From Qipengyuania seohaensis (GTDB lineage: Bacteria; Pseudomonadota; Alphaproteobacteria; Sphingomonadales; Sphingomonadaceae): 64,000 nucleotides of DNA. Shown piece after piece: positions 1 through 64,000 of the stretch (positions are counted from its first letter, which is position 1; each line of letters opens with the position of its first letter). A program made the position numbers and the translations under genes. Under the pieces are notes generated by a model. It searched no databases, was not told the DNA's origin, and saw nothing but the letters and a program-made list of their open reading frames with translations. The DNA lies in the NCBI RefSeq assembly GCF_002795865.1, contig NZ_CP024920.1, positions 2,391,001-2,455,000 of the forward strand, read 5' to 3'.

Positions 1-351
1 AGGTGCGCCGCAGAACATATTGGGGTGCAACCATGCGGCAGCGTGACGTAACGAGCGCCCGTGATAGTCGCCGGATTGCCCGAACGGCATGAGCGCGCGC
101 AGATGACCGGCCTCTACCAGAATGGCGAGCGCGACCTGGCCACTTGGATCGAAAGCCTTGAGGGAGGGCAGAAGAAACCAGCGCTCGAAAAACGGATTCG
201 GCGATACGGCGCTTCCGGCAAGAGAATGCCACGCGTCCTCGGGCAAGCGGGCGTTTGCGTCCTTCCACGAGATGCAATGGAAGCCGTCGGGCAGTGGGCA
301 TGGGAAAAGGGCAGCGGACGAGCAGTCCGAGCGTTTGCCAAGCTCCTGCAT
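1..351 (-). CDS. CelD/BcsL-like GNAT acyltransferase, N-terminal part (runs off left edge)
   Basis: The minus strand is open from about 480 down to base 1 with no stop, so only the N-terminus is in the window. I place the start at ATG 351; GTG codons at 456 and 438 are in frame but lie in the hppA terminator region. The translation carries SPNPFFERWFLLPSL, followed by a stretch ending in WLHPNMFCGAP. This resembles the N-terminal half of the CelD/BcsL family of GNAT-fold acyltransferases, often linked to exopolysaccharide or cell-surface synthesis. Substrate cannot be told. The opposite strand also has open frames here, but they resemble nothing. Family assignment is from pattern recognition on a partial protein. 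Confidence 0.6.
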   Translation of the reverse strand, partial: MQELGKRSDCSSAALFPCPLPDGFHCISWKDANARLPEDAWHSLAGSAVSPNPFFERWFLLPSLKAFDPSGQVALAILVEAGHLRALMPFGQSGDYHGRSLRHAAAWLHPNMFCGAP

Positions 352-439
352 ATTTCCGGCCCCGTCGCAGTGCGCAGTTCCGACCCTGATGTAAGGTCTA
401 GCGCCATCGTGCGGCGATGCAAACCACGATGCCCACACG

Positions 440-479
440 GAAAAGGGCGGCGACACCCTGAGATGCCGCCGCCCTTTGT
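440..479 (-). terminator. Rho-independent terminator of hppA
   Basis: A stem of AAAGGGCGGCG pairs with CGCCGCCCTTT around a 14-base loop, about 20 bases beyond the hppA stop. The symmetrical A and T ends could let it work in both directions. It lies between hppA and the truncated acyltransferase gene. Confidence 0.8.
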
Positions 480-499
480 AGCGTCAATGATCTTACGGA

Positions 500-2656
500 T
501 CAGCCAGCTGCGAGTGCTGCGAGGAGCAGCAGTGCAACGATATTGGTGATCTTGATCATCGGGTTCACGGCCGGGCCCGCGGTATCCTTGTAGGGATCGC
601 CCACGGTGTCGCCGGTCACGGCAGCCTTGTGGGCTTCGGAGCCCTTGCCGCCGTGATTGCCGTCTTCGATGTACTTCTTGGCGTTATCCCACGCACCGCC
701 GCCGGCGGTCATGGAAAGCGCCACGAAGATACCGCCGATGATCACGCCGAGGAGCAATGCACCCACCGCAGCAAAGGCGTTCTCCTGGCCTGCAAGGAAC
801 AGGATGGAGAAGTAGACCACGATCGGTGCCAGAAGCGGAAGCATCGAAGGCAGGATCATTTCCTTGATCGCGGCCTTGGTCACGAGGTCGACCGTACGCG
901 CGTAGTTTGGCTTGCTGGTGCCGGCCATGATGCCTGCATCGGCTGCGAACTGCTCGCGCACGTCCTTCACCACGTCGCCGGCCGCGCGGCCCACGGCGGT
1001 CATGCCCATCGCACCGAAGAGGTACGGGAGCAGTGCGCCGAGAAGCAGGCCGACGATGACATACGGGTTCTCGAGGCTGAAATCGACGTCAGCATCCGGG
1101 AACAGCTTCGCAAGGTCGGTCGTGTAGGCGGCGAACAGCACCAGCGCGCCGAGGCCCGCCGAACCGATTGCATAGCCCTTGGTCACGGCCTTGGTGGTGT
1201 TGCCCACTGCATCGAGCATGTCGGTCTTTTCGCGAACGCTTTCGTCGAGACCGGCCATTTCCGCGATGCCGCCTGCGTTGTCCGTCACCGGGCCATAGGC
1301 GTCGAGTGCCACGACCATACCCGCCAAAGCCAGCATTGCGGTGGCGGCATAGGCGATGCCCATGAGCCCGGCGAGCTGGAAGGTGGCGATGATGCCGGCG
1401 ACGATCACCAGCGTCGGAAGTGCGGTCGATTCAAGGCTGATGGCGAGGCCCTGGATCACATTGGTGCCGTGACCCGTTTCCGAGCTCTTGGCGATCGAGC
1501 GGACCGGACGATAGTTCGTGCCGGTGTAATACTCGGTGATCCAGATGATGAGGCCGGTGATCGCGAGGCCGATCAGCGAGCACCAGAACAGGTCCATGCC
1601 GGTAAATCCGACGACCTGAGCTGCCGTGCCTTCTTCAGCCAGCGGAGCGCCCGGGTCGATGCCTGCGACAGCGCCGCCGATTTCCGTTCCCATACCGCCA
1701 AGCGCATAGCTGATGACGACATAGATGAGCGGAATGGCGAGGACTGCCGAGACGATGAAGCCCTTGTACATCGCGCCCATCACGTTCGTGCTGCCCTTGC
1801 CGAGCTTCACGAAATAGGTGCCGATGATGCTGGTCACGATGCACGCGCCGCCGATCAGCAGGGGCAGTGCCATCATGGGCAGCAGCAGGTCGCCCAGAAC
1901 CTCGCTAAAGAGCAGCGCGGTCAGGACCATTGTGACACCGACCGTTACGACATAGGTTTCGAACAAGTCGGCAGCCATGCCGGCGCAGTCGCCCACGTTG
2001 TCGCCCACGTTGTCGGCAATCACGGCCGGGTTGCGTGGATCGTCTTCGGGGATGCCTGCTTCGACTTTGCCGACGAGATCGGCGCCGACGTCTGCGGCCT
2101 TGGTGAAGATACCGCCGCCCAGACGCGCGAAGATCGAGATCAGCGAAGCGCCGAAGGCGAGACCGACGAGGCCGTAGACCACTTCGTCGCTATCGGCAGC
2201 GAAACCGCCCGGACCGACGAGGTACCAGAAGAACACCGCGATCGAAAGCAGGGCGAGGCCTGCCACGAGCATGCCGGTGATGGCGCCAGCGCGGAATGCG
2301 AGGGTAAGGCCCTGCTGCAGTCCGCTCTGCGCGGCAGCGGCCGTGCGAACGTTGGCCCGCACCGAGATGTTCATGCCGATGAAGCCTGCAACGCCCGACA
2401 GGACGGCGCCGATCAGGAAGCCGACGGCCGGCCACAGGCCGAGGAACACGAACACCAGCACGGCGACGACGACGCCGACCATGGCGATGGTGGTGTACTG
2501 ACGCTTCAGATAGGCTTGCGCACCCTCCTGGATGGCGCCTGCGATTTCCTGCATTCTTTCATTGCCGGCACCCGAATTGAGCACCTGGCGGCTGGTGACG
2601 AAGCCGTACACGACGGCCAGCAGTCCCAGCGCAATTGCTATGAGAACTAAGTCCAC
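500..2656 (-). CDS. hppA: K+-independent H+-translocating membrane pyrophosphatase
   Basis: Integral membrane pump that couples hydrolysis of cytoplasmic pyrophosphate to proton export. The protein is 718 residues with about 16 hydrophobic segments, full length for the family. The catalytic signature [11 protein letters not shown] is at residues 189-199, and an Asp-rich site ([12 protein letters not shown]) is near 215-226. Residue 489 in GNTTKA is Lys; in this family Lys here marks the K+-independent subtype and Ala the K+-dependent one. I chose GTG 2656 because GGGAGGGG sits just upstream and the protein then begins [11 protein letters not shown]; an open frame reaches 2800 but adds an unlikely hydrophilic leader. 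It has its own promoter and a strong terminator, so it is probably monocistronic. Confidence 0.97.
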
Positions 2657-2725
2657 GAAAATTTCCCCTCCCGTTTTATGTTTATGCTTCTCGACCTTGG
2701 GAGACGTCGGAGCACGTGGGCGAGA

Positions 2726-2753
2726 GGTATAAGGGTCATGTCTTGCGTGACAA
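2726..2753 (-). promoter_or_regulatory. Predicted sigma-70-type promoter of hppA
   Basis: On the minus strand TTGTCA (2753-2748) and TATACC (2731-2726) are separated by 16 bases. This leaves a leader of about 60 bases before the GTG at 2656. It lies in the only sizeable gap between thiL and hppA, which supports separate transcription of hppA. Consensus match only. Confidence 0.5.
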
Positions 2754-2802
2754 GGCCCGAAATGGCGGCAAACGGCGGGTTGTGCCCCGCTATCCGGCAA
2801 TA

Positions 2803-3639
2803 TCAGTGCGTGTAGCCGAGATCGCCCGTTGGCGGCTCATTGTCGAGCAGGACATCATGGTCCGCCCGCGCCCTGACTTCGCCGACGCAAGTGACGGCTA
2901 GCGTCTCGTCGAGACCGGCCGGTCCGGTGCACAGCAGAACGTAGTCGTCGCCCCACCGGATTGCCTCATCCAGGCGGCCTTCCGGGGCCAGACCCGAGAG
3001 CGGAACACTGTCGAATGATAGCGTCACACCGCTTGCCCGGGCGATCCGCGATGCGTCCAGCAGCAGGCCGTCGGAGACATCCATCATCGCTGAGACGTGC
3101 GGTGCGAGATCTTGCCCGAGTTCGAGCTGGGGCTGGGGGCGACGATAGGCGCTATCGTCCTGATCGGTGTCGTCGCGCAGGGCTTCGAGACCGAGCATGG
3201 CGTATCCGATCCTGCCGGACAGGTAGACCTTGTCCCCGGGTCTCGCCCCGCCACGCGACGGGACGGGTCGATGGGTCGCCCGCCCGATCGCGGTACAGCC
3301 CCAAACGCGCTGGCCATCTCCGCGAACGGTGTCTCCACCCAGGAGCGGCACGTCGTATCTCGCCAGGATTTCGCCAAGGCCGGTTACGAAGCGATGATCG
3401 TCCGTTCCCAGCATGTGCGAGATCAGGACGCCGACGGGCTTTGCGCCTTTCGCGGCGAGGTCCGACAAGTTCACCGCAACCAGCTTCCACGCGACATCGG
3501 CAGGGTCCTGCCCCGCCAACGTGTGGACGCCCTCGATCATTGTGTCGTGGGTGAGGACGAGGGTTTCGTCCCCGAATTCCAGAATTGCGGCATCGTCTTC
3601 AAGGCCGCGTGCGGCCGGCGATGTCGCCAGCGCCTTCAA
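2803..3639 (-). CDS. thiL: Thiamine-monophosphate kinase
   Basis: Phosphorylates thiamine monophosphate to thiamine pyrophosphate, the last step of vitamin B1 activation. The N-terminus GLEDDAAIL holds the Asp pair that binds Mg-ATP in the PurM/ThiL fold. GGDTVRGDG and [16 protein letters not shown] are further family motifs. The coordinates use TTG 3639 (278 residues). Nine conserved-looking residues (LNEAGFIDA) lie upstream in frame, back to a CTG at 3666 that overlaps the nusB stop; no ATG, GTG or TTG exists there. True initiation may be that CTG. Last gene of the hisG-hisD-nusB-thiL run. Confidence 0.93.
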
Positions 3640-3662
3640 CGCGTCGATGAAGCCCGCTTCGT

Positions 3663-4115
3663 TCAGCGTCCCGTCTCTTTCGCAACCGCGTCGAGGATGC
3701 CGTTGACGAACTTGGCCTCGCGATCGTCGAAGAATGCCTTGGCGACATCGACGTATTCGCTGATCGAAGCGGCCTTGGGCACGTCGACACGGGCCAGCAG
3801 TTCGTATGTGCCGGCACGCAGGATCTGGAGCATGGTCTTGTCGAGGCGTGCGAGCGTCCAGCCGGAGGCAAGGCGCGCGGTCAGGAGGTCGTCGATCTCT
3901 TCGCGGCGGGCGTCGACTCCCTTCACGACATCGTCGAAGAACGCGACATCGGCGTCGGCGTATTCCTCGTCCTCGATCACCTTGCCGAGACGGTGCTGGT
4001 GGAATTCGTCGAGCAGGCGGATGGTGGAGGTGCCCTCCATCTGCTGCTGGTAGAGTGCCTGCACGGCGCCGAGACGGGCGGCGCTACGGGCCTGGGAGCG
4101 GGGGGCTGTGTTCAC
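3663..4115 (-). CDS. nusB: Transcription antitermination factor NusB
   Basis: RNA-binding subunit that, with NusE, binds boxA in rRNA leaders and promotes antitermination. The 150-residue all-helical protein has the expected N-terminus (RSAARLGAVQALYQQQ) and the conserved end KFVNGILDAVAKE. GTG 4115 is chosen because it overlaps the hisD stop in a GTGA arrangement, implying translational coupling. The open frame extends upstream to 4499, but that part is an antisense shadow of hisD. Downstream thiL follows with little or no gap. Confidence 0.96.
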   Translation of the reverse strand: MNTAPRSQARSAARLGAVQALYQQQMEGTSTIRLLDEFHQHRLGKVIEDEEYADADVAFFDDVVKGVDARREEIDDLLTARLASGWTLARLDKTMLQILRAGTYELLARVDVPKAASISEYVDVAKAFFDDREAKFVNGILDAVAKETGR

Positions 4116-5401
4116 TTGAGCCTCTTGGAAATGGAAAGAGCGTGGGCGGGAAGCCCTTCGGCCTCGGCCAGGCGAACGGCGGCAGGACCGATCGCGGCGA
4201 GGGCATCGGGCGTAGCGCCGATGAAGCTGGTGCGTTTCATGAAATCGAGCACGGAGAGGCCGCTCGCGAAACGGGCGCGGCGTCCGGTCGGAAGGACGTG
4301 GTTGGGACCGGCGATATAGTCGCCGACCGCCTCGGGCGTGTTGCGCCCAAGGAAAACGCTGCCGGCATGGCGGAGCTTCGCGAACAGGGGTTCGGGATCG
4401 TCGACCGCGATTTCGACATGCTCGGCAGCCAGCCGGTCCGCAAGCGGGATCGCATCGTCGAGCGTGTCGACGATGACGACGAGCCCGTGATCGTCCCAAC
4501 TCTGCCTGGCGGTCTTGGCCGTCGGCAATTTCATGAAGGCGAGGTCGATCGCATCGCTCACCTGCGCGGCGAAAGCGGCATCGTCGGTGATGAGGATCGA
4601 CTGGCTGGTCGGATCGTGCTCCGCCTGGCTCAACAGGTCTGCGGCGATCCAGTCGGGATCGTTCTTGCCGTCCGCAATGACGAGGATTTCGCTGGGTCCG
4701 GCAACCATGTCGATGCCGACCACGCCATAAAGCTGGCGTTTGGCCTCGGCGACCCAGGCGTTGCCCGGGCCGGTGATGACGTCGACCCGCTCGATCCGCT
4801 CGGTGCCGTAAGCAAGAGCGGCGACAGCCTGTGCGCCGCCAACACGCCAGATTTCATCGATGCCTGCCACATGGGCTGCGGCGAGGACCAGTTCGTTCAC
4901 TTCGCCCTTCGGCGTGGGGGTGGTCACGACCAGCCGGTCGACACCCGCAACCTTGGCGGGGATCGCATTCATCAGCAGCGATGAGGGATAGGCTGCGCGT
5001 CCGCCGGGGACGTACAGCCCCGCCGCCTCGACAGCCGACCAGCGCGCACCAAGGCGCATGCCGATGCTATCGGTATAGTCGCGATCTTCGGGAAGCTGGC
5101 CCTCATGATAGGCGCGAATGCGTGTCGCCGCCGTTTCCAGCGCGTCGCGAAGTTCGGCATCAATGGCGTGATAGGCTTTTTCGCATGCTTGCTTGGAAAT
5201 CGACCAGTCGCCATCGCTCGACAGGTTATGGCCGTCGAAGCGCTTGGTGTATTCCACCAGCGCCTTGTCGCCGCTTTCGCGTACTTCGCTGAGAATGCCA
5301 GCAACGTCGCGGCCGACCTGCGCATCGCTTTCGCGCCGGTCGCGCACGACGCGGGCGAACTTCGCCTCGAAATCGGCATCGGTGGTACGCAGCAACAACA
5401 T
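4112..5401 (-). CDS. hisD: Histidinol dehydrogenase
   Basis: Catalyses the last two steps of histidine synthesis, oxidising L-histidinol to L-histidine with two NAD+ and a zinc ion. 429 residues, full length. The segment AAGLYVPGGRAAYPSSLLMNAIPAKVAG (read as motif, residues about 120-150) and GPSEILVIAD are family hallmarks; SQAEHDPTSQSILIT contains zinc-site residues. Its ATG overlaps the hisG stop by one base (TGATG) and its stop overlaps the nusB start, so the three genes are probably one transcript with coupled translation. Confidence 0.98.
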   Translation of the reverse strand: MLLLRTTDADFEAKFARVVRDRRESDAQVGRDVAGILSEVRESGDKALVEYTKRFDGHNLSSDGDWSISKQACEKAYHAIDAELRDALETAATRIRAYHEGQLPEDRDYTDSIGMRLGARWSAVEAAGLYVPGGRAAYPSSLLMNAIPAKVAGVDRLVVTTPTPKGEVNELVLAAAHVAGIDEIWRVGGAQAVAALAYGTERIERVDVITGPGNAWVAEAKRQLYGVVGIDMVAGPSEILVIADGKNDPDWIAADLLSQAEHDPTSQSILITDDAAFAAQVSDAIDLAFMKLPTAKTARQSWDDHGLVVIVDTLDDAIPLADRLAAEHVEIAVDDPEPLFAKLRHAGSVFLGRNTPEAVGDYIAGPNHVLPTGRRARFASGLSVLDFMKRTSFIGATPDALAAIGPAAVRLAEAEGLPAHALSISKRLK

Positions 5402-6054
5402 CAGGCCGCGTCCCGCTGTTCGCTGTCGGCGCGGAAGGCCTCGACCAGTTCGGCAACGCGCGGATCGGTCTTGAGCGCGGCACGGTTGACGATCAGCCGC
5501 GCGGAAATGTCCATGATGTGGCTGGATTCCACGAGTCCGTTTTCACGCAGGGTAGTGCCCGTCGAAACGAGGTCGACGATCCGTCCGGCAAGGCCAAGCT
5601 CGGGCGCGATTTCCATTGCGCCGTTCAGCTTCACGCATTCCGCCTGAATTCCCATCCGCTCGAAATGGCGGCGGGTGATATTGGGATATTTGGTCGCAAC
5701 GCGCAGGTGGCTGGCGCCGTTCGTCGCGCTCGCACCTTTGGGTTCGGCGACAGCGAGATGGCAATGGCCGATATCGAGATCGACGGGTGCGTAGAGCTCT
5801 GCATAATCGAACTCTTCTATTACATCAGAGCCTACAATGCCCATCTGAGCAGCGCCGTGGGCTACAAAGGTAGCCACATCGAACGCGCGTACACGGATCA
5901 GTCGCATGTCCTCGCGCGTGGTGGCGAAGGTGAGCGAGCGGTTGCTCTTGTCGTGAAAGCCATCCTCGGGCACCACTCCGGCGCGCGCCATCACGGGCAA
6001 CGCCTCGTCGAGAATGCGCCCCTTGGGCACGGCGAAGGTCAGTCCACTATTCAT
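5401..6054 (-). CDS. hisG: ATP phosphoribosyltransferase, short form catalytic subunit
   Basis: Condenses ATP with PRPP in the committed step of histidine synthesis. At 217 residues starting [14 protein letters not shown] it is the short form, without the C-terminal regulatory ACT-like domain of the long form. Short-form enzymes normally need the HisZ subunit for activity and histidine feedback, and hisZ is not in this window. The PRPP-binding region is [14 protein letters not shown] near the C-terminus. The open frame continues upstream to 6312, but ATG 6054 matches the family start. First gene of the hisG-hisD-nusB-thiL run, divergent from the DUF2332 gene 43 bases away. Confidence 0.96.
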
Positions 6055-6097
6055 TGCGTGGCGCAAATAGGGGCGCAGGCAGGAAAGGGCAACGCAT

Positions 6098-7165
6098 ATG
6101 ACCGCTGGCGGTGTAATGGATATCGTTTCGGTCCCCGAAGCTATCGAGTGGCAGGCGACGCATGCCGAACAGGCGGGCGCTCCCGGGACGGCGCAAGTTG
6201 TCCGCGCGCTCCTGGCGCTGGAAGATAGCGAGGCGGCAACCGCGCGCAGGATTTTCGCGTGGCAGGGATTGAGCCTGCGCGATGCGATGCCGCTCAGGAT
6301 TACCGGAGGCATTCACAACCTCCTCCTCACCGGTGACGAACCGCGACTGGAGGCGCTTTACGCCGGGCGCATGCCGTCGCAATCCGATGCCGACGCCCTC
6401 ATTCGCGAGCTGGTAGAGACCCACGATACGCGGCTACTCCCATGGCTCGACGGGCCGCCGCAAACCAATGAGGCGGGGCGCTCTTCAAGCTTCGCCGCAG
6501 CTCTGCTCTGGCTGGCGGACGGGCGGACTTCGGCGCAGTTCGAATGGCTTGAGATCGGCGCGAGCGCGGGGATCAACACGATGATGGGTCGCTATAGATA
6601 TGAGTTGGGCGATGTGCATGTCGGCCCCCAAGGCAGCCCCATGATCATCACTCCGGAGTGGCGCGGCAAAGCCCCTCCGAATACTGGTTACACCCTCGTA
6701 ACGGCGCGCGGAAGCGACATCGCCCCCGTCGATCTGACGGATAGAGCCGAGGCCTTGCGGCTCAAGAGCTTCGTCTGGCCCGAGGCGACGGGACGCATGG
6801 CACGCATCGATGCAGCGATCATGCTCGCCGAGGACGAGCCGCCGCATATCGACCGGATGGATGCCGGCCAGTGGGTGAAAGCGGAATTGGCGAAGCCTCA
6901 GGACAAAGGCGTGACGCGCGTTCTCGCCCATTCCATCATGTGGCAATACCTGCCCGACGCTACGCAGGACCTGATCGAAGAGGCCATGCAGGAGGCGGGG
7001 GCGCGAGCGAGCGCAAACAAGCCTTTTGCCCACATTTCGCTTGAAACCAATCGCGAGACTTTCGCCCACGAATTGCATGTTCGCTACTGGCCCGGTGGAG
7101 GCGAGGCGGTGCACCTCGCGAATGCCCATCCGCACGGTGCTTGGGTGGATTGGCTGGGCGGCTAA
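6098..7165 (+). CDS. DUF2332 family protein
   Basis: 355-residue soluble protein of a family of unknown function (DUF2332), widespread in Actinobacteria and Alphaproteobacteria. I recognise it from [12 protein letters not shown] near the N-terminus, [18 protein letters not shown] in the centre and [12 protein letters not shown] near the end. The glycine-rich central part suggests a nucleotide or SAM-type site, but that is inference. ATG 6098 follows AGGAAAGG at a good distance; a second in-frame ATG is at 6116. It converges with the hydrolase at 7162, overlapping by four bases. Confidence 0.85.
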
Positions 7166-8067
7166 TCCGTCTGTGCCAGGAAAGCGTCCATTGCCGCATT
7201 TACCGCATCGGGCGCTTCCCACGGCACGAAATGACCGCAATCGGGCACTTCGACGAGAGTCAACTTCTCGACATACTTGCCTAATTCTGCCGTGTTTTCA
7301 GGCGGAAGGGCGAGATCGTCCTGCGCCCAGATAACCAAGGTCGGTATCGTAAGCTTGGGTAGCTCGGGCGGCGACCAGCCTTCGGGCGTTTCGTAAGGCG
7401 CATCGAGCGGCGGGATGTCGATCGGACTTGCGCGATACCATTTCAGCATCGCAAAAGCCGTCTCGCGGTCCTGCCAGTCTTTCAGCAGGATAGCGCGTTC
7501 TTCGGGCTCCATCTTGTCGGGTGCATCCCAGTTGATCTGGTCCTGCAGGATGCCGAACAGGCCGTGCTCTCTTACCAGCTCGTCCTTGGCCGGATCGCGG
7601 AAGCCGCGCATATACTGGCTTGCTTCTCGCTGGACGGGCGATGTGTAGAGCAGTTTCTGGAAGACGGCGTGATGCGGGGCATTGGCGATGACCGCGCGGG
7701 GGACGCGGCCCATCTGTTCGCCAGCCATGGCGACACCCCATGCAATCGCACCGCCCCAGTCGTGACCGACAATTGTGAACTCGCCGATCCCGAGTGCGTC
7801 GGCGAGCAGGAACACATCGCCGACCAGCTTGTCCGGCGTATAGTCCTCTACCTTTTCGGGGGTGCTCGATCCGCGGTAGCCGCGCTGGTCGGGCGCCACG
7901 CAGCGGAAGCGATCCTCGAAATGCGCGATCTGGTTGCGCCAGGTACGGTGGTTCTCCGGAAAGCCATGCAGGAAGATCAGAGCAGGGGCATCGGTTGGCC
8001 CGGTATCGACGACGTCGAGTTCGATGCCATTCGCCAGCGCGACGCGCTTTTGTGGCCAGTTCATCAC
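7162..8067 (-). CDS. Alpha/beta-hydrolase, epoxide hydrolase / haloalkane dehalogenase type
   Basis: 301-residue alpha/beta-hydrolase. HGFPEN (34-39) supplies the oxyanion loop and GHDWGG (101-106) the nucleophile Asp103, which marks the epoxide hydrolase/dehalogenase branch rather than Ser esterases. The catalytic His is in DCGHFVPWE near the C-terminus. The natural substrate cannot be told. The start overlaps the stop of the upstream dehydrogenase (ATGA), so the two are translationally coupled and may act on related small molecules. Confidence 0.9.
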   Translation of the reverse strand: MMNWPQKRVALANGIELDVVDTGPTDAPALIFLHGFPENHRTWRNQIAHFEDRFRCVAPDQRGYRGSSTPEKVEDYTPDKLVGDVFLLADALGIGEFTIVGHDWGGAIAWGVAMAGEQMGRVPRAVIANAPHHAVFQKLLYTSPVQREASQYMRGFRDPAKDELVREHGLFGILQDQINWDAPDKMEPEERAILLKDWQDRETAFAMLKWYRASPIDIPPLDAPYETPEGWSPPELPKLTIPTLVIWAQDDLALPPENTAELGKYVEKLTLVEVPDCGHFVPWEAPDAVNAAMDAFLAQTD

Positions 8068-8879
8068 TCTTCCGCCTGCATTTTTTCCATGTAGCCGGAC
8101 GCGACCATCGCCGCGACCTGGTCGAACAGCGCGTCGGGCGTGCGGCGCATCTCGCCCATCGCTTCTTCCATCCCATCAGCGACAATTATCTCGCGCTGTC
8201 CCTCGGCCACCGCATCGACGATCCGCCGGGCGGCATCTTCGGGACGGATTCCATTGTCGATCACCTTGTCGCTGCGGCCGCGCTTGCTGCCATCGGAGGT
8301 CAGGGCGTTGCGGCTGACATCGGTAGCAACCGATCCGGGACACACGACATGGACGCCGATATCGCTGCGGGACAATTCACCGCGCAAAGCATCGGCATAG
8401 CCGATCAGCCCGTGTTTCGCTGCGCAATAGGCGGTGCGCATGGGCACGCCGACCTTGCCGGCGATCGAGGAGATGAACAGGAGATGCCCGTCGCCGCGTT
8501 CGGCGAAATGCGGTAGCAGTGCCTGTGTCGCGGCGATCTGCGCGGTCAGGTCGATTTCGATAATGTCGCGGTAGACCTGCATCGAAGTCTGGACCGCGGG
8601 GCTGCGCTGCGAAATGCCCGCATTGGCAACGAAGATATCGACACTGCCCTTCCAGCCGATTGCCTGCTCTGTCGCGGCTTGCATCGCCGCTTCGTCGCGG
8701 ACGTCGAACGGGAGGATGAGCGTGTCGGTGTCGAGTCCGGAGGCGACCTCTGCCAGGCGCCCCTCGTCCCGCCCGGAAAGTACCACGTTTGCGCCGCGAC
8801 CTGACCAGTCGCGTGCGAGTGCAGCACCGATGCCGCTACTGGCGCCGGTAATCCAGGCAGTTTTTCCCTCGAAACTCAT
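8064..8879 (-). CDS. Short-chain dehydrogenase/reductase
   Basis: Classical SDR of 271 residues. The cofactor motif TGASSGIG is at 11-18, NAG at 86-88, a catalytic Ser near 137-138, and YCAAK gives Tyr151 and Lys155. No acidic residue follows the second strand in the usual NAD-type place and SGRDEGR carries Arg, so NADPH is more likely; this is inference. Substrate unknown. Upstream partner of the coupled alpha/beta-hydrolase. Confidence 0.93.
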   Translation of the reverse strand: MSFEGKTAWITGASSGIGAALARDWSGRGANVVLSGRDEGRLAEVASGLDTDTLILPFDVRDEAAMQAATEQAIGWKGSVDIFVANAGISQRSPAVQTSMQVYRDIIEIDLTAQIAATQALLPHFAERGDGHLLFISSIAGKVGVPMRTAYCAAKHGLIGYADALRGELSRSDIGVHVVCPGSVATDVSRNALTSDGSKRGRSDKVIDNGIRPEDAARRIVDAVAEGQREIIVADGMEEAMGEMRRTPDALFDQVAAMVASGYMEKMQAEE

Positions 8880-8891
8880 CTGTGTCCCTCC

Positions 8892-9782
8892 TCAAGGATA
8901 GGTGACGGTCTTGGGTGCACCGTCGGGCAATTCGATCCGCTCTTCGCTGTCTCCGGGTACGACCGGAAAGCGGCCCTCGCGCCAATCTTCCTTGGCCTGC
9001 TGGATCCTCTCGCGGCTGGAACTGACGAAATTCCACCAGGCATGGCGATTGCTGCTGAAAGCTTCACCGCCCATCAGCATCACGCGCGCACCCGATTTGC
9101 TTTCGAGCGTCATGTCACGGCCGGGCTGGAGGACGTTGAGCGTATATTTTTCCAGCGGGTGTCCATCTACGCTCGCCTCTCCGCCGACCAACATGAGGGC
9201 CCGTTCGTCGGCGTCTTCTTCGATCGGTATCGCCCCGCCGGCCTCCAGTACGATCTCGGCATAGATCGTTTCCGCATAGGTCGTTGTTGGCGCGCGTTCG
9301 CCCCACAATTCGCCCATGATGACGATGGCCTTGGCGCGGCCGTCTTCGACGATCGGCAAGTCCTTGCGTTCTTCGAAAGCGGGATCGATCTCCTCGCGGC
9401 CATCCGGCAGAGCAAGCCAGGTTTGCATCCCGTAGAGCTTGGGTCCGGCTTTGCGCTCTTCTTCCGGAGAGCGTTCGGAGTGAACGATGCCCTTGCCTGC
9501 AGTCATCAGGTTCACCTGCCCCGGACGGATAGTCGAGAAGCTACCCAGGCTGTCGCGATGGTCGATCGCGCCTTCGAACAGCCAGGTGACCGTCGCAAGG
9601 TTGATGTGCGGGTGCGGGCGCACGTCCATGCCGCTGCCGAGATCGAGCTGGGAGGGGCCGAACTGGTCGACGAAAATAAAGGGGCCGACCATGCTGCGTT
9701 TCTTGGCGGGGAGAACCCGTCGGACCTCGAACTGGCCGAGATCGTGGGTCGTCGGCTGAAGCGTAAGGTCGATCTGGCTCAT
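8892..9782 (-). CDS. Pirin family protein
   Basis: Bicupin of 296 residues. The iron-binding set is visible as RPHPH (His57, His59), His101 and Glu103 (GIVHSE), with the pirin hallmark FIFVDQFGP at 36-44. Some bacterial pirins are quercetin 2,3-dioxygenases and others modulate metabolic enzymes; which applies here is unknown. It ends 12 bases before the SDR gene on the same strand and may be cotranscribed with it. Confidence 0.92.
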   Translation of the reverse strand: MSQIDLTLQPTTHDLGQFEVRRVLPAKKRSMVGPFIFVDQFGPSQLDLGSGMDVRPHPHINLATVTWLFEGAIDHRDSLGSFSTIRPGQVNLMTAGKGIVHSERSPEEERKAGPKLYGMQTWLALPDGREEIDPAFEERKDLPIVEDGRAKAIVIMGELWGERAPTTTYAETIYAEIVLEAGGAIPIEEDADERALMLVGGEASVDGHPLEKYTLNVLQPGRDMTLESKSGARVMLMGGEAFSSNRHAWWNFVSSSRERIQQAKEDWREGRFPVVPGDSEERIELPDGAPKTVTYP

Positions 9783-9793
9783 GGCGGCTCCCC

Positions 9794-10066
9794 TTAGCTG
9801 GTCGGTGCAGATGCCTGGATGGATAGGGCGTGGACGCGCTCGCCCGGGATATCGCCCAGCGCCTTATTCACCATGCGCTGGCGTTCGACGCGGCTCTTTT
9901 CGGAAAAGGCGGGAGCCTCGATCACCACGGTGAAGTGGGATTCGCCGCTACCGTCGTCGCCCGCGTGGCCGTGGTGCTTGGCACTGTCGTTGATCACTTC
10001 GAGGCGCGTCGGCGCGAATGCGTCCGTCAAAAGCCGTTCCATCTCCTGTTGAACCGGGCCTGCCAT
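9794..10066 (-). CDS. bolA: BolA family protein
   Basis: 90-residue BolA-fold protein. BolA proteins pair with monothiol glutaredoxins to bind [2Fe-2S] clusters and influence iron homeostasis and cell shape. The central GESHFTVVIEAPAF and the following SRVERQRMVNKALGD match the family. It diverges from the DnaJ-domain gene 60 bases away, a neighbourhood common in Alphaproteobacteria, where cobS often follows. It may share a transcript with the pirin gene, which it precedes by 11 bases. Confidence 0.92.
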   Translation of the reverse strand: MAGPVQQEMERLLTDAFAPTRLEVINDSAKHHGHAGDDGSGESHFTVVIEAPAFSEKSRVERQRMVNKALGDIPGERVHALSIQASAPTS

Positions 10067-10126
10067 CGGATCGTTTCTCCTTTTCGCCTCTTTCCATACA
10101 GGGATTCGCTCCCCATCCTAGAACGA

Positions 10127-10720
10127 ATGCGCCAGACAAAGTTTCACGGAAGATATGAAGACACCGGAAGAGTGTGCGAACACCCGACTTGCAGGGAGGC
10201 AGGAGAGTTTCGTGCTCCGGGCGGGGCAGGGCATGGCTTCGACGGGCCGGGCAGGTGGCGCTGGATGTGCCTGGATCACGTGCGTGAATTCAACGCCGGG
10301 TACGATTGGTTCGAAGGCATGACGGCGGAGGAAATCCTCGACGCGCAGGGCCCTGCCAGCGGCTGGCGAACCGAAAGTCCCAGCTTCAGGCCGACTGCGG
10401 GCGTGGACGGCATGCCGCGCTGGGCGGATTACGACGACCCGCTCGAAGCGATCTCGGCGCGGGCCAACGGATTCAAGAGCAAGGCCCGGCGCCAGGCGGA
10501 AATGGCGATGGACGGCCGGTTCAGCCGGGAGGAGGCAGAGGCGCTCGACACCATGGGTCTTGGCCTCGACGTGGATCGAAAGGTCCTGCGGCGGCGGTAT
10601 TCGGAGCTCGTCCGACGCTACCATCCAGACCGGAACGGCGGTGATCGCGGATACGAGACGCGGCTCAACAGGGTCGTCGAAGCCTACCAGACGCTGCGTA
10701 AGAGCAGGGCGATCGCCTAA
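10127..10720 (+). CDS. DnaJ-domain co-chaperone-like protein
   Basis: 197 residues. The J domain is C-terminal (about 140-192) with the HPD motif at 166-168, which stimulates Hsp70 ATPase. The N-terminal region holds Cys17, Cys22, Cys48 and His51 in CEHPTC and WMCLDH, a possible zinc site. The C-terminal J-domain layout is typical of an alphaproteobacterial family found beside bolA and cobS. ATG 10127 fits the family start; the frame is open upstream to 9830, but that part is antisense to bolA. It converges with the GST gene with a four-base overlap. Confidence 0.88.
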   Translation: MRQTKFHGRYEDTGRVCEHPTCREAGEFRAPGGAGHGFDGPGRWRWMCLDHVREFNAGYDWFEGMTAEEILDAQGPASGWRTESPSFRPTAGVDGMPRWADYDDPLEAISARANGFKSKARRQAEMAMDGRFSREEAEALDTMGLGLDVDRKVLRRRYSELVRRYHPDRNGGDRGYETRLNRVVEAYQTLRKSRAIA

Positions 10721-11346
10721 CCCTGCTGCTGCGACACCAGTTGCATGTCGATCGCCTTGGCTTCCTTGTAGGCAGGCCTTTCGCGTAGTCGCTGCGCATA
10801 GGCCTCGAATACAGGCCGCTCGGGAATTGTGCCGAATTGCAATCCCCAGTCGACCTGGCTGCCGACATAGACATCAGCCATGGTGAAGCGATCTCCGCAT
10901 ACATAGTCGCGGTCCGCCATGAGCGTGTCGAAGGTGTCCATCGCCCGCTCGTAGCTGCCGAACCCGAGCATGCCCTGCTTCTGCGGATCGTCGACGCTCC
11001 AGCCCATGCTGTTGGCGATCACCGCCTGCTCGACCGGACCTGCGGCAAAGAACAGACGGCGGAAATAGGCGGCTTTCTCATGCGGCTCGGGCAAAAGCCC
11101 CGCTTCGGGATGCATCTCGGCGAGGTAATGACAGATCGCTGCCGCCTCGGTGACGGTATGGATGTGGTCGCCGTGATGGTGGACGAGCGTGGGAACCTTG
11201 CCGAGCGGATTGGCCTTAAGGAAAGCTTCCGACTTGGCGGCCCATTCGACCAGTTCCGTGTCGTAATCCGCACCAACCTCGTGCAGTGCCCAGCGCGCAA
11301 TCTGACCGCGGCTCATCGGATTGGTGAAGAAGGTGTATTCGGCCAT
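10717..11346 (-). CDS. Glutathione S-transferase family protein
   Basis: 209 residues. An N-terminal thioredoxin-like domain (about 1-80) begins MAEYTFFTNPMSRG and includes GKVPTLVH, with the cis-Pro that contacts glutathione. An all-helical C-terminal domain follows, with FTMADVYVGSQ as the conserved capping region. Likely a detoxifying or small-molecule transferase of unknown substrate. ATG 11346 is chosen over the longer open frame because it starts the thioredoxin fold directly. Confidence 0.92.
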   Translation of the reverse strand: MAEYTFFTNPMSRGQIARWALHEVGADYDTELVEWAAKSEAFLKANPLGKVPTLVHHHGDHIHTVTEAAAICHYLAEMHPEAGLLPEPHEKAAYFRRLFFAAGPVEQAVIANSMGWSVDDPQKQGMLGFGSYERAMDTFDTLMADRDYVCGDRFTMADVYVGSQVDWGLQFGTIPERPVFEAYAQRLRERPAYKEAKAIDMQLVSQQQG

Positions 11347-11396
11347 GTCTCGTCTCCTCGGCCCGAACTGTAGCAAGCCCCCACGGCAAATGCGCG

Positions 11397-12242
11397 TCAA
11401 TTTTGGCGGAAGGCCCATCGTAGTGTCTTGCCTACGCCCCAAGTGGCCGCTCGGGCTGGGAGTGCCCCGATGCCAGGTCTTTCGAGGCCGAGCATCGAGC
11501 GAGCAAAGGGAGGAAGCAGCGCCACCGCTTCTGCACCGAGCATTGACTGGACGGCAGGCGGTGCCCCTTCCGGTCGCTGCGTGAGAACCAGATCGGCGAT
11601 CTCGCGTGCCTTAGGCGATGTTGCGAGATCGCTGCGCAGTTCGCGGAATATCTGCTCGGCCTCGCGCCGGTCGATCGGGATCGGATCCGCGCCGAGTGCG
11701 CGGGCGATGACGGCGAACTGGCGATAGTATTCGTCCTGCTCGCTGCCCGGCATGTCTGGACGGACATGACGCAAATAGGCCGCCAGGAAGCTAGTGGCTT
11801 CGGCAACGTGGACCCAGGCGAGAGTGCGCGGATCGCTGGCGGAATAGGGCGAACCGTCGGGCAGGGTGCCGCCAACCGCTGCATGGATCCGGTTGACCCG
11901 CTCTATCGCCACCTGCGCATCGTCGCGGTGACCGAAGGTCGTGACCGCGATGAAGCGCGCAGTGCGCCTCAGCCGGCCATGCATGTCGGAGCGGAAATTG
12001 GAATGATCGAGGACACCCTGCAGCGCGTGCGGATGGAGCATCTGCAACAGCAAACCGCGGATCCCGCCGACCATCATGCCCACGATGTCCGCGTGCACCA
12101 TGCGTATGGGCGTATCTTTATCGAACAGGGCATCATCCGAAACCGGGACCGGCTGTTCCCCGCCTTCGACATCGTTGAACACGCCGCGCACGCGCTCGAC
12201 GAGCTTCATGCGGATGCGTTCTGAAAGCGGGTCTTGGGGCAT
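11397..12242 (-). CDS. MpaB/DUF2236 family oxygenase-like protein
   Basis: 281-residue, mostly helical protein of the DUF2236 family, related to the fungal oxygenase MpaB and rubber oxygenase Lcp, which use a haem. Conserved features are [18 protein letters not shown] (a candidate haem-ligand His region), DHSNF and the helix around [11 protein letters not shown]. Function in bacteria is mostly unknown. ATG 12242 is preferred over an in-frame TTG at 12272 that would lie close to the divergent cobS start region. Confidence 0.82.
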
Positions 12243-12297
12243 TGCTGGCCAATATAGGCTTGGCTCGGCCAAGATAAATCCCTACCTCGCCCCTGCG

Positions 12298-13290
12298 ATG
12301 AACGAGATGACCGACAAGACCTTCGACGCGGCTGCCAAAACCGTCCTTCCCGCACCCGATATCGAGGTGGATGTCCGCGAGACATTCGGCATCGACATCG
12401 ACTGGAAAGTACCGGCGTTTTCCAAGCCTGACGAACGCACGCCTGACCTGGACGAAAGCTATGTGTTCGATCCGGACACGACGCTCGCCATCCTCGCGGG
12501 CTTCGCGCACGATCGCCGCGTGATGGTACAGGGCTATCACGGCACGGGTAAGTCCACCCACATCGAACAGGTCGCAGCCCGCCTCAACTGGCCTTGCATC
12601 CGCATCAACCTCGATGCGCATATCAGCCGTATCGACCTCGTCGGCCGCGATGCCATCGTGCTGCGCGACGGATTGCAGGTGACCGAATTTCGCGAAGGCC
12701 TGCTTCCCTGGGCGCTGCAGCACCCCGTCGCGCTGGTGTTCGACGAATATGACGCTGGCCGCCCGGACGTGATGTTCGTGATCCAGCGCGTGCTCGAACA
12801 GCAGGGCAAGCTCACGTTGCTCGACCAGAACCGCGTGATCCGCCCGGACCCGAACTTCCGCCTGTTCGCCACGGCCAACACGGTCGGCCTCGGCGATACG
12901 AGTGGCCTCTATCACGGCACGCAGGCGATCAACCAGGGCCAGATGGACCGCTGGAACATCGTGGTGGGCCTCAACTACCTGCCCGCCGAAACCGAGCAGA
13001 AGATCGTCGAGGCGAAGAACCCCGACATCGATCCCAAGATCCTCGCCGACATGATCAAGGTCGCCGACCTGTCGCGCCAGGGTTTCATCAATGGCGATAT
13101 CTCGACCGTGATGAGCCCGCGTACGGTGATCACCTGGGCGCAGAATTACGCCATCTTCAAGGATGTCGGCTTTGCCTTCCGCCTCTCGTTCCTCAACAAA
13201 TGCGACGAGGAAGAGCGCATGCTGGTGGCCGAATACTACCAGCGCGTGTTCGGCGAAGACCTGCCCGAAAGCGTGGTCGGGAAGAGTTAA
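12298..13290 (+). CDS. cobS: CobS-type AAA+ ATPase (cobaltochelatase subunit family)
   Basis: 330-residue AAA+ protein. Walker A is GYHGTGKST (79-87), Walker B ALVFDEYD (about 145-152), with sensor and arginine-finger regions after. In aerobic B12 synthesis CobS forms a ring with CobT and drives cobalt insertion by CobN. Here cobT lies about 47 kb away and cobN is not in the window. Start ATG 12298 or the in-frame ATG at 12307. It sits downstream of bolA and dnaJ, as in many Alphaproteobacteria, but with two unrelated genes in between. Confidence 0.93.
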
Positions 13291-13310
13291 GGTTGAGCCC
13301 CCTATGAATG

Positions 13311-13334
13311 ACTGTGTTATTTGTGTAGCACAGT
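13311..13334 (+). promoter_or_regulatory. Inverted repeat just before the PBP start codon
   Basis: ACTGTG and CACAGT are separated by 12 bases and end six bases before ATG 13340, after the cobS stop. As RNA this could be a weak hairpin beside the ribosome binding site; as DNA it could be an operator. The sequence here is locally A+T-rich. No function can be assigned. Confidence 0.35.
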
Positions 13335-13339
13335 AGGTC

Positions 13340-15526
13340 ATGGGCGTACTCGATTCCATCTTTCGCAGACGGCGCGGCGAACCGGCGATGACTTCGCATC
13401 GCGGCTTCTATTCGCTGCACGACGGGTTCGACGACGATGCCTGGGATTCGCGCTGGGACGATCTCGACGATGCGCTCGCCCGCGAAGAGAAGAAGCGCCT
13501 TCGCCCCTGGCAACGGGAGTATTGGCGCGGTCGCCGCAAGCGCTGGTGGGTCGTACGCGCAATCGCCGCGATCCTGGCACTTTTCATAATCCTTGTCGGC
13601 TGGCTGGCGATAACTGCGCCGCTGGGCAAATCGCTAGAGCCGATCGCACCGCCACAGATTACCCTGCTTGCTGCCGACGGGACGCCGATTGCCCGCAATG
13701 GCGCAATTACCGACGAGCCGGTCGATGTCGACCGCCTGCCGGCCCACGTCGTTCAGGCATTCCTCGCGATCGAGGATCGCCGGTTCTACAGCCATTGGGG
13801 TGTCGATCCGCGAGGCATCGCGCGTGCTGCCGTAACCGGCACCGGCGGGGGCAGCACGATCACCCAGCAGCTCGCCAAGTTCACTTTCCTCACTCCCGAG
13901 CGCACGCTGACTCGTAAGGCCCGCGAGGCGATGATCGCCTTCTGGTTGGAAAGCTGGCTGACGAAGGACGAGATTCTCGAACGCTACCTGTCCAACGCCT
14001 ATTTCGGCGACAATGTTTACGGTCTGCGCGCAGCAAGCCTGCATTATTTCTATCGCCAGCCGGAAAACCTGCGGCCGAACCAGGCGGCAATGCTCGCGGG
14101 GCTATTGCAGGCGCCCAGCGCCTATGCACCGACCCGCCATTACGATCGCGCCGAAAAGCGCATGCGCCTGGTCATCCAGTCGATGGTTGCGGCGGGGTAC
14201 ATCACCGAGGCGCAGGCGCGGGCAATGAAGTCTCCCGCGCTCGACGTGCGCATGAAGAGCGACCTTCCGACCGGCACCTATTTCGCCGACTGGGCCCTTC
14301 CCGAAGCACGCCGTTTGACCGAAACCGGTTATTCCCGCCTGACGTTGACCACCACGCTGGACAGCCGGCTCCAGAACATTGCGCGTAATGTGACCAGCCG
14401 TGTGCCCCTGGGCGGAGCGCAGGTGGCACTCGTCGCCATGCGTACTAATGGTGAAGTCGTGGCGATGATCGGCGGCAAGGACTACGCGACTTCTCCGTTC
14501 AACCGGGCAACGCAGGCCGAGCGCCAGTCGGGATCGACGATCAAGACCTTCGTTTACCTCGCCGCGCTGCGCGACGGGTGGAGCCCGGACGACACGATCG
14601 ACAACACCGAGATTACCGAGGGCAGCTATCGCCCGCGCAATGCCAATGGTCGCTACTCTCCTACGATCACCCTGCGCGATGCTCTGGCCCAGTCCAGCAA
14701 TGTCGCGACCCTGCGCCTATTCAACGAGGTGGGGTCGGAAAAGGTCATCGAGACGGTCCGCGATTTCGGGATCACCGGTGACTTCACTCCCGGCGATCCC
14801 AGCATCGCGCTCGGCTCCACCAGCATGAACCTGCTCGAGCTGACCGCGGCCTATGCGGGGATTGCGGCGAATTCATTCCCGGTGAAACCGCACGCCTTTG
14901 CCCAGGAAGAGCGGAACTGGTTCCAGCGCATGTGGGACGGCAACGACAGCCTGAGCAGTTCGACGCATGGCGAAATCGAGGACATGTTGCGAGCCGTCAT
15001 CAACAAGGGGACCGGGCGCCGGGCCATGCTGTCCGGACCGAATTTCGGCAAGACCGGCACCAGCCAGGACAACCGCGACGCCCTCTTCGTGGGCTATGCG
15101 GGCGACCTGGTCGTCGGTGTGTGGATCGGCAATGACGACAACTCTTCGCTCAATGGAATTTCTGGCGGCGGATTGCCCGCGCAAATCTGGCGGAATTTCA
15201 TGACGCAGGCGCTGGGTGCATCGGCTGCACCGGATCGTGCGGGACCGCGCTCCAACGAGGATCCGGGCGGACCAGTCGAACCGCTCGACGTGCCCGACCT
15301 GGAGGATATTCCCTTGGGCGATGGCAATTCGCGCTTGCGGATTCGCGACGGCGAGGCGGTTTTCTCGACCGAGATCGAGGGCATTCCGGTCGATATTCGG
15401 ATTGGAGACGAAGGCGTTTCCATTTCCGAAGAGGCGATCGAAGAAGCGCGGCGCAGGGCCGAAGAGCAACGTAACCAGGCGGTTCGCGAGGAGCTCGAAC
15501 GGCGAGGCGCTCTCGATCCCAATTAG
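13340..15526 (+). CDS. Bifunctional penicillin-binding protein (class A, transglycosylase/transpeptidase)
   Basis: 728-residue class A PBP that polymerises and cross-links peptidoglycan. It has a cytoplasmic N-terminus, one membrane anchor at about 70-92, then a GT51 domain with EDRRFYSHWGVDP (catalytic Glu145) and GGSTITQQLAK. The transpeptidase domain has STIK (Ser399 nucleophile, Lys402), SSN (452-454) and KTGTS further on. The C-terminus is acidic and Arg/Glu-rich, without a recognisable extra domain. PBP1A/1C subgroup cannot be settled by eye. It follows cobS closely on the same strand. Confidence 0.94.
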   Translation: MGVLDSIFRRRRGEPAMTSHRGFYSLHDGFDDDAWDSRWDDLDDALAREEKKRLRPWQREYWRGRRKRWWVVRAIAAILALFIILVGWLAITAPLGKSLEPIAPPQITLLAADGTPIARNGAITDEPVDVDRLPAHVVQAFLAIEDRRFYSHWGVDPRGIARAAVTGTGGGSTITQQLAKFTFLTPERTLTRKAREAMIAFWLESWLTKDEILERYLSNAYFGDNVYGLRAASLHYFYRQPENLRPNQAAMLAGLLQAPSAYAPTRHYDRAEKRMRLVIQSMVAAGYITEAQARAMKSPALDVRMKSDLPTGTYFADWALPEARRLTETGYSRLTLTTTLDSRLQNIARNVTSRVPLGGAQVALVAMRTNGEVVAMIGGKDYATSPFNRATQAERQSGSTIKTFVYLAALRDGWSPDDTIDNTEITEGSYRPRNANGRYSPTITLRDALAQSSNVATLRLFNEVGSEKVIETVRDFGITGDFTPGDPSIALGSTSMNLLELTAAYAGIAANSFPVKPHAFAQEERNWFQRMWDGNDSLSSSTHGEIEDMLRAVINKGTGRRAMLSGPNFGKTGTSQDNRDALFVGYAGDLVVGVWIGNDDNSSLNGISGGGLPAQIWRNFMTQALGASAAPDRAGPRSNEDPGGPVEPLDVPDLEDIPLGDGNSRLRIRDGEAVFSTEIEGIPVDIRIGDEGVSISEEAIEEARRRAEEQRNQAVREELERRGALDPN

Positions 15527-15939
15527 TCCTGCGCCGGCTCCGCCATCAGGACATTCATGACTGCGGTTGCGATGGGGCGCTTGGGATCGTCCTGCCACGC
15601 CTCGACCGTGATGTTCGCGCTGCGGCGACCAAGCTTGGTGACGCGACCTCTGGCGTAACTCTCGCGGCTCTTGCCCGCCGACAGATATTGCACGGTGATG
15701 TTGATCGGCTTGAGCACCGCCTCCCGGTCCTTCTGCGCCAATAGGGCCCGCAGGGCCGCATAGCCTGCAGTCTCCAGCAGCCCACCGGTTGCCCCGCCAT
15801 GGTAATGCTCGGGCCGTCCTTCGACTGCCTCGACGAAGTCCACGCGCATGATCGGCGTGCCGCCGTCCCATTCCGCCAGTTTTATGCCGAGCGAGCGGGC
15901 ATAAGGGGTAAGGACGCTGATGTCGGGATGCTCAGCCAC
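15523..15939 (-). CDS. PaaI-type hotdog thioesterase
   Basis: 138-residue hotdog-fold protein; the central helix HGGATGGLLETAGYAAL matches PaaI-type acyl-CoA thioesterases. It starts with GTG 15939, overlapping the stop of the preceding thioesterase by eight bases. The pair probably forms a heteromeric or sequential thioesterase unit; acyl substrate unknown. It converges with the PBP gene with a four-base overlap. Confidence 0.88.
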   Translation of the reverse strand: MAEHPDISVLTPYARSLGIKLAEWDGGTPIMRVDFVEAVEGRPEHYHGGATGGLLETAGYAALRALLAQKDREAVLKPINITVQYLSAGKSRESYARGRVTKLGRRSANITVEAWQDDPKRPIATAVMNVLMAEPAQD

Positions 15940-16390
15940 CGGGCACCTCCCGCGTGTCGGCTCCGCCGATCTTCATGAAGACGCCCTGGATATGGGCGAC
16001 GGGGTCATCGACGTCGCCGTCATGGGCAAGCCCCCTGACGAAGGCGGCGCTGCGAGTCAGGCGATAACATTGTGAACGACCGAAAACCGATGCGCCTTCG
16101 CGTGCAGGGCGAACGTAATCGACCCTGAGATCGAGCGTAGCGATCGGTTCGAACCGGTTCATCGTTTTCCAGATCGCCAGGCCGCTTGCCATGTCCATGA
16201 GGCTCATGATCGGGCCCGAAGCGAGAACTTGCTGTCCTTCCTCGCCGAGCAGGTCCGTGCGCCATGGGAGGGTGAGTTCAACCCAATCTTCGCCGTGGTC
16301 GGAATAGGCCAGTCCCAGCCAGCCGGAATGCCCCCTGCTGGTGAGGAATGGCGTGGCCGCGCGTGGATCGAAAGTCTCTGTCTTGGTCAT
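15932..16390 (-). CDS. PaaI-type hotdog thioesterase
   Basis: 152-residue hotdog-fold protein, first of a coupled pair. GPIMSLMDMASGLAIW is the central helix with the usual Asp and TLDLRVDYVRPAREG is the following strand region. Likely hydrolyses acyl-CoA thioesters. Start ATG 16390. It diverges from the peptide-cupin unit, with a 138-base gap between the starts in which I see no clear promoter for either side. Confidence 0.88.
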   Translation of the reverse strand: MTKTETFDPRAATPFLTSRGHSGWLGLAYSDHGEDWVELTLPWRTDLLGEEGQQVLASGPIMSLMDMASGLAIWKTMNRFEPIATLDLRVDYVRPAREGASVFGRSQCYRLTRSAAFVRGLAHDGDVDDPVAHIQGVFMKIGGADTREVPGG

Positions 16391-16528
16391 GGTTCGGGGC
16401 GGCGATAGCGCCGGGTTCCCGCAAGTTACAGCCTTTTAATTCGATCCCCGCCCCGCAACGCGCCAGCCAGTGCCGGCGCGGCGAAAGCACGGCACCGACG
16501 CCATGCTCCGCGCAACAGGGAGCACACA

Positions 16529-16690
16529 ATGGATCTTCCCAAGATCGATATTTCCAGCCTGCCGGGCCTCGACACGGTTACCGGTCTCTTCGGCAGCCTT
16601 TCCGCCAATGGCGGTCCGACCGTGGACGATCGCGTGGTCGTGATCATGGTCTACGTCTACGAGACCGTAGAGCCGGAAACTTTCTTCTAA
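16529..16690 (+). CDS. Small peptide, candidate precursor or signal peptide
   Basis: A 53-residue open frame with a good ribosome site (AGGGAG, eight bases upstream of ATG) in an otherwise non-coding gap. It begins MDLPKIDISSLPGLDTVTG, passes through a Gly/Ser/Asn-rich middle (FGSLSANGGPT) and ends in a strongly hydrophobic strand with two Tyr (VVVIMVYVYE) and TVEPETFF. There is no signal peptide or Cys. It lies 15 bases before a cupin-like gene and two cupin genes follow in overlap. That layout resembles a precursor peptide with modifying enzymes. Alternatives are a small structural subunit or a small regulator. I do not recognise the family. Confidence 0.6.
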   Translation: MDLPKIDISSLPGLDTVTGLFGSLSANGGPTVDDRVVVIMVYVYETVEPETFF

Positions 16691-16705
16691 GGTCGGGCAG
16701 ACGCA

Positions 16706-17671
16706 GTGAGGATCGATCCGAAATTGCGCGCGCTGCGAGGTGATTCCGCTTCGCAGCGCAACGCGCAGTTAGCTCTCGAACAGGTTCGCGACGAATGGCG
16801 CAGCGGTGAGGCATTCAATGCGCTCGGCGAGCTTGAAGCCTACGGGGACGGCGCGTCGCTGGATGATTGCCCGACCCTGGAGGCACTCTTCGGCGATGGC
16901 TCAAAAGCGCATGATCTGGTGACGGCACTGATGCAGCCGATGCTGGCCTGTCTGGCCAAGAACCCGACGGGCCAGGTCCCAATCCGTCATCAGCATTCGG
17001 ATGGTCTAAGCGTGCTTCAACTCGCCCAGTCCGGCCGTGCGGCGCTGACGTTGTTGCTGTACACCGAGCTGGGCGGTGCCGAGGCGAAGTCCGCCTGTTT
17101 TGCAGGTGGTGAGCGGCACGAGGCCGTGCTGGCGGGCAGTGCCGACATTCGTTTTCTCGAATTACTCGAAGAGCGGCGGGACAGAGCGGCGATCGATTGC
17201 GACACCCGCCGGATTACCGCTGGCGAGGTGATGCATTTCGCCGGGCGTAACAACACGAAATCCATTTTGAGGGTGCATGGCCGGTTGGCGGTCCTGCGCC
17301 TGTCGAGGACGGACGAGGTGCCCGGCGACGCCTGCGAATATGCGCTGGACGATGGCCGCCTGCTGCACCGGGCGAGCGGTTCGCGTCATGAAAGCGGTCT
17401 TGAAATGAAAGCGGCCTTGCTGGGGCGCATGGGGCGGCGCGATGCGGCTCCGGTCCTTGCCCGGCTCAGCCGCGAGGGCAGCGATCATGCCCGCTGGCAG
17501 GCGCTGCGCGAATGCCTCGCGCTCGACAGTGGACTTGGGTTCGCCGCGCTCACCCGGATGGCCAGCGACCCTGGCGATCCCCTCGCTACGACGGCAGGGA
17601 CACTGCGCGCGCAGCTGCTCGAAACTTATCCCCAGTTAGCCTCACAGGAGCTTGCCGAATGCCCCGCGTAA
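16706..17671 (+). CDS. Cupin-like protein with C-terminal helical repeat region
   Basis: 321 residues, GTG start. The middle (about 85-205) looks like a cupin: RHQHSDG gives His95 and His97, GERHE gives His138, and AGEVMHFAGRNN (172-183) resembles the second cupin motif with His177. The last 90 residues are Ala/Leu/Arg-rich helices (ALLGRMGRRDAAPVLARLS) like HEAT repeats, a possible protein- or peptide-binding arm. No family recognised. It follows the 53-residue peptide by 15 bases and overlaps the next cupin gene by 13 bases. Inferred to be a metal-dependent oxygenase or isomerase, possibly acting on the peptide. Confidence 0.75.
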   Translation: MRIDPKLRALRGDSASQRNAQLALEQVRDEWRSGEAFNALGELEAYGDGASLDDCPTLEALFGDGSKAHDLVTALMQPMLACLAKNPTGQVPIRHQHSDGLSVLQLAQSGRAALTLLLYTELGGAEAKSACFAGGERHEAVLAGSADIRFLELLEERRDRAAIDCDTRRITAGEVMHFAGRNNTKSILRVHGRLAVLRLSRTDEVPGDACEYALDDGRLLHRASGSRHESGLEMKAALLGRMGRRDAAPVLARLSREGSDHARWQALRECLALDSGLGFAALTRMASDPGDPLATTAGTLRAQLLETYPQLASQELAECPA

Positions 17672-18546
17672 TCGATGTAGTCGACACTCAATCGCACGCT
17701 CTTGGAGAGTGCATCGAAATGCTGTCGGGAGGCTTCGATCCCGAAGACGAGTGCAGCCTTTCGAATGCTTCGCTTGCTTTGCGGCGGCTCGCCAATGACC
17801 GCAATTTTCTCGGCGACCTTCTGATCGAACAGCTCAAGCAGAACCATCGCGAAGGCGGCCACGAAAGCGGTTATGGACCACAGGCGATTGTCCTGTCGCC
17901 GAACATGGGCAGTTTCTTCCTGCGCGCGAATATCTGGCCCAGTGAAGACGAGGCCTGCTTCAAGGCCAACGGAGCGAAGGCTTTCGTCTACGGAATTCCG
18001 CACGACCACAATTTCAGCTTTCTGACGGCAGGCTATTTCGGACCCGGCTATCTGAGCGATTACTACGAATACGACTACGAAAGCGTGGCGGGATATAAGG
18101 GCGAAAAGGCAGGGCTGAGGTTTGTCGAGCGGTCCGCCCTGACCGAAGGCAAGCTGATGCTCTACCGCGCCCACCGCGACGTGCACGCCCAACTGCCGCC
18201 GAAAAGCCTTTCGGTCTCGCTTAACGTGATGCACGTCGATCCTGCGAAGGGCTGGTGTGACCAGTACGGCTTCGATCTCGAGAACGAGACCGTTACGGGC
18301 ATTCTCAACCCCACGTCGACCGAGTGCTTCCTGCGCTGCGCCATCGGAATCGGAACCGAAGAAGCGCTGGATTTCGCGGAATGGGTAGGCAGGTCGCACC
18401 CAAGCGACAGGATGAGTCTCGCCAGCTATGAAGCGCGTAGCGGCTTGCTGGACAAGGCTGACCAGGATTTCCTGTGGCGGCGGGCAGAGCAGAGCGGTAG
18501 CATAATGCTTGCGGCCGAAGCAGCTTCGCGAAGAGCTGCGCTCTAG
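17659..18546 (+). CDS. Cupin-like metalloprotein
   Basis: 295 residues. GIPHDHNFSFLTAGYFGPG resembles cupin motif 1 with an HxH pair, and EGKLMLYRAHRDVHAQLPP resembles motif 2 with the third His. The linker between them is Tyr-rich (SDYYEYDYESVAGY). The C-terminal third is helical. The start overlaps the end of the preceding cupin gene (GAATGCCCC), implying coupled translation and probably a complex or a two-step activity. No family recognised by name. It converges with the small membrane-protein gene at 18554, with only seven bases between stops. Confidence 0.75.
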   Translation: MPRVIDVVDTQSHALGECIEMLSGGFDPEDECSLSNASLALRRLANDRNFLGDLLIEQLKQNHREGGHESGYGPQAIVLSPNMGSFFLRANIWPSEDEACFKANGAKAFVYGIPHDHNFSFLTAGYFGPGYLSDYYEYDYESVAGYKGEKAGLRFVERSALTEGKLMLYRAHRDVHAQLPPKSLSVSLNVMHVDPAKGWCDQYGFDLENETVTGILNPTSTECFLRCAIGIGTEEALDFAEWVGRSHPSDRMSLASYEARSGLLDKADQDFLWRRAEQSGSIMLAAEAASRRAAL

Positions 18547-18553
18547 GAGCTTT

Positions 18554-18694
18554 CTACCAAAGGGTTCGGATTGTCAGGACGAAGAGCACGGCGATGACGG
18601 CGAAGGCAAGCAGGCGTAAAATTCTGCGACGTCGGCTCGCCCTGATTTTCGTATTACCTTCGTAGACGTCGAACACGTCGAACAATCCCAGCAT
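18554..18694 (-). CDS. Small single-pass membrane protein
   Basis: 46-residue protein, start ATG 18694. The N-terminus MLGLFDVFDVYEGN is followed by a basic patch (RASRRRRILR) and one transmembrane helix (about 27-43), so the N-terminus should be cytoplasmic. It lies 14 bases beyond ruvX on the same strand and is the last gene of the long minus-strand run. Function unknown. Confidence 0.6.
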   Translation of the reverse strand: MLGLFDVFDVYEGNTKIRASRRRRILRLLAFAVIAVLFVLTIRTLW

Positions 18695-18708
18695 TTGCGA
18701 CCCTCTCC

Positions 18709-19194
18709 CTAAAAACCCCCTCCCGCCAGCGCGTCTATGGCGCCTTGCAGGATGACCGCTGCCGCGTGGGCATCGATACGTTCGGCGCGCTTTGCCCGGC
18801 TCATGTCCTGTCCGATCATCGCGGCCTCCGCACTCGCGGTCGACCAGCGTTCGTCCCACAGCAGCACGGGTAAGTCCAGCGCGGTCGCAATGTTCCGTGC
18901 ATAAGCCCGGCTGGCCTGGGCGCGCGGCCCTTCCTTGCCGTCCATATTGCGAGGCAATCCGATGACCACGCCCCGGACCGCGCGGTCCTTCACGATTTCG
19001 CGCAGTTTTCCGCAGTCCTGGGTGAACTTGCCCCGAGGCAGGGTCTTGCCGGCGGTGGCAAAGCGCCATCCGGCATCGCACGTCGCAACGCCAATTGTCT
19101 TCGTCCCGAGGTCGAGCGCGAGGAGAACCCCGCCGTCAGGCAGCAGGTCGCCGAATTCGAGCCGGTTGTCGGTTACGATTGCCGCGTTGCCCAT
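18709..19194 (-). CDS. ruvX: Holliday junction resolvase-like RNase H-fold protein (RuvX/YqgF)
   Basis: 161 residues of the RuvX/YqgF family, needed for pre-16S rRNA 5' processing and described also as a putative resolvase. LALDLGTKTIGVATCD (26-40) carries the first catalytic Asp, LLWDERWSTASAE the second acidic segment and RIDAHAAAVILQ the last. The start overlaps the end of the DUF3089 gene by 22 bases. The N-terminal 20 residues before the RNase H fold are an unusual extension; a GTG or TTG nearer the fold could be the real start. Confidence 0.92.
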   Translation of the reverse strand: MGNAAIVTDNRLEFGDLLPDGGVLLALDLGTKTIGVATCDAGWRFATAGKTLPRGKFTQDCGKLREIVKDRAVRGVVIGLPRNMDGKEGPRAQASRAYARNIATALDLPVLLWDERWSTASAEAAMIGQDMSRAKRAERIDAHAAAVILQGAIDALAGGGF

Positions 19195-20414
19195 GTGCGA
19201 ACCCGGTTGAGGACATCTTCCTGCAAGTTCTTCCAGAACAAGGGGATGTCGTAGACGTGATAATTGCCGCCCGGCAACACGCCTGGGCCGAGATCGGGCG
19301 CGTCGCCGATACGCAAGATGCCCGCTTCATCGCAGCGCGCGGGCACCGCTCCCGGGACCAGTTCGGCGGAACTCATGTCCGCGCTTGGCTTGAGCGTTCC
19401 GAGATTATCGGCAGCAGGTGCCGAGCCGCCCGTCATTCCAGTCAGCGGATTGACGCACAGTACCATGTCGTCCTGGCCACGCGGCTTACCGTCAAGGCCG
19501 GGAAGCGCGCTGTATCTCTGGAGCAATTGCCCCGGATCGCCATCGTCAGTGAAGCTGATGTAGGATACGACGCAGCTCGCCTGTTCGCCCGTTGCGCAGG
19601 CCGGATAGGGGAGCGACGGCAGGTCGTGTTCGACCGAAATCGGCCAGCCCGGAACGTAGACTGCGGCGATCCTGTCGCGCAGGGACGTGTCGGCAACCTC
19701 GTCGCGCAGAAGGCGCAGGATATGGACGGAGCCCTGGCTGTGGCCCGCCAGTACGATCGGCTTGTCGGCATCCACGCTATCGAGGAAATAGGCGAACGCC
19801 TGAGCGATGTCGGCATAGGCGGCATCGATTGCGCGGCTCGCCTCGTCCTTTTCGGTCAGGAACGCGCCCACGGCAGCCTGCCTGTATTTTGGCGCCCAAA
19901 TCTCCTCAGCGCGGTTGAAGGGACTTGCGAGGCCCCTGAGGAATACGCGCGCGAGCCGGTCGGTCTCGGCATCGTCCAGCGGCGCATTCCATTCGCCCAG
20001 CGCGCCCTTGGTGTAGCTGGTGGGCGGTACGAAGAAGACGGCGAAGGACGGCGTCTCGCTGGCGTCGGCAGCTTCACCGCGCGCCGAACCCACGGTGGCG
20101 AAAGGCGCGGGTCCGTCTATGCTCCGTTCGGCGGCGGGAGCTTCGGGCGACGGCGCGCGGGTTGCGGGATCGGCTGCTATCTGCGCAATGGCGGGTTGGT
20201 AGCGCGCCGGATCGTCGGTCCCGATACCGGGCCTCGAATACCACATGGCTGGATCTTCATAGGCGTTGGCGGCGAGCGCTTCCTGCTCGACGAATTCGCC
20301 CCGCGGGACGAAAGCGATCTCTGTCGCCTCGCGCCCATAGATCGCTAGCGCGATTGCGCCGACGATGATTATCGCGATGATGATAGCCACGAAATAGAGG
20401 AATTTGCGTGCCAT
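19173..20414 (-). CDS. DUF3089 domain protein, membrane-anchored alpha/beta-hydrolase
   Basis: 413 residues. One N-terminal transmembrane helix (about 7-26) anchors a periplasmic alpha/beta-hydrolase domain. GHSQG at 224-228 gives the nucleophile Ser226. AVFFVPPTSY is typical of DUF3089. Probably an esterase or lipase-like enzyme of the envelope; substrate unknown. It follows the AI-2E transporter by one base and overlaps ruvX. Confidence 0.88.
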   Translation of the reverse strand: MARKFLYFVAIIIAIIIVGAIALAIYGREATEIAFVPRGEFVEQEALAANAYEDPAMWYSRPGIGTDDPARYQPAIAQIAADPATRAPSPEAPAAERSIDGPAPFATVGSARGEAADASETPSFAVFFVPPTSYTKGALGEWNAPLDDAETDRLARVFLRGLASPFNRAEEIWAPKYRQAAVGAFLTEKDEASRAIDAAYADIAQAFAYFLDSVDADKPIVLAGHSQGSVHILRLLRDEVADTSLRDRIAAVYVPGWPISVEHDLPSLPYPACATGEQASCVVSYISFTDDGDPGQLLQRYSALPGLDGKPRGQDDMVLCVNPLTGMTGGSAPAADNLGTLKPSADMSSAELVPGAVPARCDEAGILRIGDAPDLGPGVLPGGNYHVYDIPLFWKNLQEDVLNRVRTWATRQS

Positions 20415-20415
20415 T

Positions 20416-21525
20416 TCAGGCCTCTGCCTCCGTCATCTCTTCGTTTTCGTCAAGCTTTGCCAAACGCTCCGAACGGCGTTCCAGCGCGACTTTCATCATC
20501 GCCAGCATCGGGTCGGCCAACGCCAGACCAAGAATACCGAAGAGCACCCCGAAAATCAGCTGGGCCGACAGGACGAGGCCCGGCGCAAGATCGACCGTCT
20601 TCTTGGCGATCATGGGGACCAGGATATAGCCGTCGAAGTTCTGTACGAGGAAATAGACGAAGATCGTATAGAGCCCCATGTCCACGCCGCCGGAGAACCC
20701 GACCAGCACCATCAGGACGCCCGAGATGATCGCGCCGATATTCGGAATGAAGGCCAGCAGTCCGGTCAGCAGGCCGAGCAGGGCGGCCATCGGCACCCCG
20801 TAGAGCGCGAGCAAGGCCCAGGTGAAGATACCCTCTGCGACCATGCCGACCAGCCGTCCGGCGAGCAGCCTGCGCATCGTATAGGCCTGGTAGCTGAGCG
20901 TATCGTAGAACGCCTCGCGCTTGTTCGCCGGGACCATCCAGGCGACGCCGCGCTCGTAGATGCGCGGGTCGATGGCGAAATAGATGCCGATGATGATGAT
21001 CAGCAGGAGGGTGGTCACGCCCCCGAAGAGGCCGCCGATGGCGCGAGTGACCGTGCCGACCCCGCTGACGAGGTTGCCGATCATCGACTGGATGTCCTCG
21101 GTCCGCACGGCAAAGCCCTTGCCGCGCAGATATTCCAGGAAACGCTCCAGCTGCATTTCGATTATCGAAGGGAACTCGGCCGCCTGCTGCGAGATCTGCG
21201 AGCCTGCAAAATAGACCAGCCAGACCAGGAAGGCGGTCGCCAGCACGAGGACAATGGCCACGCGCCAGTTGCGGCCGATGGGAAGGGCGCGACCCAGGAG
21301 ACGCGAGCCGCCGTCGATCAGGGCTGCAAAAACCATCGCGCCGAAAATGACCAGCAGCGATTGGGAAAGGTGGACTGCAAGTGCGATCAGGCCGATGACG
21401 AGGCCCCAGGTCAATGCCCGGGCCGCTTCGAACCTCAGGCGCGGATCGCCGATACGCGTGGGGCTGGCGCCGGGCTTGTCGTCCTCTACCGCCAGGTCGG
21501 ATTGCGCGGCTTTGTTTTCAGGCAT
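20416..21525 (-). CDS. AI-2E family transporter
   Basis: 369-residue polytopic inner-membrane protein of the AI-2E (TqsA/PerM) family with about eight transmembrane helices. The family exports autoinducer-2 in a few cases; many members have other or unknown substrates such as Na+/H+ exchange. The conserved stretch GVPMAALLGLLTGLLAFIPNIG is present in the third quarter. The C-terminus is charged and cytoplasmic. It abuts lepB upstream and the DUF3089 gene downstream. Confidence 0.92.
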   Translation of the reverse strand: MPENKAAQSDLAVEDDKPGASPTRIGDPRLRFEAARALTWGLVIGLIALAVHLSQSLLVIFGAMVFAALIDGGSRLLGRALPIGRNWRVAIVLVLATAFLVWLVYFAGSQISQQAAEFPSIIEMQLERFLEYLRGKGFAVRTEDIQSMIGNLVSGVGTVTRAIGGLFGGVTTLLLIIIIGIYFAIDPRIYERGVAWMVPANKREAFYDTLSYQAYTMRRLLAGRLVGMVAEGIFTWALLALYGVPMAALLGLLTGLLAFIPNIGAIISGVLMVLVGFSGGVDMGLYTIFVYFLVQNFDGYILVPMIAKKTVDLAPGLVLSAQLIFGVLFGILGLALADPMLAMMKVALERRSERLAKLDENEEMTEAEA

Positions 21526-22368
21526 TTATCCTTCGGGCTCCTGCGCTATGGCAGGGCGCAGAGTGGTCCAGGAACGCCCTTCGCGCAAGCTGGTAAACCA
21601 GGTCACGGGGTTGAGTGAAGTCGTGCCGTCGAGCGAGAAGGTGATGAATTCCGCGCGTCCGCCGATATTTTCGAGCGGTACGGGGCCGAGGAGTCCGCGC
21701 GAGGAGTTGAGTTCGCGGCTGTCGGAGGAATGGTCGCGATTGTCGCCCATTACGAAAACTTCGCCTGCCGGAATGGTCATTGGTCCGAAATTGTCGAGCT
21801 GTGTGCGCGTGTGGTCGATGACGAGATAATTCGCCCCGTTCGGCAGCGTCTCGCGTAGGACCGGGACGCGGCAAACGGGCGTGCCGTCGTCGTCGGTCAC
21901 CAGGAAGCTCGGATCGCCGAAGCCCCAGCAGGTGGAATTGGCATCGACCGGCAGGTCGCGCGCAGGCTCCACCTCCTGCGGCACGGGCGTACCGTTCAAT
22001 TCGATGCGCCCGTTGACGACCGCGATCGTATCGCCGGGCAGGCCGACGACGCGCTTGATGTAATCCTCGTCACGCTCCGGGTGCACTGGAATGACGATAT
22101 CCCCGTATTCGGGCGTCGATCCTGCAACCCGCCAGTCGCCCCGCGGCGCAAGGTGGAAGCTGACCGAAGACCAGTTCCAGCCATAAGGGTACTTGCTCAC
22201 CACTAGTCGGTCCCCGACCAGCAGGTTGGGCAGCATCGATTCGGACGGGATGTAGAACGGCTTCGCAATGAAGCTGTGGAAGGCGAAGACGGCGAGCAGC
22301 ATCAGCGCCAGGCCGCGGATTTCCGCGAACCAGTTTACCTTCTCGTCTTTTTCTTTTGATCTGGTCAC
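21526..22368 (-). CDS. lepB: Signal peptidase I
   Basis: Cleaves signal peptides from exported proteins at the periplasmic face. With GTG 22368 it has 280 residues. One transmembrane helix (about 17-35) is followed by PSESMLPN with nucleophile Ser44 and DYIKRVVGLPGD with general-base Lys105; GDNRDHSSDSR is the last conserved box. GTG 22368 is preferred over an earlier start at 22428 that would lie within acpS. It abuts the AI-2E transporter gene directly. Confidence 0.95.
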   Translation of the reverse strand: MTRSKEKDEKVNWFAEIRGLALMLLAVFAFHSFIAKPFYIPSESMLPNLLVGDRLVVSKYPYGWNWSSVSFHLAPRGDWRVAGSTPEYGDIVIPVHPERDEDYIKRVVGLPGDTIAVVNGRIELNGTPVPQEVEPARDLPVDANSTCWGFGDPSFLVTDDDGTPVCRVPVLRETLPNGANYLVIDHTRTQLDNFGPMTIPAGEVFVMGDNRDHSSDSRELNSSRGLLGPVPLENIGGRAEFITFSLDGTTSLNPVTWFTSLREGRSWTTLRPAIAQEPEG

Positions 22369-22385
22369 GGCCGGTGTGTCGATAC

Positions 22386-22787
22386 TCAAGCGGGATAGGC
22401 CTCGATGATGACGAAGGCCTGTGCCCATGGATGGTCGTCGGTGAGGGTGAGATGAATGCGCGGCTCATGGCCGTGCGGGACCATTTCGGCAAGCCTTTGT
22501 GCCGCGCCGCCCTCCAGCGCCAGGGTAGGGGCGCCCGAAGGGGCGTTCACAACGCCGATATGCTTCATGAAGACACCGCGCCGAAAGCCGGTCCCGACCG
22601 CTTTGGAGAAAGCTTCCTTTGCGGCAAAGCGCTTCGCGTAAGTGCCGGCGATGGTGAAGGGGCGCCGTCTGGCCTTCGCACGCTCGATCTCGGTGAAGAC
22701 GCGCAGTTCGAACCGTTCGCCATAGCGGTCGAGCGAATTCTGGATACGCTCGATATTGCACAGGTCGGAGCCCATTCCGATGATCAT
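22386..22787 (-). CDS. acpS: Holo-[acyl-carrier-protein] synthase
   Basis: Transfers 4'-phosphopantetheine from CoA to acyl carrier protein. 133 residues starting [15 protein letters not shown], where the Asp binds Mg2+, and [16 protein letters not shown], the second conserved box with its Glu. ATG 22787 overlaps the stop of the 90-residue membrane-protein gene (ATGA). The frame is open upstream to 23021, but the family start is clear. Confidence 0.95.
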
Positions 22788-23056
22788 GCTGCCCTCGAAA
22801 TCATGACGATAAGGATGATCAGCATCATCCAGTGAATGAAGACCTGGCTCTTGACCAGGGGGTGGTCGATCTCGCCCTTTGAGCGTTTGAACGCGCCAGC
22901 ATAGCCGATCACTTGGATGATCGGCCAGCCGATCGCAAATGCGAGCGCAGTCTCTTGCGAGACCGCGAAAGCCAGCAGTCCGATGCTCAAGAGGAATGGG
23001 ATGACGCCTGCGAGCGCCCAAAGCTGTTCCTTGCCGGACAGCGCGGCCTTGCTCAC
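22784..23056 (-). CDS. Small polytopic membrane protein of unknown function
   Basis: 90 residues with three predicted transmembrane helices (about 11-32, 36-55, 72-88) and a basic loop ([12 protein letters not shown]). I do not recognise a family. It overlaps pdxJ by four bases at its start and acpS by four at its end, so it is translated as part of the pdxJ-acpS-lepB unit. Confidence 0.75.
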
Positions 23057-23793
23057 CGAGCTTCGTCCATCAATTCACGCATATGGCGTACCGCGCTTTC
23101 CAGACCGACGAAGACCGCTTCGCCCACCAAATAGTGCCCGATGTTGAGTTCGGCGATCTGGGGAATGGCGGCGATTGGCTGGACGTTCTCGTAAGTGAGG
23201 CCGTGCCCCGCATGGGGCTCGATCCCGTTCTTGGCAGCCAGCGCGGCCATATCGGCAATGCGCTTAAATTCGCGGGCCATCTTCTCGCTGTCGCCATCGA
23301 GATGGGCGTGCGCATATTCGCCGGTGTGGAATTCCACCACCTCGACGCCAAGCTTTAGTGCGGCATCCAGCTGGCGCTCGTCAGCCTCGATGAACAACGA
23401 CACGCGGATGCCGTTGTCCTTCAGCTTCCAGACGATCGGCGCCAGCGTATTGTGCTGGCCGGCAGCGTCGAGACCGCCTTCGGTCGTCCGCTCCTCGCGC
23501 TTTTCCGGGACAATACAGGCGGCATGCGGTTTGTGGGCCAGCGCGATCTCGAGCATTTCCTCGGTCGCTGCCATTTCAAGGTTGAGGGGGAGGTCGGTGG
23601 CCTCCTGGATGCGCCTGAGGTCGTCATCGCGGATGTGACGCCGGTCTTCGCGAAGGTGGGCGGTGATCCCGTCGCCGCCGACGCTCGCCACGATCTTGGC
23701 AGCGCGCACCGGATCGGGATGGTCGCCGCCGCGCGCATTGCGGATGGTGGCGACGTGGTCGATGTTTACGCCGAGGCGTAGGGGACGGGTCAT
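23053..23793 (-). CDS. pdxJ: Pyridoxine 5'-phosphate synthase
   Basis: Condenses 1-deoxyxylulose 5-phosphate with 3-amino-2-oxopropyl phosphate to make pyridoxine phosphate, the last ring-forming step of DXP-dependent vitamin B6 synthesis. 246 residues starting [36 protein letters not shown] and [11 protein letters not shown] are conserved, and [13 protein letters not shown] is the phosphate-binding end. The ATG at 23793 overlaps the stop of the serine hydrolase gene (ATGA). Confidence 0.97.
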
Positions 23794-24827
23794 ATTGAAC
23801 ACACCGCTGCAGAAAGAAGTTCGTAGCTGAGTCCCTCGCGGCTCCACGGTTCGCCGAAGGAATAATCGTCTTCGCTTTGCCCGATGAAGGTGACGATGGC
23901 TATATCGCGTTCCGGAATGATGAAGTTGCGGGCCTGGTAACCGCCGATCGCGCCGCGCCGTTCGATGATCCGGACTGGCTCGGCGCAACCATCAAGAGGG
24001 AGGGTGCTTTCCCATTGGCCGAGAGCGACGTAGCCAAGCTCTGGCACTCCGTCCCACATTTCTTCGCGCGCGGATCGCGAGAGCAGGTGCCCGGCCATCA
24101 ACGCCCTGTCGAATGCAATCAGGTCGCGAGTGGTGCCAGCCAATGCGCCTGACGCTCCGTAATTGGCGATCTCGCTTGCCGGGGTGCCTTTCGCGCTGGG
24201 AGCCAGCTGTGTTTCGGCGGTGACGAACCCGGCTTCCATCATGCCGGAGGGCTCTGCAATTCGCTCGGCAAAAAGGCTCGCCAGATCCAGCCCGGTAACC
24301 CGTTCGAGCACTTTGCCGACGATCAGCGTGTCGCAGTTCGTATAGTTGAAATCTCCGCCCGCCGCCTGCGTTCGACGATCAACGCATACCATTGGGTCGA
24401 GCGGGGTCGACGGGTCGATTACGAAGCCTGCATCGTCTTCGGGATCGTAGAGGCCGGACTGGTGACGCAGCAGTTGTCGAAGACTCGGAGCGGCTGGGCC
24501 GCTATCAGGCCACTCGGAAAGGTACCTGCTGACAGGAACGTCGAGCGAAATCCTGCCATGCTCGACTTCCTGCATCACAAGCGTGGCAACCATTTGCTTG
24601 GTCACCGACGCCCACGGCCAGAGATTTCCCCTGCCCATTGCCGCTCCGTCCAGGGGGCCGCCGGAAATGCGCAGTTCGCCATCGAATGCATAGGTATCGA
24701 CGATCGGCTGCAGGCGGTCCTTGGTCAGCAGCGATGCAGAGGGTGAGGATGTGCTATATACCAACCCGTCTGGCGGCGGGCAGCCGGTCAGCATGACCGC
24801 AGCCAGTGCCGCCAATACTGCTCTCAC
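23790..24827 (-). CDS. Lipoprotein serine hydrolase (class C beta-lactamase / DD-peptidase fold)
   Basis: 345 residues, GTG start overlapping the pyrE stop (GTGA). The lipobox MLTGC puts the lipidated Cys at 16. SVTK (74-77) supplies the nucleophile Ser and Lys, and YTN (162-164) the Tyr motif of the beta-lactamase-like serine hydrolase family. Likely an esterase or peptidoglycan-related hydrolase at the membrane; real beta-lactamase activity is possible but less likely. It sits between pyrE and pdxJ in the operon, an insertion relative to their core biosynthetic role. Confidence 0.88.
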
Positions 24828-25402
24828 TTGCGACTGCCTGGCTTGGTGATCTCGATTGCGGCCAAATCTTCCGGAACCTCGCTCTCGTCATAGGTCGGGA
24901 AGTTGATATCGATGAGCGGGAAGAACGGCACGCCCAGATCGGCAGAGCCATTGCTGCGGTCGACCAGCGATACCTCGGCGATCACTTCTCCGCCCTCGCG
25001 TCCCACGGCGGCAATAGCTTCCCGGCTCGAAAGACCTGTAGTTACCACATCTTCGACCATCAGCACCTTTGCACCCGGTTCGATGCGGAACCCGCGGCGC
25101 AGGTGGAATTCGCCTTCGGGCCGTTCGAGGAACATCGCGTCCTTGCCCAGCGCGCGTCCCATTTCCTGGCCGATGATGATGCCGCCCATTGCGGGGCTGA
25201 CGACCACGTCGATTTCGTTGCGCATCTCGCGCGGGATTTTTTGGGCCAGGGCTCGTGCCAGCCTGCCGGCCCGATCGGGGTTCATCAGCACCCGCGCGCA
25301 TTGCAGGTAATGCCCGCTGTGCTTGCCGCTCGATAGCTTGAAATGGCCTTCGAGCAGGGCTTCGCTGGCGCGGAATTCGGAGAGGATTTCATCTTCTGTC
25401 AT
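24824..25402 (-). CDS. pyrE: Orotate phosphoribosyltransferase
   Basis: Makes orotidine 5'-phosphate from orotate and PRPP in pyrimidine synthesis. 192 residues. KLSSGKHSGHY (22-32) and the PRPP loop VLMVEDVVTTG (113-123) are present. ATG 25402 is the family start; the frame is open further up. First gene of the long minus-strand run that reaches to 18554. The pyrC gene for an earlier step lies separately at 43704. Confidence 0.96.
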   Translation of the reverse strand: MTEDEILSEFRASEALLEGHFKLSSGKHSGHYLQCARVLMNPDRAGRLARALAQKIPREMRNEIDVVVSPAMGGIIIGQEMGRALGKDAMFLERPEGEFHLRRGFRIEPGAKVLMVEDVVTTGLSSREAIAAVGREGGEVIAEVSLVDRSNGSADLGVPFFPLIDINFPTYDESEVPEDLAAIEITKPGSRK

Positions 25403-25479
25403 GTCGCCTTGGCTCAAAGCGCGTCCGGCTCGATTGCGCAAGAGGCAATGCAGGATGCACATTTTTCTGCCCCCAGCGC

Positions 25480-25508
25480 TTGAGGCATTCGCGATGTCTA
25501 TCTATAGG
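25480..25508 (+). promoter_or_regulatory. Predicted sigma-70-type promoter of the cytochrome oxidase locus
   Basis: TTGAGG (25480-25485) and TATAGG (25503-25508) are separated by 17 bases, in the gap between divergent pyrE and ctaC. Transcription would begin near 25515, giving a leader of about 88 bases before ATG 25603. Consensus match only. Confidence 0.4.
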
Positions 25509-25602
25509 GCGGCCCAACCGGGCCCTCGTTGCAGGGTCGCTAGCCCGTGCGCCGAAGGTACTTTTTCGGCCTACACAGCGAGGTTCAGGCCCGGACGATG
25601 AC

Positions 25603-26679
25603 ATGACACGAAAGAGTGCCAAGACGATGAAATTCCTCGGTTTCCACCGGATTGTCGCCAGCCTGGTAATGGCCTTCGCCCTGGTCTTCGGATCGCACGC
25701 CGCCATTGCGCAGGATGCAGCCGAAGCTACCGCCACCGAACAGCTCGAATCTGTCGATCCGGCAGAGGCAGCGGACGTTGCCGATCCGGGTGCCGTTACG
25801 GAAGGTAGCGGGGCCTACACGCCGATGAAACCGACCGAAGGTATCGGTATGCCGGTTGATGCCGGTGTCGACATCCAGCAGCAGTTCTCGGAAACCGGCG
25901 AATTCGCATATGGCCTGCACGTCGGCCTGATCTGGGTAATGGTCGCGATCAGCCTCTTCGTCCTGGTGCTGATGCTTTACACCATGTTCCGTTTCCGCCG
26001 CTCGGCAAATCCGACGCCGTCGAAGACCAGCCACAACACGCTGATCGAAGTCGTCTGGACAGTCGTTCCGGCACTCATCCTGCTTGCCATCGCGATCCCC
26101 TCGATCACGCTGATCGCCAAGCAGTACGAGCCGATCCCCAAGGATGCCATCACCATCAAGGCGACCGGCTACCAGTGGTATTGGGGCTACACATACCCCG
26201 ACAATGGCGAATTCGAGATCATCTCGAACATGCTTGACGATGCCGAGGCGGAAGCCCGCGGTGAACCGACGCAGCTTGCCGTCGACAATCGCATGGTCGT
26301 ACCGGTCGGCGTTCCGATCCGTATGCAGATCACTGCTGCCGACGTGATCCACTCGTTCGCCGTGCCGAGCCTGTGGTTCAAGCTCGACGCCGTCCCGGGT
26401 CGTCTCAACGAGAAGATCCTGATGGTCGAAAAGCCGGGCGTTTATTACGGCCAGTGTTCCGAGCTGTGCGGCGCCCGTCACGCTTATATGCCGATCACCG
26501 TTGAAGCGCTCCCGCTCGAGCAGTATAACCAGTGGGTCCTCGCACAGGGCGGCACGATTGCCGGCGCCGAAGAAACCGGCGATCTGGATGCAGAGCTCGC
26601 TCCGCTCCAGGAACCTGAAAGCACTGTAGAAGGTGCTGTCGGTGCCGGTGAATTCCCGGTCGAAAATCCGACCACCTGA
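25603..26679 (+). CDS. ctaC: Cytochrome c oxidase subunit II
   Basis: Receives electrons from cytochrome c through the binuclear CuA site in the periplasm. 358 residues. A signal peptide (about 1-36, ending AIAQ) is followed by an acidic Ala-rich stretch, two transmembrane helices (about 105-128 and 150-172) and the CuA domain. CuA ligands are His250, Cys285, Glu287, Cys289, His293 and Met296. ATG 25603 is used; an internal ATG at 25627 is an alternative. First gene of the oxidase locus. Confidence 0.97.
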   Translation: MTRKSAKTMKFLGFHRIVASLVMAFALVFGSHAAIAQDAAEATATEQLESVDPAEAADVADPGAVTEGSGAYTPMKPTEGIGMPVDAGVDIQQQFSETGEFAYGLHVGLIWVMVAISLFVLVLMLYTMFRFRRSANPTPSKTSHNTLIEVVWTVVPALILLAIAIPSITLIAKQYEPIPKDAITIKATGYQWYWGYTYPDNGEFEIISNMLDDAEAEARGEPTQLAVDNRMVVPVGVPIRMQITAADVIHSFAVPSLWFKLDAVPGRLNEKILMVEKPGVYYGQCSELCGARHAYMPITVEALPLEQYNQWVLAQGGTIAGAEETGDLDAELAPLQEPESTVEGAVGAGEFPVENPTT

Positions 26680-26732
26680 TTACGCCTCAGATTTCAGTCC
26701 GCTGACGAAAACGCATTCGAGAGTATAGCAAG

Positions 26733-28445
26733 ATGGCCACTACCGCCGACAGCTTCCAGGCCCACGACGACCACCACGCACACGATGCCGACCACAAGCC
26801 CGGCTTCTTCGCGCGCTGGTTCATGTCCACGAACCACAAGGACATCGGTACGCTCTACCTGATCTTCGCGATCTTCGCGGGTATCGTTGGTGGCGCGATT
26901 TCGGGCATCATGCGTGCCGAGCTCGCCGAACCCGGCATCCAGTACCTCCAGTATTGGGCGCAATTGATGGGCGGCGCAGCCGATATCGACAGCGCGCTTC
27001 ACATGTGGAACGTGTTCATCACTGCTCACGGCCTGATCATGGTCTTCTTCATGGTCATGCCCGCGATGATCGGTGGCTTCGGCAACTGGTTCGTCCCGCT
27101 GATGATCGGTGCGCCCGACATGGCGTTCCCGCGCATGAACAACATCTCGTTCTGGCTGACGGTGGCAGGCTTCCTGTCGCTGATGTTCTCGCTCTTCGTG
27201 CCCGGCGGTATCGGGCCGGGCGCTGGCGTGGGCTGGACGGTATACGCACCGCTTTCGACCTCGGGCTCGACCGGTCCGGCAGTCGATTTCGCAATCTTCT
27301 CGCTGCACCTTGCGGGCGCAGGCTCGATCCTGGGTGCCACGAACTTCATTACCACCATTTTCAACATGCGTGCGCCGGGCATGACCCTGCACAAGATGCC
27401 GCTGTTCGTATGGTCGGTGCTGGTCACCGCATTCCTGCTGCTGCTGGCCCTGCCGGTTCTCGCGGCGGCAATCACGATGCTGATTACCGATCGTAACTTC
27501 GGCACGACCTTCTTCGACCCCGCAGGTGGTGGCGACCCGATCCTTTACCAGCACCTGTTCTGGTTCTTCGGTCACCCCGAAGTGTACATCATGATCCTGC
27601 CTGGCTTCGGCATGATTTCGCAGATCGTGGCGACCTTCAGCCGCAAGCCGGTCTTCGGCTATCTCGGCATGGCCTACGCCATGGTCGCGATTGGTGTCGT
27701 CGGCTTCGTCGTGTGGGCCCACCACATGTACACCGTCGGCCTCGACGTGAACACGAAGATGTACTTCACCGCAGCGACCATGGTCATCGCGGTCCCGACC
27801 GGCGTGAAGATCTTCAGCTGGATCGCCACGATGTGGGGCGGCTCGATCGAGTTCAAGTCGCCGATGGTCTGGGCGCTGGGCTTCATCTTCCTGTTCACCG
27901 TGGGCGGCGTCACCGGCGTCTACCTCGCCAATGGCGGCGTGGACGATGTCGTGCACGACACCTACTTCGTGGTTGCCCACTTCCACTACGTGCTGTCGAT
28001 GGGCGCCGTGTTCTCGATGTTCGCCGGTTTCTACTACTGGTTCCCGAAGATGAGCGGCCGGATGCACTCCGAACTGCTCTCGCACCTGCACTTCTGGGGC
28101 TTCTTCATCGGCGTGAACGTGATCTTCTTCCCGCAGCACTTCCTGGGCTGGCAGGGCATGCCGCGCCGTTATCCGGACTACGCGGACGCCTACACCTACT
28201 GGAACGAGATCAGCACCCTCGGGTACACGATCATGGCTGCATCGATGGTCCTGTTCTTCGTGAACATCATCTATGCCTTCGTCGCCGGCAAGAAGGCCGA
28301 AGACAACTATTGGGGCGAGGGTGCAACCACGCTCGAGTGGACGCTGTCGAGCCCGCCGCCGTTCCACCAGTTCAGCGAACTGCCGGTGATCGAAGAGCAC
28401 CACGATCACCACGACCACATGCCGCGCGGCGCGAAGCCCGCCTGA
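26733..28445 (+). CDS. ctaD: Cytochrome c oxidase subunit I
   Basis: Catalytic subunit of the aa3-type oxidase, with haem a and the haem a3-CuB oxygen-reduction site, and proton pumping. 570 residues and 12 transmembrane helices. [17 protein letters not shown] contains the CuB His and cross-linked Tyr region, and [11 protein letters not shown] a haem-ligand His. The C-terminus is His/Asp-rich (EEHHDHHDH). It follows ctaC by 53 bases and is closed by a strong terminator. Confidence 0.98.
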
Positions 28446-28491
28446 ACGGCCCAGTCCCGACCAAACGGTTAGTCCACTGGACAATGACAAG

Positions 28492-28525
28492 CGGCCGGTC
28501 CCATGAGGGATCGGCCGTTTTGTTT
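28492..28525 (+). terminator. Rho-independent terminator after ctaD
   Basis: CGGCCGGTCCC and GGGATCGGCCG form an 11-pair stem with one G-U pair around an ATGA loop, followed by TTTTGTTTT. It would separate ctaCD from the downstream hydrolase and assembly genes, or allow only partial readthrough. Confidence 0.85.
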
Positions 28526-28544
28526 TGCGCGAAGGAAAGCCCGA

Positions 28545-29504
28545 ATGCCTGAAATGCGGATGATCGATGTCGGAGAGCTGAGCCTGCGTTGTGCGCTCGA
28601 GGGCGACGGTCCGCTCGTCATCATGGTGCATGGCTTTCCGGAAAGCTGGTACAGCTGGCGGCACCAGATCGCTCCGATCGCCGAGGCGGGATTCACAGCC
28701 TGTGCCATCGACGTTCGCGGTTATGGTGGCTCGGACAAGCCGCACCCGGTCGAAGCTTATGCGCTCGAACGGATTGTCGGGGACCTCGTCGGCCTGAAGA
28801 TGGCCCTGCGACCGGACCAGCCGGCGATCCTGATCGGGCATGACTGGGGCGCGCCCATCGTCTGGAATACCGCGCTTACCCATCCCGAACATTTCCGCGC
28901 AGTCGCGGGCCTCTCTGTCCCGTTTGCGGGAGTGCCCCAGCGCCCCTTTACCGAGGTGTTTCACGAGCACTTCACATCCCAGGGAAAGTACTTCTACCAA
29001 GAGTATTTCCAGGCCGAGGGTGTGGCCGAAGCCGAGGCCGAGAAGGACCCGCGCGACTGGGTGCACCGGATGATGTACTCGATCAGCGGCGATGTCCCGG
29101 CGGGCAGCTATTGGGACAAGCCCTATGGCGCGACCTTCCTCGAGGGGCTTCCCGACCCGCTACCTGTGCCCTGGCTCACCGACGAGGACCTCGACTTCTA
29201 CGAGGCGGAATTCAAGGCGTCGGGCTTTCGCGGCCCGCTCAACCGGTATCGCAATCACGAACGGGATTTCGAATGGTTGCAGGGCTGGAACGGCAAGCGG
29301 ATCGAGCAGCCATCGCTGTTCATCGGCGGCACCCGTGATCCGGCAACCTTCCTCTTCGGCGCGGTCACCGACCCGGTCGGCATGATGAAGTTCTTCGCGC
29401 CGAAGATCGAAGGGCACATACTCGAAAACGTTGGCCATTGGACGCAGCAGGAACGCCCTGAAGAGGTGAACCGATTGCTGCTCGAATGGCTTTCGAAGCT
29501 GTGA
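28545..29504 (+). CDS. Alpha/beta-hydrolase, epoxide hydrolase type
   Basis: 319-residue alpha/beta-hydrolase. HGFPES (29-34) is the oxyanion loop and GHDWGAP gives nucleophile Asp100, typical of epoxide hydrolases. The cap domain spans about 130-220 and the final His is in NVGHWTQQE. It lies inside the cytochrome oxidase locus between ctaD and ctaB, behind the ctaD terminator, and has no obvious link to oxidase assembly. It resembles, but is distinct from, the hydrolase at 7162-8067. ATG 28545. Confidence 0.92.
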   Translation: MPEMRMIDVGELSLRCALEGDGPLVIMVHGFPESWYSWRHQIAPIAEAGFTACAIDVRGYGGSDKPHPVEAYALERIVGDLVGLKMALRPDQPAILIGHDWGAPIVWNTALTHPEHFRAVAGLSVPFAGVPQRPFTEVFHEHFTSQGKYFYQEYFQAEGVAEAEAEKDPRDWVHRMMYSISGDVPAGSYWDKPYGATFLEGLPDPLPVPWLTDEDLDFYEAEFKASGFRGPLNRYRNHERDFEWLQGWNGKRIEQPSLFIGGTRDPATFLFGAVTDPVGMMKFFAPKIEGHILENVGHWTQQERPEEVNRLLLEWLSKL

Positions 29505-29584
29505 CCGAGCAGGCCGGCGCATGTCTTCCCGAGACGGCTTGGACAGGGCCTCGTAACAAGGTATAGGCGGCGCCAGCGAATCCC

Positions 29585-30505
29585 ATGACTGAAGCAGCCC
29601 CCACAACCCAGCTCCCGGCGGACTGGCGCGATTTTTACGCGCTGACCAAGCCACGCGTGATGAGCCTCGTGATCTTCACGGGCCTGTGCGGCCTGCTGGC
29701 TGCGCCTGGAAGCATCAATCCGGTGATCGGTTTTACCGCCATCCTGTGTATCGCACTCGGCGCGGGCGGTGCGGCCGCTCTCAACCAGTGGTGGGAAGCG
29801 GACATCGACGCGGAAATGAAGCGCACTTCGCAGCGTCCTTTGCCGACTGGCAAGATGCAGCGCACCGACGCCCGGGACTTCGGCATCCTGATATCCGCCG
29901 CCTCCGTGGTCATCATGGGCCTTGCGGTAAATTGGCTGTCGGCGGCGATACTGGCGCTGTCCATCGTCTATTATGCGGTGATCTACACTATCTGGCTGAA
30001 GCCGCGCACGCCGCAGAATATCGTTATCGGAGGCGGGGCAGGGGCCTTTCCGCCGCTGATCGGCTGGGTTGCCGTAACTGGCGATATTACCCTGATGCCG
30101 GTCCTGCTTTTCGCGATTATCTTCACCTGGACGCCGCCGCATTTCTGGGCGCTCGCCCTGTTCGTGCAGAGCGATTACGCAAAGGTCGGAATTCCGATGA
30201 TGCCGGTGGTCAAAGGCGCCAAATCGACGCGTCGCCAGATCCTGGCTTATTCGGTCTTTCTCCTCCCGGTTGCCATCGCGCCGTGGCTCATCGGCGGGAC
30301 AGGCGCGATCTACGGGATTTCGGCCAGCATTCTGTCGGTGGGCTTTCTGGCGCTCTCCTTCCCCGTCGCATTCCGCGAGCCGGATGAAGGGGACAAGATG
30401 CTCCCGGAAAAGCGCCTTTTCGGCTATAGCATCTTATACCTCTTCGCCCTTTTCGCGGTGCTGGTCGTGGATCGCATCGCCGCCCAATACGGAGCCGCCC
30501 TATGA
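29585..30505 (+). CDS. ctaB: Protoheme IX farnesyltransferase (haem o synthase)
   Basis: UbiA-fold membrane enzyme that farnesylates protohaem to haem o, the precursor of haem a for the oxidase. 306 residues and about nine transmembrane helices. The prenyl-diphosphate motif is [21 protein letters not shown] (around residues 66-86) and the second acidic region follows [12 protein letters not shown]. The stop overlaps the start of the small coxF-like gene (ATGA). Confidence 0.96.
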
Positions 30506-30621
30506 CCCCCGAAGAAGAAGCCGAATTCAAGCGCCGCCAGAAGAGCCGGAATCTCGTCCTCGGCGGGATCCTTCTGTTTCTCGCAGTGCTTTTCTACATG
30601 ATCACGATCGTGAGGATGTGA
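30502..30621 (+). CDS. CoxF-like small membrane protein
   Basis: 39-residue protein, [17 protein letters not shown] followed by a single transmembrane helix (about 18-37). It begins in the ctaB stop (ATGA) and ends seven bases before ctaG. A tiny single-pass protein at this place is typical of alphaproteobacterial oxidase loci, where it is called CoxF. The position and shape support the call; biochemical role is not established. Confidence 0.8.
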
Positions 30622-30628
30622 GGATAAG

Positions 30629-31201
30629 GTGACTGCTGCAACGCTCGAAACACGCAAGACCCGCACAGCGCTGCTGGCCCTGCTGGGCGCCGCCGCCATG
30701 CTCGGCCTCGGTTACGCTGCGGTGCCGCTTTACGAATTGTTCTGCCAGGTCACCGGCTTCGGCGGAACGACGCAGCGCGCCACGGAAAGTGAAGCCAGCC
30801 TAGCCGAGCGGATGGGCCAGGCTGCCGGTGGCAAGCAGATTTCGATCCGGTTCGACGGTTCCGTCGCACCGGGCCTCGGCTGGGACTTCAAGCCGGAACA
30901 GCCGACGGACACGGTAACCATCGGTCAGCGCGACATGGCGATATACGTTGCAAGGAACAATTCCGACAAGCCGGTCACCGGCACGGCGACATTCAACGTC
31001 ATGCCGGTCCAGGCGGGCGCATATTTCAACAAGATCCAGTGCTTCTGCTTTACCGAGCAGACGCTCCAGCCAGGACAGGAAGTCCGCATGCCGGTGCTGT
31101 ATTTCGTCGATCCCAAGGCGCTGGACGATCCCAACATGGAAGGTGTCGAACAGATCACGCTTTCCTATACTTTCCACCGCGCGATAGATTCTGCAGAGTA
31201 G
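30629..31201 (+). CDS. ctaG: Cytochrome c oxidase assembly protein CtaG/Cox11
   Basis: Delivers copper to the CuB site of subunit I. 190 residues, GTG start after GAGGAT. One N-terminal transmembrane helix (about 13-33) and a periplasmic Ig-like domain with the copper-binding CFC motif at 138-140 (KIQCFCFTEQ) and the end VDPKALDDPNM. Part of the ctaB-coxF-ctaG-ctaE series. Confidence 0.96.
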   Translation: MTAATLETRKTRTALLALLGAAAMLGLGYAAVPLYELFCQVTGFGGTTQRATESEASLAERMGQAAGGKQISIRFDGSVAPGLGWDFKPEQPTDTVTIGQRDMAIYVARNNSDKPVTGTATFNVMPVQAGAYFNKIQCFCFTEQTLQPGQEVRMPVLYFVDPKALDDPNMEGVEQITLSYTFHRAIDSAE

Positions 31202-31268
31202 ACCCTAGACCCGCGCGCCATGGCGCTTTAAGGGCAGCGCGATAACGCGAATACAGGACGCGAGTATA

Positions 31269-32090
31269 ATGGCTGGCAACGTCAATCACGAATATCATAT
31301 CCTCGAACCCGATATCTGGCCGCTGATCGGCTCGCTGTCGGCGCTTACTTTCACCAGCGGCATGGTTCTCTTCATGCACGAAATGGCCAGCGCGCACCTT
31401 GTGCTCGGTCTCGGCATCGCTGGCCTGATCGCCACGTTCTTCGCGTGGTTCAGCAACATCGTGAAGGAAGCAGAGCGCGGCGATCACACGCCGGTCGTCC
31501 AGCTGCACATGCGTTACGGCATGATCTTGTTCATCGCTTCGGAAGTGATGTTCTTCGTCGGCTGGTTCTGGAGCTGGTTCGATTTCGCACTGTTCCCCTC
31601 GGAAATCTCCGAAGTGGTGGGCGGCGTCTGGCCCCCGGCGGCGATCGAAGAAGTCATTAATCCCTTCAGCCTCCCGCTGCTGAACACCATGATCCTGCTC
31701 TGCTCGGGCACCACGGTTACCTGGGCGCACCACTCGCTGATCCACGGTGACCGCGAAGGCCTGAAGAAGGGCCTGTGGCTCACTGTCATCCTCGGTACTG
31801 TCTTTACCCTGATCCAGGCTTACGAGTATGGCGTCGCGCCGTTCGCCTTCGGCGGCAACACGTACAGCTCGGCCTTCTACATGGCGACCGGCTTCCACGG
31901 CTTCCACGTGCTCGTCGGCACGATCTTCCTGATCGTCTGCCTCGTGCGCACCTACAAGGGCCACTTCACGCCCCGCCAGCACTTCGGTTTCGAAGCGGCT
32001 GCATGGTACTGGCACTTCGTCGACGTCGTGTGGCTCTTCCTCTTCGCTGTAGTCTACGTCTGGGGCGGCTGGGGAGCCGAATTCCACTAA
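31269..32090 (+). CDS. ctaE: Cytochrome c oxidase subunit III
   Basis: Seven-helix subunit that stabilises subunit I and its proton uptake. 273 residues with the typical GFHGFHVLVGTIFLIVC and the C-terminal HFVDVVWLFLF. It follows ctaG by 67 bases and is closed by a strong hairpin. Confidence 0.97.
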   Translation: MAGNVNHEYHILEPDIWPLIGSLSALTFTSGMVLFMHEMASAHLVLGLGIAGLIATFFAWFSNIVKEAERGDHTPVVQLHMRYGMILFIASEVMFFVGWFWSWFDFALFPSEISEVVGGVWPPAAIEEVINPFSLPLLNTMILLCSGTTVTWAHHSLIHGDREGLKKGLWLTVILGTVFTLIQAYEYGVAPFAFGGNTYSSAFYMATGFHGFHVLVGTIFLIVCLVRTYKGHFTPRQHFGFEAAAWYWHFVDVVWLFLFAVVYVWGGWGAEFH

Positions 32091-32114
32091 TGCCTTCCGG
32101 CTTGCCGGATATTG

Positions 32115-32152
32115 AAAGGGGCAGCCCGGCATTGCCGCGGCTGCCCCTTTCG
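32115..32152 (+). terminator. Rho-independent terminator after ctaE
   Basis: AAAGGGGCAGCC pairs with GGCTGCCCCTTT around a GC-rich loop, just past the ctaE stop. It ends the oxidase subunit genes before the SURF1 gene. Confidence 0.8.
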
Positions 32153-32175
32153 CTTTCGATCGAGACAATGACACC

Positions 32176-32754
32176 ATGACCACCCGCATTCCCATCATTC
32201 CTACGATAATCGTGGCAGGAGCCATTGCCGTGATGATCGCGCTCGGCTTCTGGCAGTTGGGCCGGATGGACGAGAAGGAGGCGCTCATTGTGCAGGCGGA
32301 GCAATCGCTGCGCATGTCGTCGGAGGTCGGATACCCGGACGATGCAGCAGGCATCGAGGATGTGCTCTACCGCAGGACCACGGTTACCTGCCAGGATGTG
32401 ACGAACACCACGACCGTGGCTGGTACCGATAGCCGCGGAGCAAAGGGCATGGCGCACAGGGCGAGTTGCGTCCTGGCAGATGGCCGGACCATAATTGTCG
32501 ATCTCGGTTTTTCGCGCAGCCCGCAACCGGTCGAATGGGAAGGCGGCGAAGTACGCGGTACGATTGCGCCCGGCGGACGTGTGGTGTCTGCAGAAGGTCT
32601 GGCAGGCCTCGAACCGCTGGCCAGCCCCGATCCGCGAAACCTCCCCAACAACCACCTCGCTTATGCCGGACAGTGGTTCTTCTTCGCGCTCACTGCGCTG
32701 GTGATCTACATCCTTGCCCTGCGTCGGCGTGGCACACGCGCTAAAGACGAATAA
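32176..32754 (+). CDS. SURF1 family oxidase assembly protein
   Basis: 192 residues, shorter than many SURF1 proteins. Two transmembrane helices (about 8-27 and 168-185) flank a periplasmic domain, the SURF1 layout. The N-terminal GFWQLGRMDEKEAL and C-terminal NNHLAYAGQWFFFALTALVIY match the family. SURF1 assists haem a insertion into subunit I. It lies between ctaE and thrC, as in related genomes. Confidence 0.88.
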   Translation: MTTRIPIIPTIIVAGAIAVMIALGFWQLGRMDEKEALIVQAEQSLRMSSEVGYPDDAAGIEDVLYRRTTVTCQDVTNTTTVAGTDSRGAKGMAHRASCVLADGRTIIVDLGFSRSPQPVEWEGGEVRGTIAPGGRVVSAEGLAGLEPLASPDPRNLPNNHLAYAGQWFFFALTALVIYILALRRRGTRAKDE

Positions 32755-32805
32755 AGACCCGCTTGCTTGCCCGGTGGGCGGCACCTCGCTAACCGCCTTC
32801 TCACG

Positions 32806-34197
32806 ATGAAATACGTCTCCACCCGCGGCAGCGCTCCGACGCTCGATTTTGCAGGCGTCACCCTGGCAGGCCTTGCCAGCGATGGCGGCCTTTACGTGCC
32901 CGAAGAGTGGCCCCGGTTCACCCAGGACCAGATCGCCGATATGCGCGGTCTTCCGTATGCCGAAGTGGCCGCCCGCGTGATGGAGCCCTTTGTCGGCGAT
33001 TGCCTGACGCCTGAGCGCCTGCGTGAACTCACGGCGAAGGCATACGGCCGCTTCGCTCACAAGGCAGTCACACCTCTGGTACAACTGGACGAGCAGCATT
33101 GGGTGCTCGAGCTGTTCCACGGTCCGACGCTGGCCTTCAAGGACGTGGCGTTGCAGATGCTTGGCCTGCTGTTCGAAGAATTCCTGGCACGGGAAGAGGG
33201 CAGCCTTACCATCGTCGGCGCGACGAGCGGCGATACCGGCAGCGCCGCGATCGATGCGGTTGCAGGGCTCGACAATGTCGAGATCTTCATGCTGCACCCC
33301 AAGGGCAGGGTCAGCGACGTCCAGCGCCGCCAGATGACCACGGTGCGCGCGCCCAACGTCCACAACATCGCCATCGATGGCAGTTTCGACGATGCGCAGG
33401 CAATGGTGAAGCGCATCTTTGCCGATGCCGACGTCACGGCCAAGCACCGGATCGGTGCGGTCAACTCGATCAACTGGGCCAGGCTGATGGCGCAGGTGGT
33501 TTATTACTTCACCTCCGCGCTTCAGCTGGGCGGGCCGGAGCGCAAGGTCGCTTTCAGCGTGCCGACCGGGAATTTTGGCGATGTCTTCGCAGGCCACGTG
33601 GCGGCGCAGATGGGGCTGCCGATCGAAAAGCTTCTGGTCGCCACCAATGTGAACGACATCCTGCATCGCGCGCTGGCGGACGGCGATTATTCGACCGGCA
33701 CCGTGACCGCCACCGCTGCGCCCAGCATGGACATCCAGGTCAGCTCCAATTTCGAACGCCTCCTGTTTGACGTCGGCGGGCGCGATGGCCTTGCGATGGC
33801 CGACCAGATGGCGGCCTTCGATGCGCAAAAGGCGATGCGGCTTACCAATGCGCAGCGCGAAGGCGCGGCTTCCCTGTTCACGAGCGCTCGCGCCGATGCG
33901 GACGACATGGCGCAGGCCATGCGTTGGGCTTTCGAGCAGTGCGATGAAATGCTCGATCCGCATACCGCTATCGGCCTTCACGCGGCTCGCACCGCACGGA
34001 TCGATCCAACGGTGCCAGTCGTGACGCTCGCGACGGCTCATCCGGCCAAGTTCCCCGATGCCGTCGAACGGGCGACCGGGCTGCGTCCGCCCCTGCCGTC
34101 TCGCGTAGGCGACCTGTTCGCGCGCGAGGAAAGCTATGTGGAATTGCCCGGCACCTACGAGGCCGTGCGTGCCCACATCCTGGAGCACGCGGCCTGA
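32806..34197 (+). CDS. thrC: Threonine synthase
   Basis: PLP enzyme converting O-phosphohomoserine to threonine. 463 residues, starting MKYVSTRGSAPTLDF. The PLP Lys is Lys112 in HGPTLAFKDVALQ, and GATSGDTGSAA is the phosphate-binding loop. ATG 32806 fits the family. The stop overlaps the next start by one base (TGATG). Placement directly after the oxidase locus is common in Sphingomonadales. Confidence 0.97.
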   Translation: MKYVSTRGSAPTLDFAGVTLAGLASDGGLYVPEEWPRFTQDQIADMRGLPYAEVAARVMEPFVGDCLTPERLRELTAKAYGRFAHKAVTPLVQLDEQHWVLELFHGPTLAFKDVALQMLGLLFEEFLAREEGSLTIVGATSGDTGSAAIDAVAGLDNVEIFMLHPKGRVSDVQRRQMTTVRAPNVHNIAIDGSFDDAQAMVKRIFADADVTAKHRIGAVNSINWARLMAQVVYYFTSALQLGGPERKVAFSVPTGNFGDVFAGHVAAQMGLPIEKLLVATNVNDILHRALADGDYSTGTVTATAAPSMDIQVSSNFERLLFDVGGRDGLAMADQMAAFDAQKAMRLTNAQREGAASLFTSARADADDMAQAMRWAFEQCDEMLDPHTAIGLHAARTARIDPTVPVVTLATAHPAKFPDAVERATGLRPPLPSRVGDLFAREESYVELPGTYEAVRAHILEHAA

Positions 34198-35087
34198 TGG
34201 CCGACCTTGTGCGCGATCCGATGCTTATGGTCGGGGAGGGCTGGGATGCCTATCGCCTGCTCGACAGCGGGCATGGCCGCAAACTGGAAAGCTTCGGCGA
34301 TTACAGTTTCATCCGCCCCGAACCGCAGGCCATGTGGTCGCCGCGTAGCGACGACTGGCGGGCCGACGGGGAATTCATTCCCGGCGCCGACGAGGATGGC
34401 GGCGGTCGCTGGCACTTGAACGACAGCCTGCCCGAAGCGGGCTGGACCCTCGGCTATGACGAGGTGCGTTTTACCGCCCAGCCGACGCCGTTTCGCCACC
34501 TGCAATTCTTCCCCGACATGGCGCCGGTGTGGGACTGGATGCGTAAGCAGCTCGACGGGCGCACCGATGCGGAGACCATGAACCTGTTCGGCTACACCGG
34601 CGTCGGTTCGCTCGCGCTCAGCCGCCACGGCCGGGTGACGCATGTCGATGCTAGCAAGAAATCGGTTGCGCAGGCCCGCGAGAACGCGGCGCTTTCCGGC
34701 ATGGAAGATCGCCCGATCCGCTGGCTGGTCGACGATGCGATGAAGTTCGCCGCACGCGAGGTTCGCCGGAAAAATCGCTACGACGGCATCATTCTCGATC
34801 CGCCGAAATTCGGCCGCGGCCCGAAGAACGAAACCTGGCGACTTGAAGACGGCCTTCCCGAACTGGTTTCCGACTGCCGCAAACTGCTGGACGAAAACAG
34901 CCGCTTCCTGTTCCTGACGGTCTATGCCGTCCGAATGAGCAGCCTCGCGCTTGGCGGACTTCTGGAAGAGGTGTTCGCCGACCTGCCCGGCAAGATAGAA
35001 CATGGCGACCTTGCGGTACGCGAAACCGGCGAGAACGGACGGCATTTGCCCACCGCGATCTTCGCACGCTGGTCCAATCCGGGTTAG
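34197..35087 (+). CDS. Class I SAM-dependent methyltransferase, RlmI-like
   Basis: 296 residues. The SAM-binding motif is NLFGYTGVGSLALS with VTHVDASKKSV as motif II, and the catalytic-type box is ILDPPKFGRG. This arrangement resembles RlmI/RlmK-type rRNA cytosine-5 or guanine-7 methyltransferases, but lacks a clear PUA domain. Target not established. It is coupled to thrC by a TGATG overlap and followed by folB nine bases on. Confidence 0.88.
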   Translation: MADLVRDPMLMVGEGWDAYRLLDSGHGRKLESFGDYSFIRPEPQAMWSPRSDDWRADGEFIPGADEDGGGRWHLNDSLPEAGWTLGYDEVRFTAQPTPFRHLQFFPDMAPVWDWMRKQLDGRTDAETMNLFGYTGVGSLALSRHGRVTHVDASKKSVAQARENAALSGMEDRPIRWLVDDAMKFAAREVRRKNRYDGIILDPPKFGRGPKNETWRLEDGLPELVSDCRKLLDENSRFLFLTVYAVRMSSLALGGLLEEVFADLPGKIEHGDLAVRETGENGRHLPTAIFARWSNPG

Positions 35088-35095
35088 GGGGACCC

Positions 35096-35467
35096 ATGAA
35101 CGATTCGCTGATCCTCGAAGTTGCGGACTTCGAACATGACGTCCTCACCGGCATCTATTCGGAAGAGACGGGCAAGCCGCAGCCGCTGCGCTTCACGATC
35201 CAGGTCCGGATGAAGCCGCTTGCGCATTACGATGCGGACACGCCGCTCGACGATTCCAAGAACTACATGGATCTCAAGTTCGCCGCTTCGGAAGCCCTGC
35301 CGGAGGGAGTACATTTCAAGCTGATCGAGGCGGTCGCAGACCATGTTTGCGAAACGCTGTTCCTGCAGGACAAGCGCGTCGAGGCCGTGACGGTGAAGAT
35401 CGTCAAGCTGGCGATTGCAGAAGCGGGCGAGAAAATCGGGATCACGCTCCATCGCGAGCGCCGCTGA
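35096..35467 (+). CDS. folB: Dihydroneopterin aldolase family protein
   Basis: 123-residue T-fold protein. SKNYMDLKFAAS and FKLIEAVADHVCETLF match dihydroneopterin aldolase, which makes hydroxymethyl-dihydropterin for folate. The N-terminus LEVADFEHDVLTGIYSEE fits FolB, in which the Glu binds substrate. Some members of this group are epimerases or salvage enzymes, so assignment is probable rather than certain. It overlaps the next gene by one base. Confidence 0.85.
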   Translation: MNDSLILEVADFEHDVLTGIYSEETGKPQPLRFTIQVRMKPLAHYDADTPLDDSKNYMDLKFAASEALPEGVHFKLIEAVADHVCETLFLQDKRVEAVTVKIVKLAIAEAGEKIGITLHRERR

Positions 35468-35772
35468 TGAAGCGGATCGAGGTCGAGGGACTGCCGGAAG
35501 AACCGCTCGCCGCGGCGGGACTGTTTCACCAGAATTGGCTCGACCCGATAGAGCGCGCGCTGTCGAACGGGCAGGACGTTGTCATAACCATGCCGCCCGC
35601 CGATCACACGCACGGCGAATGGCGCAGTGCTGCAGCAGCCATGTTGGCGCGCAAACACACGCCGCAGCGCGCAAATGTCGTCGCAGGTGAGGGCGCTGCA
35701 CTCGACGGCATCGTCGCGTATCTCGAACGAGCCCCGGGCGTGACCGGACATTATCTAGAGGCGTCGCAGTGA
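35467..35772 (+). CDS. Small Rossmann-like protein of unknown function
   Basis: 101 residues. The sequence (DVVITMPPADHTHGEWRSAA, ARKHTPQRANVVAG) resembles the C-terminal half of an SDR-type Rossmann domain without the cofactor-binding start, so it may be a truncated or companion fold. It is coupled on both sides: TGATG overlap with folB and a four-base overlap with moaD. Stable placement between folB and moaD suggests a role in pterin chemistry, but this is inference. Confidence 0.65.
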   Translation: MKRIEVEGLPEEPLAAAGLFHQNWLDPIERALSNGQDVVITMPPADHTHGEWRSAAAAMLARKHTPQRANVVAGEGAALDGIVAYLERAPGVTGHYLEASQ

Positions 35773-36011
35773 GCGTACGGATCCTCTTCCTCGGGCCTCT
35801 GCGGGATCTGGCAGGTCAGGATGAGATGCAGGTCGAGGCGCCACTCGACTGGAATGGTCTTCTCGAGGCAGTTGGGACTCCAGTCTCTGCGCAATTGCGG
35901 GAAGAGCGGGTCAATGTTGCCTGCAAGGGCCTTGTGCTCGCCGACAAGACTACTCTGCTGGCGGAGGATGGCGACGAAGTCGCGCTGCTCCCCCCGGTGA
36001 GCGGTGGCTAG
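35769..36011 (+). CDS. moaD: Molybdopterin synthase sulfur carrier subunit
   Basis: 80-residue ubiquitin-like protein ending in the Gly-Gly needed for thiocarboxylation. With MoaE it converts cyclic pyranopterin monophosphate to molybdopterin. GTG start. The C-terminus DEVALLPPVSGG is diagnostic. It overlaps moaE by eight bases. Confidence 0.93.
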   Translation: MSVRILFLGPLRDLAGQDEMQVEAPLDWNGLLEAVGTPVSAQLREERVNVACKGLVLADKTTLLAEDGDEVALLPPVSGG

Positions 36012-36471
36012 GCTCGCGCTTTCTTCCCCCCATGACATCCGCCTACTCGATCGGGGGCTGTCTGTTGGCGAGGCGCTTGCGGCTTTCAACGCCCTTTATC
36101 CCGATGCTGGAGGCACGGCATCGTTTCTCGGCAAGGTGCGCACGGATAGCGATGTAAAGGCGCTGGAACTCAGCCATTACGAGCCGCTCACCCTGCCGGG
36201 CATGGAAGAACTTGCTCGAACCGCCTTGCAGCGCTTCGATCTTGCAGGAGTGCTTGCCTGGCACCGGGTAGGGGTGATGACGCCGGGCCAGCCGATCGTG
36301 CTGGTGGCGGCAGCAGCGTCTCATCGCCGCGCGGCATTCGATGCGGTCGATTTTCTTATGGACCACCTGAAATCCGCATCCTGGTTCTGGAAACGCGAGC
36401 GAAGGGGAGATGGCTGGCACTGGATCGAACCGCGTGAGCAAGACCACAGCGATCTCGATCGCTGGAAATAA
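36004..36471 (+). CDS. moaE: Molybdopterin synthase catalytic subunit
   Basis: 155 residues, GTG start. The family pattern GGTASFLGKVRTDSD, LELSHYEP, WHRVGVMTPGQPIVLVA and FLMDHLKSASWFWKRE is clear, including the catalytic Lys. Partner of moaD, with translational overlap. The other molybdenum cofactor genes are not in the window. Confidence 0.95.
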   Translation: MARLALSSPHDIRLLDRGLSVGEALAAFNALYPDAGGTASFLGKVRTDSDVKALELSHYEPLTLPGMEELARTALQRFDLAGVLAWHRVGVMTPGQPIVLVAAAASHRRAAFDAVDFLMDHLKSASWFWKRERRGDGWHWIEPREQDHSDLDRWK

Positions 36472-36481
36472 TCTCGCTGAA

Positions 36482-36495
36482 TTGATCTCGATCAA
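36482..36495 (+). promoter_or_regulatory. FNR/Anr-type binding site
   Basis: TTGAT-CTCG-ATCAA is a perfect match to the FNR-family consensus. Its centre is about 58 bases before ATG 36547. If it acts at position -41.5 it would place transcription start near 36530. This suggests induction of the downstream membrane protein at low oxygen. An FNR-family regulator gene is not in the window. Confidence 0.6.
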
Positions 36496-36546
36496 GGAAT
36501 CGGGACCGCGCGTTCGGCATCAAGTCTCCAACACAGGAGACGCACA

Positions 36547-36972
36547 ATGGTTAAGCACTTCAGCCGCGAACTGGTAGCCGAACAGGCCCGCATCGTCGAA
36601 ACCCCGGTCAAGCACCACGAGGTCGACCGGACCTTCGAATTGCCGAAGGGTCTCTATGTTGCGACCGTCGGACTGTATCTCGGTTTCCTTGCGGTAATGG
36701 CAACCGGCCTGCCGACTGCCGGCCTTGCAATCCCGATGGCGATATTCGCCTTCTTTATCGTAGCCGGGTTCGGCGTACCTACGATCTGGACGCGCTTGGC
36801 GCCGGAGACGAAGTCGAAGCCAATGAGCTGGAGCCAGCTCCGCTCGCAAGGCATTTCCACCCACACCGGACGCCTCCCGATGCGCGATGCGGCCGTCCAG
36901 GTCCTGATCCTGCCGGCAATCGTATTCAGCTGGGGCATCATCGCAGTCACCATCGCATCGATCGTGCGATAG
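36547..36972 (+). CDS. Membrane protein of unknown function, probably oxygen-regulated
   Basis: 141 residues with three predicted transmembrane helices (about 35-53, 58-80 and 116-140) and a hydrophilic N-terminus (about 1-33). The cytoplasmic or periplasmic loop 82-112 has no recognised motif. I do not recognise a family. It is monocistronic: FNR box before it, AGGAG ribosome site (CAGGAGACGCACA), and a terminator just after. The FNR box suggests a function under microaerobic conditions. Confidence 0.8.
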   Translation: MVKHFSRELVAEQARIVETPVKHHEVDRTFELPKGLYVATVGLYLGFLAVMATGLPTAGLAIPMAIFAFFIVAGFGVPTIWTRLAPETKSKPMSWSQLRSQGISTHTGRLPMRDAAVQVLILPAIVFSWGIIAVTIASIVR

Positions 36973-36980
36973 GAGAGGGG

Positions 36981-37019
36981 AACGCGGGAGGCGCTGGCCT
37001 AGTTCGCTTCCCGCGTTTT
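36981..37019 (+). terminator. Rho-independent terminator after the FNR-box gene
   Basis: AACGCGGGA pairs with TCCCGCGTT around a loop of about 19 bases, followed by TTTT. It lies between this gene and the convergent lipoprotein gene and may serve both. Confidence 0.7.
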
Positions 37020-37031
37020 CAGCTTGAACTA

Positions 37032-37553
37032 TTAGTCCGCACGTTCGCGTAATTGCGCGAGCGTGCGGTCTTCTTCGCTTATGAGGGCTACGATCCGTTC
37101 GCGGGCCTGCTCGATCGCGGTCACGTCTTCGGCGGCCACACGCTTTGCGGTATAGAGGGTGTCGATATCGCCGAGCGGCACCGCCGCCACGCTACGTGCC
37201 GAATCGAGCTCGGCAAGTGCGACCTGCGCGCTGGCCCAGGCGGGCGAACCCTCCGCCGTATTGGACGCCGACGCGACGAGGCGCTGTGCCCTTGGGGCAA
37301 GACGCACAAACTCTGCGTGGGCTTCTTCGGTGCGGGAGACGAGGGCGGGAAGCACGACGTCCAGCGTTCCGTCCAGATCGATCTCGACTTCGGGTACTTG
37401 GATCGCCTTGCGCTCCGGAGAGGCAAAACTGCCGTCCACCCGCTCCACATCCCGCACGGCGAGCGATGGGTAATCTCCACTCGAAGCGGCGCACCCACCG
37501 AGGGTGAGGACAAGAGCGGTAGAGAAACTTGCAATTCGCAGCATCGCGCTCAC
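37032..37553 (-). CDS. Hypothetical lipoprotein with helical C-terminal region
   Basis: 173 residues from GTG 37553, or start at ATG 37544. A lipobox LGGC puts the lipidated Cys at about 21. The rest is helical (TEEAHAEFVRLAPRAQRLV and the C-terminal EEDRTLAQLRER), probably a coiled-coil periplasmic domain. No family recognised. It is divergent from rplU. Confidence 0.7.
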   Translation of the reverse strand: MSAMLRIASFSTALVLTLGGCAASSGDYPSLAVRDVERVDGSFASPERKAIQVPEVEIDLDGTLDVVLPALVSRTEEAHAEFVRLAPRAQRLVASASNTAEGSPAWASAQVALAELDSARSVAAVPLGDIDTLYTAKRVAAEDVTAIEQARERIVALISEEDRTLAQLRERAD

Positions 37554-37610
37554 ATAGCATGCAGCAGGAAGCGCGCCAGCGAGAATGGCAAAAAATGCCA
37601 GCCGCCAGCG

Positions 37611-37639
37611 TTGACTTGATTGCGGGATTCGCCTAACGG
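37611..37639 (+). promoter_or_regulatory. Predicted sigma-70-type promoter of rplU-rpmA
   Basis: TTGACT (37611-37616) and TAACGG (37634-37639) have an ideal 17-base spacer. A TGGCA-AAAAA-TGCCA inverted repeat lies just upstream (37586-37600). The leader to ATG 37734 would be about 85 bases, allowing leader regulation as in other L21 operons. Consensus match only. Confidence 0.5.
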
Positions 37640-37733
37640 CACGCTTCTTTCCGGGCCCGCCCTAGGTGGGTCGACGGGTGCGCCGTAGATTCGCAAGGAT
37701 GCGGCACAGCAATTTGAACGAGAGATAACGACC

Positions 37734-38243
37734 ATGTTCGCAGTAGTGCGCACGGGCGGCAAGCAATACCGGGTTGCCGCCGGAGACAAGATCGCGGTTG
37801 AGAAGCTGGCTGGCGAAGCCGGTGATACCATCACGCTGGGTGACGTCCTGCTTGCAGGCGAAGGCGACAAGATCGCCGATGCTGCCAAGACCACCGTCTC
37901 GGCTGAAATCATCGCCCAGGCGAAGAGCGAGAAGGTCACGGTCTTCAAGAAGCGCCGCCGCCACAACTATCGCCGCAAGAACGGCCACCGCCAGCAGATG
38001 ACCCTGCTGCGCATCACTGCTGTCGGCGACTCGAAGGCCGAGAAGAAGGCTGCTCCCAAGAAGGAAGCGGCGCCCAAGGCCGAAGAAAAGAAGGCCGCTC
38101 CGAAGAAGGACACTTCCGAAGAGAAGGCTGCGCCCAAGGCCAAGAAGGCAGCGCCGAAGAAGGCTGCTGCTACGAAGGCGGCCCCCGCCAAGAAGGCTCC
38201 TGCCAAGAAGGCAGCAGCCAAGAAGACCGAATCCAAGAAGTAA
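37734..38243 (+). CDS. rplU: 50S ribosomal protein L21 with long Lys/Ala/Pro tail
   Basis: Residues 1 to about 103 are L21 ([34 protein letters not shown]). The remaining 65 or so residues are a repetitive Lys/Ala/Pro/Glu-rich tail ([21 protein letters not shown]). Such tails occur on L21 in several Sphingomonadales. The protein binds 23S rRNA. rpmA follows 12 bases on. Confidence 0.97.
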
Positions 38244-38255
38244 GGAACCCGGACC

Positions 38256-38525
38256 ATGGCACATAAAAAAGCAGGCGGTTCATCGCGTAACGGTCGCGAC
38301 TCAGCCGGTCGTCGTCTTGGTGTGAAGAAGTTCGGCAGCGAAAACGTCGTCGCCGGCAACATTATCGTGCGTCAGCGCGGCACGAAGTTCTACCCGGCCG
38401 TCAACGTCGGCATGGGCAAGGACCACACGCTGTTCGCGCTTACCGACGGCGTCGTCCGATTCCACTCGGGCAAGCTCGGCCGCAAATACGTATCGGTCGA
38501 CCAAATGGCGGAAGCCGCCGAATAA
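38256..38525 (+). CDS. rpmA: 50S ribosomal protein L27
   Basis: 89 residues beginning [16 protein letters not shown], whose N-terminus reaches the peptidyl-transferase centre. It uses the usual rplU-rpmA pairing and is followed by a strong terminator. Confidence 0.98.
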
Positions 38526-38593
38526 CCGGACAATCCGATAACGGGATCGTCCAAACGGGACGGTCCCAGCCGGGCTAACGATCCGGCAGACGA

Positions 38594-38630
38594 AGAGGGA
38601 GATGGGGCCGACCCGTCTCCCTCTTGTCGT
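38594..38630 (+). terminator. Rho-independent terminator after rpmA
   Basis: AGAGGGAGATGGG pairs with CCCGTCTCCCTCT (one G-T pair) around a short GCCGA loop, followed by TGTCGTTT. Confidence 0.8.
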
Positions 38631-38737
38631 TTCTCCCTCTTCAAAACCGCATAGGCGAAAATTGCCTTTCGCCATCACGCAATTGTCACGCGTCCGGCCT
38701 AGGAGCCCGGAGCGTGGACCTGACGGGGAGTAAACGC

Positions 38738-39277
38738 ATGTTCCATATCACCGAGAGGCTGCTGCTGCGGCCTGCATGGCCCGAAGATGCCGAGGCACTG
38801 TTTGGCGGGATCGCCGACGAAGGTGTCGTCCGCAATCTTGCCCGCGCGCCGTGGCCGTATCTCCCCGAACATGCGCGAGAATTCGTCAAGCGCGAGCAGG
38901 ACCAACGCGTCCCCAATTTCCTCATGACGCTACCCGGCGAGCATGGCTCGCGAATCATCGGCTCGATCGGGCTGGGTGAGACCGAAACTGGCGTCGAGCT
39001 CGGCTACTGGATCGCGCGGCCCTATTGGGGTCAGGGCTATGCGACCGAGGCCGGACTGGGCGTGCTCGAAGTGGCGAAGCTGCTCGGCTATCGTCAGATC
39101 GAGGCCGGGCACTTCCTCGACAATCCCGCGTCGGGCCGGGTCTTGCGCAAGCTTGGCTTCCGGCCCACGGGACGGGTCGCGAAGCGGTACAGCTGTGCGC
39201 GCGGCGCGGATGTCGATTGCGCCCTTTTCGAACTGAACCTCGACCAAACCAAGGTTGCGCCGCCGATGGCGGCTTGA
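38738..39277 (+). CDS. GNAT family N-acetyltransferase (RimJ-like)
   Basis: 179 residues of the RimJ/RimL-type GNAT fold. The acetyl-CoA loop is RPYWGQGYATEAG and RVLRKLGFRPTG closes the domain; TERLLLRPAWPEDAEALF is the usual N-terminus. It probably acetylates a protein N-terminus or small amine. ATG 38738 follows GGGGAG. An upstream in-frame extension (VDLTGSKR) is less likely. Confidence 0.9.
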   Translation: MFHITERLLLRPAWPEDAEALFGGIADEGVVRNLARAPWPYLPEHAREFVKREQDQRVPNFLMTLPGEHGSRIIGSIGLGETETGVELGYWIARPYWGQGYATEAGLGVLEVAKLLGYRQIEAGHFLDNPASGRVLRKLGFRPTGRVAKRYSCARGADVDCALFELNLDQTKVAPPMAA

Positions 39278-39286
39278 ACAAGATAA

Positions 39287-39316
39287 AAGGCCCCGCGTTC
39301 GCTCGCGGGGCCTTCC
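39287..39316. terminator. Bidirectional rho-independent terminator between convergent genes
   Basis: AAGGCCCCGCG and CGCGGGGCCTT form an 11-pair stem around TTCGCT. It ends the GNAT gene on the plus strand and can serve the convergent hydrolase gene on the minus strand. Confidence 0.85.
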
Positions 39317-39336
39317 TTGCGACCCGATGGCTCGGG

Positions 39337-40215
39337 TTATTCGGCGGGGAGAAGGGCGTCTTCGAACTCGCCCTCGTACAGTCCGATCAATTCGCGATCG
39401 TCGTGATCCCATGGGTGGAAGCCGGGCTTGAAATAGCTCAGCCACGCCGGGAAGATGCGGCGCACGACACCAGGCGAAACGGTGAGGTACTTGAACAGGC
39501 CCCACTTCGCCTTGAAGCCGGTGATGCCATCCTGCTCCAGCAGGTTGAGCGAATCGATCCAGCGGTTCTTGAAGAAGCGGGCCGTGACTGTCAGCATCAC
39601 GAGGCTGCGCACTTTCCAGCGACGGAACGGCGTCCAGTCCTTGGTTGCGTGGTTCCAGGTGTCGTAGGCGACGCCCTTGTGTTCGATTTCCTCGGCCGCA
39701 TGCCAGCGCCACATTTTGCGCACTTCTGGATCCGCGTCCCTGAAGTGCTGCGGGTTGGCGAGAAATTCCGCTGCCATCATGGCAGTGTAGTGCTCCAGCG
39801 CCATGGTGACGGCGAGGTTTGCAATGGCAGGGCGACCCTTGGTGAGCGCCAGCATTTCAGCGACGCGCGTGTCGATTGCCTTGATGTCGTACCTGGCGTT
39901 CTCGGCCAGCTTGTTGAAGGCGATGTGTTCGCGGGTGTGATTGATTTCCTGCCGCACGAACGCGCGGATTTCCGCCTCCAGCTTGGGATCGGCACCTTCG
40001 CGGTGTGCCTTCACGGCTTCGATGAAGAATGCCTCTCCGCGCGGGAAGGTGGCAGAAAGCGCATTGTGCCATGCCGTGCCGAAGGGTTCTCCGGCCCACC
40101 AGCGGCGCGGGTTGGTTCCGCGATTGAAACGCTCGTCGCGCACGGTGATGGTGAGATCGGCCGGGGTCGGCGCAGTCTTGGCGGTTGCGGTATCGATGGG
40201 GAGGGGGGCGTTCAT
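39337..40215 (-). CDS. Predicted metal-dependent hydrolase (PF10118-type)
   Basis: 292 residues, mostly helical. EINHTREHIAFN and AAEEIEHKGVAYD give ferritin-like Glu and His motifs consistent with a diiron or zinc site. The family is annotated as a putative metal-dependent hydrolase; the reaction is unknown. It diverges from a TetR gene, and two palindromes lie between them, so it is probably the TetR target. Start ATG 40215. Confidence 0.88.
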   Translation of the reverse strand: MNAPLPIDTATAKTAPTPADLTITVRDERFNRGTNPRRWWAGEPFGTAWHNALSATFPRGEAFFIEAVKAHREGADPKLEAEIRAFVRQEINHTREHIAFNKLAENARYDIKAIDTRVAEMLALTKGRPAIANLAVTMALEHYTAMMAAEFLANPQHFRDADPEVRKMWRWHAAEEIEHKGVAYDTWNHATKDWTPFRRWKVRSLVMLTVTARFFKNRWIDSLNLLEQDGITGFKAKWGLFKYLTVSPGVVRRIFPAWLSYFKPGFHPWDHDDRELIGLYEGEFEDALLPAE

Positions 40216-40232
40216 GTCCTGCTCCGTGATTA

Positions 40233-40250
40233 ACTTACATCAGTGTAAGT
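40233..40250. promoter_or_regulatory. Palindrome 1 in the TetR/hydrolase intergenic region
   Basis: ACTTACA and TGTAAGT form a perfect 7-base inverted repeat around TCAG. Its position between divergent genes, one of them TetR, makes it the best candidate operator. Confidence 0.6.
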
Positions 40251-40259
40251 AGCGGCTAC

Positions 40260-40273
40260 TGACATAAGTGTCA
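40260..40273. promoter_or_regulatory. Palindrome 2 in the TetR/hydrolase intergenic region
   Basis: TGACA and TGTCA form a perfect 5-base inverted repeat around TAAG, nine bases past palindrome 1 and with the same four-base spacing. It may be a second TetR site or a promoter-associated element. Confidence 0.45.
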
Positions 40274-40308
40274 ATAAGGTTCGCGGGCGGCTTCCCCTGT
40301 CCGCCGCA

Positions 40309-40929
40309 ATGGTTTACCGCTCTGCCGCAATGGCAACCCGCAAACGACTTTCACCCGAAGAATCGCGCCTCGCAGCCCTGGAGGCCGCCCGCGGTCTTTT
40401 GATCGAAACAGGGCCTCAGTCGGTGACGCTGAAAGCGGTCGCCGCGCGGATCGGGCGCACGCATGCGAACCTGCTCCACCATTTCGGCTCCGCTGCCGGC
40501 CTGCAGAAAGCGCTTGCCGGGCATCTGGCCGAAGCCGTCTGCGCGACAATCGCCGACGCGGTTCGCGCCAGCCGCGCCGGCCTGGGCCACCCGCGCGAAG
40601 TGGTCGACCTCGCTTTCGATGCCTTCGACAAGGAAGGCGCGGGCGCGCTTGCCAGCTGGATGATCCTGACCGGCAATGAGGATGCGCTCACCCCGATCGT
40701 GGAAACGATCCACGAACTGGTGGACGAGATCGCGCCCGAGGAGGCCGCCCATAGCGGATCGGCCACGCAGGTTCACGAAGAAACGCTGGCGCTGGTCCTG
40801 ATGGCCATGGGCGATGCGCTGATCGGCAGCGCGCTGGCGCGCTCGCTCGGCCTGCCGGAAACGGCGGCTCGCGACCGCGCCGAGCGGATGCTGGTACGCT
40901 CGCTCGAAGCGGTCGCCGACAAGTCCTAG
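40309..40929 (+). CDS. TetR family transcriptional regulator
   Basis: 206 residues from ATG 40309; ATG 40330 is an alternative. The helix-turn-helix (about 38-60) reads SVTLKAVAARIGRTHANLLHHFG. The C-terminal ligand domain is hydrophobic and shows no ligand clue. It is divergent from the PF10118-type hydrolase, so it probably represses that gene and itself. It converges with the S41 peptidase, overlapping by four bases. Confidence 0.92.
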   Translation: MVYRSAAMATRKRLSPEESRLAALEAARGLLIETGPQSVTLKAVAARIGRTHANLLHHFGSAAGLQKALAGHLAEAVCATIADAVRASRAGLGHPREVVDLAFDAFDKEGAGALASWMILTGNEDALTPIVETIHELVDEIAPEEAAHSGSATQVHEETLALVLMAMGDALIGSALARSLGLPETAARDRAERMLVRSLEAVADKS

Positions 40930-42020
40930 CGCCCCTCGCTGGGGTCCTTCCAGCCGGGCAGGTCGAGCTTGCCTTCGGCGAGCCTAGCCTCGACGCCCGC
41001 GATGTCCTCTGCCCGATCCGGGTTCGCTTCCCTGATCGCGGCCAGCGCCCGGCCAATGGCGGTAGTCATCGCCTGGTCGGCGTCGACGGCGATATCCGGC
41101 TTCACCCCGACATGCTCCCAATTGGTGCCGGTAACCGGATTGATGGCGCGCCCGGTAGGGATGAAGGCGGCAAAGCCGTGGCCGAGCGGGACCATCATGC
41201 CCGGGTTCGCGCCGCCGCCGGTGGTCTCGCCGACCAGCGTGCCGCGCTCCTGCGTCTGGATGTCGTAGGCGAATTCCTCGCCGCCTGAGAACGTATAGCT
41301 CGAGGTCAGGACGAACAGCGGCCCGATGTAGCGCGTGGCGACGCTCTGGTTGGTCCAGAACTCGCGCGTGCGGTCCTGGGTGCGCTCGTAAATGCTATTG
41401 ATGTGGCGCACGTCGCCCTTGGCGAAGAGATGGCTGACGAGCTGGGCCACCGATGCCGGGTCGCCGCCGCCATTGGCGCGCAGGTCGATGATAAGCGCAT
41501 CGCTGCCGTCGAGCAGTTGCATGGCGGCCTCATAGGCCGGCGCGACGCCTTCGGGCGGGCCGAAGAAGCGGACGTCGAGATAGCCGACATTGCCGGGAAG
41601 GCGCATGGTGCGAAAGATGCCGAAGCCATTGGCTGCCATCTCGCGCTGCATCTCCTCGACTTCCTCGGGCGTATGCTTGTTGGGATCGGCCCCTTCGGGC
41701 GGAGGCGCGAAGCCGGGGATGAAGCGGACCTGCAAATGGCGGTCGTTGCCCGCTTCGCGCAGGTCGGTGCGCAGCGCATCGGCGAAGGCGCGGGCGGTGG
41801 CATGGCTGCGGTATGTTCCGGTCGCTGCCTTTTCGCGCAGGGCGGCAGCGGTTTCTTCCCCCTTGTCCGGGAAGACATATTTGTCGATCATCGCTTCGGC
41901 GAGTGCGCCGACCACCTCACTGCGGACGGCCTCGTCGACCTGTGGGTCAGGCGCATCCTGCGCGATGGCGGTCTGGGACGTCACGGCCAGGGCGGCCGCA
42001 AACAGCATCGATCTTTTCAT
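40926..42020 (-). CDS. Exported S41 family peptidase
   Basis: 364 residues. A signal peptide (ending TAIAQDA, about 1-21) is followed by a C-terminal-processing-like domain. IIDLRANGGGDPASV and TSSYTFSGGEEFAYDIQ contain the oxyanion and nucleophile Ser region, and VGETTGGGANPG the loop after it. No PDZ domain is obvious. Probable periplasmic protease; substrate unknown. Start ATG 42020. Confidence 0.9.
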   Translation of the reverse strand: MKRSMLFAAALAVTSQTAIAQDAPDPQVDEAVRSEVVGALAEAMIDKYVFPDKGEETAAALREKAATGTYRSHATARAFADALRTDLREAGNDRHLQVRFIPGFAPPPEGADPNKHTPEEVEEMQREMAANGFGIFRTMRLPGNVGYLDVRFFGPPEGVAPAYEAAMQLLDGSDALIIDLRANGGGDPASVAQLVSHLFAKGDVRHINSIYERTQDRTREFWTNQSVATRYIGPLFVLTSSYTFSGGEEFAYDIQTQERGTLVGETTGGGANPGMMVPLGHGFAAFIPTGRAINPVTGTNWEHVGVKPDIAVDADQAMTTAIGRALAAIREANPDRAEDIAGVEARLAEGKLDLPGWKDPSEGR

Positions 42021-42089
42021 CGGTCATAACCCTCATACCAACTCTTTCGTCCCCGCGGGATGGATTAGCGAGAGCGGCACGAGCGGCTA

Positions 42090-42827
42090 TCAGTCCTCGA
42101 CGAATGCGCGTTCCAGCCAGACCGGCACTGTCGCCGGGTGGATGTCGGCAACGCGCAGATGGTCTACCGCCAGTCCGAGGTCGTCGTAGGTAGCCTTGCG
42201 TCGCTTTTCGTCGGATTTCTCGAGCGGGACCACCATCAGTCGGCGGTTGACCTTGCTGCGCCAATTCATCCGGGCGGTGTTTTCCTGGCCGATGTAGCAT
42301 CCCTTGTCGAAAGCCACGCCATGCAGTTCCACGGCATTGGTTTCCAGCCAGAGGATGTCGCCCATCTCGCCATATCCTTCGGGCACACCCAGACCGAGCC
42401 GGTGCGCGAGATACGCGTCGTCGGCGGGCTCGTCCTCTTCCGATACGGGTGCCAGCCAGCGTTGCCCCAACGACGCCAGGCGCGGGTCGGCTGCGCCGCC
42501 GTCTCCCGGCTCTTTCTGCCAATGGACGCCAAGGCTTTCATCGACAGCGATGTCGATCTTGCGGCGCAAGCGGTACAGGGAAAGGCGCTTGGCGAGGCTT
42601 TCCGCCTGGTCCTTCTCGCAATCGAGCAGGATTTCGCCGTCGGCGGCTGGCCAGACGAATATGTCGAACAGCATCTTGCCCTGAGGCGTCAGGAGCGCTG
42701 CGTAAACCGGCAAGGCTCCGCGCACATCGTTGGTAAGCAGCCCCTGGAGGAAGGCGGCGACGTCCTCTTCCCCGTCGGAAGGGGAAAGGCGGATCACGGC
42801 GCGGTCGAACAGGCGGCTTGCAGTCAT
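42090..42827 (-). CDS. ygfZ: YgfZ/GcvT folate-binding protein
   Basis: 245 residues of the GcvT-like family with the YgfZ signature KGCYIGQENTARM in its last part. YgfZ uses tetrahydrofolate to support the assembly or repair of iron-sulfur enzymes. It diverges from the patatin gene; the start codons lie about 18 bases apart, so their promoters must overlap the opposite genes. Confidence 0.92.
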   Translation of the reverse strand: MTASRLFDRAVIRLSPSDGEEDVAAFLQGLLTNDVRGALPVYAALLTPQGKMLFDIFVWPAADGEILLDCEKDQAESLAKRLSLYRLRRKIDIAVDESLGVHWQKEPGDGGAADPRLASLGQRWLAPVSEEDEPADDAYLAHRLGLGVPEGYGEMGDILWLETNAVELHGVAFDKGCYIGQENTARMNWRSKVNRRLMVVPLEKSDEKRRKATYDDLGLAVDHLRVADIHPATVPVWLERAFVED

Positions 42828-42844
42828 GGGTGACAGATAGGCGG

Positions 42845-43690
42845 ATGCTGGCCATAGGCAATGTTGTGAATTTCGATTTCGAACAATTGGTCTTTTCCGG
42901 CGGAGGGATTCGCTGCTTCTGGCATGGCGGCTTCCTGGCCCAAGCGGGCGATGCGCTGGCGCTGGACCCGGTCAGGATCAGCGGAGTTTCCGGCGGCGCC
43001 CTGAGCGCGGCCACCTGGATCGGAGACCGTGAACGCGATCTCCTTATTCTCATGACCGAAGCCTTCGAGATCAACGAAGCTAACTATGCCCGCAATCGAT
43101 CGAATTATACGCCGCACCAGGAAATCTACCGCGCCGTTGTCGAAACGACGCTGGATGCCGAAGCGATCGAGCGGATAGCTGGAGGTCCGCAGTTCCAGGT
43201 CTATCTGTCGTGTCCGCCCCGCGGCATGCCACCCATGGCAGCCGCGCTTTTTTACGGCGTGCTCTACAAGCTGGATCAGGCGGTCCGCTCTACCCCGCAC
43301 CTGACATGGCCGCGCGGTGCAGGCCTGACGACGTTGTGCGTGGATGCGAGGCAGGCGGCCCGCGATGGTGCCTTGGTCGACCTGATCTGCGCGGCTGCGA
43401 CCATTCCCCCGGTGTTCGACGTGCCCCGGTGGGAGGGTGATCGCGTTCTCGACGGTGGGATGCTCGACAAGGCGCCGCCGCCCCAGCCGGATAACGGCCG
43501 CACGCTAACCCTGCTTTCGAGCCGCTATGCCCGTTTCCCGGATGAGGCCCGCAAAACCTACGTCCAGCCGAGCCGTGAAGTCGCTGCCGACAAGATCGAC
43601 TTCGCAGACGCCTCGAAGGTGACGCGAACTTGGGAACAGGGTGAGGAGGATGCGCGGGCATGGCTGGCAGATCGGCAAAAGCAGGGCTAA
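42845..43690 (+). CDS. Patatin-like phospholipase
   Basis: 281 residues. The oxyanion glycine loop is SGGGIRCFW (18-26), the nucleophile is Ser49 in GVSGGAL, and the dyad Asp is in VLDGGMLDK. It lacks an obvious signal peptide and probably acts on membrane lipids or is a cytoplasmic acyl hydrolase. ATG 42845 is used; a GTG at 42866 is the other option. pyrC starts 13 bases after its stop. Confidence 0.9.
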   Translation: MLAIGNVVNFDFEQLVFSGGGIRCFWHGGFLAQAGDALALDPVRISGVSGGALSAATWIGDRERDLLILMTEAFEINEANYARNRSNYTPHQEIYRAVVETTLDAEAIERIAGGPQFQVYLSCPPRGMPPMAAALFYGVLYKLDQAVRSTPHLTWPRGAGLTTLCVDARQAARDGALVDLICAAATIPPVFDVPRWEGDRVLDGGMLDKAPPPQPDNGRTLTLLSSRYARFPDEARKTYVQPSREVAADKIDFADASKVTRTWEQGEEDARAWLADRQKQG

Positions 43691-43703
43691 GGGAACCGCG
43701 ATC

Positions 43704-44741
43704 ATGACCCAGACACTCACCATCCGCCGCCCCGACGACTGGCACCTGCATTTCCGCGACGGAGCGACCATGGAAGCCGTCGTGCCACACACGGCGCGCC
43801 AGTTCGCGCGAGCGATCGTGATGCCGAACCTGTCGCCGCCGGTTACGACCAGCGCCCTAGCGAGAGAATACCGCGACCGGATCAGTGCAGCGGTGCCCGC
43901 AGGTGTCGACTTCACGCCGCTAATGACCGCCTATCTCACCGACGAGACCGATCCGTCGGACCTTGCCACCGGCTATGTAGAAGGCGCCCTGACCGCTGCC
44001 AAGCTCTATCCCGCAGGGGCTACGACCAATTCCGCCCACGGCGTGACCGACGTGGCCAATATCGAGGGCGTCCTCGAGAAGATGGCGGAAATCGGAATGC
44101 CGCTGTGCGTGCATGGCGAAGTCACCCATGCCGATATCGACATATTCGACCGTGAAGCCGTTTTCATCGATCGCGTTCTTGCGCCGCTGGTCAAGCGCCT
44201 GCCAGAATTGAAGGTGATCTTCGAACACATCACGACGCGGCAGGCGGTCGAGTTCGTGGATGCGTCCGGCCAGAATATCGCGGCGACGATTACGCCGCAG
44301 CACCTCCACATCAACCGGAACGCCATTCTCGTCGGCGGGATCAGGCCGCATATGTTCTGCCTGCCGGTAGCCAAGCGGGAAGAGCATCGTCTTGCACTTC
44401 GCCAGGCGGCCACCGGCGGTTCGGCCAAGTATTTCCTCGGCACCGACAGCGCCCCGCACTATCGCCATGACAAGGAATCGGCCTGCGGCTGTGCGGGCAT
44501 CTTCAATGCGCCGTTCGCGCTCGAAAGCTATGTCACGGTGTTCGACGAGGAAGATGCGCTCGACCGGTTCGAGGCCTTTGCCAGCCTGAACGGCCCGGCC
44601 TTCTATTCGCTGCCCGTGAATGAAGAGACGGTCACGCTGGAAAAGAACGCGGTCAAGGTTCCGGATGAAGTCGACGGCGGGGAAGCCCGGATCGTCCCCT
44701 TCCACGCCGGCGAAACGCTCAGCTGGCGGCTGGCGTCCTAG
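43704..44741 (+). CDS. pyrC: Dihydroorotase
   Basis: Closes carbamoyl aspartate to dihydroorotate in pyrimidine synthesis. 345 residues of the class II form. HLHFRDG supplies metal ligands His14 and His16, Lys100 in AAKLYPAGAT is the carboxylated bridging Lys, CVHGEV and FEHITT supply more His, and GTDSAPH the catalytic Asp. ATG 43704; the frame is open upstream to 43641. Confidence 0.97.
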   Translation: MTQTLTIRRPDDWHLHFRDGATMEAVVPHTARQFARAIVMPNLSPPVTTSALAREYRDRISAAVPAGVDFTPLMTAYLTDETDPSDLATGYVEGALTAAKLYPAGATTNSAHGVTDVANIEGVLEKMAEIGMPLCVHGEVTHADIDIFDREAVFIDRVLAPLVKRLPELKVIFEHITTRQAVEFVDASGQNIAATITPQHLHINRNAILVGGIRPHMFCLPVAKREEHRLALRQAATGGSAKYFLGTDSAPHYRHDKESACGCAGIFNAPFALESYVTVFDEEDALDRFEAFASLNGPAFYSLPVNEETVTLEKNAVKVPDEVDGGEARIVPFHAGETLSWRLAS

Positions 44742-45621
44742 ACCGGTTCCACAAATCCCATACGAAGATCACTGCCGCCATCCAGATGCAGGCGAAGCAG
44801 GCCGCCTGCGCCCATTTCAGCTGTTCTCCGAACACGGTCAGGCCGAGCACGAAGACGATGCTTGGCGCGAGGAACTGGATGAAGCCCAGCGTCGAATAGG
44901 GCAGTTTGCGCGCCGCGATTGCGACCAGCAGCAGCGGAAATGCGGTCAACGCTCCACCCAGCATGATCGCCGCACCGAGCCCGAACGACTGCGTGAACGA
45001 TGACCCTTCCGGCAATCCGGCATAATAAATTGCGACGCCTGCCGCCGGAACGCTAAGTAGAAGGGATTCGATGGTGAGACCGGGCAGGGCGCCCACGTCC
45101 ACCTGCTTGCGGATAAGGCCGTAGGTGCCAAAACTCAGCGCCAGGGTCAGGCTGATCCAGAGCGTCGTGAGAGCGCCTGCCAGAAGCATGGAGACACCGA
45201 CACCGGCCAGCGCCACCGCTGCCCACTGAGCGCGGCTCAATCGCTCTCCCAATAACAGTGTGCCCAAGAGGACGTTGACCAGTGGGTTGATGTAATAGCC
45301 AAGGCTGGCCGCGTAGACATTGCCCTGCTGGATAGCCCAGACGTAGACGACCCAGTTGACCGCGATCAGGGTGGCGCTGGTCAGCAGGAGCAGCATCACC
45401 TTCGGCGTCGCAAAGGCGGCTCTCAGCTGGGGCAGTTGCTTCCTGGCGGCCACGATCACGAGGCAAAGGGGAAGCGTCCACAGGATACGCCAGCCGACGA
45501 ATTCGAACGCCGGAACTTCCCTCACGAGGAGCAGGTACAGCGGCAGGAATCCCCATATTACATAGGCACCCAGCGCGGAGGTAAGGCCCGAACGGCGCTG
45601 GTCGGATTCTGTCGTGTCCAT
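44719..45621 (-). CDS. rarD: RarD-type EamA family transporter
   Basis: 300-residue inner-membrane protein with about 10 helices, of the RarD branch of the EamA (DMT) superfamily. The N-terminus GLTSALGAYVIWGFLPLYL, then NWVVYVWAIQQGNVYAASLGYYINPLVNV, match RarD. Substrate unknown. It converges with pyrC with a 23-base overlap. ATG 45621. Confidence 0.93.
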   Translation of the reverse strand: MDTTESDQRRSGLTSALGAYVIWGFLPLYLLLVREVPAFEFVGWRILWTLPLCLVIVAARKQLPQLRAAFATPKVMLLLLTSATLIAVNWVVYVWAIQQGNVYAASLGYYINPLVNVLLGTLLLGERLSRAQWAAVALAGVGVSMLLAGALTTLWISLTLALSFGTYGLIRKQVDVGALPGLTIESLLLSVPAAGVAIYYAGLPEGSSFTQSFGLGAAIMLGGALTAFPLLLVAIAARKLPYSTLGFIQFLAPSIVFVLGLTVFGEQLKWAQAACFACIWMAAVIFVWDLWNRSRTPAAS

Positions 45622-45802
45622 GAACCGCTGCCGCCTAGGCCTGCTTCTACCGGGCCGCAAGCCTCAATTCGTCGTGCGTTAATGCTCAACTCGTCGAAAC
45701 TGAACCAATCTGACTGCGGCGTTGCAAATCGTTCAGGAAGCGGAGCGTAATTCTGAACGCCATCGACGCACCCCGAGTCGAATACGACCAAGGATTTGAA
45801 TT

Positions 45803-46303
45803 ATGGCAACGCTTCTCAAGACCGCTTCGCTGGCCCTCGCGGCCACCGGCCTCACTCTCGCCGCTCCGGCATCTGCCGCAGTACCGGCCCATGCTGCACC
45901 GCAGGCACACAGTGTCGCGGCCTCCATCGCCGGTGACATGACTTACGAGCATGGCAAGAAGCAAAAGCGCAAGCACTGGAAGCGTCATCACCGCGGTCAT
46001 TACGACGATCATCGCGAATATCGCGGCTATCGCGAAGCGCGCCCCTATTACATGGGTTACGACCGCGATTACGGACAGCCGGTTTATCGCGATACGCGCA
46101 TCTGGCGCGGCCGTGACGGTCGCTACTATTGCGAGCGTGAGAACGGCACGACCGGTCTCCTGATCGGCGCAGGCGTCGGAGCCCTTGTGGGTCACGAAGT
46201 AGCCGGTCGCGGCGGGGACCGTACGCTCGGCGCCATCATCGGCGGCGCTGCCGGTGCCCTTCTCGGACGCTCCATCGACCGCTCGAGCACCCGCTGCGGC
46301 TAA
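45803..46303 (+). CDS. Glycine-zipper 2TM domain envelope protein
   Basis: 166 residues. A signal peptide (about 1-25, ending PASA) is followed by a very basic His/Arg/Tyr-rich middle (50-110) and a glycine-zipper two-helix domain (118-156, GAGVGALVGHEVAG, GAIIGGAAGALLG). Such proteins, related to the RcnB/17-kDa surface antigen type, sit in the outer or inner membrane and are often stress-linked. Function unknown. It diverges from rarD. Confidence 0.88.
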   Translation: MATLLKTASLALAATGLTLAAPASAAVPAHAAPQAHSVAASIAGDMTYEHGKKQKRKHWKRHHRGHYDDHREYRGYREARPYYMGYDRDYGQPVYRDTRIWRGRDGRYYCERENGTTGLLIGAGVGALVGHEVAGRGGDRTLGAIIGGAAGALLGRSIDRSSTRCG

Positions 46304-46486
46304 TCAGACAACAGCTTGAGGCCGTGCCCACCCGCGGCCGATAGCGCGACCTTCGGGTTGTGATGGGCGTCGTCCGCACCCTCCACAAGAGGGGCGGGCG
46401 GCGCCCTTTATGCGTTCGCACGGGATTGTCCCGCATTGAGCCATGCTTGCGCAGCGTATGGTCAATTTCGCGCGGGGAAGGCATAT

Positions 46487-46504
46487 CGGCACGGAAATGT
46501 GCCG
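46487..46504 (+). promoter_or_regulatory. Hairpin overlapping the ribosome site of the lipoprotein gene
   Basis: CGGCAC and GTGCCG form a perfect 6-pair stem around GGAAAT. Its last base is the first G of the GGAG ribosome site (46504-46507) for ATG 46517. It could modulate initiation, or be chance. Confidence 0.3.
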
Positions 46505-46516
46505 GAGATGCCCGAA

Positions 46517-47230
46517 ATGAAACTGCGCCTGATTGCCTTTGCTGCCCCCATCGCGATGCTTGCCGCCTGTTCGGGCGGGAACGGAGATGCCGAGGACGGC
46601 GATGACATGAACGCGGCCAGCGAGGGCGCGCTCAACGAAAATCTCGCGACCGATCCCGATCTGGCTAACAGCAGCGAAGAGGGTGCTGCGCTGTCGGGTA
46701 CCGGAAACCAGAACATTCCCAAGATCGACACCTCGGAACGGGCGATCGAGGATGCACGCAATCGTGCGGTCCAGATGGTGGGCGGCAGCGCCAACATGGA
46801 TGCACTACCGACCGCGAAACGGCTGGGAGAGGGTGCGGCAGACACACCTGCCATGGTCCAGGCTGCACGCGCGCTCCAGGGCCCAGGCAACACAAACTGC
46901 TTCGAAAAAGTGAGCTATTCGGCCTCGTGGTCGGCCAAACTTCCGGCCGAATTCCCGATCTATCCTCGCGGAAACACGATCGAGGCGGCTGGCAGCGACG
47001 ATGGAGGCTGCACTGTCCGTGCAGTTACCTTCCGCACCGGCGTGCCGAAAAGCGACGTGCTGGCATTCTACGCAACCCGCGCAGCCGATGCCGGATACAC
47101 GGTGGAACATGCGCTCAAGGCAGGCGAAAACGTGCTGTCCGCCATCGATGGTAAGAGCGCGATGGTCATCTACGCCCGCGACCTGCCGGGCAAGGTGACC
47201 GAAGTCGACCTCGTTACCAGCAAGCGCTGA
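46517..47230 (+). CDS. Hypothetical lipoprotein
   Basis: 237 residues. The lipobox LAAC puts the lipidated Cys at 18. An acidic, low-complexity region (about 20-75) is followed by a folded C-terminal part with a Cys pair (NCFEKV and GCTVRAV) that may form a disulfide. No family recognised. ATG 46517 is chosen because GGAG is nine bases before it; an ATG at 46508 is too close to that site. It is on the same strand as the glycine-zipper gene, 213 bases beyond it. Confidence 0.75.
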   Translation: MKLRLIAFAAPIAMLAACSGGNGDAEDGDDMNAASEGALNENLATDPDLANSSEEGAALSGTGNQNIPKIDTSERAIEDARNRAVQMVGGSANMDALPTAKRLGEGAADTPAMVQAARALQGPGNTNCFEKVSYSASWSAKLPAEFPIYPRGNTIEAAGSDDGGCTVRAVTFRTGVPKSDVLAFYATRAADAGYTVEHALKAGENVLSAIDGKSAMVIYARDLPGKVTEVDLVTSKR

Positions 47231-47242
47231 GGCCGAACCGGA

Positions 47243-48658
47243 TCAGCCTTCCTTGAGGCCGATCCCGATGCTGGCGCGTGGCTGGTCCATTTCCGTGCTG
47301 GCGACCGGATAGGCGCAGTAATCCGCCGCGTAGAAGGCGGCCGGGCGGTGATTGCCCGACAGGCCGACACCGCCGAACGGAGCGGCCGAGGACGCACCAT
47401 TGGTGGGTCGGTTCCAGTTGATGATACCCGCGCGCGCTTCGAACCAGAACTTCTCGAAATCTTCCGGCTTGCCGCCCATCAGCGAGGCGGAGAGGCCGTA
47501 ACGCGTGTTGTTGGCCTCTGCGATTGCGGCATCGAAGTCGGGCACGCGGATCACCTGCAACAGCGGGCCGAAGAGCTCGATGTCGGGCCGGTCGCTCATC
47601 TCGGTCGCGTCGATGATCGAGGGCGACAGGAAAGGCAGCTGCTCGTCGGGACGCTTCATGTGCATCACCGGCTTGCCACCACGGCTGATCAGCGCGACGA
47701 AGCTTTCGGACAGCAGATCCGCCGTCTGGTTGTCGATGACACAGCCCATGAAGGGCTGGGGATCGGCAAACGGCTCGGCCACGATCAGCTTTTCCGCCAG
47801 CTTCTTCACTGCCGGCACGATCTGGTCGTAGATGCTGTCGACCACGATCAGGCGCCGCGCCGCCGTGCAACGCTGGCCCGCAGTAGTGAAGGCCGACTGG
47901 ATGATGGTTGCCGCAGCATCGTCGATCTTGGGCGTGTCGAGCATCACGATCGGATTGTTTCCGCCCATTTCCAGCGCGACGATCTTGGCCGGATTGCTGG
48001 CCAGCTTGCGGTTGATCGCAATGCCGGCACGCGCCGATCCGGTGAACAGGACGCCGTCGATCATGGCGTGTTCGACAAGCGCCTTGCCTTCCTCGGCACC
48101 GCCGTGGAGGCATTGGACCACGCCTTCCGGAATGCCCGAGGCGTTGAAGCATTTCACCAGGAATTCGCCGACGGCCGGGGTCTTCTCGCTCGGCTTGAAG
48201 ATCACGACGTTGCCCGCGATCAATGCCGGCACAATGTGTCCGTTGGGAAGGTGGGCGGGGAAATTGTACGGGCCGAGGACAGCCATCACGCCGTGAGGCT
48301 TGTGGCGCAGGGCCGCCGTGCCCTGCAGCGCGCTGTCGAGCTTCTTCTGGCCAGTGCGCTCGGCATAGGCCGTGACCGAGATTTCGACCTTGCCGATGAC
48401 GGCCTGGACTTCGGTCTTGGCTTCCCACAGGGGCTTGCCCGTCTCGCGTGCGATGAGTTCGGCGAAGGGGTCCGCCTGTTTGCGCACTTCGTTGGCGAAG
48501 CGACGGACCAGTTCGATGCGCTGGCCGACCGGCTGGCGGGCCCAGTCCGTCTTGGCTTTTACCGCGATATCGATCGCTTGCTCGACACTCCCGACTTCGC
48601 CCTTCCAGAGCAGCTTGCCGGTGGCCGGTTCGGTGGAAATCATTTCGGCTTGCGACAC
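47243..48658 (-). CDS. astD: Succinylglutamate-semialdehyde dehydrogenase
   Basis: Oxidises N-succinylglutamate semialdehyde to N-succinylglutamate in the arginine succinyltransferase pathway. 471 residues, GTG start after AGGGA. The nucleotide-binding FTGSARAG, the catalytic Glu in ALEMGGNNP and the nucleophile Cys in TTAGQRCTAARR are visible. The rest of the ast operon is not in the window, so it may act elsewhere in the pathway or on related aldehydes. Confidence 0.92.
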   Translation of the reverse strand: MSQAEMISTEPATGKLLWKGEVGSVEQAIDIAVKAKTDWARQPVGQRIELVRRFANEVRKQADPFAELIARETGKPLWEAKTEVQAVIGKVEISVTAYAERTGQKKLDSALQGTAALRHKPHGVMAVLGPYNFPAHLPNGHIVPALIAGNVVIFKPSEKTPAVGEFLVKCFNASGIPEGVVQCLHGGAEEGKALVEHAMIDGVLFTGSARAGIAINRKLASNPAKIVALEMGGNNPIVMLDTPKIDDAAATIIQSAFTTAGQRCTAARRLIVVDSIYDQIVPAVKKLAEKLIVAEPFADPQPFMGCVIDNQTADLLSESFVALISRGGKPVMHMKRPDEQLPFLSPSIIDATEMSDRPDIELFGPLLQVIRVPDFDAAIAEANNTRYGLSASLMGGKPEDFEKFWFEARAGIINWNRPTNGASSAAPFGGVGLSGNHRPAAFYAADYCAYPVASTEMDQPRASIGIGLKEG

Positions 48659-48729
48659 GTAGGGTCCCTTCCTCTCGCTCGTGCGAGCTTCTCGCGCCGC
48701 CTATGTGACAGCCGCGCCTGCGCGTCAAA

Positions 48730-50142
48730 TCAAGTGTGCGGGGTCCAGCGCCGATCGGGCAGGACCGGTGCCGGACCATGGGCGTTGCCCATGCGGCGGA
48801 GCGCGTCGATCTTTGCATGGAGCGGCGCCCAGTCATCGTCTCGGTCTATCGCGGCCCAGATGGCTTCGACCTCCTCGATCAACATAGATTGCGGAGCCTC
48901 GTCCAACCAATACCCGTGGTTATCCGCGACAGGCTCGTATCCCGCAAGCGCAGCGGCGAGGTCGCCTTGTGCGTCCCGGCCTCCACGGTGCCGGAAGAAG
49001 AATTCGTCAGGCTGAGCCTCGTTTTCGGCCATCAGCGCTTCGCAGGTGCCGACCAGCCGCGCGTCGTCGTCATTGTCCTTGGGAACGACGCCAAGACGCC
49101 AGCACCAGCGCCGTGCAACCGCATCCATGTAGAGCGGGCCGAACCGCTCCATTGCCGCAACGAGGGGCGGGGCGTCGCAGATCAGCCTCAGCGCAATCGC
49201 GAACTGGCCGCAATTCCAGTGCAGCGCTTCCGGCTGGCGCCCGAAGGCGTACAGGCCGGAATGGTCGAAATAGGCGGCGGTGAAACCGGGCTTCCATTGC
49301 GGCAGGAACCGCCAAGGACCGTAATCGAAGCTCTCGCCCGAAATGTTCATGTTATCGGTGTTGAGAACGCCGTGGACGAAGCCAGCGACCATCCAGGCGG
49401 CGGCAAGATCGGCCAGCCGCTCGACCACCTGGTGCATCAGGCGCACCGCGGGCTCGTCGCGCCCCGGCGCATCCTCCGGAGAGGAAGGGCCGGGAAACTG
49501 CGTCAGGCAGTAATCGACCAGCGCTTCCATGTGCTCTTTTTCTTCGAGCGCCAGCAAGCGCTGGAACGTGCCGATGCGGATGTGCCCGTGGCTTAGCCGC
49601 GTCATCACCGCCGATCGCGTGGGCGATGGTTCGTCGCCGCGTTCCAGCTGTTCTCCGGTCTCGACGACGCTGAACGTCTTCGACGTATTCACGCCGAGCG
49701 CTTCGAGCATCTCGGTGGCGAGGATTTCGCGTACCGCACCCTTCAGGGTCAGGCGGCCATCGCCAGCGCGGCTCCACGGTGTCTGGCCCGATCCCTTGGT
49801 GCCGAGGTCGAGCAGGCGGTTCTGCCCGTCGCGCAGCTGCGCAAAGAGAAACCCGCGCCCGTCACCAAGCTCCGGATTGTACACGCGGAACTGGTGTCCG
49901 TGATAGCGCAGGGCGAGCGGGTGGGGCAAGTTATCGGGCAGCGGGGAAAACCGGCCGAAATGACGCGTCCATTCCTCGTCGCTCAAGTCCGCCAGACCGA
50001 CCGCCGCTGCCCAGCGATCATTGCGGAAGCGCAATCTCGTCTCGGGAAAATCGGCCGCTTCTACCGGATCGCCGAGCCAATCGCCAAGGCCGAGGATCGG
50101 TGTATCGGGGCGGTAGGCGGCAGGTTCCGGGGCATTTGGCAT
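48730..50142 (-). CDS. selO: SelO/YdiU family protein AMPylase
   Basis: 470 residues of the SelO pseudokinase family, which transfers AMP to protein Ser/Thr/Tyr and responds to redox state. ALRYHGHQFRVYNPELGDGRG and LDLGTKGSGQTPWSR near the N-terminus and GVLNTDNMNISGE with the active-site Asp and Asn are clear. There is no selenocysteine and no Cys near the C-terminus, unlike the eukaryotic form. ATG 50142; a TTG at 50178 is in frame upstream. Confidence 0.94.
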   Translation of the reverse strand: MPNAPEPAAYRPDTPILGLGDWLGDPVEAADFPETRLRFRNDRWAAAVGLADLSDEEWTRHFGRFSPLPDNLPHPLALRYHGHQFRVYNPELGDGRGFLFAQLRDGQNRLLDLGTKGSGQTPWSRAGDGRLTLKGAVREILATEMLEALGVNTSKTFSVVETGEQLERGDEPSPTRSAVMTRLSHGHIRIGTFQRLLALEEKEHMEALVDYCLTQFPGPSSPEDAPGRDEPAVRLMHQVVERLADLAAAWMVAGFVHGVLNTDNMNISGESFDYGPWRFLPQWKPGFTAAYFDHSGLYAFGRQPEALHWNCGQFAIALRLICDAPPLVAAMERFGPLYMDAVARRWCWRLGVVPKDNDDDARLVGTCEALMAENEAQPDEFFFRHRGGRDAQGDLAAALAGYEPVADNHGYWLDEAPQSMLIEEVEAIWAAIDRDDDWAPLHAKIDALRRMGNAHGPAPVLPDRRWTPHT

Positions 50143-50222
50143 CCCTTGAGAAATGAGGTCCTTGGACCTTGCGTGCAAGTCATGGCTCGAAATTTGCTGC
50201 GCGAGGCGCTACCGCGCTTCCT

Positions 50223-51089
50223 ATGAGCACCGAATACAGCGAGCGTAGCTGGCAAAGCGCCGAGGGCCTGACCCTCTATTTTCGTGATTACGGGCAGGCG
50301 AACGATCGCCCTCCGGTGCTGTGTCTTCATGGCCTGACCCGCAACAGCAAGGATTTCGAAGACGTCGCGGCACATATCGCCGACCAAGGCTGGCGGGTGA
50401 TCGTGCCCGACATGCGCGGTCGCGGGAAAAGCGACTACGCCGAAGACAGCGCGACCTACGCCGTGCCGCATTACATCGGCGACGTTCTGGCTCTCCTTGA
50501 GCAGGAGGGAATCGAAAAGTTTGTCTCCATCGGCACCTCGATGGGCGGGCTCATGACCATGCTGATCGCGCAGGCCATGCCGCAGCGCATTGCTGCCGCG
50601 CTGCTCAACGATATCGGCCCGGTGGTCGATCCGGCGGGCATCGACAAGATTCGCACGTACCTGGGCCAGGGCCGCAGCTTCCCGACCTGGATGCACGCGG
50701 CACGCGCGCTGGAAGAGGTGCATGGGGAATCGCATCCCTCCTTCGATACGGAGGACTGGATTGCGATGGCCAAGCGCGGGATGACCGTGTGCAGCAATGG
50801 CCGCATCGCATTCGATTACGACATGAAGATCGCGGACCCGTTCAACGACGCCGATGAAAATGCAGTCCCGCCCGACCTGTGGCCCGGTTTCGAAGCATTG
50901 GCGAGCAATCCGCTGCTGCTGGTGCGCGGCGGCCTGTCCGCCTTGCTGAGCGCCGATGCTTTCGCCGAAATGCAGAAGCGCGCCCCCAACGCGGATGTCG
51001 TCGTCGTCGCGGATGCCGGCCATGCGCCTACGCTGGACGAGCCGGAAGTGCGCACGGCGATCGATTCCCTGCTCGCCAGCGTCAAATGA
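50223..51089 (+). CDS. Alpha/beta-hydrolase, Ser-nucleophile type
   Basis: 288 residues. HGLTRNSKDF supplies the oxyanion loop and GTSMGG gives nucleophile Ser106; the catalytic His is in DAGHAPTLDEP. It is an esterase/lipase-like enzyme, distinct from the Asp-type hydrolases elsewhere in the window. The stop overlaps the glycosyltransferase start (ATGA), so the pair is translated together, perhaps in surface-polymer metabolism; this is inference. Confidence 0.92.
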   Translation: MSTEYSERSWQSAEGLTLYFRDYGQANDRPPVLCLHGLTRNSKDFEDVAAHIADQGWRVIVPDMRGRGKSDYAEDSATYAVPHYIGDVLALLEQEGIEKFVSIGTSMGGLMTMLIAQAMPQRIAAALLNDIGPVVDPAGIDKIRTYLGQGRSFPTWMHAARALEEVHGESHPSFDTEDWIAMAKRGMTVCSNGRIAFDYDMKIADPFNDADENAVPPDLWPGFEALASNPLLLVRGGLSALLSADAFAEMQKRAPNADVVVVADAGHAPTLDEPEVRTAIDSLLASVK

Positions 51090-52231
51090 ACGCCAAGTCC
51101 GGCGGCGGCGTGCCGCGTGTCCTGCACCTGCAATCGACCTTTGCCGCTGGCGGCAAGGAACGTCGCACTGTCGAATTGATCAACGCCTTCGGGGGCAGGC
51201 TGGCCCACACAATCGTGTCGGCTGAACCGGACCGGCTCGATGCGGCAGAGGGCATTGCCAAGGGCATTCGCGTCACGCTGCAGCCTGATTTCCCGAGCCT
51301 CAAGGGCACACCGCTTCCCGGTCGGCTGATGAAAATCGCCAAGGCGATGAAGCAATACGACCTCGTGCTGACCTATAATTGGGGCGCGATGGATGCAGTC
51401 ATGGCGCACACGATGTTTTCCGAGGCGCTCGACCTGCCACCGCTGATTCATCACGAAGATGGGTTCGACGAAAGCGAATTGAGGAAACGCAAGCGCAGCC
51501 GCACCTGGTATCGCCGGGTTGCGCTGGGCAAGGCATCCGGCCTGGTCGTGCCATCCGAGACGCTGGAAGAGATCGCACTCGTCGAATGGCAGCAACCGCT
51601 CGGCCGCGTGAAGCGGATCCCCAACGGCATCGACACCAAGGCTTTCGCCATGCGGCCCAAGCCCGACACCCTGCGGCTGATCAAGCGCAAGGGCGAGCAT
51701 TGGGTCGGCACGCTGGCGGGCCTGAGAACCGTGAAGAACCTGCCCCGGCTGGTGCGCGCATTCGCTTCCATGGATGATCAATGGCACCTCGTGATCATCG
51801 GCGAGGGGGCAGAGCGCGATGCTATCCAGGCGGAAGTCGACCGGCTGGAGATCAACGACCGTGTCCACTTGCCCGGTGCGGTCAGGGATCCGGCGCGCGT
51901 GATAGGCCTGTTCGATATATTCGCCCTGTCGAGCGATTCCGAGCAATTCCCCCTCTCGGTAGTAGAGGCGATGGCCGCTGGCCTTCCTGTCGTTGCGCCG
52001 GACGTGGGCGACATCAAGGACATCGTGGCCGAGGAAAACCGTGAATTTATCACGCCGCCGGGCAACGAGGGTGCACTATCCGCATACCTACGCGACCTGG
52101 CGCGCGATTCCGGCCGCGCAGAGCGGATCGGAGCGGCAAACCAGTCGAAGGCCCGTGCGCAGTTCGACCGCGACAAGATGGTCGCGACCTATCGCCGCCT
52201 GTATTCCAGTGCCATGCGCAGGGAGTTCTGA
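51086..52231 (+). CDS. GT4-type glycosyltransferase
   Basis: 381 residues of the GT-B fold. FAAGGKERRTVELINAF is the N-terminal acceptor region and SDSEQFPLSVVEAMAAGLPV with VAPDVGD the nucleotide-sugar EX7E motif of the GT4 family. Probably makes a surface polysaccharide or glycolipid; substrate unknown. Coupled to the preceding hydrolase. Confidence 0.92.
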   Translation: MNAKSGGGVPRVLHLQSTFAAGGKERRTVELINAFGGRLAHTIVSAEPDRLDAAEGIAKGIRVTLQPDFPSLKGTPLPGRLMKIAKAMKQYDLVLTYNWGAMDAVMAHTMFSEALDLPPLIHHEDGFDESELRKRKRSRTWYRRVALGKASGLVVPSETLEEIALVEWQQPLGRVKRIPNGIDTKAFAMRPKPDTLRLIKRKGEHWVGTLAGLRTVKNLPRLVRAFASMDDQWHLVIIGEGAERDAIQAEVDRLEINDRVHLPGAVRDPARVIGLFDIFALSSDSEQFPLSVVEAMAAGLPVVAPDVGDIKDIVAEENREFITPPGNEGALSAYLRDLARDSGRAERIGAANQSKARAQFDRDKMVATYRRLYSSAMRREF

Positions 52232-52368
52232 AGCGCTGCGCGACGTTTCATCGCGCGTTCACCCGTCGGGGGACAGGCTCGCTCCCCGGACGGACAGGCA
52301 TTGCCCTCTTACCGAGCTATGCCTAAAGACCCGCCCACAGATTTGCCCTTAATGGAGACCGAGCCGCA

Positions 52369-53145
52369 GTGGCCCGCAAACCCAAGACCGAACTCACCCG
52401 CGAAGAAAAGAAATCACGCGCCGAGGCCGCCGAACAGGAAGCCCTTCTGCGCGAGGTCGACGATGCCGTCCGCCAGGGCGACATGGAAAGCTTCATGGGG
52501 ACTTATGGCAAACCGCTGATCGGCGTGCTGATCGTCGGCCTTGCGGCATTCGGCGGATACCTGTGGTGGGACAACCGCAACGAAGCGGCGATGGAAAACC
52601 AGTCCGAAGCCCTGGTCGTCGCGCTCGACCAGCTCGAAGCCGGCAATACCGCGGCAGCACTCGACCGTCTCGACGGCGTGGAGGGCGAAGGAACCCCCGC
52701 GATCAGCGCCAAGCTGCTGCGCGCAGGTCTGGCGGCGGAAGAAGGCAATGCCGAAGAAGCCGCCAAGCTGTTCGGCGAAGTAGCCGAAGATGGCAGCGCG
52801 CCGGAAACCTTCCGCGATATCGCCCTGATCCGCCAGGTTACCGTCCAGTACGATTCGATGAAGCCTGCGGACGTCATCGCCAAGCTCAAGCCGCTTGCGA
52901 CCCCGGGCGAACCCTTCTTCGCCACGGCAGGCGAGCTCGTCGCCCATGCCTATCTGGCACAGGGCAAGCGCGCAGAGGCCGGAGCATTGTTCGGCCAGAT
53001 CGCCCGCGACGCCGCGACACCGGAAGGTGCACGTGCACGCGTGCTCAATATGGCTGGCGTGCTAGGCGTCGATGCCGTGGACGATGTCGAGGAACTGCTC
53101 GACAGCCAGCGTGCCGACCCGCAATCCGGCACACCCAGCGAATAA
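52369..53145 (+). CDS. YfgM-like tetratricopeptide membrane protein
   Basis: 258 residues, GTG start. A charged cytoplasmic N-terminus, one transmembrane helix (about 49-66) and a periplasmic TPR-like helical domain (about 75-230) match YfgM/BamB-neighbour proteins, which link SecYEG to periplasmic chaperones. It precedes bamB by 18 bases, the usual order. Confidence 0.9.
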   Translation: MARKPKTELTREEKKSRAEAAEQEALLREVDDAVRQGDMESFMGTYGKPLIGVLIVGLAAFGGYLWWDNRNEAAMENQSEALVVALDQLEAGNTAAALDRLDGVEGEGTPAISAKLLRAGLAAEEGNAEEAAKLFGEVAEDGSAPETFRDIALIRQVTVQYDSMKPADVIAKLKPLATPGEPFFATAGELVAHAYLAQGKRAEAGALFGQIARDAATPEGARARVLNMAGVLGVDAVDDVEELLDSQRADPQSGTPSE

Positions 53146-53163
53146 TCGATCATATACGGACCC

Positions 53164-54519
53164 ATGATGAGCCAGACCAAAGCCAAATCGATCAAGCGCG
53201 GCACGATTGCCGCAACCCTGGCCTTGGGCCTCGCCGCCTGTAGCGGTGGCCTGTTCGGGGGCTCCGACGACAAGAAAACGACCCCGACCCTCGGCGACCG
53301 TGAGCCTATCCTTTCGCGTATCGAAACGGGCGCGAAGGTCGATCCGTCGCTCGCCGGCGTTTCGGTGGTCCTGCCCCCGGCGCAGGCCAATGCCGAATGG
53401 GGCCAGGCAGGCGGCTCCGCCAGCAAGAGCTACGGGCACCTTGCCCTCTCGCAAACCCCGACCCGTGCCTTCACCGCGGAAGTCGCCGGCGCCGACAATC
53501 GCCAGCGTCTCGGCGCTTCTCCCGTTGTTGGTGGTGGCAAGTTGTTTGCCGTTGGCACCGACGGCCGCGTGAACGCCTTCAATGCGCAGACCGGTGTGCG
53601 CCAGTGGGACTACCAATCGCAACTTACCGACGACACGCGCCCCTCGGCTTTCGGCGGCGGCGTCAGCTACAGCGCGGGCAAGGTCTACGGCACCGATGGG
53701 GCAGGCAATGTCTTCGCCCTCGATGCGCAGACCGGTGCCGAGCTGTGGAAGGTGAAGCCCGGCGGCCCGCTGCGCGGTTCGCCGACGCTGGCGTACGACA
53801 ACGTCTTCGTGATGACTCAGGATAACCTCCTTTACGCCCTCAACGCGGCGGATGGCAGCCTGCAGTGGGACGAATCGGGTTCGACGACCATGGCAGGCGT
53901 GTTCGGCGTGGCTGCCCCTGCGGCAGGTCAGGGTACGGTCGTTGCCGGTTACACTTCGGGCGAACTCATCGCCTATCGCTATGAAAACGGCCGCAGCCTA
54001 TGGGCAGACGCCCTGGCCCGCACCTCGATCTCCACGCAGGTCGGTGCACTGTCGGACATCGACGCCGATCCCATCATCGACAATGGCCGGGTCTATGCGC
54101 TTGGTCAGGGTGGACGCATGGCCGCATATGAGCTCGTCACGGGCCAGCGCCTGTGGGAACTCAACGTGGCAGGGATTTCGACCCCGGCCATCGCTGGCGA
54201 GTGGATTTTCGCGCTGACCGACGATGCGCGCCTGATCTCGATCCAGCGCAGCAGCGGCAAGGTCCGCTGGCTGACCCAGATGCCGCGTTACGAAAACGAG
54301 GAAAAGAAGAAGAACCCGATCTTCTGGCAGGGTCCGGTTCTCGCCGGCGGCCAGCTGTGGGCGGTCAATTCCAATGGCGAGATCTGGCGCATCAGCACCG
54401 GCGAAGGTTCGGCCACCCTGTTCACCGAACTGGGCGAATCTATCAGCTTGCCACCCGTTGTTGCCAACGAAACGCTCTTCGTTCTCGACGACAGCGGCAC
54501 GATCACCGCTTTCCGCTAG
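53164..54519 (+). CDS. bamB: Outer membrane assembly lipoprotein BamB
   Basis: 451 residues, full length. A lipobox LAAC puts the lipidated Cys at 26. Beta-propeller repeats of the PQQ-enzyme type follow, for example AGKVYGTDGAGNVFALDAQTG and DNVFVMTQDNLLYALNAADG. BamB scaffolds the Bam complex that inserts outer-membrane proteins. It is paired with the YfgM-like gene. The der GTPase gene that commonly follows bamB is not present here. Confidence 0.93.
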   Translation: MMSQTKAKSIKRGTIAATLALGLAACSGGLFGGSDDKKTTPTLGDREPILSRIETGAKVDPSLAGVSVVLPPAQANAEWGQAGGSASKSYGHLALSQTPTRAFTAEVAGADNRQRLGASPVVGGGKLFAVGTDGRVNAFNAQTGVRQWDYQSQLTDDTRPSAFGGGVSYSAGKVYGTDGAGNVFALDAQTGAELWKVKPGGPLRGSPTLAYDNVFVMTQDNLLYALNAADGSLQWDESGSTTMAGVFGVAAPAAGQGTVVAGYTSGELIAYRYENGRSLWADALARTSISTQVGALSDIDADPIIDNGRVYALGQGGRMAAYELVTGQRLWELNVAGISTPAIAGEWIFALTDDARLISIQRSSGKVRWLTQMPRYENEEKKKNPIFWQGPVLAGGQLWAVNSNGEIWRISTGEGSATLFTELGESISLPPVVANETLFVLDDSGTITAFR

Positions 54520-54571
54520 GCGCGCGATAGTTTTCGTACCGTTTACCATTGCCGCGTTATAGGGTGCGGCC

Positions 54572-55927
54572 ATGGTCCAACACGCATCCGTTCCGGACAC
54601 GCGTCCACCCAGCGATGTCTCGCCAGCCGTCGGGCTGGTGGGGCTTGCTGCATTGCTCGCATGGGTGTGGATTGCGCGGGACTGGGCGGGAATAGCCGAA
54701 TTCTGGGGGCTGCCGGGCCCGCGAGAGCCACTGGTCGGGCAAAACGCGGCAATTGCCGGCCTCGTCTTCATCACCGTGCCCATGGTTGCGTGGTCGATAC
54801 TCGTCGACAAGGTGCACCTGCGCCCTTCGACCGGGATCGACTGGTCGCTCGGGAAAAGCCGCAAGCCCGATCTCGAGATGTCGCTGACCAAGATCGCGGG
54901 ACTGTGGGCGACCTGGGCCATCCTTGTAGCGCTTTACTGCCTGTGTCGCTGGTACTGGGCCGGAAACTATATTTACGCGCTGAAGGTATTGGCGGTCATG
55001 GGGGCCGCGATGGTGGTGCTGTCGGTGCCCTATGTTCTGTGGCTGGACCGCGTGATGAAGAACCCGCGCGACCATGCCTGGCATTTCGGCGCCATGCTGT
55101 TCATGCGCGACGACTGGGACCGCGGGGAGGTGCTGAAGCACTGGCGCGCATGGATCATCAAGGCCTTTTTCGGCGCTTTCATGATCTCGATCGTACCGGT
55201 GAACTTCGCCAATGTAGTGAATGCCGACCTCTATGAATTCCTGTCCAACCCGGTGATTTTCGCCGTGGTGCTGATCAACCTGCTGTTCCTCGTCGATGTG
55301 ATGGTGGGCGCGGTGGGATACATTGTGACGTTACGTCCGCTCGATGCGCACATCCGGTCCGGCAATCCCTTCCTCGGCGGCTGGCTGGCAGCGCTGGTGT
55401 GCTATCCGCCGTTCGTGTGGGGCATCCTCGGCAACGGGCAGGTCATGAGCTACGAACACCATGTCGAACAATGGCATTACTGGCTGGCCGGAAACGAGGT
55501 TGTCCTGTGGCTGTGGGCGGGATTGCTGGTCTGCCTGACCGCGATTTATGCGTGGGCGACGTTCGCCTTCGGTATCCGGTTTTCCAACCTCACCTACCGC
55601 GGTGTGCTGACCAACGGCCCGTATCGCTTCACCCGGCACCCTGCGTATCTGTCCAAGAACCTGTTCTGGTGGTGCAGCGTGATGCCGTTCCTCGTCGTGA
55701 ACCAGAGCCCGGTGGATGCGATCCGCAACACCTTCTTCCTCCTCTGCGTGAACGGCATCTATTATTGGCGTGCGCGCACGGAAGAGGCGCACCTGCTGGC
55801 CGAGGACCAGAAATATCGCGATTATTACGCGTGGATGGGGCGCAACGGCCTGATTACCGCGCCGCTGACGAGGCTTTTCGCGAAGTTTACGCCGCGCCCG
55901 CGGGCACCGGCACAACCTGCCGAGTAG
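54572..55927 (+). CDS. Isoprenylcysteine carboxyl methyltransferase-like membrane protein
   Basis: 451 residues with many transmembrane helices. The C-terminal third has the ICMT/PEMT signature region RFTRHPAYLSKNLFWWCSV and RARTEEAHLLAEDQKY. The N-terminal two-thirds is hydrophobic but shows no known motif, so the protein is longer than typical ICMT proteins. Bacterial members methylate small or lipid thiols or amines; target unknown. It follows bamB on the same strand by 52 bases. Confidence 0.8.
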   Translation: MVQHASVPDTRPPSDVSPAVGLVGLAALLAWVWIARDWAGIAEFWGLPGPREPLVGQNAAIAGLVFITVPMVAWSILVDKVHLRPSTGIDWSLGKSRKPDLEMSLTKIAGLWATWAILVALYCLCRWYWAGNYIYALKVLAVMGAAMVVLSVPYVLWLDRVMKNPRDHAWHFGAMLFMRDDWDRGEVLKHWRAWIIKAFFGAFMISIVPVNFANVVNADLYEFLSNPVIFAVVLINLLFLVDVMVGAVGYIVTLRPLDAHIRSGNPFLGGWLAALVCYPPFVWGILGNGQVMSYEHHVEQWHYWLAGNEVVLWLWAGLLVCLTAIYAWATFAFGIRFSNLTYRGVLTNGPYRFTRHPAYLSKNLFWWCSVMPFLVVNQSPVDAIRNTFFLLCVNGIYYWRARTEEAHLLAEDQKYRDYYAWMGRNGLITAPLTRLFAKFTPRPRAPAQPAE

Positions 55928-56230
55928 TCAGCCGAGCGGCTGGCCGTCGTCGGTTTCGTAGATCCGCAGGTCGCGCGAAACGGGCGGATTGTTCGCCATG
56001 ACTTCCTGGAAAGCCGCCATGTGCGCCGATTTGCCATGCGCATCGAGCGCCGCCTTGTCGCGCCACCGCTCGAACAGGACAAGCGTGTTGGGATCGGCCA
56101 GATCGCGCGCGAAAGTATAATCGAGGCAGCCGTCTTCTGCGCGGCTTGCGCGGACCATGGTAATGATCGCGTCCAGCGTGTTGCTGTCGATACCTTCGGC
56201 CAGTCGGATCGTGCCGTTAATCTGGATCAT
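55928..56230 (-). CDS. Antibiotic biosynthesis monooxygenase-fold protein
   Basis: 100 residues of the dimeric alpha/beta barrel (ABM) fold. EDGCLDYTFARDLADPNTLVLFERW and the end HMAAFQEVM match the family, which includes quinol monooxygenases and many uncharacterised proteins. It lies 14 bases beyond gshA on the same strand and abuts the ICMT-like gene convergently. Confidence 0.88.
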   Translation of the reverse strand: MIQINGTIRLAEGIDSNTLDAIITMVRASRAEDGCLDYTFARDLADPNTLVLFERWRDKAALDAHGKSAHMAAFQEVMANNPPVSRDLRIYETDDGQPLG

Positions 56231-56244
56231 CGCCGTGTCCTCTC

Positions 56245-57615
56245 TCAGAAGCTGTATTTGTAGACCCGCTTGATATCGCCGCCCCATTCGCCGTGATAGC
56301 GATCCAGCAGGACTTGCGCGGGCACCTTGCCGCTGGCGACGATCTCGTCGAGCGTTTCGAGGAAGCCCGTTTCGTTGTCGCCCGAGGTATTCAGCCTGCC
56401 GCGCGCAGCGAGACCCGAGCGGGCGATGGCCAGCACGTCCTTCGCCATATCGCGCAGCTTGCCACCACCAGGGATAGGCGCGTCGAGCGCCAGCTTGGGC
56501 ACCGCGTTACGCAGGTTTTCGCGCTCTTCCATCGTCCAGTCCTTGACCAGGTTCCACGCCGCATCGAGCGCGCCCTGGTCGTAGAGCAGGCCGACCCAGA
56601 ATGCGGGAAGGGCGCAGATGCGGCTCCACGGACCGCCGTCCGCGCCGCGCATTTCGAGGAAGCTCTTGAGGCGTACTTCGGGGAAGGCGGTGGAAAGGTG
56701 ATCCCACCAGTCGCTTTGCGTCGGCTTTTCGCCGGGGAGAATCGACAGCTTGCCATCGAGGAATTCGCGGAAACTGAGGCCTGCCGCGTCGAGGTACTTG
56801 CCGTCGCGGAAGACGAAATACATCGGCACGTCGAGCATGTAGTCGACCCAGCGTTCATATCCGAAGCCGTCTTCGAACACGAAGGGCAGCATGCCGGTGC
56901 GATGCGGGTCGGTGTCGCTCCAGATATGGCTGCGATAGGAAAGGTATCCGTTGGGCTTCCCTTCGGTGAAGGGCGAATTGGCGAACAGGGCCGTTGCCAG
57001 CGGTTGCAGCGCGAGGCCGGTGCGGAACTTCTGCACCATGTCCGCTTCCGATGAATAGTCGAGGTTCACCTGGATGGTGCAGGTCCGCAGCATCATGTCG
57101 AGTCCGAGAGTGCCGACGCGCGGCATGTGCCGCATCATGATCTCGTAGCGGCCCTTGGGCATGATCGGCAGCTCTTCGCGGGTCTTGTCGGGCCACATGC
57201 CGAGGCCGAGGAAGCCGACGCCGCAGTCTTCGCCGACACGCTTCACCTGATCGAGGTGTCGTCCGGTTTCGGCGCAGGTCTGGTGCAGGTTTTCCAGCGG
57301 CGCGCCGGATAGCTCCAGCTGGCCGGCCGGTTCTAGGCTGACCGTGCCGTCGTCGCCGCGCATGGCGATGACCTTGCCGCCTTCCTCCACCGGCTCCCAC
57401 CCGAACTGGCGCAGCGACATCAGGATATCGCGAATGCCGCCTGGTTCGTCATAGGAAGGCGCGCGGAAATCCTCGCGGCGGAACACCAGCTTTTCATGCT
57501 CGGTCCCGATGCGCCAGTCGGCCTTCGGTTTTTCGCCAGACTGCATCGGGGCGACCAACTGGTCGCGCGATTCGATGATCGGATCTTCCTTGGCGGAGGT
57601 GTCGCGCGTGCTCAT
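56245..57615 (-). CDS. gshA: Glutamate-cysteine ligase (plant/alphaproteobacterial type)
   Basis: First, rate-limiting step of glutathione synthesis. 456 residues of the GCS2 form. IGTEHEKLVFR near the N-terminus is the conserved metal and nucleotide box, and MRHMPRVGTLGLDMMLRTCTIQVNLDYSSE the glutamate-site region. Glutathione made here supports the GST at 10717. ATG 57615. Confidence 0.95.
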   Translation of the reverse strand: MSTRDTSAKEDPIIESRDQLVAPMQSGEKPKADWRIGTEHEKLVFRREDFRAPSYDEPGGIRDILMSLRQFGWEPVEEGGKVIAMRGDDGTVSLEPAGQLELSGAPLENLHQTCAETGRHLDQVKRVGEDCGVGFLGLGMWPDKTREELPIMPKGRYEIMMRHMPRVGTLGLDMMLRTCTIQVNLDYSSEADMVQKFRTGLALQPLATALFANSPFTEGKPNGYLSYRSHIWSDTDPHRTGMLPFVFEDGFGYERWVDYMLDVPMYFVFRDGKYLDAAGLSFREFLDGKLSILPGEKPTQSDWWDHLSTAFPEVRLKSFLEMRGADGGPWSRICALPAFWVGLLYDQGALDAAWNLVKDWTMEERENLRNAVPKLALDAPIPGGGKLRDMAKDVLAIARSGLAARGRLNTSGDNETGFLETLDEIVASGKVPAQVLLDRYHGEWGGDIKRVYKYSF

Positions 57616-57655
57616 TGGGTGGCGTTAGAAAACCCAATCCCGCTGCGCAAAGGAA

Positions 57656-58411
57656 TTATTCCTCGTCGATCCAGTCGCCTGCCTCAGCCATCCACACGGC
57701 TATTCCCGCAATCGCTGCCGTTTCGCCGCGCAGGATGCGCGGGCCGAGACCGATCGGGCGGGCATTGGGGTGGGCGCGGATCGCCTCTCGTTCTGCATCG
57801 TCGAAGCCGCCTTCGGGCCCGGTGAGCAGTGCTGCCGGGCCGTCCGCATAGCAAAAGGCATCGGCGGCCGGTTCGCCGCCTTCCTCGTCGGCAAAGAACA
57901 GCAGGCGATCTTCGGGCCAATCGCGCAGCAGGGCGTCGAGCTTCACCGGCTCTGCTACCTGGGGGAGAGCAGTACGGGCACATTGCTCTGCCGCTTCGGT
58001 CACTATGGCAGAAGCACGGTCGAGGTTGAGTTTGTCCGCAACGCAGCGCCGCGTGACGACCGGCGCGATCCGGTCGACGCCGAGCTCGGTCGCCTTTTCC
58101 AGCACCATGTCGAAGCGGTCTTTTTTCAACAGCGCAGGACACAGCCAGAAATCCGGCACCGGCTCGCGCGGGCGCTGGTGATGGGTCGGTTGCAGCGTCA
58201 CGTGACGCTTGCCGGCTTCGACCACTTCGGCGGCCCACTCGCCAGTCACGTTGTCGCACAGGATCACCGCGTCGCCGGGGGATACCCTCATGACCTTGGT
58301 CAGGTAGTGCGCCTGATTGCCCTCTATCTGAACGGTCGCATGGTTCGAAAGTTCGGTGTCGACGAACAGGCGGGGAGCGCTCTTGGGCGGCCAGGCGGCT
58401 GTTGCAGGCAT
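57656..58411 (-). CDS. rsmE: 16S rRNA m3U1498 methyltransferase
   Basis: 251 residues of the SPOUT class. The knot motif LLTGPEGGFDDAEREAI and LGPRILRGETAAIAGIAVW at the C-terminus are diagnostic, and the N-terminal PUA-like domain (APRLFVDTELSNHATVQIEG) is present. It methylates U1498 in the decoding site. ATG 58411 is chosen; the frame is open further up. Divergent from ubiA, 39 bases between starts. Confidence 0.94.
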   Translation of the reverse strand: MPATAAWPPKSAPRLFVDTELSNHATVQIEGNQAHYLTKVMRVSPGDAVILCDNVTGEWAAEVVEAGKRHVTLQPTHHQRPREPVPDFWLCPALLKKDRFDMVLEKATELGVDRIAPVVTRRCVADKLNLDRASAIVTEAAEQCARTALPQVAEPVKLDALLRDWPEDRLLFFADEEGGEPAADAFCYADGPAALLTGPEGGFDDAEREAIRAHPNARPIGLGPRILRGETAAIAGIAVWMAEAGDWIDEE

Positions 58412-58450
58412 GGCTAGCCTGTTGGCGTCTCGCGCATTAGGAAGCAAGCG

Positions 58451-59368
58451 ATGAACGACACCTCCGCCCCTCCGCAGATCGTCCCCGACAGCGAACATCG
58501 CGGACTGGTCGAGCGCCTGCCGCAATTGCCGCGCGACCTTGCGATGCTGGCGCGGTTCGACCGGCCGATCGGCTGGTGGCTGCTGTTCTGGCCCTGCGCA
58601 TGGGGCGTGTGGCTGGCAGGAGCAGGTTGGCAGTTCGCGCTGCTCGGCTGGCTATTGCTCGGCAGCATCGCCATGCGCGGCGCGGGCTGCGTCTATAACG
58701 ACATCGTCGATGCCAAGCTCGACCGGCAGGTGGCGCGCACCGCCAGCCGCCCTGTGGCAAGCGGGCGCGTGTCGAAGAAACTCGCATGGGGCTGGCTGGT
58801 TACGCTGAGCCTCGTCGGCCTCGTCGTCCTGCTGCAACTCGAACCGCTGGCGCAAATGGTCGCGCTGGCCAGCCTTGCGCTGGTTGCGGCCTATCCGTTC
58901 ATGAAGCGCATCACCTGGTGGCCGCAGGCGTGGCTCGGCATGGTCTTCACCTGGGGGCTGCTGGTCGGTTTCACCCATTTCCGCGCCGATAATCTCGATG
59001 CGCTGGCCGCCATGTATGCGGGCGCTGCGCTGTGGGTGATTGGTTACGACACGATCTACGCCATGCAGGACCGCGAGGATGACGCGCTGGTCGGCATACG
59101 CTCGTCCGCACTCCGCCTTGGGGGCAGGGTGCGCGGGGGCGTCGCGCTGTTCTATGGTGGAGCCGTGGCCCTTTGGGCGCTTGCCTTCTGGCTATACCGG
59201 GCGGATTGGATCGCCTTGCTGGCCCTGCTGCCCGCTGCCGCGCATCTGGTATGGCAGGTCGCCACGCTGGATGGCGAGGACCCCGACAATCCGCTCGAAC
59301 GTTTCCGCGCCAACCGCTGGACCGGGGCGCTAGTCGCCGCGGCCTGTTTGGTGGTGGGCAATGCGTGA
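58451..59368 (+). CDS. ubiA: 4-hydroxybenzoate polyprenyltransferase
   Basis: Attaches the polyprenyl chain to 4-hydroxybenzoate in ubiquinone synthesis. 305 residues and about nine transmembrane helices. NDIVDAKLDRQVARTASRP is the first Asp-rich motif and YDTIYAMQDREDDALVG the second. It diverges from rsmE. The other ubiquinone genes are not in the window. Confidence 0.95.
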   Translation: MNDTSAPPQIVPDSEHRGLVERLPQLPRDLAMLARFDRPIGWWLLFWPCAWGVWLAGAGWQFALLGWLLLGSIAMRGAGCVYNDIVDAKLDRQVARTASRPVASGRVSKKLAWGWLVTLSLVGLVVLLQLEPLAQMVALASLALVAAYPFMKRITWWPQAWLGMVFTWGLLVGFTHFRADNLDALAAMYAGAALWVIGYDTIYAMQDREDDALVGIRSSALRLGGRVRGGVALFYGGAVALWALAFWLYRADWIALLALLPAAAHLVWQVATLDGEDPDNPLERFRANRWTGALVAAACLVVGNA

Positions 59369-59456
59369 GCGTGCGACGGCCAAGCCTTGACTCATAGCCC
59401 GCAATCGCCTTGCAGCGGGTAACACCTTTTCTCGCCTTTTTGCGGAGCGCACACCC

Positions 59457-60116
59457 ATGAAATTCTTCGTCGACACTGCCGATATCGCCGACATCAAGGA
59501 AATGGCCGACACCGGCCTGCTCGACGGGGTGACGACCAATCCCTCACTGATCGCCAAGTCGGGTCGCGATTTCATGGAAGTGACCAAGGAAATCTGCGGC
59601 CTTACCGATGGCCCGGTCAGCGCCGAGGTCGTCGCGCTCGACCATGAAACCATGATGAAGGAAGCGGAAACCCTGCGCCGGATCGCGGACAATGTCTGCA
59701 TCAAGGTTCCGCTGACGATCGACGGGCTCAAGACCTGCAAGAAGCTGACCAGCGACGGCACGATGGTCAATGTGACGCTGTGCTTCTCGGCCAACCAGGC
59801 CCTGCTTGCGGCCAAGGCGGGCGCGACCTTCGTGTCGCCTTTCGTTGGCCGCCACGACGACAACGGCTTCGACGGCATGGAGCTGATCGCGGATATCGCG
59901 CAGATCTATTCCAACTACGGCTTCGAGACCGAAATCCTCGTCGCTTCGATCCGCAACCCCGTCCACGTGCTGCAAAGTGCGCGTATCGGTGCCGATGTCG
60001 CCACCATGCCGCCTGCCGTGATCAAGGGCCTCTTCAAGCACGTCCTGACCGACAAGGGCCTGGAAGGCTTCATCAAGGACTGGGAAAAGACTGGCCAAAG
60101 CATCCCGACGTCCTAA
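59457..60116 (+). CDS. fsa: Fructose-6-phosphate aldolase (transaldolase-like)
   Basis: 219 residues of the small transaldolase/FSA group. [27 protein letters not shown] and the Schiff-base Lys83 (CIKVPLT) are present. It interconverts fructose 6-phosphate with dihydroxyacetone and glyceraldehyde 3-phosphate, or acts as a small transaldolase; sequence cannot separate these. Good ribosome site (GCGGAGCG) before ATG. Confidence 0.93.
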
Positions 60117-60126
60117 CTAGGCCTAC

Positions 60127-61950
60127 GTGACCGACCAGACACCCCTCGACCGCTTCAAGCAGGCACTGACCGGCACCGCCCGCGCCCTGGCGCAGGAGCC
60201 GGAGGTCGAGGTCGCGTGGAGCGCGGACAGCCCGAGCCAGTCGGGCAAGAACTTCCGCGTTCCGCTGCCCGGTCGCACCTTGCCCAAGGACCAGGCGACG
60301 GAAGCGCGCGGCTTTGCCGACAGCTTCGCGCTGCGCCTTCGCCACCACAACGAAGCGCTGCACAATCGCGGCGCGCCGCCCGAACCGATTGCCCGCGCCT
60401 GCTACGATGCGATCGAGCAGGTGCGTTACGAGGCGATCGGCAGCACGCGCTATTCCGGCATTCGCGACAACCTGGACGCGGCGGTCGAACTGCGCACGGC
60501 CAGCGACCCCATCGCGCGCGCCGATGCCGCGAACGAAGTCCCGCTGCCGACTGCGCTTTCCCTGATGCTGCGCGAGGCGCTGACGGGCGAAGCCATACCC
60601 GAGCGCGCGAAGGCGGGCGTCGACATGGTGCGCGAGGACATCCTGTCGAAGATCGGCAGCGATATGGACGATCTTGCAGGAGCGCTCGACGACCAGCGCG
60701 CCTTCCAGGACCTGACGATGGAGATGCTCCGTCATCTCGAGCTGACCTTGCCCGAAATGCCCGAGGACGAGGGCCGCGAGGACGGTGACGAGGACGAGGG
60801 CGATACGCCCGAAGAAGACCAGGACACCGACGAGGAAGACGAGGGCGAGGCCCAGCCGCAGGAAACCGATGCCCGCGGCGAAGTCAGCGACGGCGAAGCC
60901 GATGGCGATGCGGATCAGGACGTCGAGGGCGAGCAGGAAATGTCCGATGGCGATCCTTCGGACGAGGACGGCGAGGGCATGCAGCCCGTCCGCCCGAACC
61001 GACCGTGGACCGACCTGCCCGAAGATTTCAACTACCGCGCCTATACCGACAAGTTCGACGAGGTGGTCGAGGCGCCCGAGCTGTGCGATCACGAGGAACT
61101 GGACCGTCTGCGCGCCTATCTCGACAGCCAGCTTGCTGGCCTGCAGGGCATCGTCACGCGGCTGGCCAACCGGCTCCAGCGCCGCCTCATGGCGCAGCAG
61201 AACCGCAGCTGGGATTTCGACCAGGAAGAAGGCCTGCTCGATGCCGCACGCCTGACCCGCGTGGTCGTCAGCCCCGGCCATGCGCTGTCCTACAAGATGG
61301 AGCGAGACACCGAGTTCAAGGACACGGTCGTCACCCTGCTGATCGACAATTCCGGCTCGATGCGCGGGCGGCCGAGCTCCATCGCTGCGATCAGCGCCGA
61401 CATCATGGCGCGTACGCTCGAACGCTGCGGCGTGAAGACCGAAATCCTCGGCTTCACCACCCGGGCGTGGAAGGGTGGGCAATCACGCGAGGCGTGGCTC
61501 GCCGACGGCCGTCCTGCCGACCCGGGCCGCCTCAACGATCTGCGCCACATCATCTACAAGAAGGCCGACGAACCCTGGCGCCGCGCGCGCCGCAATCTCG
61601 GCCTGATGATGCGCGAAGGGCTGCTGAAGGAAAACATCGACGGCGAGGCGCTGCTCTGGGCGCACACCCGCTTGCTCGCTCGCCCCGAAGACCGCCGCAT
61701 CCTTCTGGTCATCAGCGACGGCGCGCCGGTCGACGACAGCACGCTGAGCGTGAACCAGGCGGGCTATCTCGAAGGGCACCTGCGCAAGGTGATCGAGTGG
61801 ATCGAGAAGCAAAGCCCCGTCCAGCTCGCCGCCATCGGCATCGGCCATGACGTGACCCGCTATTACAAGCGCTCGGTGACGATCATGGACGTGGAACAGC
61901 TCGGGGGGACTATTATCGAGCAACTTGCGGGATTGTTCGAGGTGGAGTGA
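60127..61950 (+). CDS. cobT: CobT-type VWA domain protein (cobaltochelatase subunit family)
   Basis: 607 residues, GTG start. An N-terminal helical domain, an Asp/Glu-rich acidic linker (about 208-288), and a C-terminal von Willebrand A domain with the metal-binding DNSGS at about 407. With CobS it forms the AAA+ complex that assists CobN in aerobic cobalt insertion. cobS is 47 kb away and no cobN is in the window. It starts 10 bases after the aldolase gene, an unusual partner. Confidence 0.94.
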
Positions 61951-61958
61951 GCTAAGCG

Positions 61959-62417
61959 TTGGCGACCCAGAAACACAAAAGACCATTTGATTGGGACTTT
62001 GATCCGTCAGTTCTGAGTGGAATTGCGGGGTGTTCTGCCCTCACCGAATATTTGGGGGAACACCCTTCCTTCCACGATTCTGACCTCGTCGGACTTTATC
62101 TGCGCGATGGGCAGGCTATCGTGGAAATCGAAATGGATGGAGCCTGGCAAAGAGGGACATTCAATCCCGATAAGAAATGCCGGGTGAAAATAGCGATGGT
62201 CCAAGTGGTTGGCTTCCATCTTTTTTGCGCTGTACCCAGCACTGTTCATTCGCTCGGATTTCGTACGATTATAGAAGGCACGGAGTTTCCCCCTAGGTTG
62301 TTTGACGTACGAGCTGGTGACATCGAATTGGGCCTAGAGGATGTCTACGGCACAGGCGGAACAATTCTCGCCCGATCAGCACGGATTGATTTTGTTCCGA
62401 CCAAGGATAGCAAATGA
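61959..62417 (+). CDS. Hypothetical protein, A+T-richer, possibly acquired
   Basis: 152 residues, TTG start with GGAG upstream. The first half, FHDSDLVGLYLRDGQAIVEIEMDG, resembles immunity-protein-like (Imm50-type) sequences, but I cannot confirm the family. There are no membrane helices. Its base composition is visibly more A+T-rich than its neighbours, including runs of A and T rare elsewhere here, which suggests recent transfer. It starts nine bases after cobT and overlaps the nitroreductase start (ATGA). Confidence 0.6.
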   Translation: MATQKHKRPFDWDFDPSVLSGIAGCSALTEYLGEHPSFHDSDLVGLYLRDGQAIVEIEMDGAWQRGTFNPDKKCRVKIAMVQVVGFHLFCAVPSTVHSLGFRTIIEGTEFPPRLFDVRAGDIELGLEDVYGTGGTILARSARIDFVPTKDSK

Positions 62418-63088
62418 ACGTTACCCAAGCCGTCCAGTCTCGCCGCTCCGTCCGCGCCTTTACCGACCAGCCGGTCGACCGAGAAACGCTCATCCGCGTG
62501 CTCGAGAAGGCGCAGCGTTCGCCTTCGGGCGGTAACGTTCAGCCGTGGAATGCCATTATGCTCACCGGCGAGCCGATGCAGGCGTTGTTCGACCGGGTGG
62601 CGCAGGAGTTTCCCAAAGGGCGCGCGGCGCTGAAGCCCGAATACGATATTTATCCCAAGGGTCTCGACGGCGTTTACGAGGAGCGCCGCTTCGGCGTGGG
62701 CGAGGACATGTATTCCTCGCTCGGCATCACCCGAGAGGACAAGGCCAAGCGCCTCATGTGGTTCGCGCAGAACTTTCGCGCCTTCGGGGCGCCGGTGCTG
62801 ATGCTGGTCCACACGCCCAAATACATGGGCCCGCCGCAGTGGAGCGATATCGGCATGTGGCTGCAGACGATCATGCTGCTGCTGCGCGAGGAAGGGCTGG
62901 ATAGCTGCGCGCAGGAAGCCTGGGCCGCCTACAGCCCGCAGGTGCGCGAGATGGTCGACATTCCAGACGACCACACCTTCTTCTGCGGCATGGCCATCGG
63001 TTACCGCGATCCGGATGCTCCGGTGAACCAGTTCGATGTGAAACGCGCCCCGCTGAAAGAATCCGTGCGCTGGGAGGGTTGGCAGTAA
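62414..63088 (+). CDS. Nitroreductase family flavoprotein
   Basis: 224 residues. VQSRRSVRAFTDQPVDRE and RSPSGGNVQPWN are the FMN-binding N-terminal motifs, and the C-terminus gives the second FMN site (CGMAIGYRDPDAPVN). Reduces nitroaromatics or quinones with NAD(P)H; physiological substrate unknown. It begins in the stop of the A+T-rich gene, which may be translationally coupled. Confidence 0.93.
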   Translation: MNVTQAVQSRRSVRAFTDQPVDRETLIRVLEKAQRSPSGGNVQPWNAIMLTGEPMQALFDRVAQEFPKGRAALKPEYDIYPKGLDGVYEERRFGVGEDMYSSLGITREDKAKRLMWFAQNFRAFGAPVLMLVHTPKYMGPPQWSDIGMWLQTIMLLLREEGLDSCAQEAWAAYSPQVREMVDIPDDHTFFCGMAIGYRDPDAPVNQFDVKRAPLKESVRWEGWQ

Positions 63089-63114
63089 GCGCGCCGCGAC
63101 CTAATGCGCACGCC

Positions 63115-64000
63115 ATGACCGAAACGCCGTTCAAGCTGTTCAACTCGCTCACCCGCGAGATCGAGACTTTCACTCCCGTCCATCCGGGCGAGGCGCGCGT
63201 CTATTCCTGCGGGCCGACGGTCTACAACTACCAGCACATCGGTAATATGCGCGCCTACGTGTTCTCCGACACGCTCGGCCGTGTGCTGCGCTGGAAAGGC
63301 TACGACCTCACCCATGTGATCAACATCACCGATGTCGGCCACCTCACCTCCGATGCGGACGAGGGCGAAGACAAGATGGAGAAAATGGCGGCCAAGGCGG
63401 GCAAATCCGCCTGGGATATCGCCAAGTTCTATCAGGAAGATTTCGAGCGCGACCTTGCCCGGCTCAACATTACCGGCAAGCAGCACCCGCGCGCCACGGA
63501 ATATGTCGAGCCGATGATCGAGTGGGGCAAGCGGATCGCCGACAAGCACTGCTACGAGCTCGAAAGCGGTCTCTATTTCGACGTCTCGACCATCGATGAC
63601 TATGGCAAGTTGGCCCGCGCCGTGACCGAGGAAGGCGAAGGCCGGATCGGCCGGCTGGAAGGCAAGCGCAACGCCGCCGACTTTGCAATCTGGCGCAAGA
63701 CGCCTGAGGGCGAGACGCGGCAGATGGAATGGGATTCACCATGGGGCAAGGGCGCGCCCGGCTGGCATCTCGAATGCTCGGTCATGGGTGAGGCGCTGCT
63801 CGGCTTCCCGTTCGACATCCACACCGGCGGCATCGACCATCGCGAAATCCACCACCCGAACGAGATCGCGCAGAACCAGGCCTATTGCTGCACCGGCGGG
63901 CTGGGCGATGCCGAGAACAGCGGCGCGCGCATCTGGATGCACAACAATTTCCTTGTCGAGCGCAGCGGCAAGATGTCGAAGAGCTCGGGCGAGTTCCTCC
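63115..64000 (+). CDS. cysS: Cysteinyl-tRNA synthetase (N-terminal part, runs off right edge)
   Basis: Charges tRNA-Cys. The visible 295 residues begin MTETPFKLFNSLTREIE. Zn ligand Cys32 is in YSCGPTVY, HIGN (41-44) is the class I signature, GAPGWHLECSVM and TGGIDHREIHHPNE are further active-site boxes, and KMSKS is in SGKMSKSSGE near the cut. The 3' end lies beyond the window. Confidence 0.97.
   Translation, partial: MTETPFKLFNSLTREIETFTPVHPGEARVYSCGPTVYNYQHIGNMRAYVFSDTLGRVLRWKGYDLTHVINITDVGHLTSDADEGEDKMEKMAAKAGKSAWDIAKFYQEDFERDLARLNITGKQHPRATEYVEPMIEWGKRIADKHCYELESGLYFDVSTIDDYGKLARAVTEEGEGRIGRLEGKRNAADFAIWRKTPEGETRQMEWDSPWGKGAPGWHLECSVMGEALLGFPFDIHTGGIDHREIHHPNEIAQNQAYCCTGGLGDAENSGARIWMHNNFLVERSGKMSKSSGEFL

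Follow-up and report, generated by a model that had tools for sequence, protein, structure and literature searches.

Does a 53-codon frame ahead of two adjoining genes for cupin-like proteins encode a peptide that these proteins modify? The question is raised by a locus within the window, by which we mean the whole 64,000-nucleotide stretch of Qipengyuania seohaensis DNA analysed here. The initial annotation had read the three genes, here called A, B and C, as a candidate peptide-modification system. We have examined this reading by comparing the locus with its relatives, by predicting the folds of B and C, and by inspecting the gene neighbourhoods of distant homologues.

The A–B–C cassette and its inheritance

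The three genes form a single tight cassette (Table 1), with a spacing of 15 bases between A and B and an overlap of 13 bases between B and C; on re-reading the sequence, the coordinates, lengths, gap and overlap given earlier proved exact, as did the mention of a good ribosome site before the peptide, which is the sequence AGGGAG ahead of an ATG. Upstream, on the opposite strand, lie two thioesterase-family (4HBT) genes, and downstream lies ruvX. No exporter, protease or regulator was found among the neighbours adjoining the cassette. The genome is a single contig of 2.94 Mb, and the closest named relative, judged by C, is Qipengyuania nanhaisediminis (93% identity). Between C and ruvX there is also a 46-residue frame on the minus strand (18554–18694), which is basic over one stretch and hydrophobic and helix-like at one end; it has no Pfam family and is present at the same place in six of the best 80 of 288 named loci, at 42–94% identity.

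Table 1. Features of the cassette, in window positions.
Feature	Position	Strand	Basis
AGGGAG, ribosome-binding site of A	16517..16522	+	sequence reading; relatives have purine-rich sites at the same position
Gene A, 53-residue candidate precursor peptide	16529..16690	+	conservation, dN/dS
A codons 4–23, constant N-terminal motif, candidate recognition part	16538..16597	+	entropy of residues 2–23
A codons 34–45, constant hydrophobic segment, candidate modification site	16628..16663	+	entropy
A codons 46–53, variable tail	16664..16687	+	entropy
Gene B, GTG start, predicted cupin fold and C-terminal helices, candidate binding partner	16706..17671	+	predicted fold, alignments
Gene C, predicted cupin fold and C-terminal HEAT-like helices, candidate metal oxygenase	17659..18546	+	predicted fold, invariant His
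C H115 and H117 codons, candidate metal ligands	18001..18009	+	invariance
C H176 codon, candidate third ligand	18184..18186	+	invariance

Peptide A was present ahead of B and C in all 23 C-carrying genomes of a first set. A scan of named genomes found 288 relatives, and in the best 80 of these, which were retained, A was present at 78 loci and B at 79. The trio was complete at 78, and the two loci lacking A (L066 and L099) both start at a contig end. No second copy of A above the threshold used was seen at any of these 80 loci. The ratio dN/dS, taken from the nine of 15 pairs with dS below 0.8, was 0–0.24 across close pairs and ∼0.3 in one pair that shows hardly any changes. The presence of A before B and C at 78 of the best 80 loci, together with these low ratios, indicates that A is a real gene under purifying selection. 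The initial annotation had named three outcomes that would speak against its reading: cupin genes lacking an upstream peptide, a dN/dS near 1, and models without a metal site. The first two were looked for and did not appear; the ratios stayed at ∼0.3 or less, and what one genome, G002, revealed was the reverse of the first, a peptide and a broken B with no C. The third was approached through predicted fold and residue conservation. That the 53-codon frame is a chance ORF, for which its small size alone speaks, is refuted by the comparative data, namely its conservation, the conservation of its start site and the selection acting on it, and we give this alternative practically no weight.

The make-up of A was profiled from 100 distinct sequences out of 128 loci in the window's clade. 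Two blocks are constant, residues 2–23 (mean entropy 1.20 bits) and residues 34–45 (1.11 bits), while the linker at 24–33 (2.63 bits) and the tail at 46–53 (2.71 bits) are variable. G22 is invariant, and D34, P12, L14, P4, F21, M40 and Y44 each exceed 90%; 98 of the 100 peptides have no Cys. A constant N-terminus followed by a variable C-terminus had been anticipated. The N-terminal block is indeed constant and the tail variable, but the hydrophobic block is also constant and the linker is not, so that the layout is not plainly that of a leader and a core.

In the first set of 61 genomes, C occurred in the window's own genome and in 22 of 36 others of the same genus, and was absent from all 24 genomes that represent the order's other families. 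Four of these 23 copies look interrupted or incomplete in the assemblies, with one stop in G019, two pieces each in G006 and G022, and the second half only in G033. Wider samples gave C in 88 of 249 genomes of the family, and a C match in 98 of 296 of the order (all in the window's family, two of them remnants comprising only the last 33 codons), in three of 289 of the class (again all in the window's family) and in 13 of 349 of the phylum, three of which lie outside the class, one being marginal at E 0.004.

At the best 80 of the 288 named loci, the second of the two thioesterase genes was found upstream in 69, ruvX downstream in 73, and both in 63, consistent with a cassette inherited mostly in place. 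At five divergent loci of the same family (L161, L163, L165, L166 and L170) there was no ruvX match, yet the thioesterase pair was still upstream. Of eight same-genus genomes that lack C, seven have the thioesterase genes next to ruvX, with no match to B or C between them; in the eighth, no thioesterase match was found within the fetched piece. A search of 41 genomes with the A profile gave 16 strong matches, 15 of them in genomes that carry C. The sixteenth, in G002 (L180 4784–5442), is a decaying copy in which the peptide is present, B has lost its middle and C has no match. The empty sites, the broken G002 copy and the 33-codon remnants of C indicate that the cassette is dispensable, and the comparison of loci indicates that within the window's family it has a long history of inheritance, mostly in place, with repeated loss or breakage.

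Predicted folds of B and C

None of the three proteins matched a family in Pfam or NCBIfam above a cut-off; in the same databases neither B nor C matched DUF692 (MNIO) or another known RiPP enzyme family, nor did these searches reveal a leader-binding domain of a known type. PADLOC and PHROGs yielded nothing convincing, and a scan of viral contigs yielded no relative. Searches of the open full-text literature, a scope outside which preprints and most subscription papers fall, listed no paper with a title or abstract start that describes the trio.

The predicted structures bear out the earlier description of both proteins as cupin-like, and add C-terminal helical, HEAT-like parts that the initial annotation did not include. 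The AlphaFold2 model of C (pLDDT 89.3) comprises N-terminal helices, a beta barrel and C-terminal helices. Its top Foldseek matches in the PDB are thiol dioxygenases, the best being mercaptosuccinate dioxygenase (E 2.7e-8), with a TM-score of only ∼0.4 by query length, which places the match mainly in the barrel. HEAT_2 was matched at E values up to 1 by seven of 22 C proteins (best 8.1e-5). A PDB sequence search with the genus profile of C gave no match; with the wide C profile it gave 13 weak matches, the best being to artificial alpha-Rep proteins at the C-terminal end of the profile. We therefore describe C as a predicted cupin with HEAT-like helices, whose fold lies nearest to the thiol dioxygenases. 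H115, H117 and H176 are invariant in 22 aligned C proteins down to 22% identity to that of the window, as are L41, R89, W93, Y111, G128, G130, L161 and S185, and the three His are constant in 127 long sequences, a count that includes 22 further divergent rows. This metal-type triad is a candidate 3-His metal site, as judged by predicted fold and residue conservation.

B has the same predicted make-up as C (pLDDT 93.1), and its Foldseek matches are to cupins in general. The His motifs noted at the outset fared differently in the two proteins: C keeps an invariant H-x-H...H set, whereas in a 69-row wider alignment of B no His is invariant or nearly so, and a divergent B aligned to the C profile misses the H176 motif. 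It is thus more probable that B is a partner lacking a conserved metal site than that it is a second oxygenase. Within the genus, H95, H221 and H261 are invariant in a 20-row alignment, so that B of this genus may have a metal or ligand site. A HEAT_2 match in B was weak and below the cut-off (E 0.022), and the genus profile of B matched nothing in the PDB sequence search. Comparison of C with B, profile against profile, gave no significant likeness. The wide C profile nevertheless recovered five of the 44 divergent B proteins with E values no higher than 1.4e-5, the matches lying mostly in the C-terminal half; this makes it likely, though not certain, that B is a distant paralogue of C.

Neighbourhoods of distant relatives

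Two plasmid records carry C, those of Alteromonas stellipolaris (42.7% identity) and Vibrio sp. ED002 (27.3%), and both annotate their relatives of B and C as hypothetical proteins only. Follow-up scans around three distant genomes found C in 2/274, 5/122, 6/147 and 6/144 genomes, the starting genomes counted. An ORF of at least 150 amino acids precedes C in all 44 divergent cases (one place was fetched twice); against the B profile, 35 of these ORFs passed the inclusion threshold, eight fell below it and one was not listed.

Among the distant loci looked through, selected ones were screened for exporters by Pfam. The Alteromonas plasmid has, in a row, genes for Yip1, HlyD, an ABC ATPase, a MacB/FtsX permease, two small peptides, B, C, an ABC ATPase and an ABC-2 permease. 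A second cluster (L221) combines three B–C pairs with four candidate peptides, Yip1, HlyD, an ABC ATPase, a MacB/FtsX permease and an S49 peptidase, as well as a second ABC ATPase and an ABC-2-like permease, the latter below Pfam's cut-off. In the third (L230), HlyD, an ABC ATPase and a MacB/FtsX permease accompany three peptides in tandem, which resemble one another at the N-terminus, along with B, C and an ABC ATPase; a second permease was not identified there. The earlier statement that no transporter or protease adjoins the genes therefore holds in the window but not in some distant relatives. In another family (L200 and L222–L225), a Cupin_8 gene adjoins B and C in all five C-carrying genomes, and a conserved peptide of 49–55 codons lies on the strand opposite to B and C, a position that suggests a link with them.

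Matches of the distant peptides to the clade A profile were weak (L230, E 0.003–0.01) or absent, and it is by position and general character that they appear akin to A. Their C-terminal segments differ between clades, some carry one Cys, and no shared residue stands out as a target across all peptides, those of the clade included. At 17 of 26 divergent loci, the region upstream contains a frame of 33–65 codons that has a ribosome site and turns hydrophobic towards its end. Such a frame occurred in 85 of 2600 dinucleotide shuffles and in 11 of 476 other segments taken from the same loci; this comparison covers 26 of 41 divergent loci under a rule made after most of the peptides had been seen, and is descriptive. 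Of the nine loci that failed the rule, seven have a small frame whose end is less hydrophobic, and at L231 and L233 no clear candidate peptide was seen.

Individual loci showed further features. L232 has a 63-residue candidate (9502–9693) that carries the motif S-T-x-F-I-F-A-A twice, as in multi-core precursors; close to its N-terminus it has LPDLD, a feature also of the peptides in the window's clade. Near-identical 53-residue frames precede B at L228 (7363–7524) and L229 (9791–9952), and contain a stretch that we take to resemble double-glycine leaders; L229 also has a long frame (12505–17415) that is NRPS-like by eye. On the Vibrio plasmid (L197) a short B–C pair (8063–9619) lies near a Tn3-family transposase and restriction-modification genes, and the sole candidate peptide seen overlaps the end of C rather than preceding B. 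A role in defence was considered for this copy because of the restriction-modification genes; nothing else favours it.

A RiPP-like reading and its rivals

The conserved trio, the selection on A, the triad of C and the distant clusters with several peptides and exporters are best fitted by a RiPP-like peptide-maturation cassette, and we consider it reasonably probable that B binds A and that C, as a metal oxygenase, modifies the hydrophobic C-terminal segment of A. A would then be a precursor whose constant N-terminal motif serves as the recognition part and whose hydrophobic segment is acted upon. As a cupin-HEAT protein that lacks a conserved metal site, B would bind A and partner C, and C, a 3-His metal cupin and most likely an iron oxygenase, would act on residues of the hydrophobic segment by means of metal-bound oxygen. 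In some distant relatives the product would leave through a HlyD/MacB-type pump. In the window's clade, where the core cassette stands alone, processing and export would fall to general machinery, or the product would stay inside the cell. The suggestion of a peptide-modification system thus remains the best fit, with a layout that is not simply leader and core and with B more probably a partner that has no conserved metal site. Several observations weigh against the RiPP-like reading: A occurs as a single copy, and conservation in this clade is as strong in its hydrophobic segment as in its N-terminal motif, which is unusual for a natural-product core; the window's cassette has no exporter, protease or regulator beside it; kinship of the distant peptides with A is a matter of position and character; and neither a target residue common to all the peptides nor, in the Pfam and NCBIfam scans, a known type of leader-binding domain stood out.

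Some of these same observations would suit a different role for A, that of a small structural or regulatory subunit whose hydrophobic strand completes or steadies a B–C metalloenzyme for a small molecule. A is single-copy in the window's clade and always adjoins B and C, its hydrophobic segment is strongly conserved, no exporter lies beside the cassette, and the nearest folds to C act on small thiols; a small-molecule thiol may be the substrate of C. A subunit is harder to reconcile with the surplus of candidate peptides over B–C pairs (two to one on the Alteromonas plasmid, three to one in L230 and four to three in L221), with peptide sequences that are very different in the distant clusters, with the opposite-strand peptide in five genomes, or with the exporters and peptidase of distant clusters, and we regard this role as unlikely, though it is the leading alternative. 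Less probable still is a modification without oxidation, in which C would epimerise or isomerise the V/I-rich segment, by means of its metal or of acid–base residues, into a gramicidin-like membrane peptide. Cupins include isomerases and epimerases, and the segments, being aliphatic, have no reactive side chain in common; the closest folds to C, on the other hand, are 3-His dioxygenases, and nothing in these data supports such a reaction directly. The HlyD/MacB pumps and further ABC transporters of three clusters would also accord with unmodified bacteriocins or signals, for which B and C act as chaperones or immunity proteins. We consider this very improbable, since the invariant triad of C points to catalysis or metal binding and no pump adjoins the genes in the window's clade. 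As for the reaction itself, oxidation of Cys was considered because C has a fold like that of thiol dioxygenases and several distant peptides contain Cys; as a general reaction it is out, as just two of the 100 clade peptides contain any Cys.

Returning to the RiPP-like reading, the cassette resembles known systems in part. With the cupin thiol dioxygenases (mercaptosuccinate, 3-mercaptopropionate-type and cysteine dioxygenases, plant cysteine oxidases and ADO) C shares its predicted barrel and an H-x-H with a later His. It differs from them in lacking a sequence match in Pfam or, by genus profile, in the PDB, in its extra C-terminal helices and low TM-score, and in the near-absence of Cys from the clade peptides. 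RiPP systems in which an oxidative enzyme works with a partner protein, such as an MNIO and its partner, likewise have a short precursor gene, to which A would correspond, with C as the putative metal enzyme and B as the putative partner, and an exporter accompanies some A–B–C relatives. Against this, neither B nor C matches DUF692, the window's genes have no adjoining exporter, and modification is proposed. A dedicated exporter or protease is not part of every known RiPP system.

PbsQ provides a further parallel. It is a cupin-like hydroxylase that acts in a RiPP pathway and has a JmjC-domain protein as a relative, and its cluster also has an MNIO, an arginase and a B12 radical SAM enzyme (PMC12257519). 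There, too, a cupin acts on a precursor peptide, as proposed for C, and the Cupin_8 gene adjoining B and C in five genomes recalls JmjC-type hydroxylases. Unlike PbsQ-type enzymes, C matches neither Cupin_8 nor JmjC, and neither is among the families listed for its 21 relatives.

In conclusion, the conserved trio and the distant export pumps suggest that B and C represent a new type of protein pair, one that carries out the chemical finishing of a peptide. RiPP systems are already known, and the A–B–C trio is a candidate for one rather than a proven case. We tentatively go further and propose, as a possibility somewhat short of an even chance, a new ribosomal peptide class in which a paralogous cupin-HEAT pair, a 3-His enzyme and a partner without a conserved metal site, would make the V/I-rich segment membrane-active or signalling; the export-equipped clusters would secrete the product, and the window's clade would have a domesticated, vertically inherited form with an internal role. 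If the RiPP-like reading is true, a protein pair without a curated family would join the known means of peptide maturation, with chemistry possibly on aliphatic residues, and a function would be given to a gene set present in 88 of the 249 genomes sampled from the window's family. The trio is small and self-contained and comes from an environmental genus, and co-expression makes the question directly testable.
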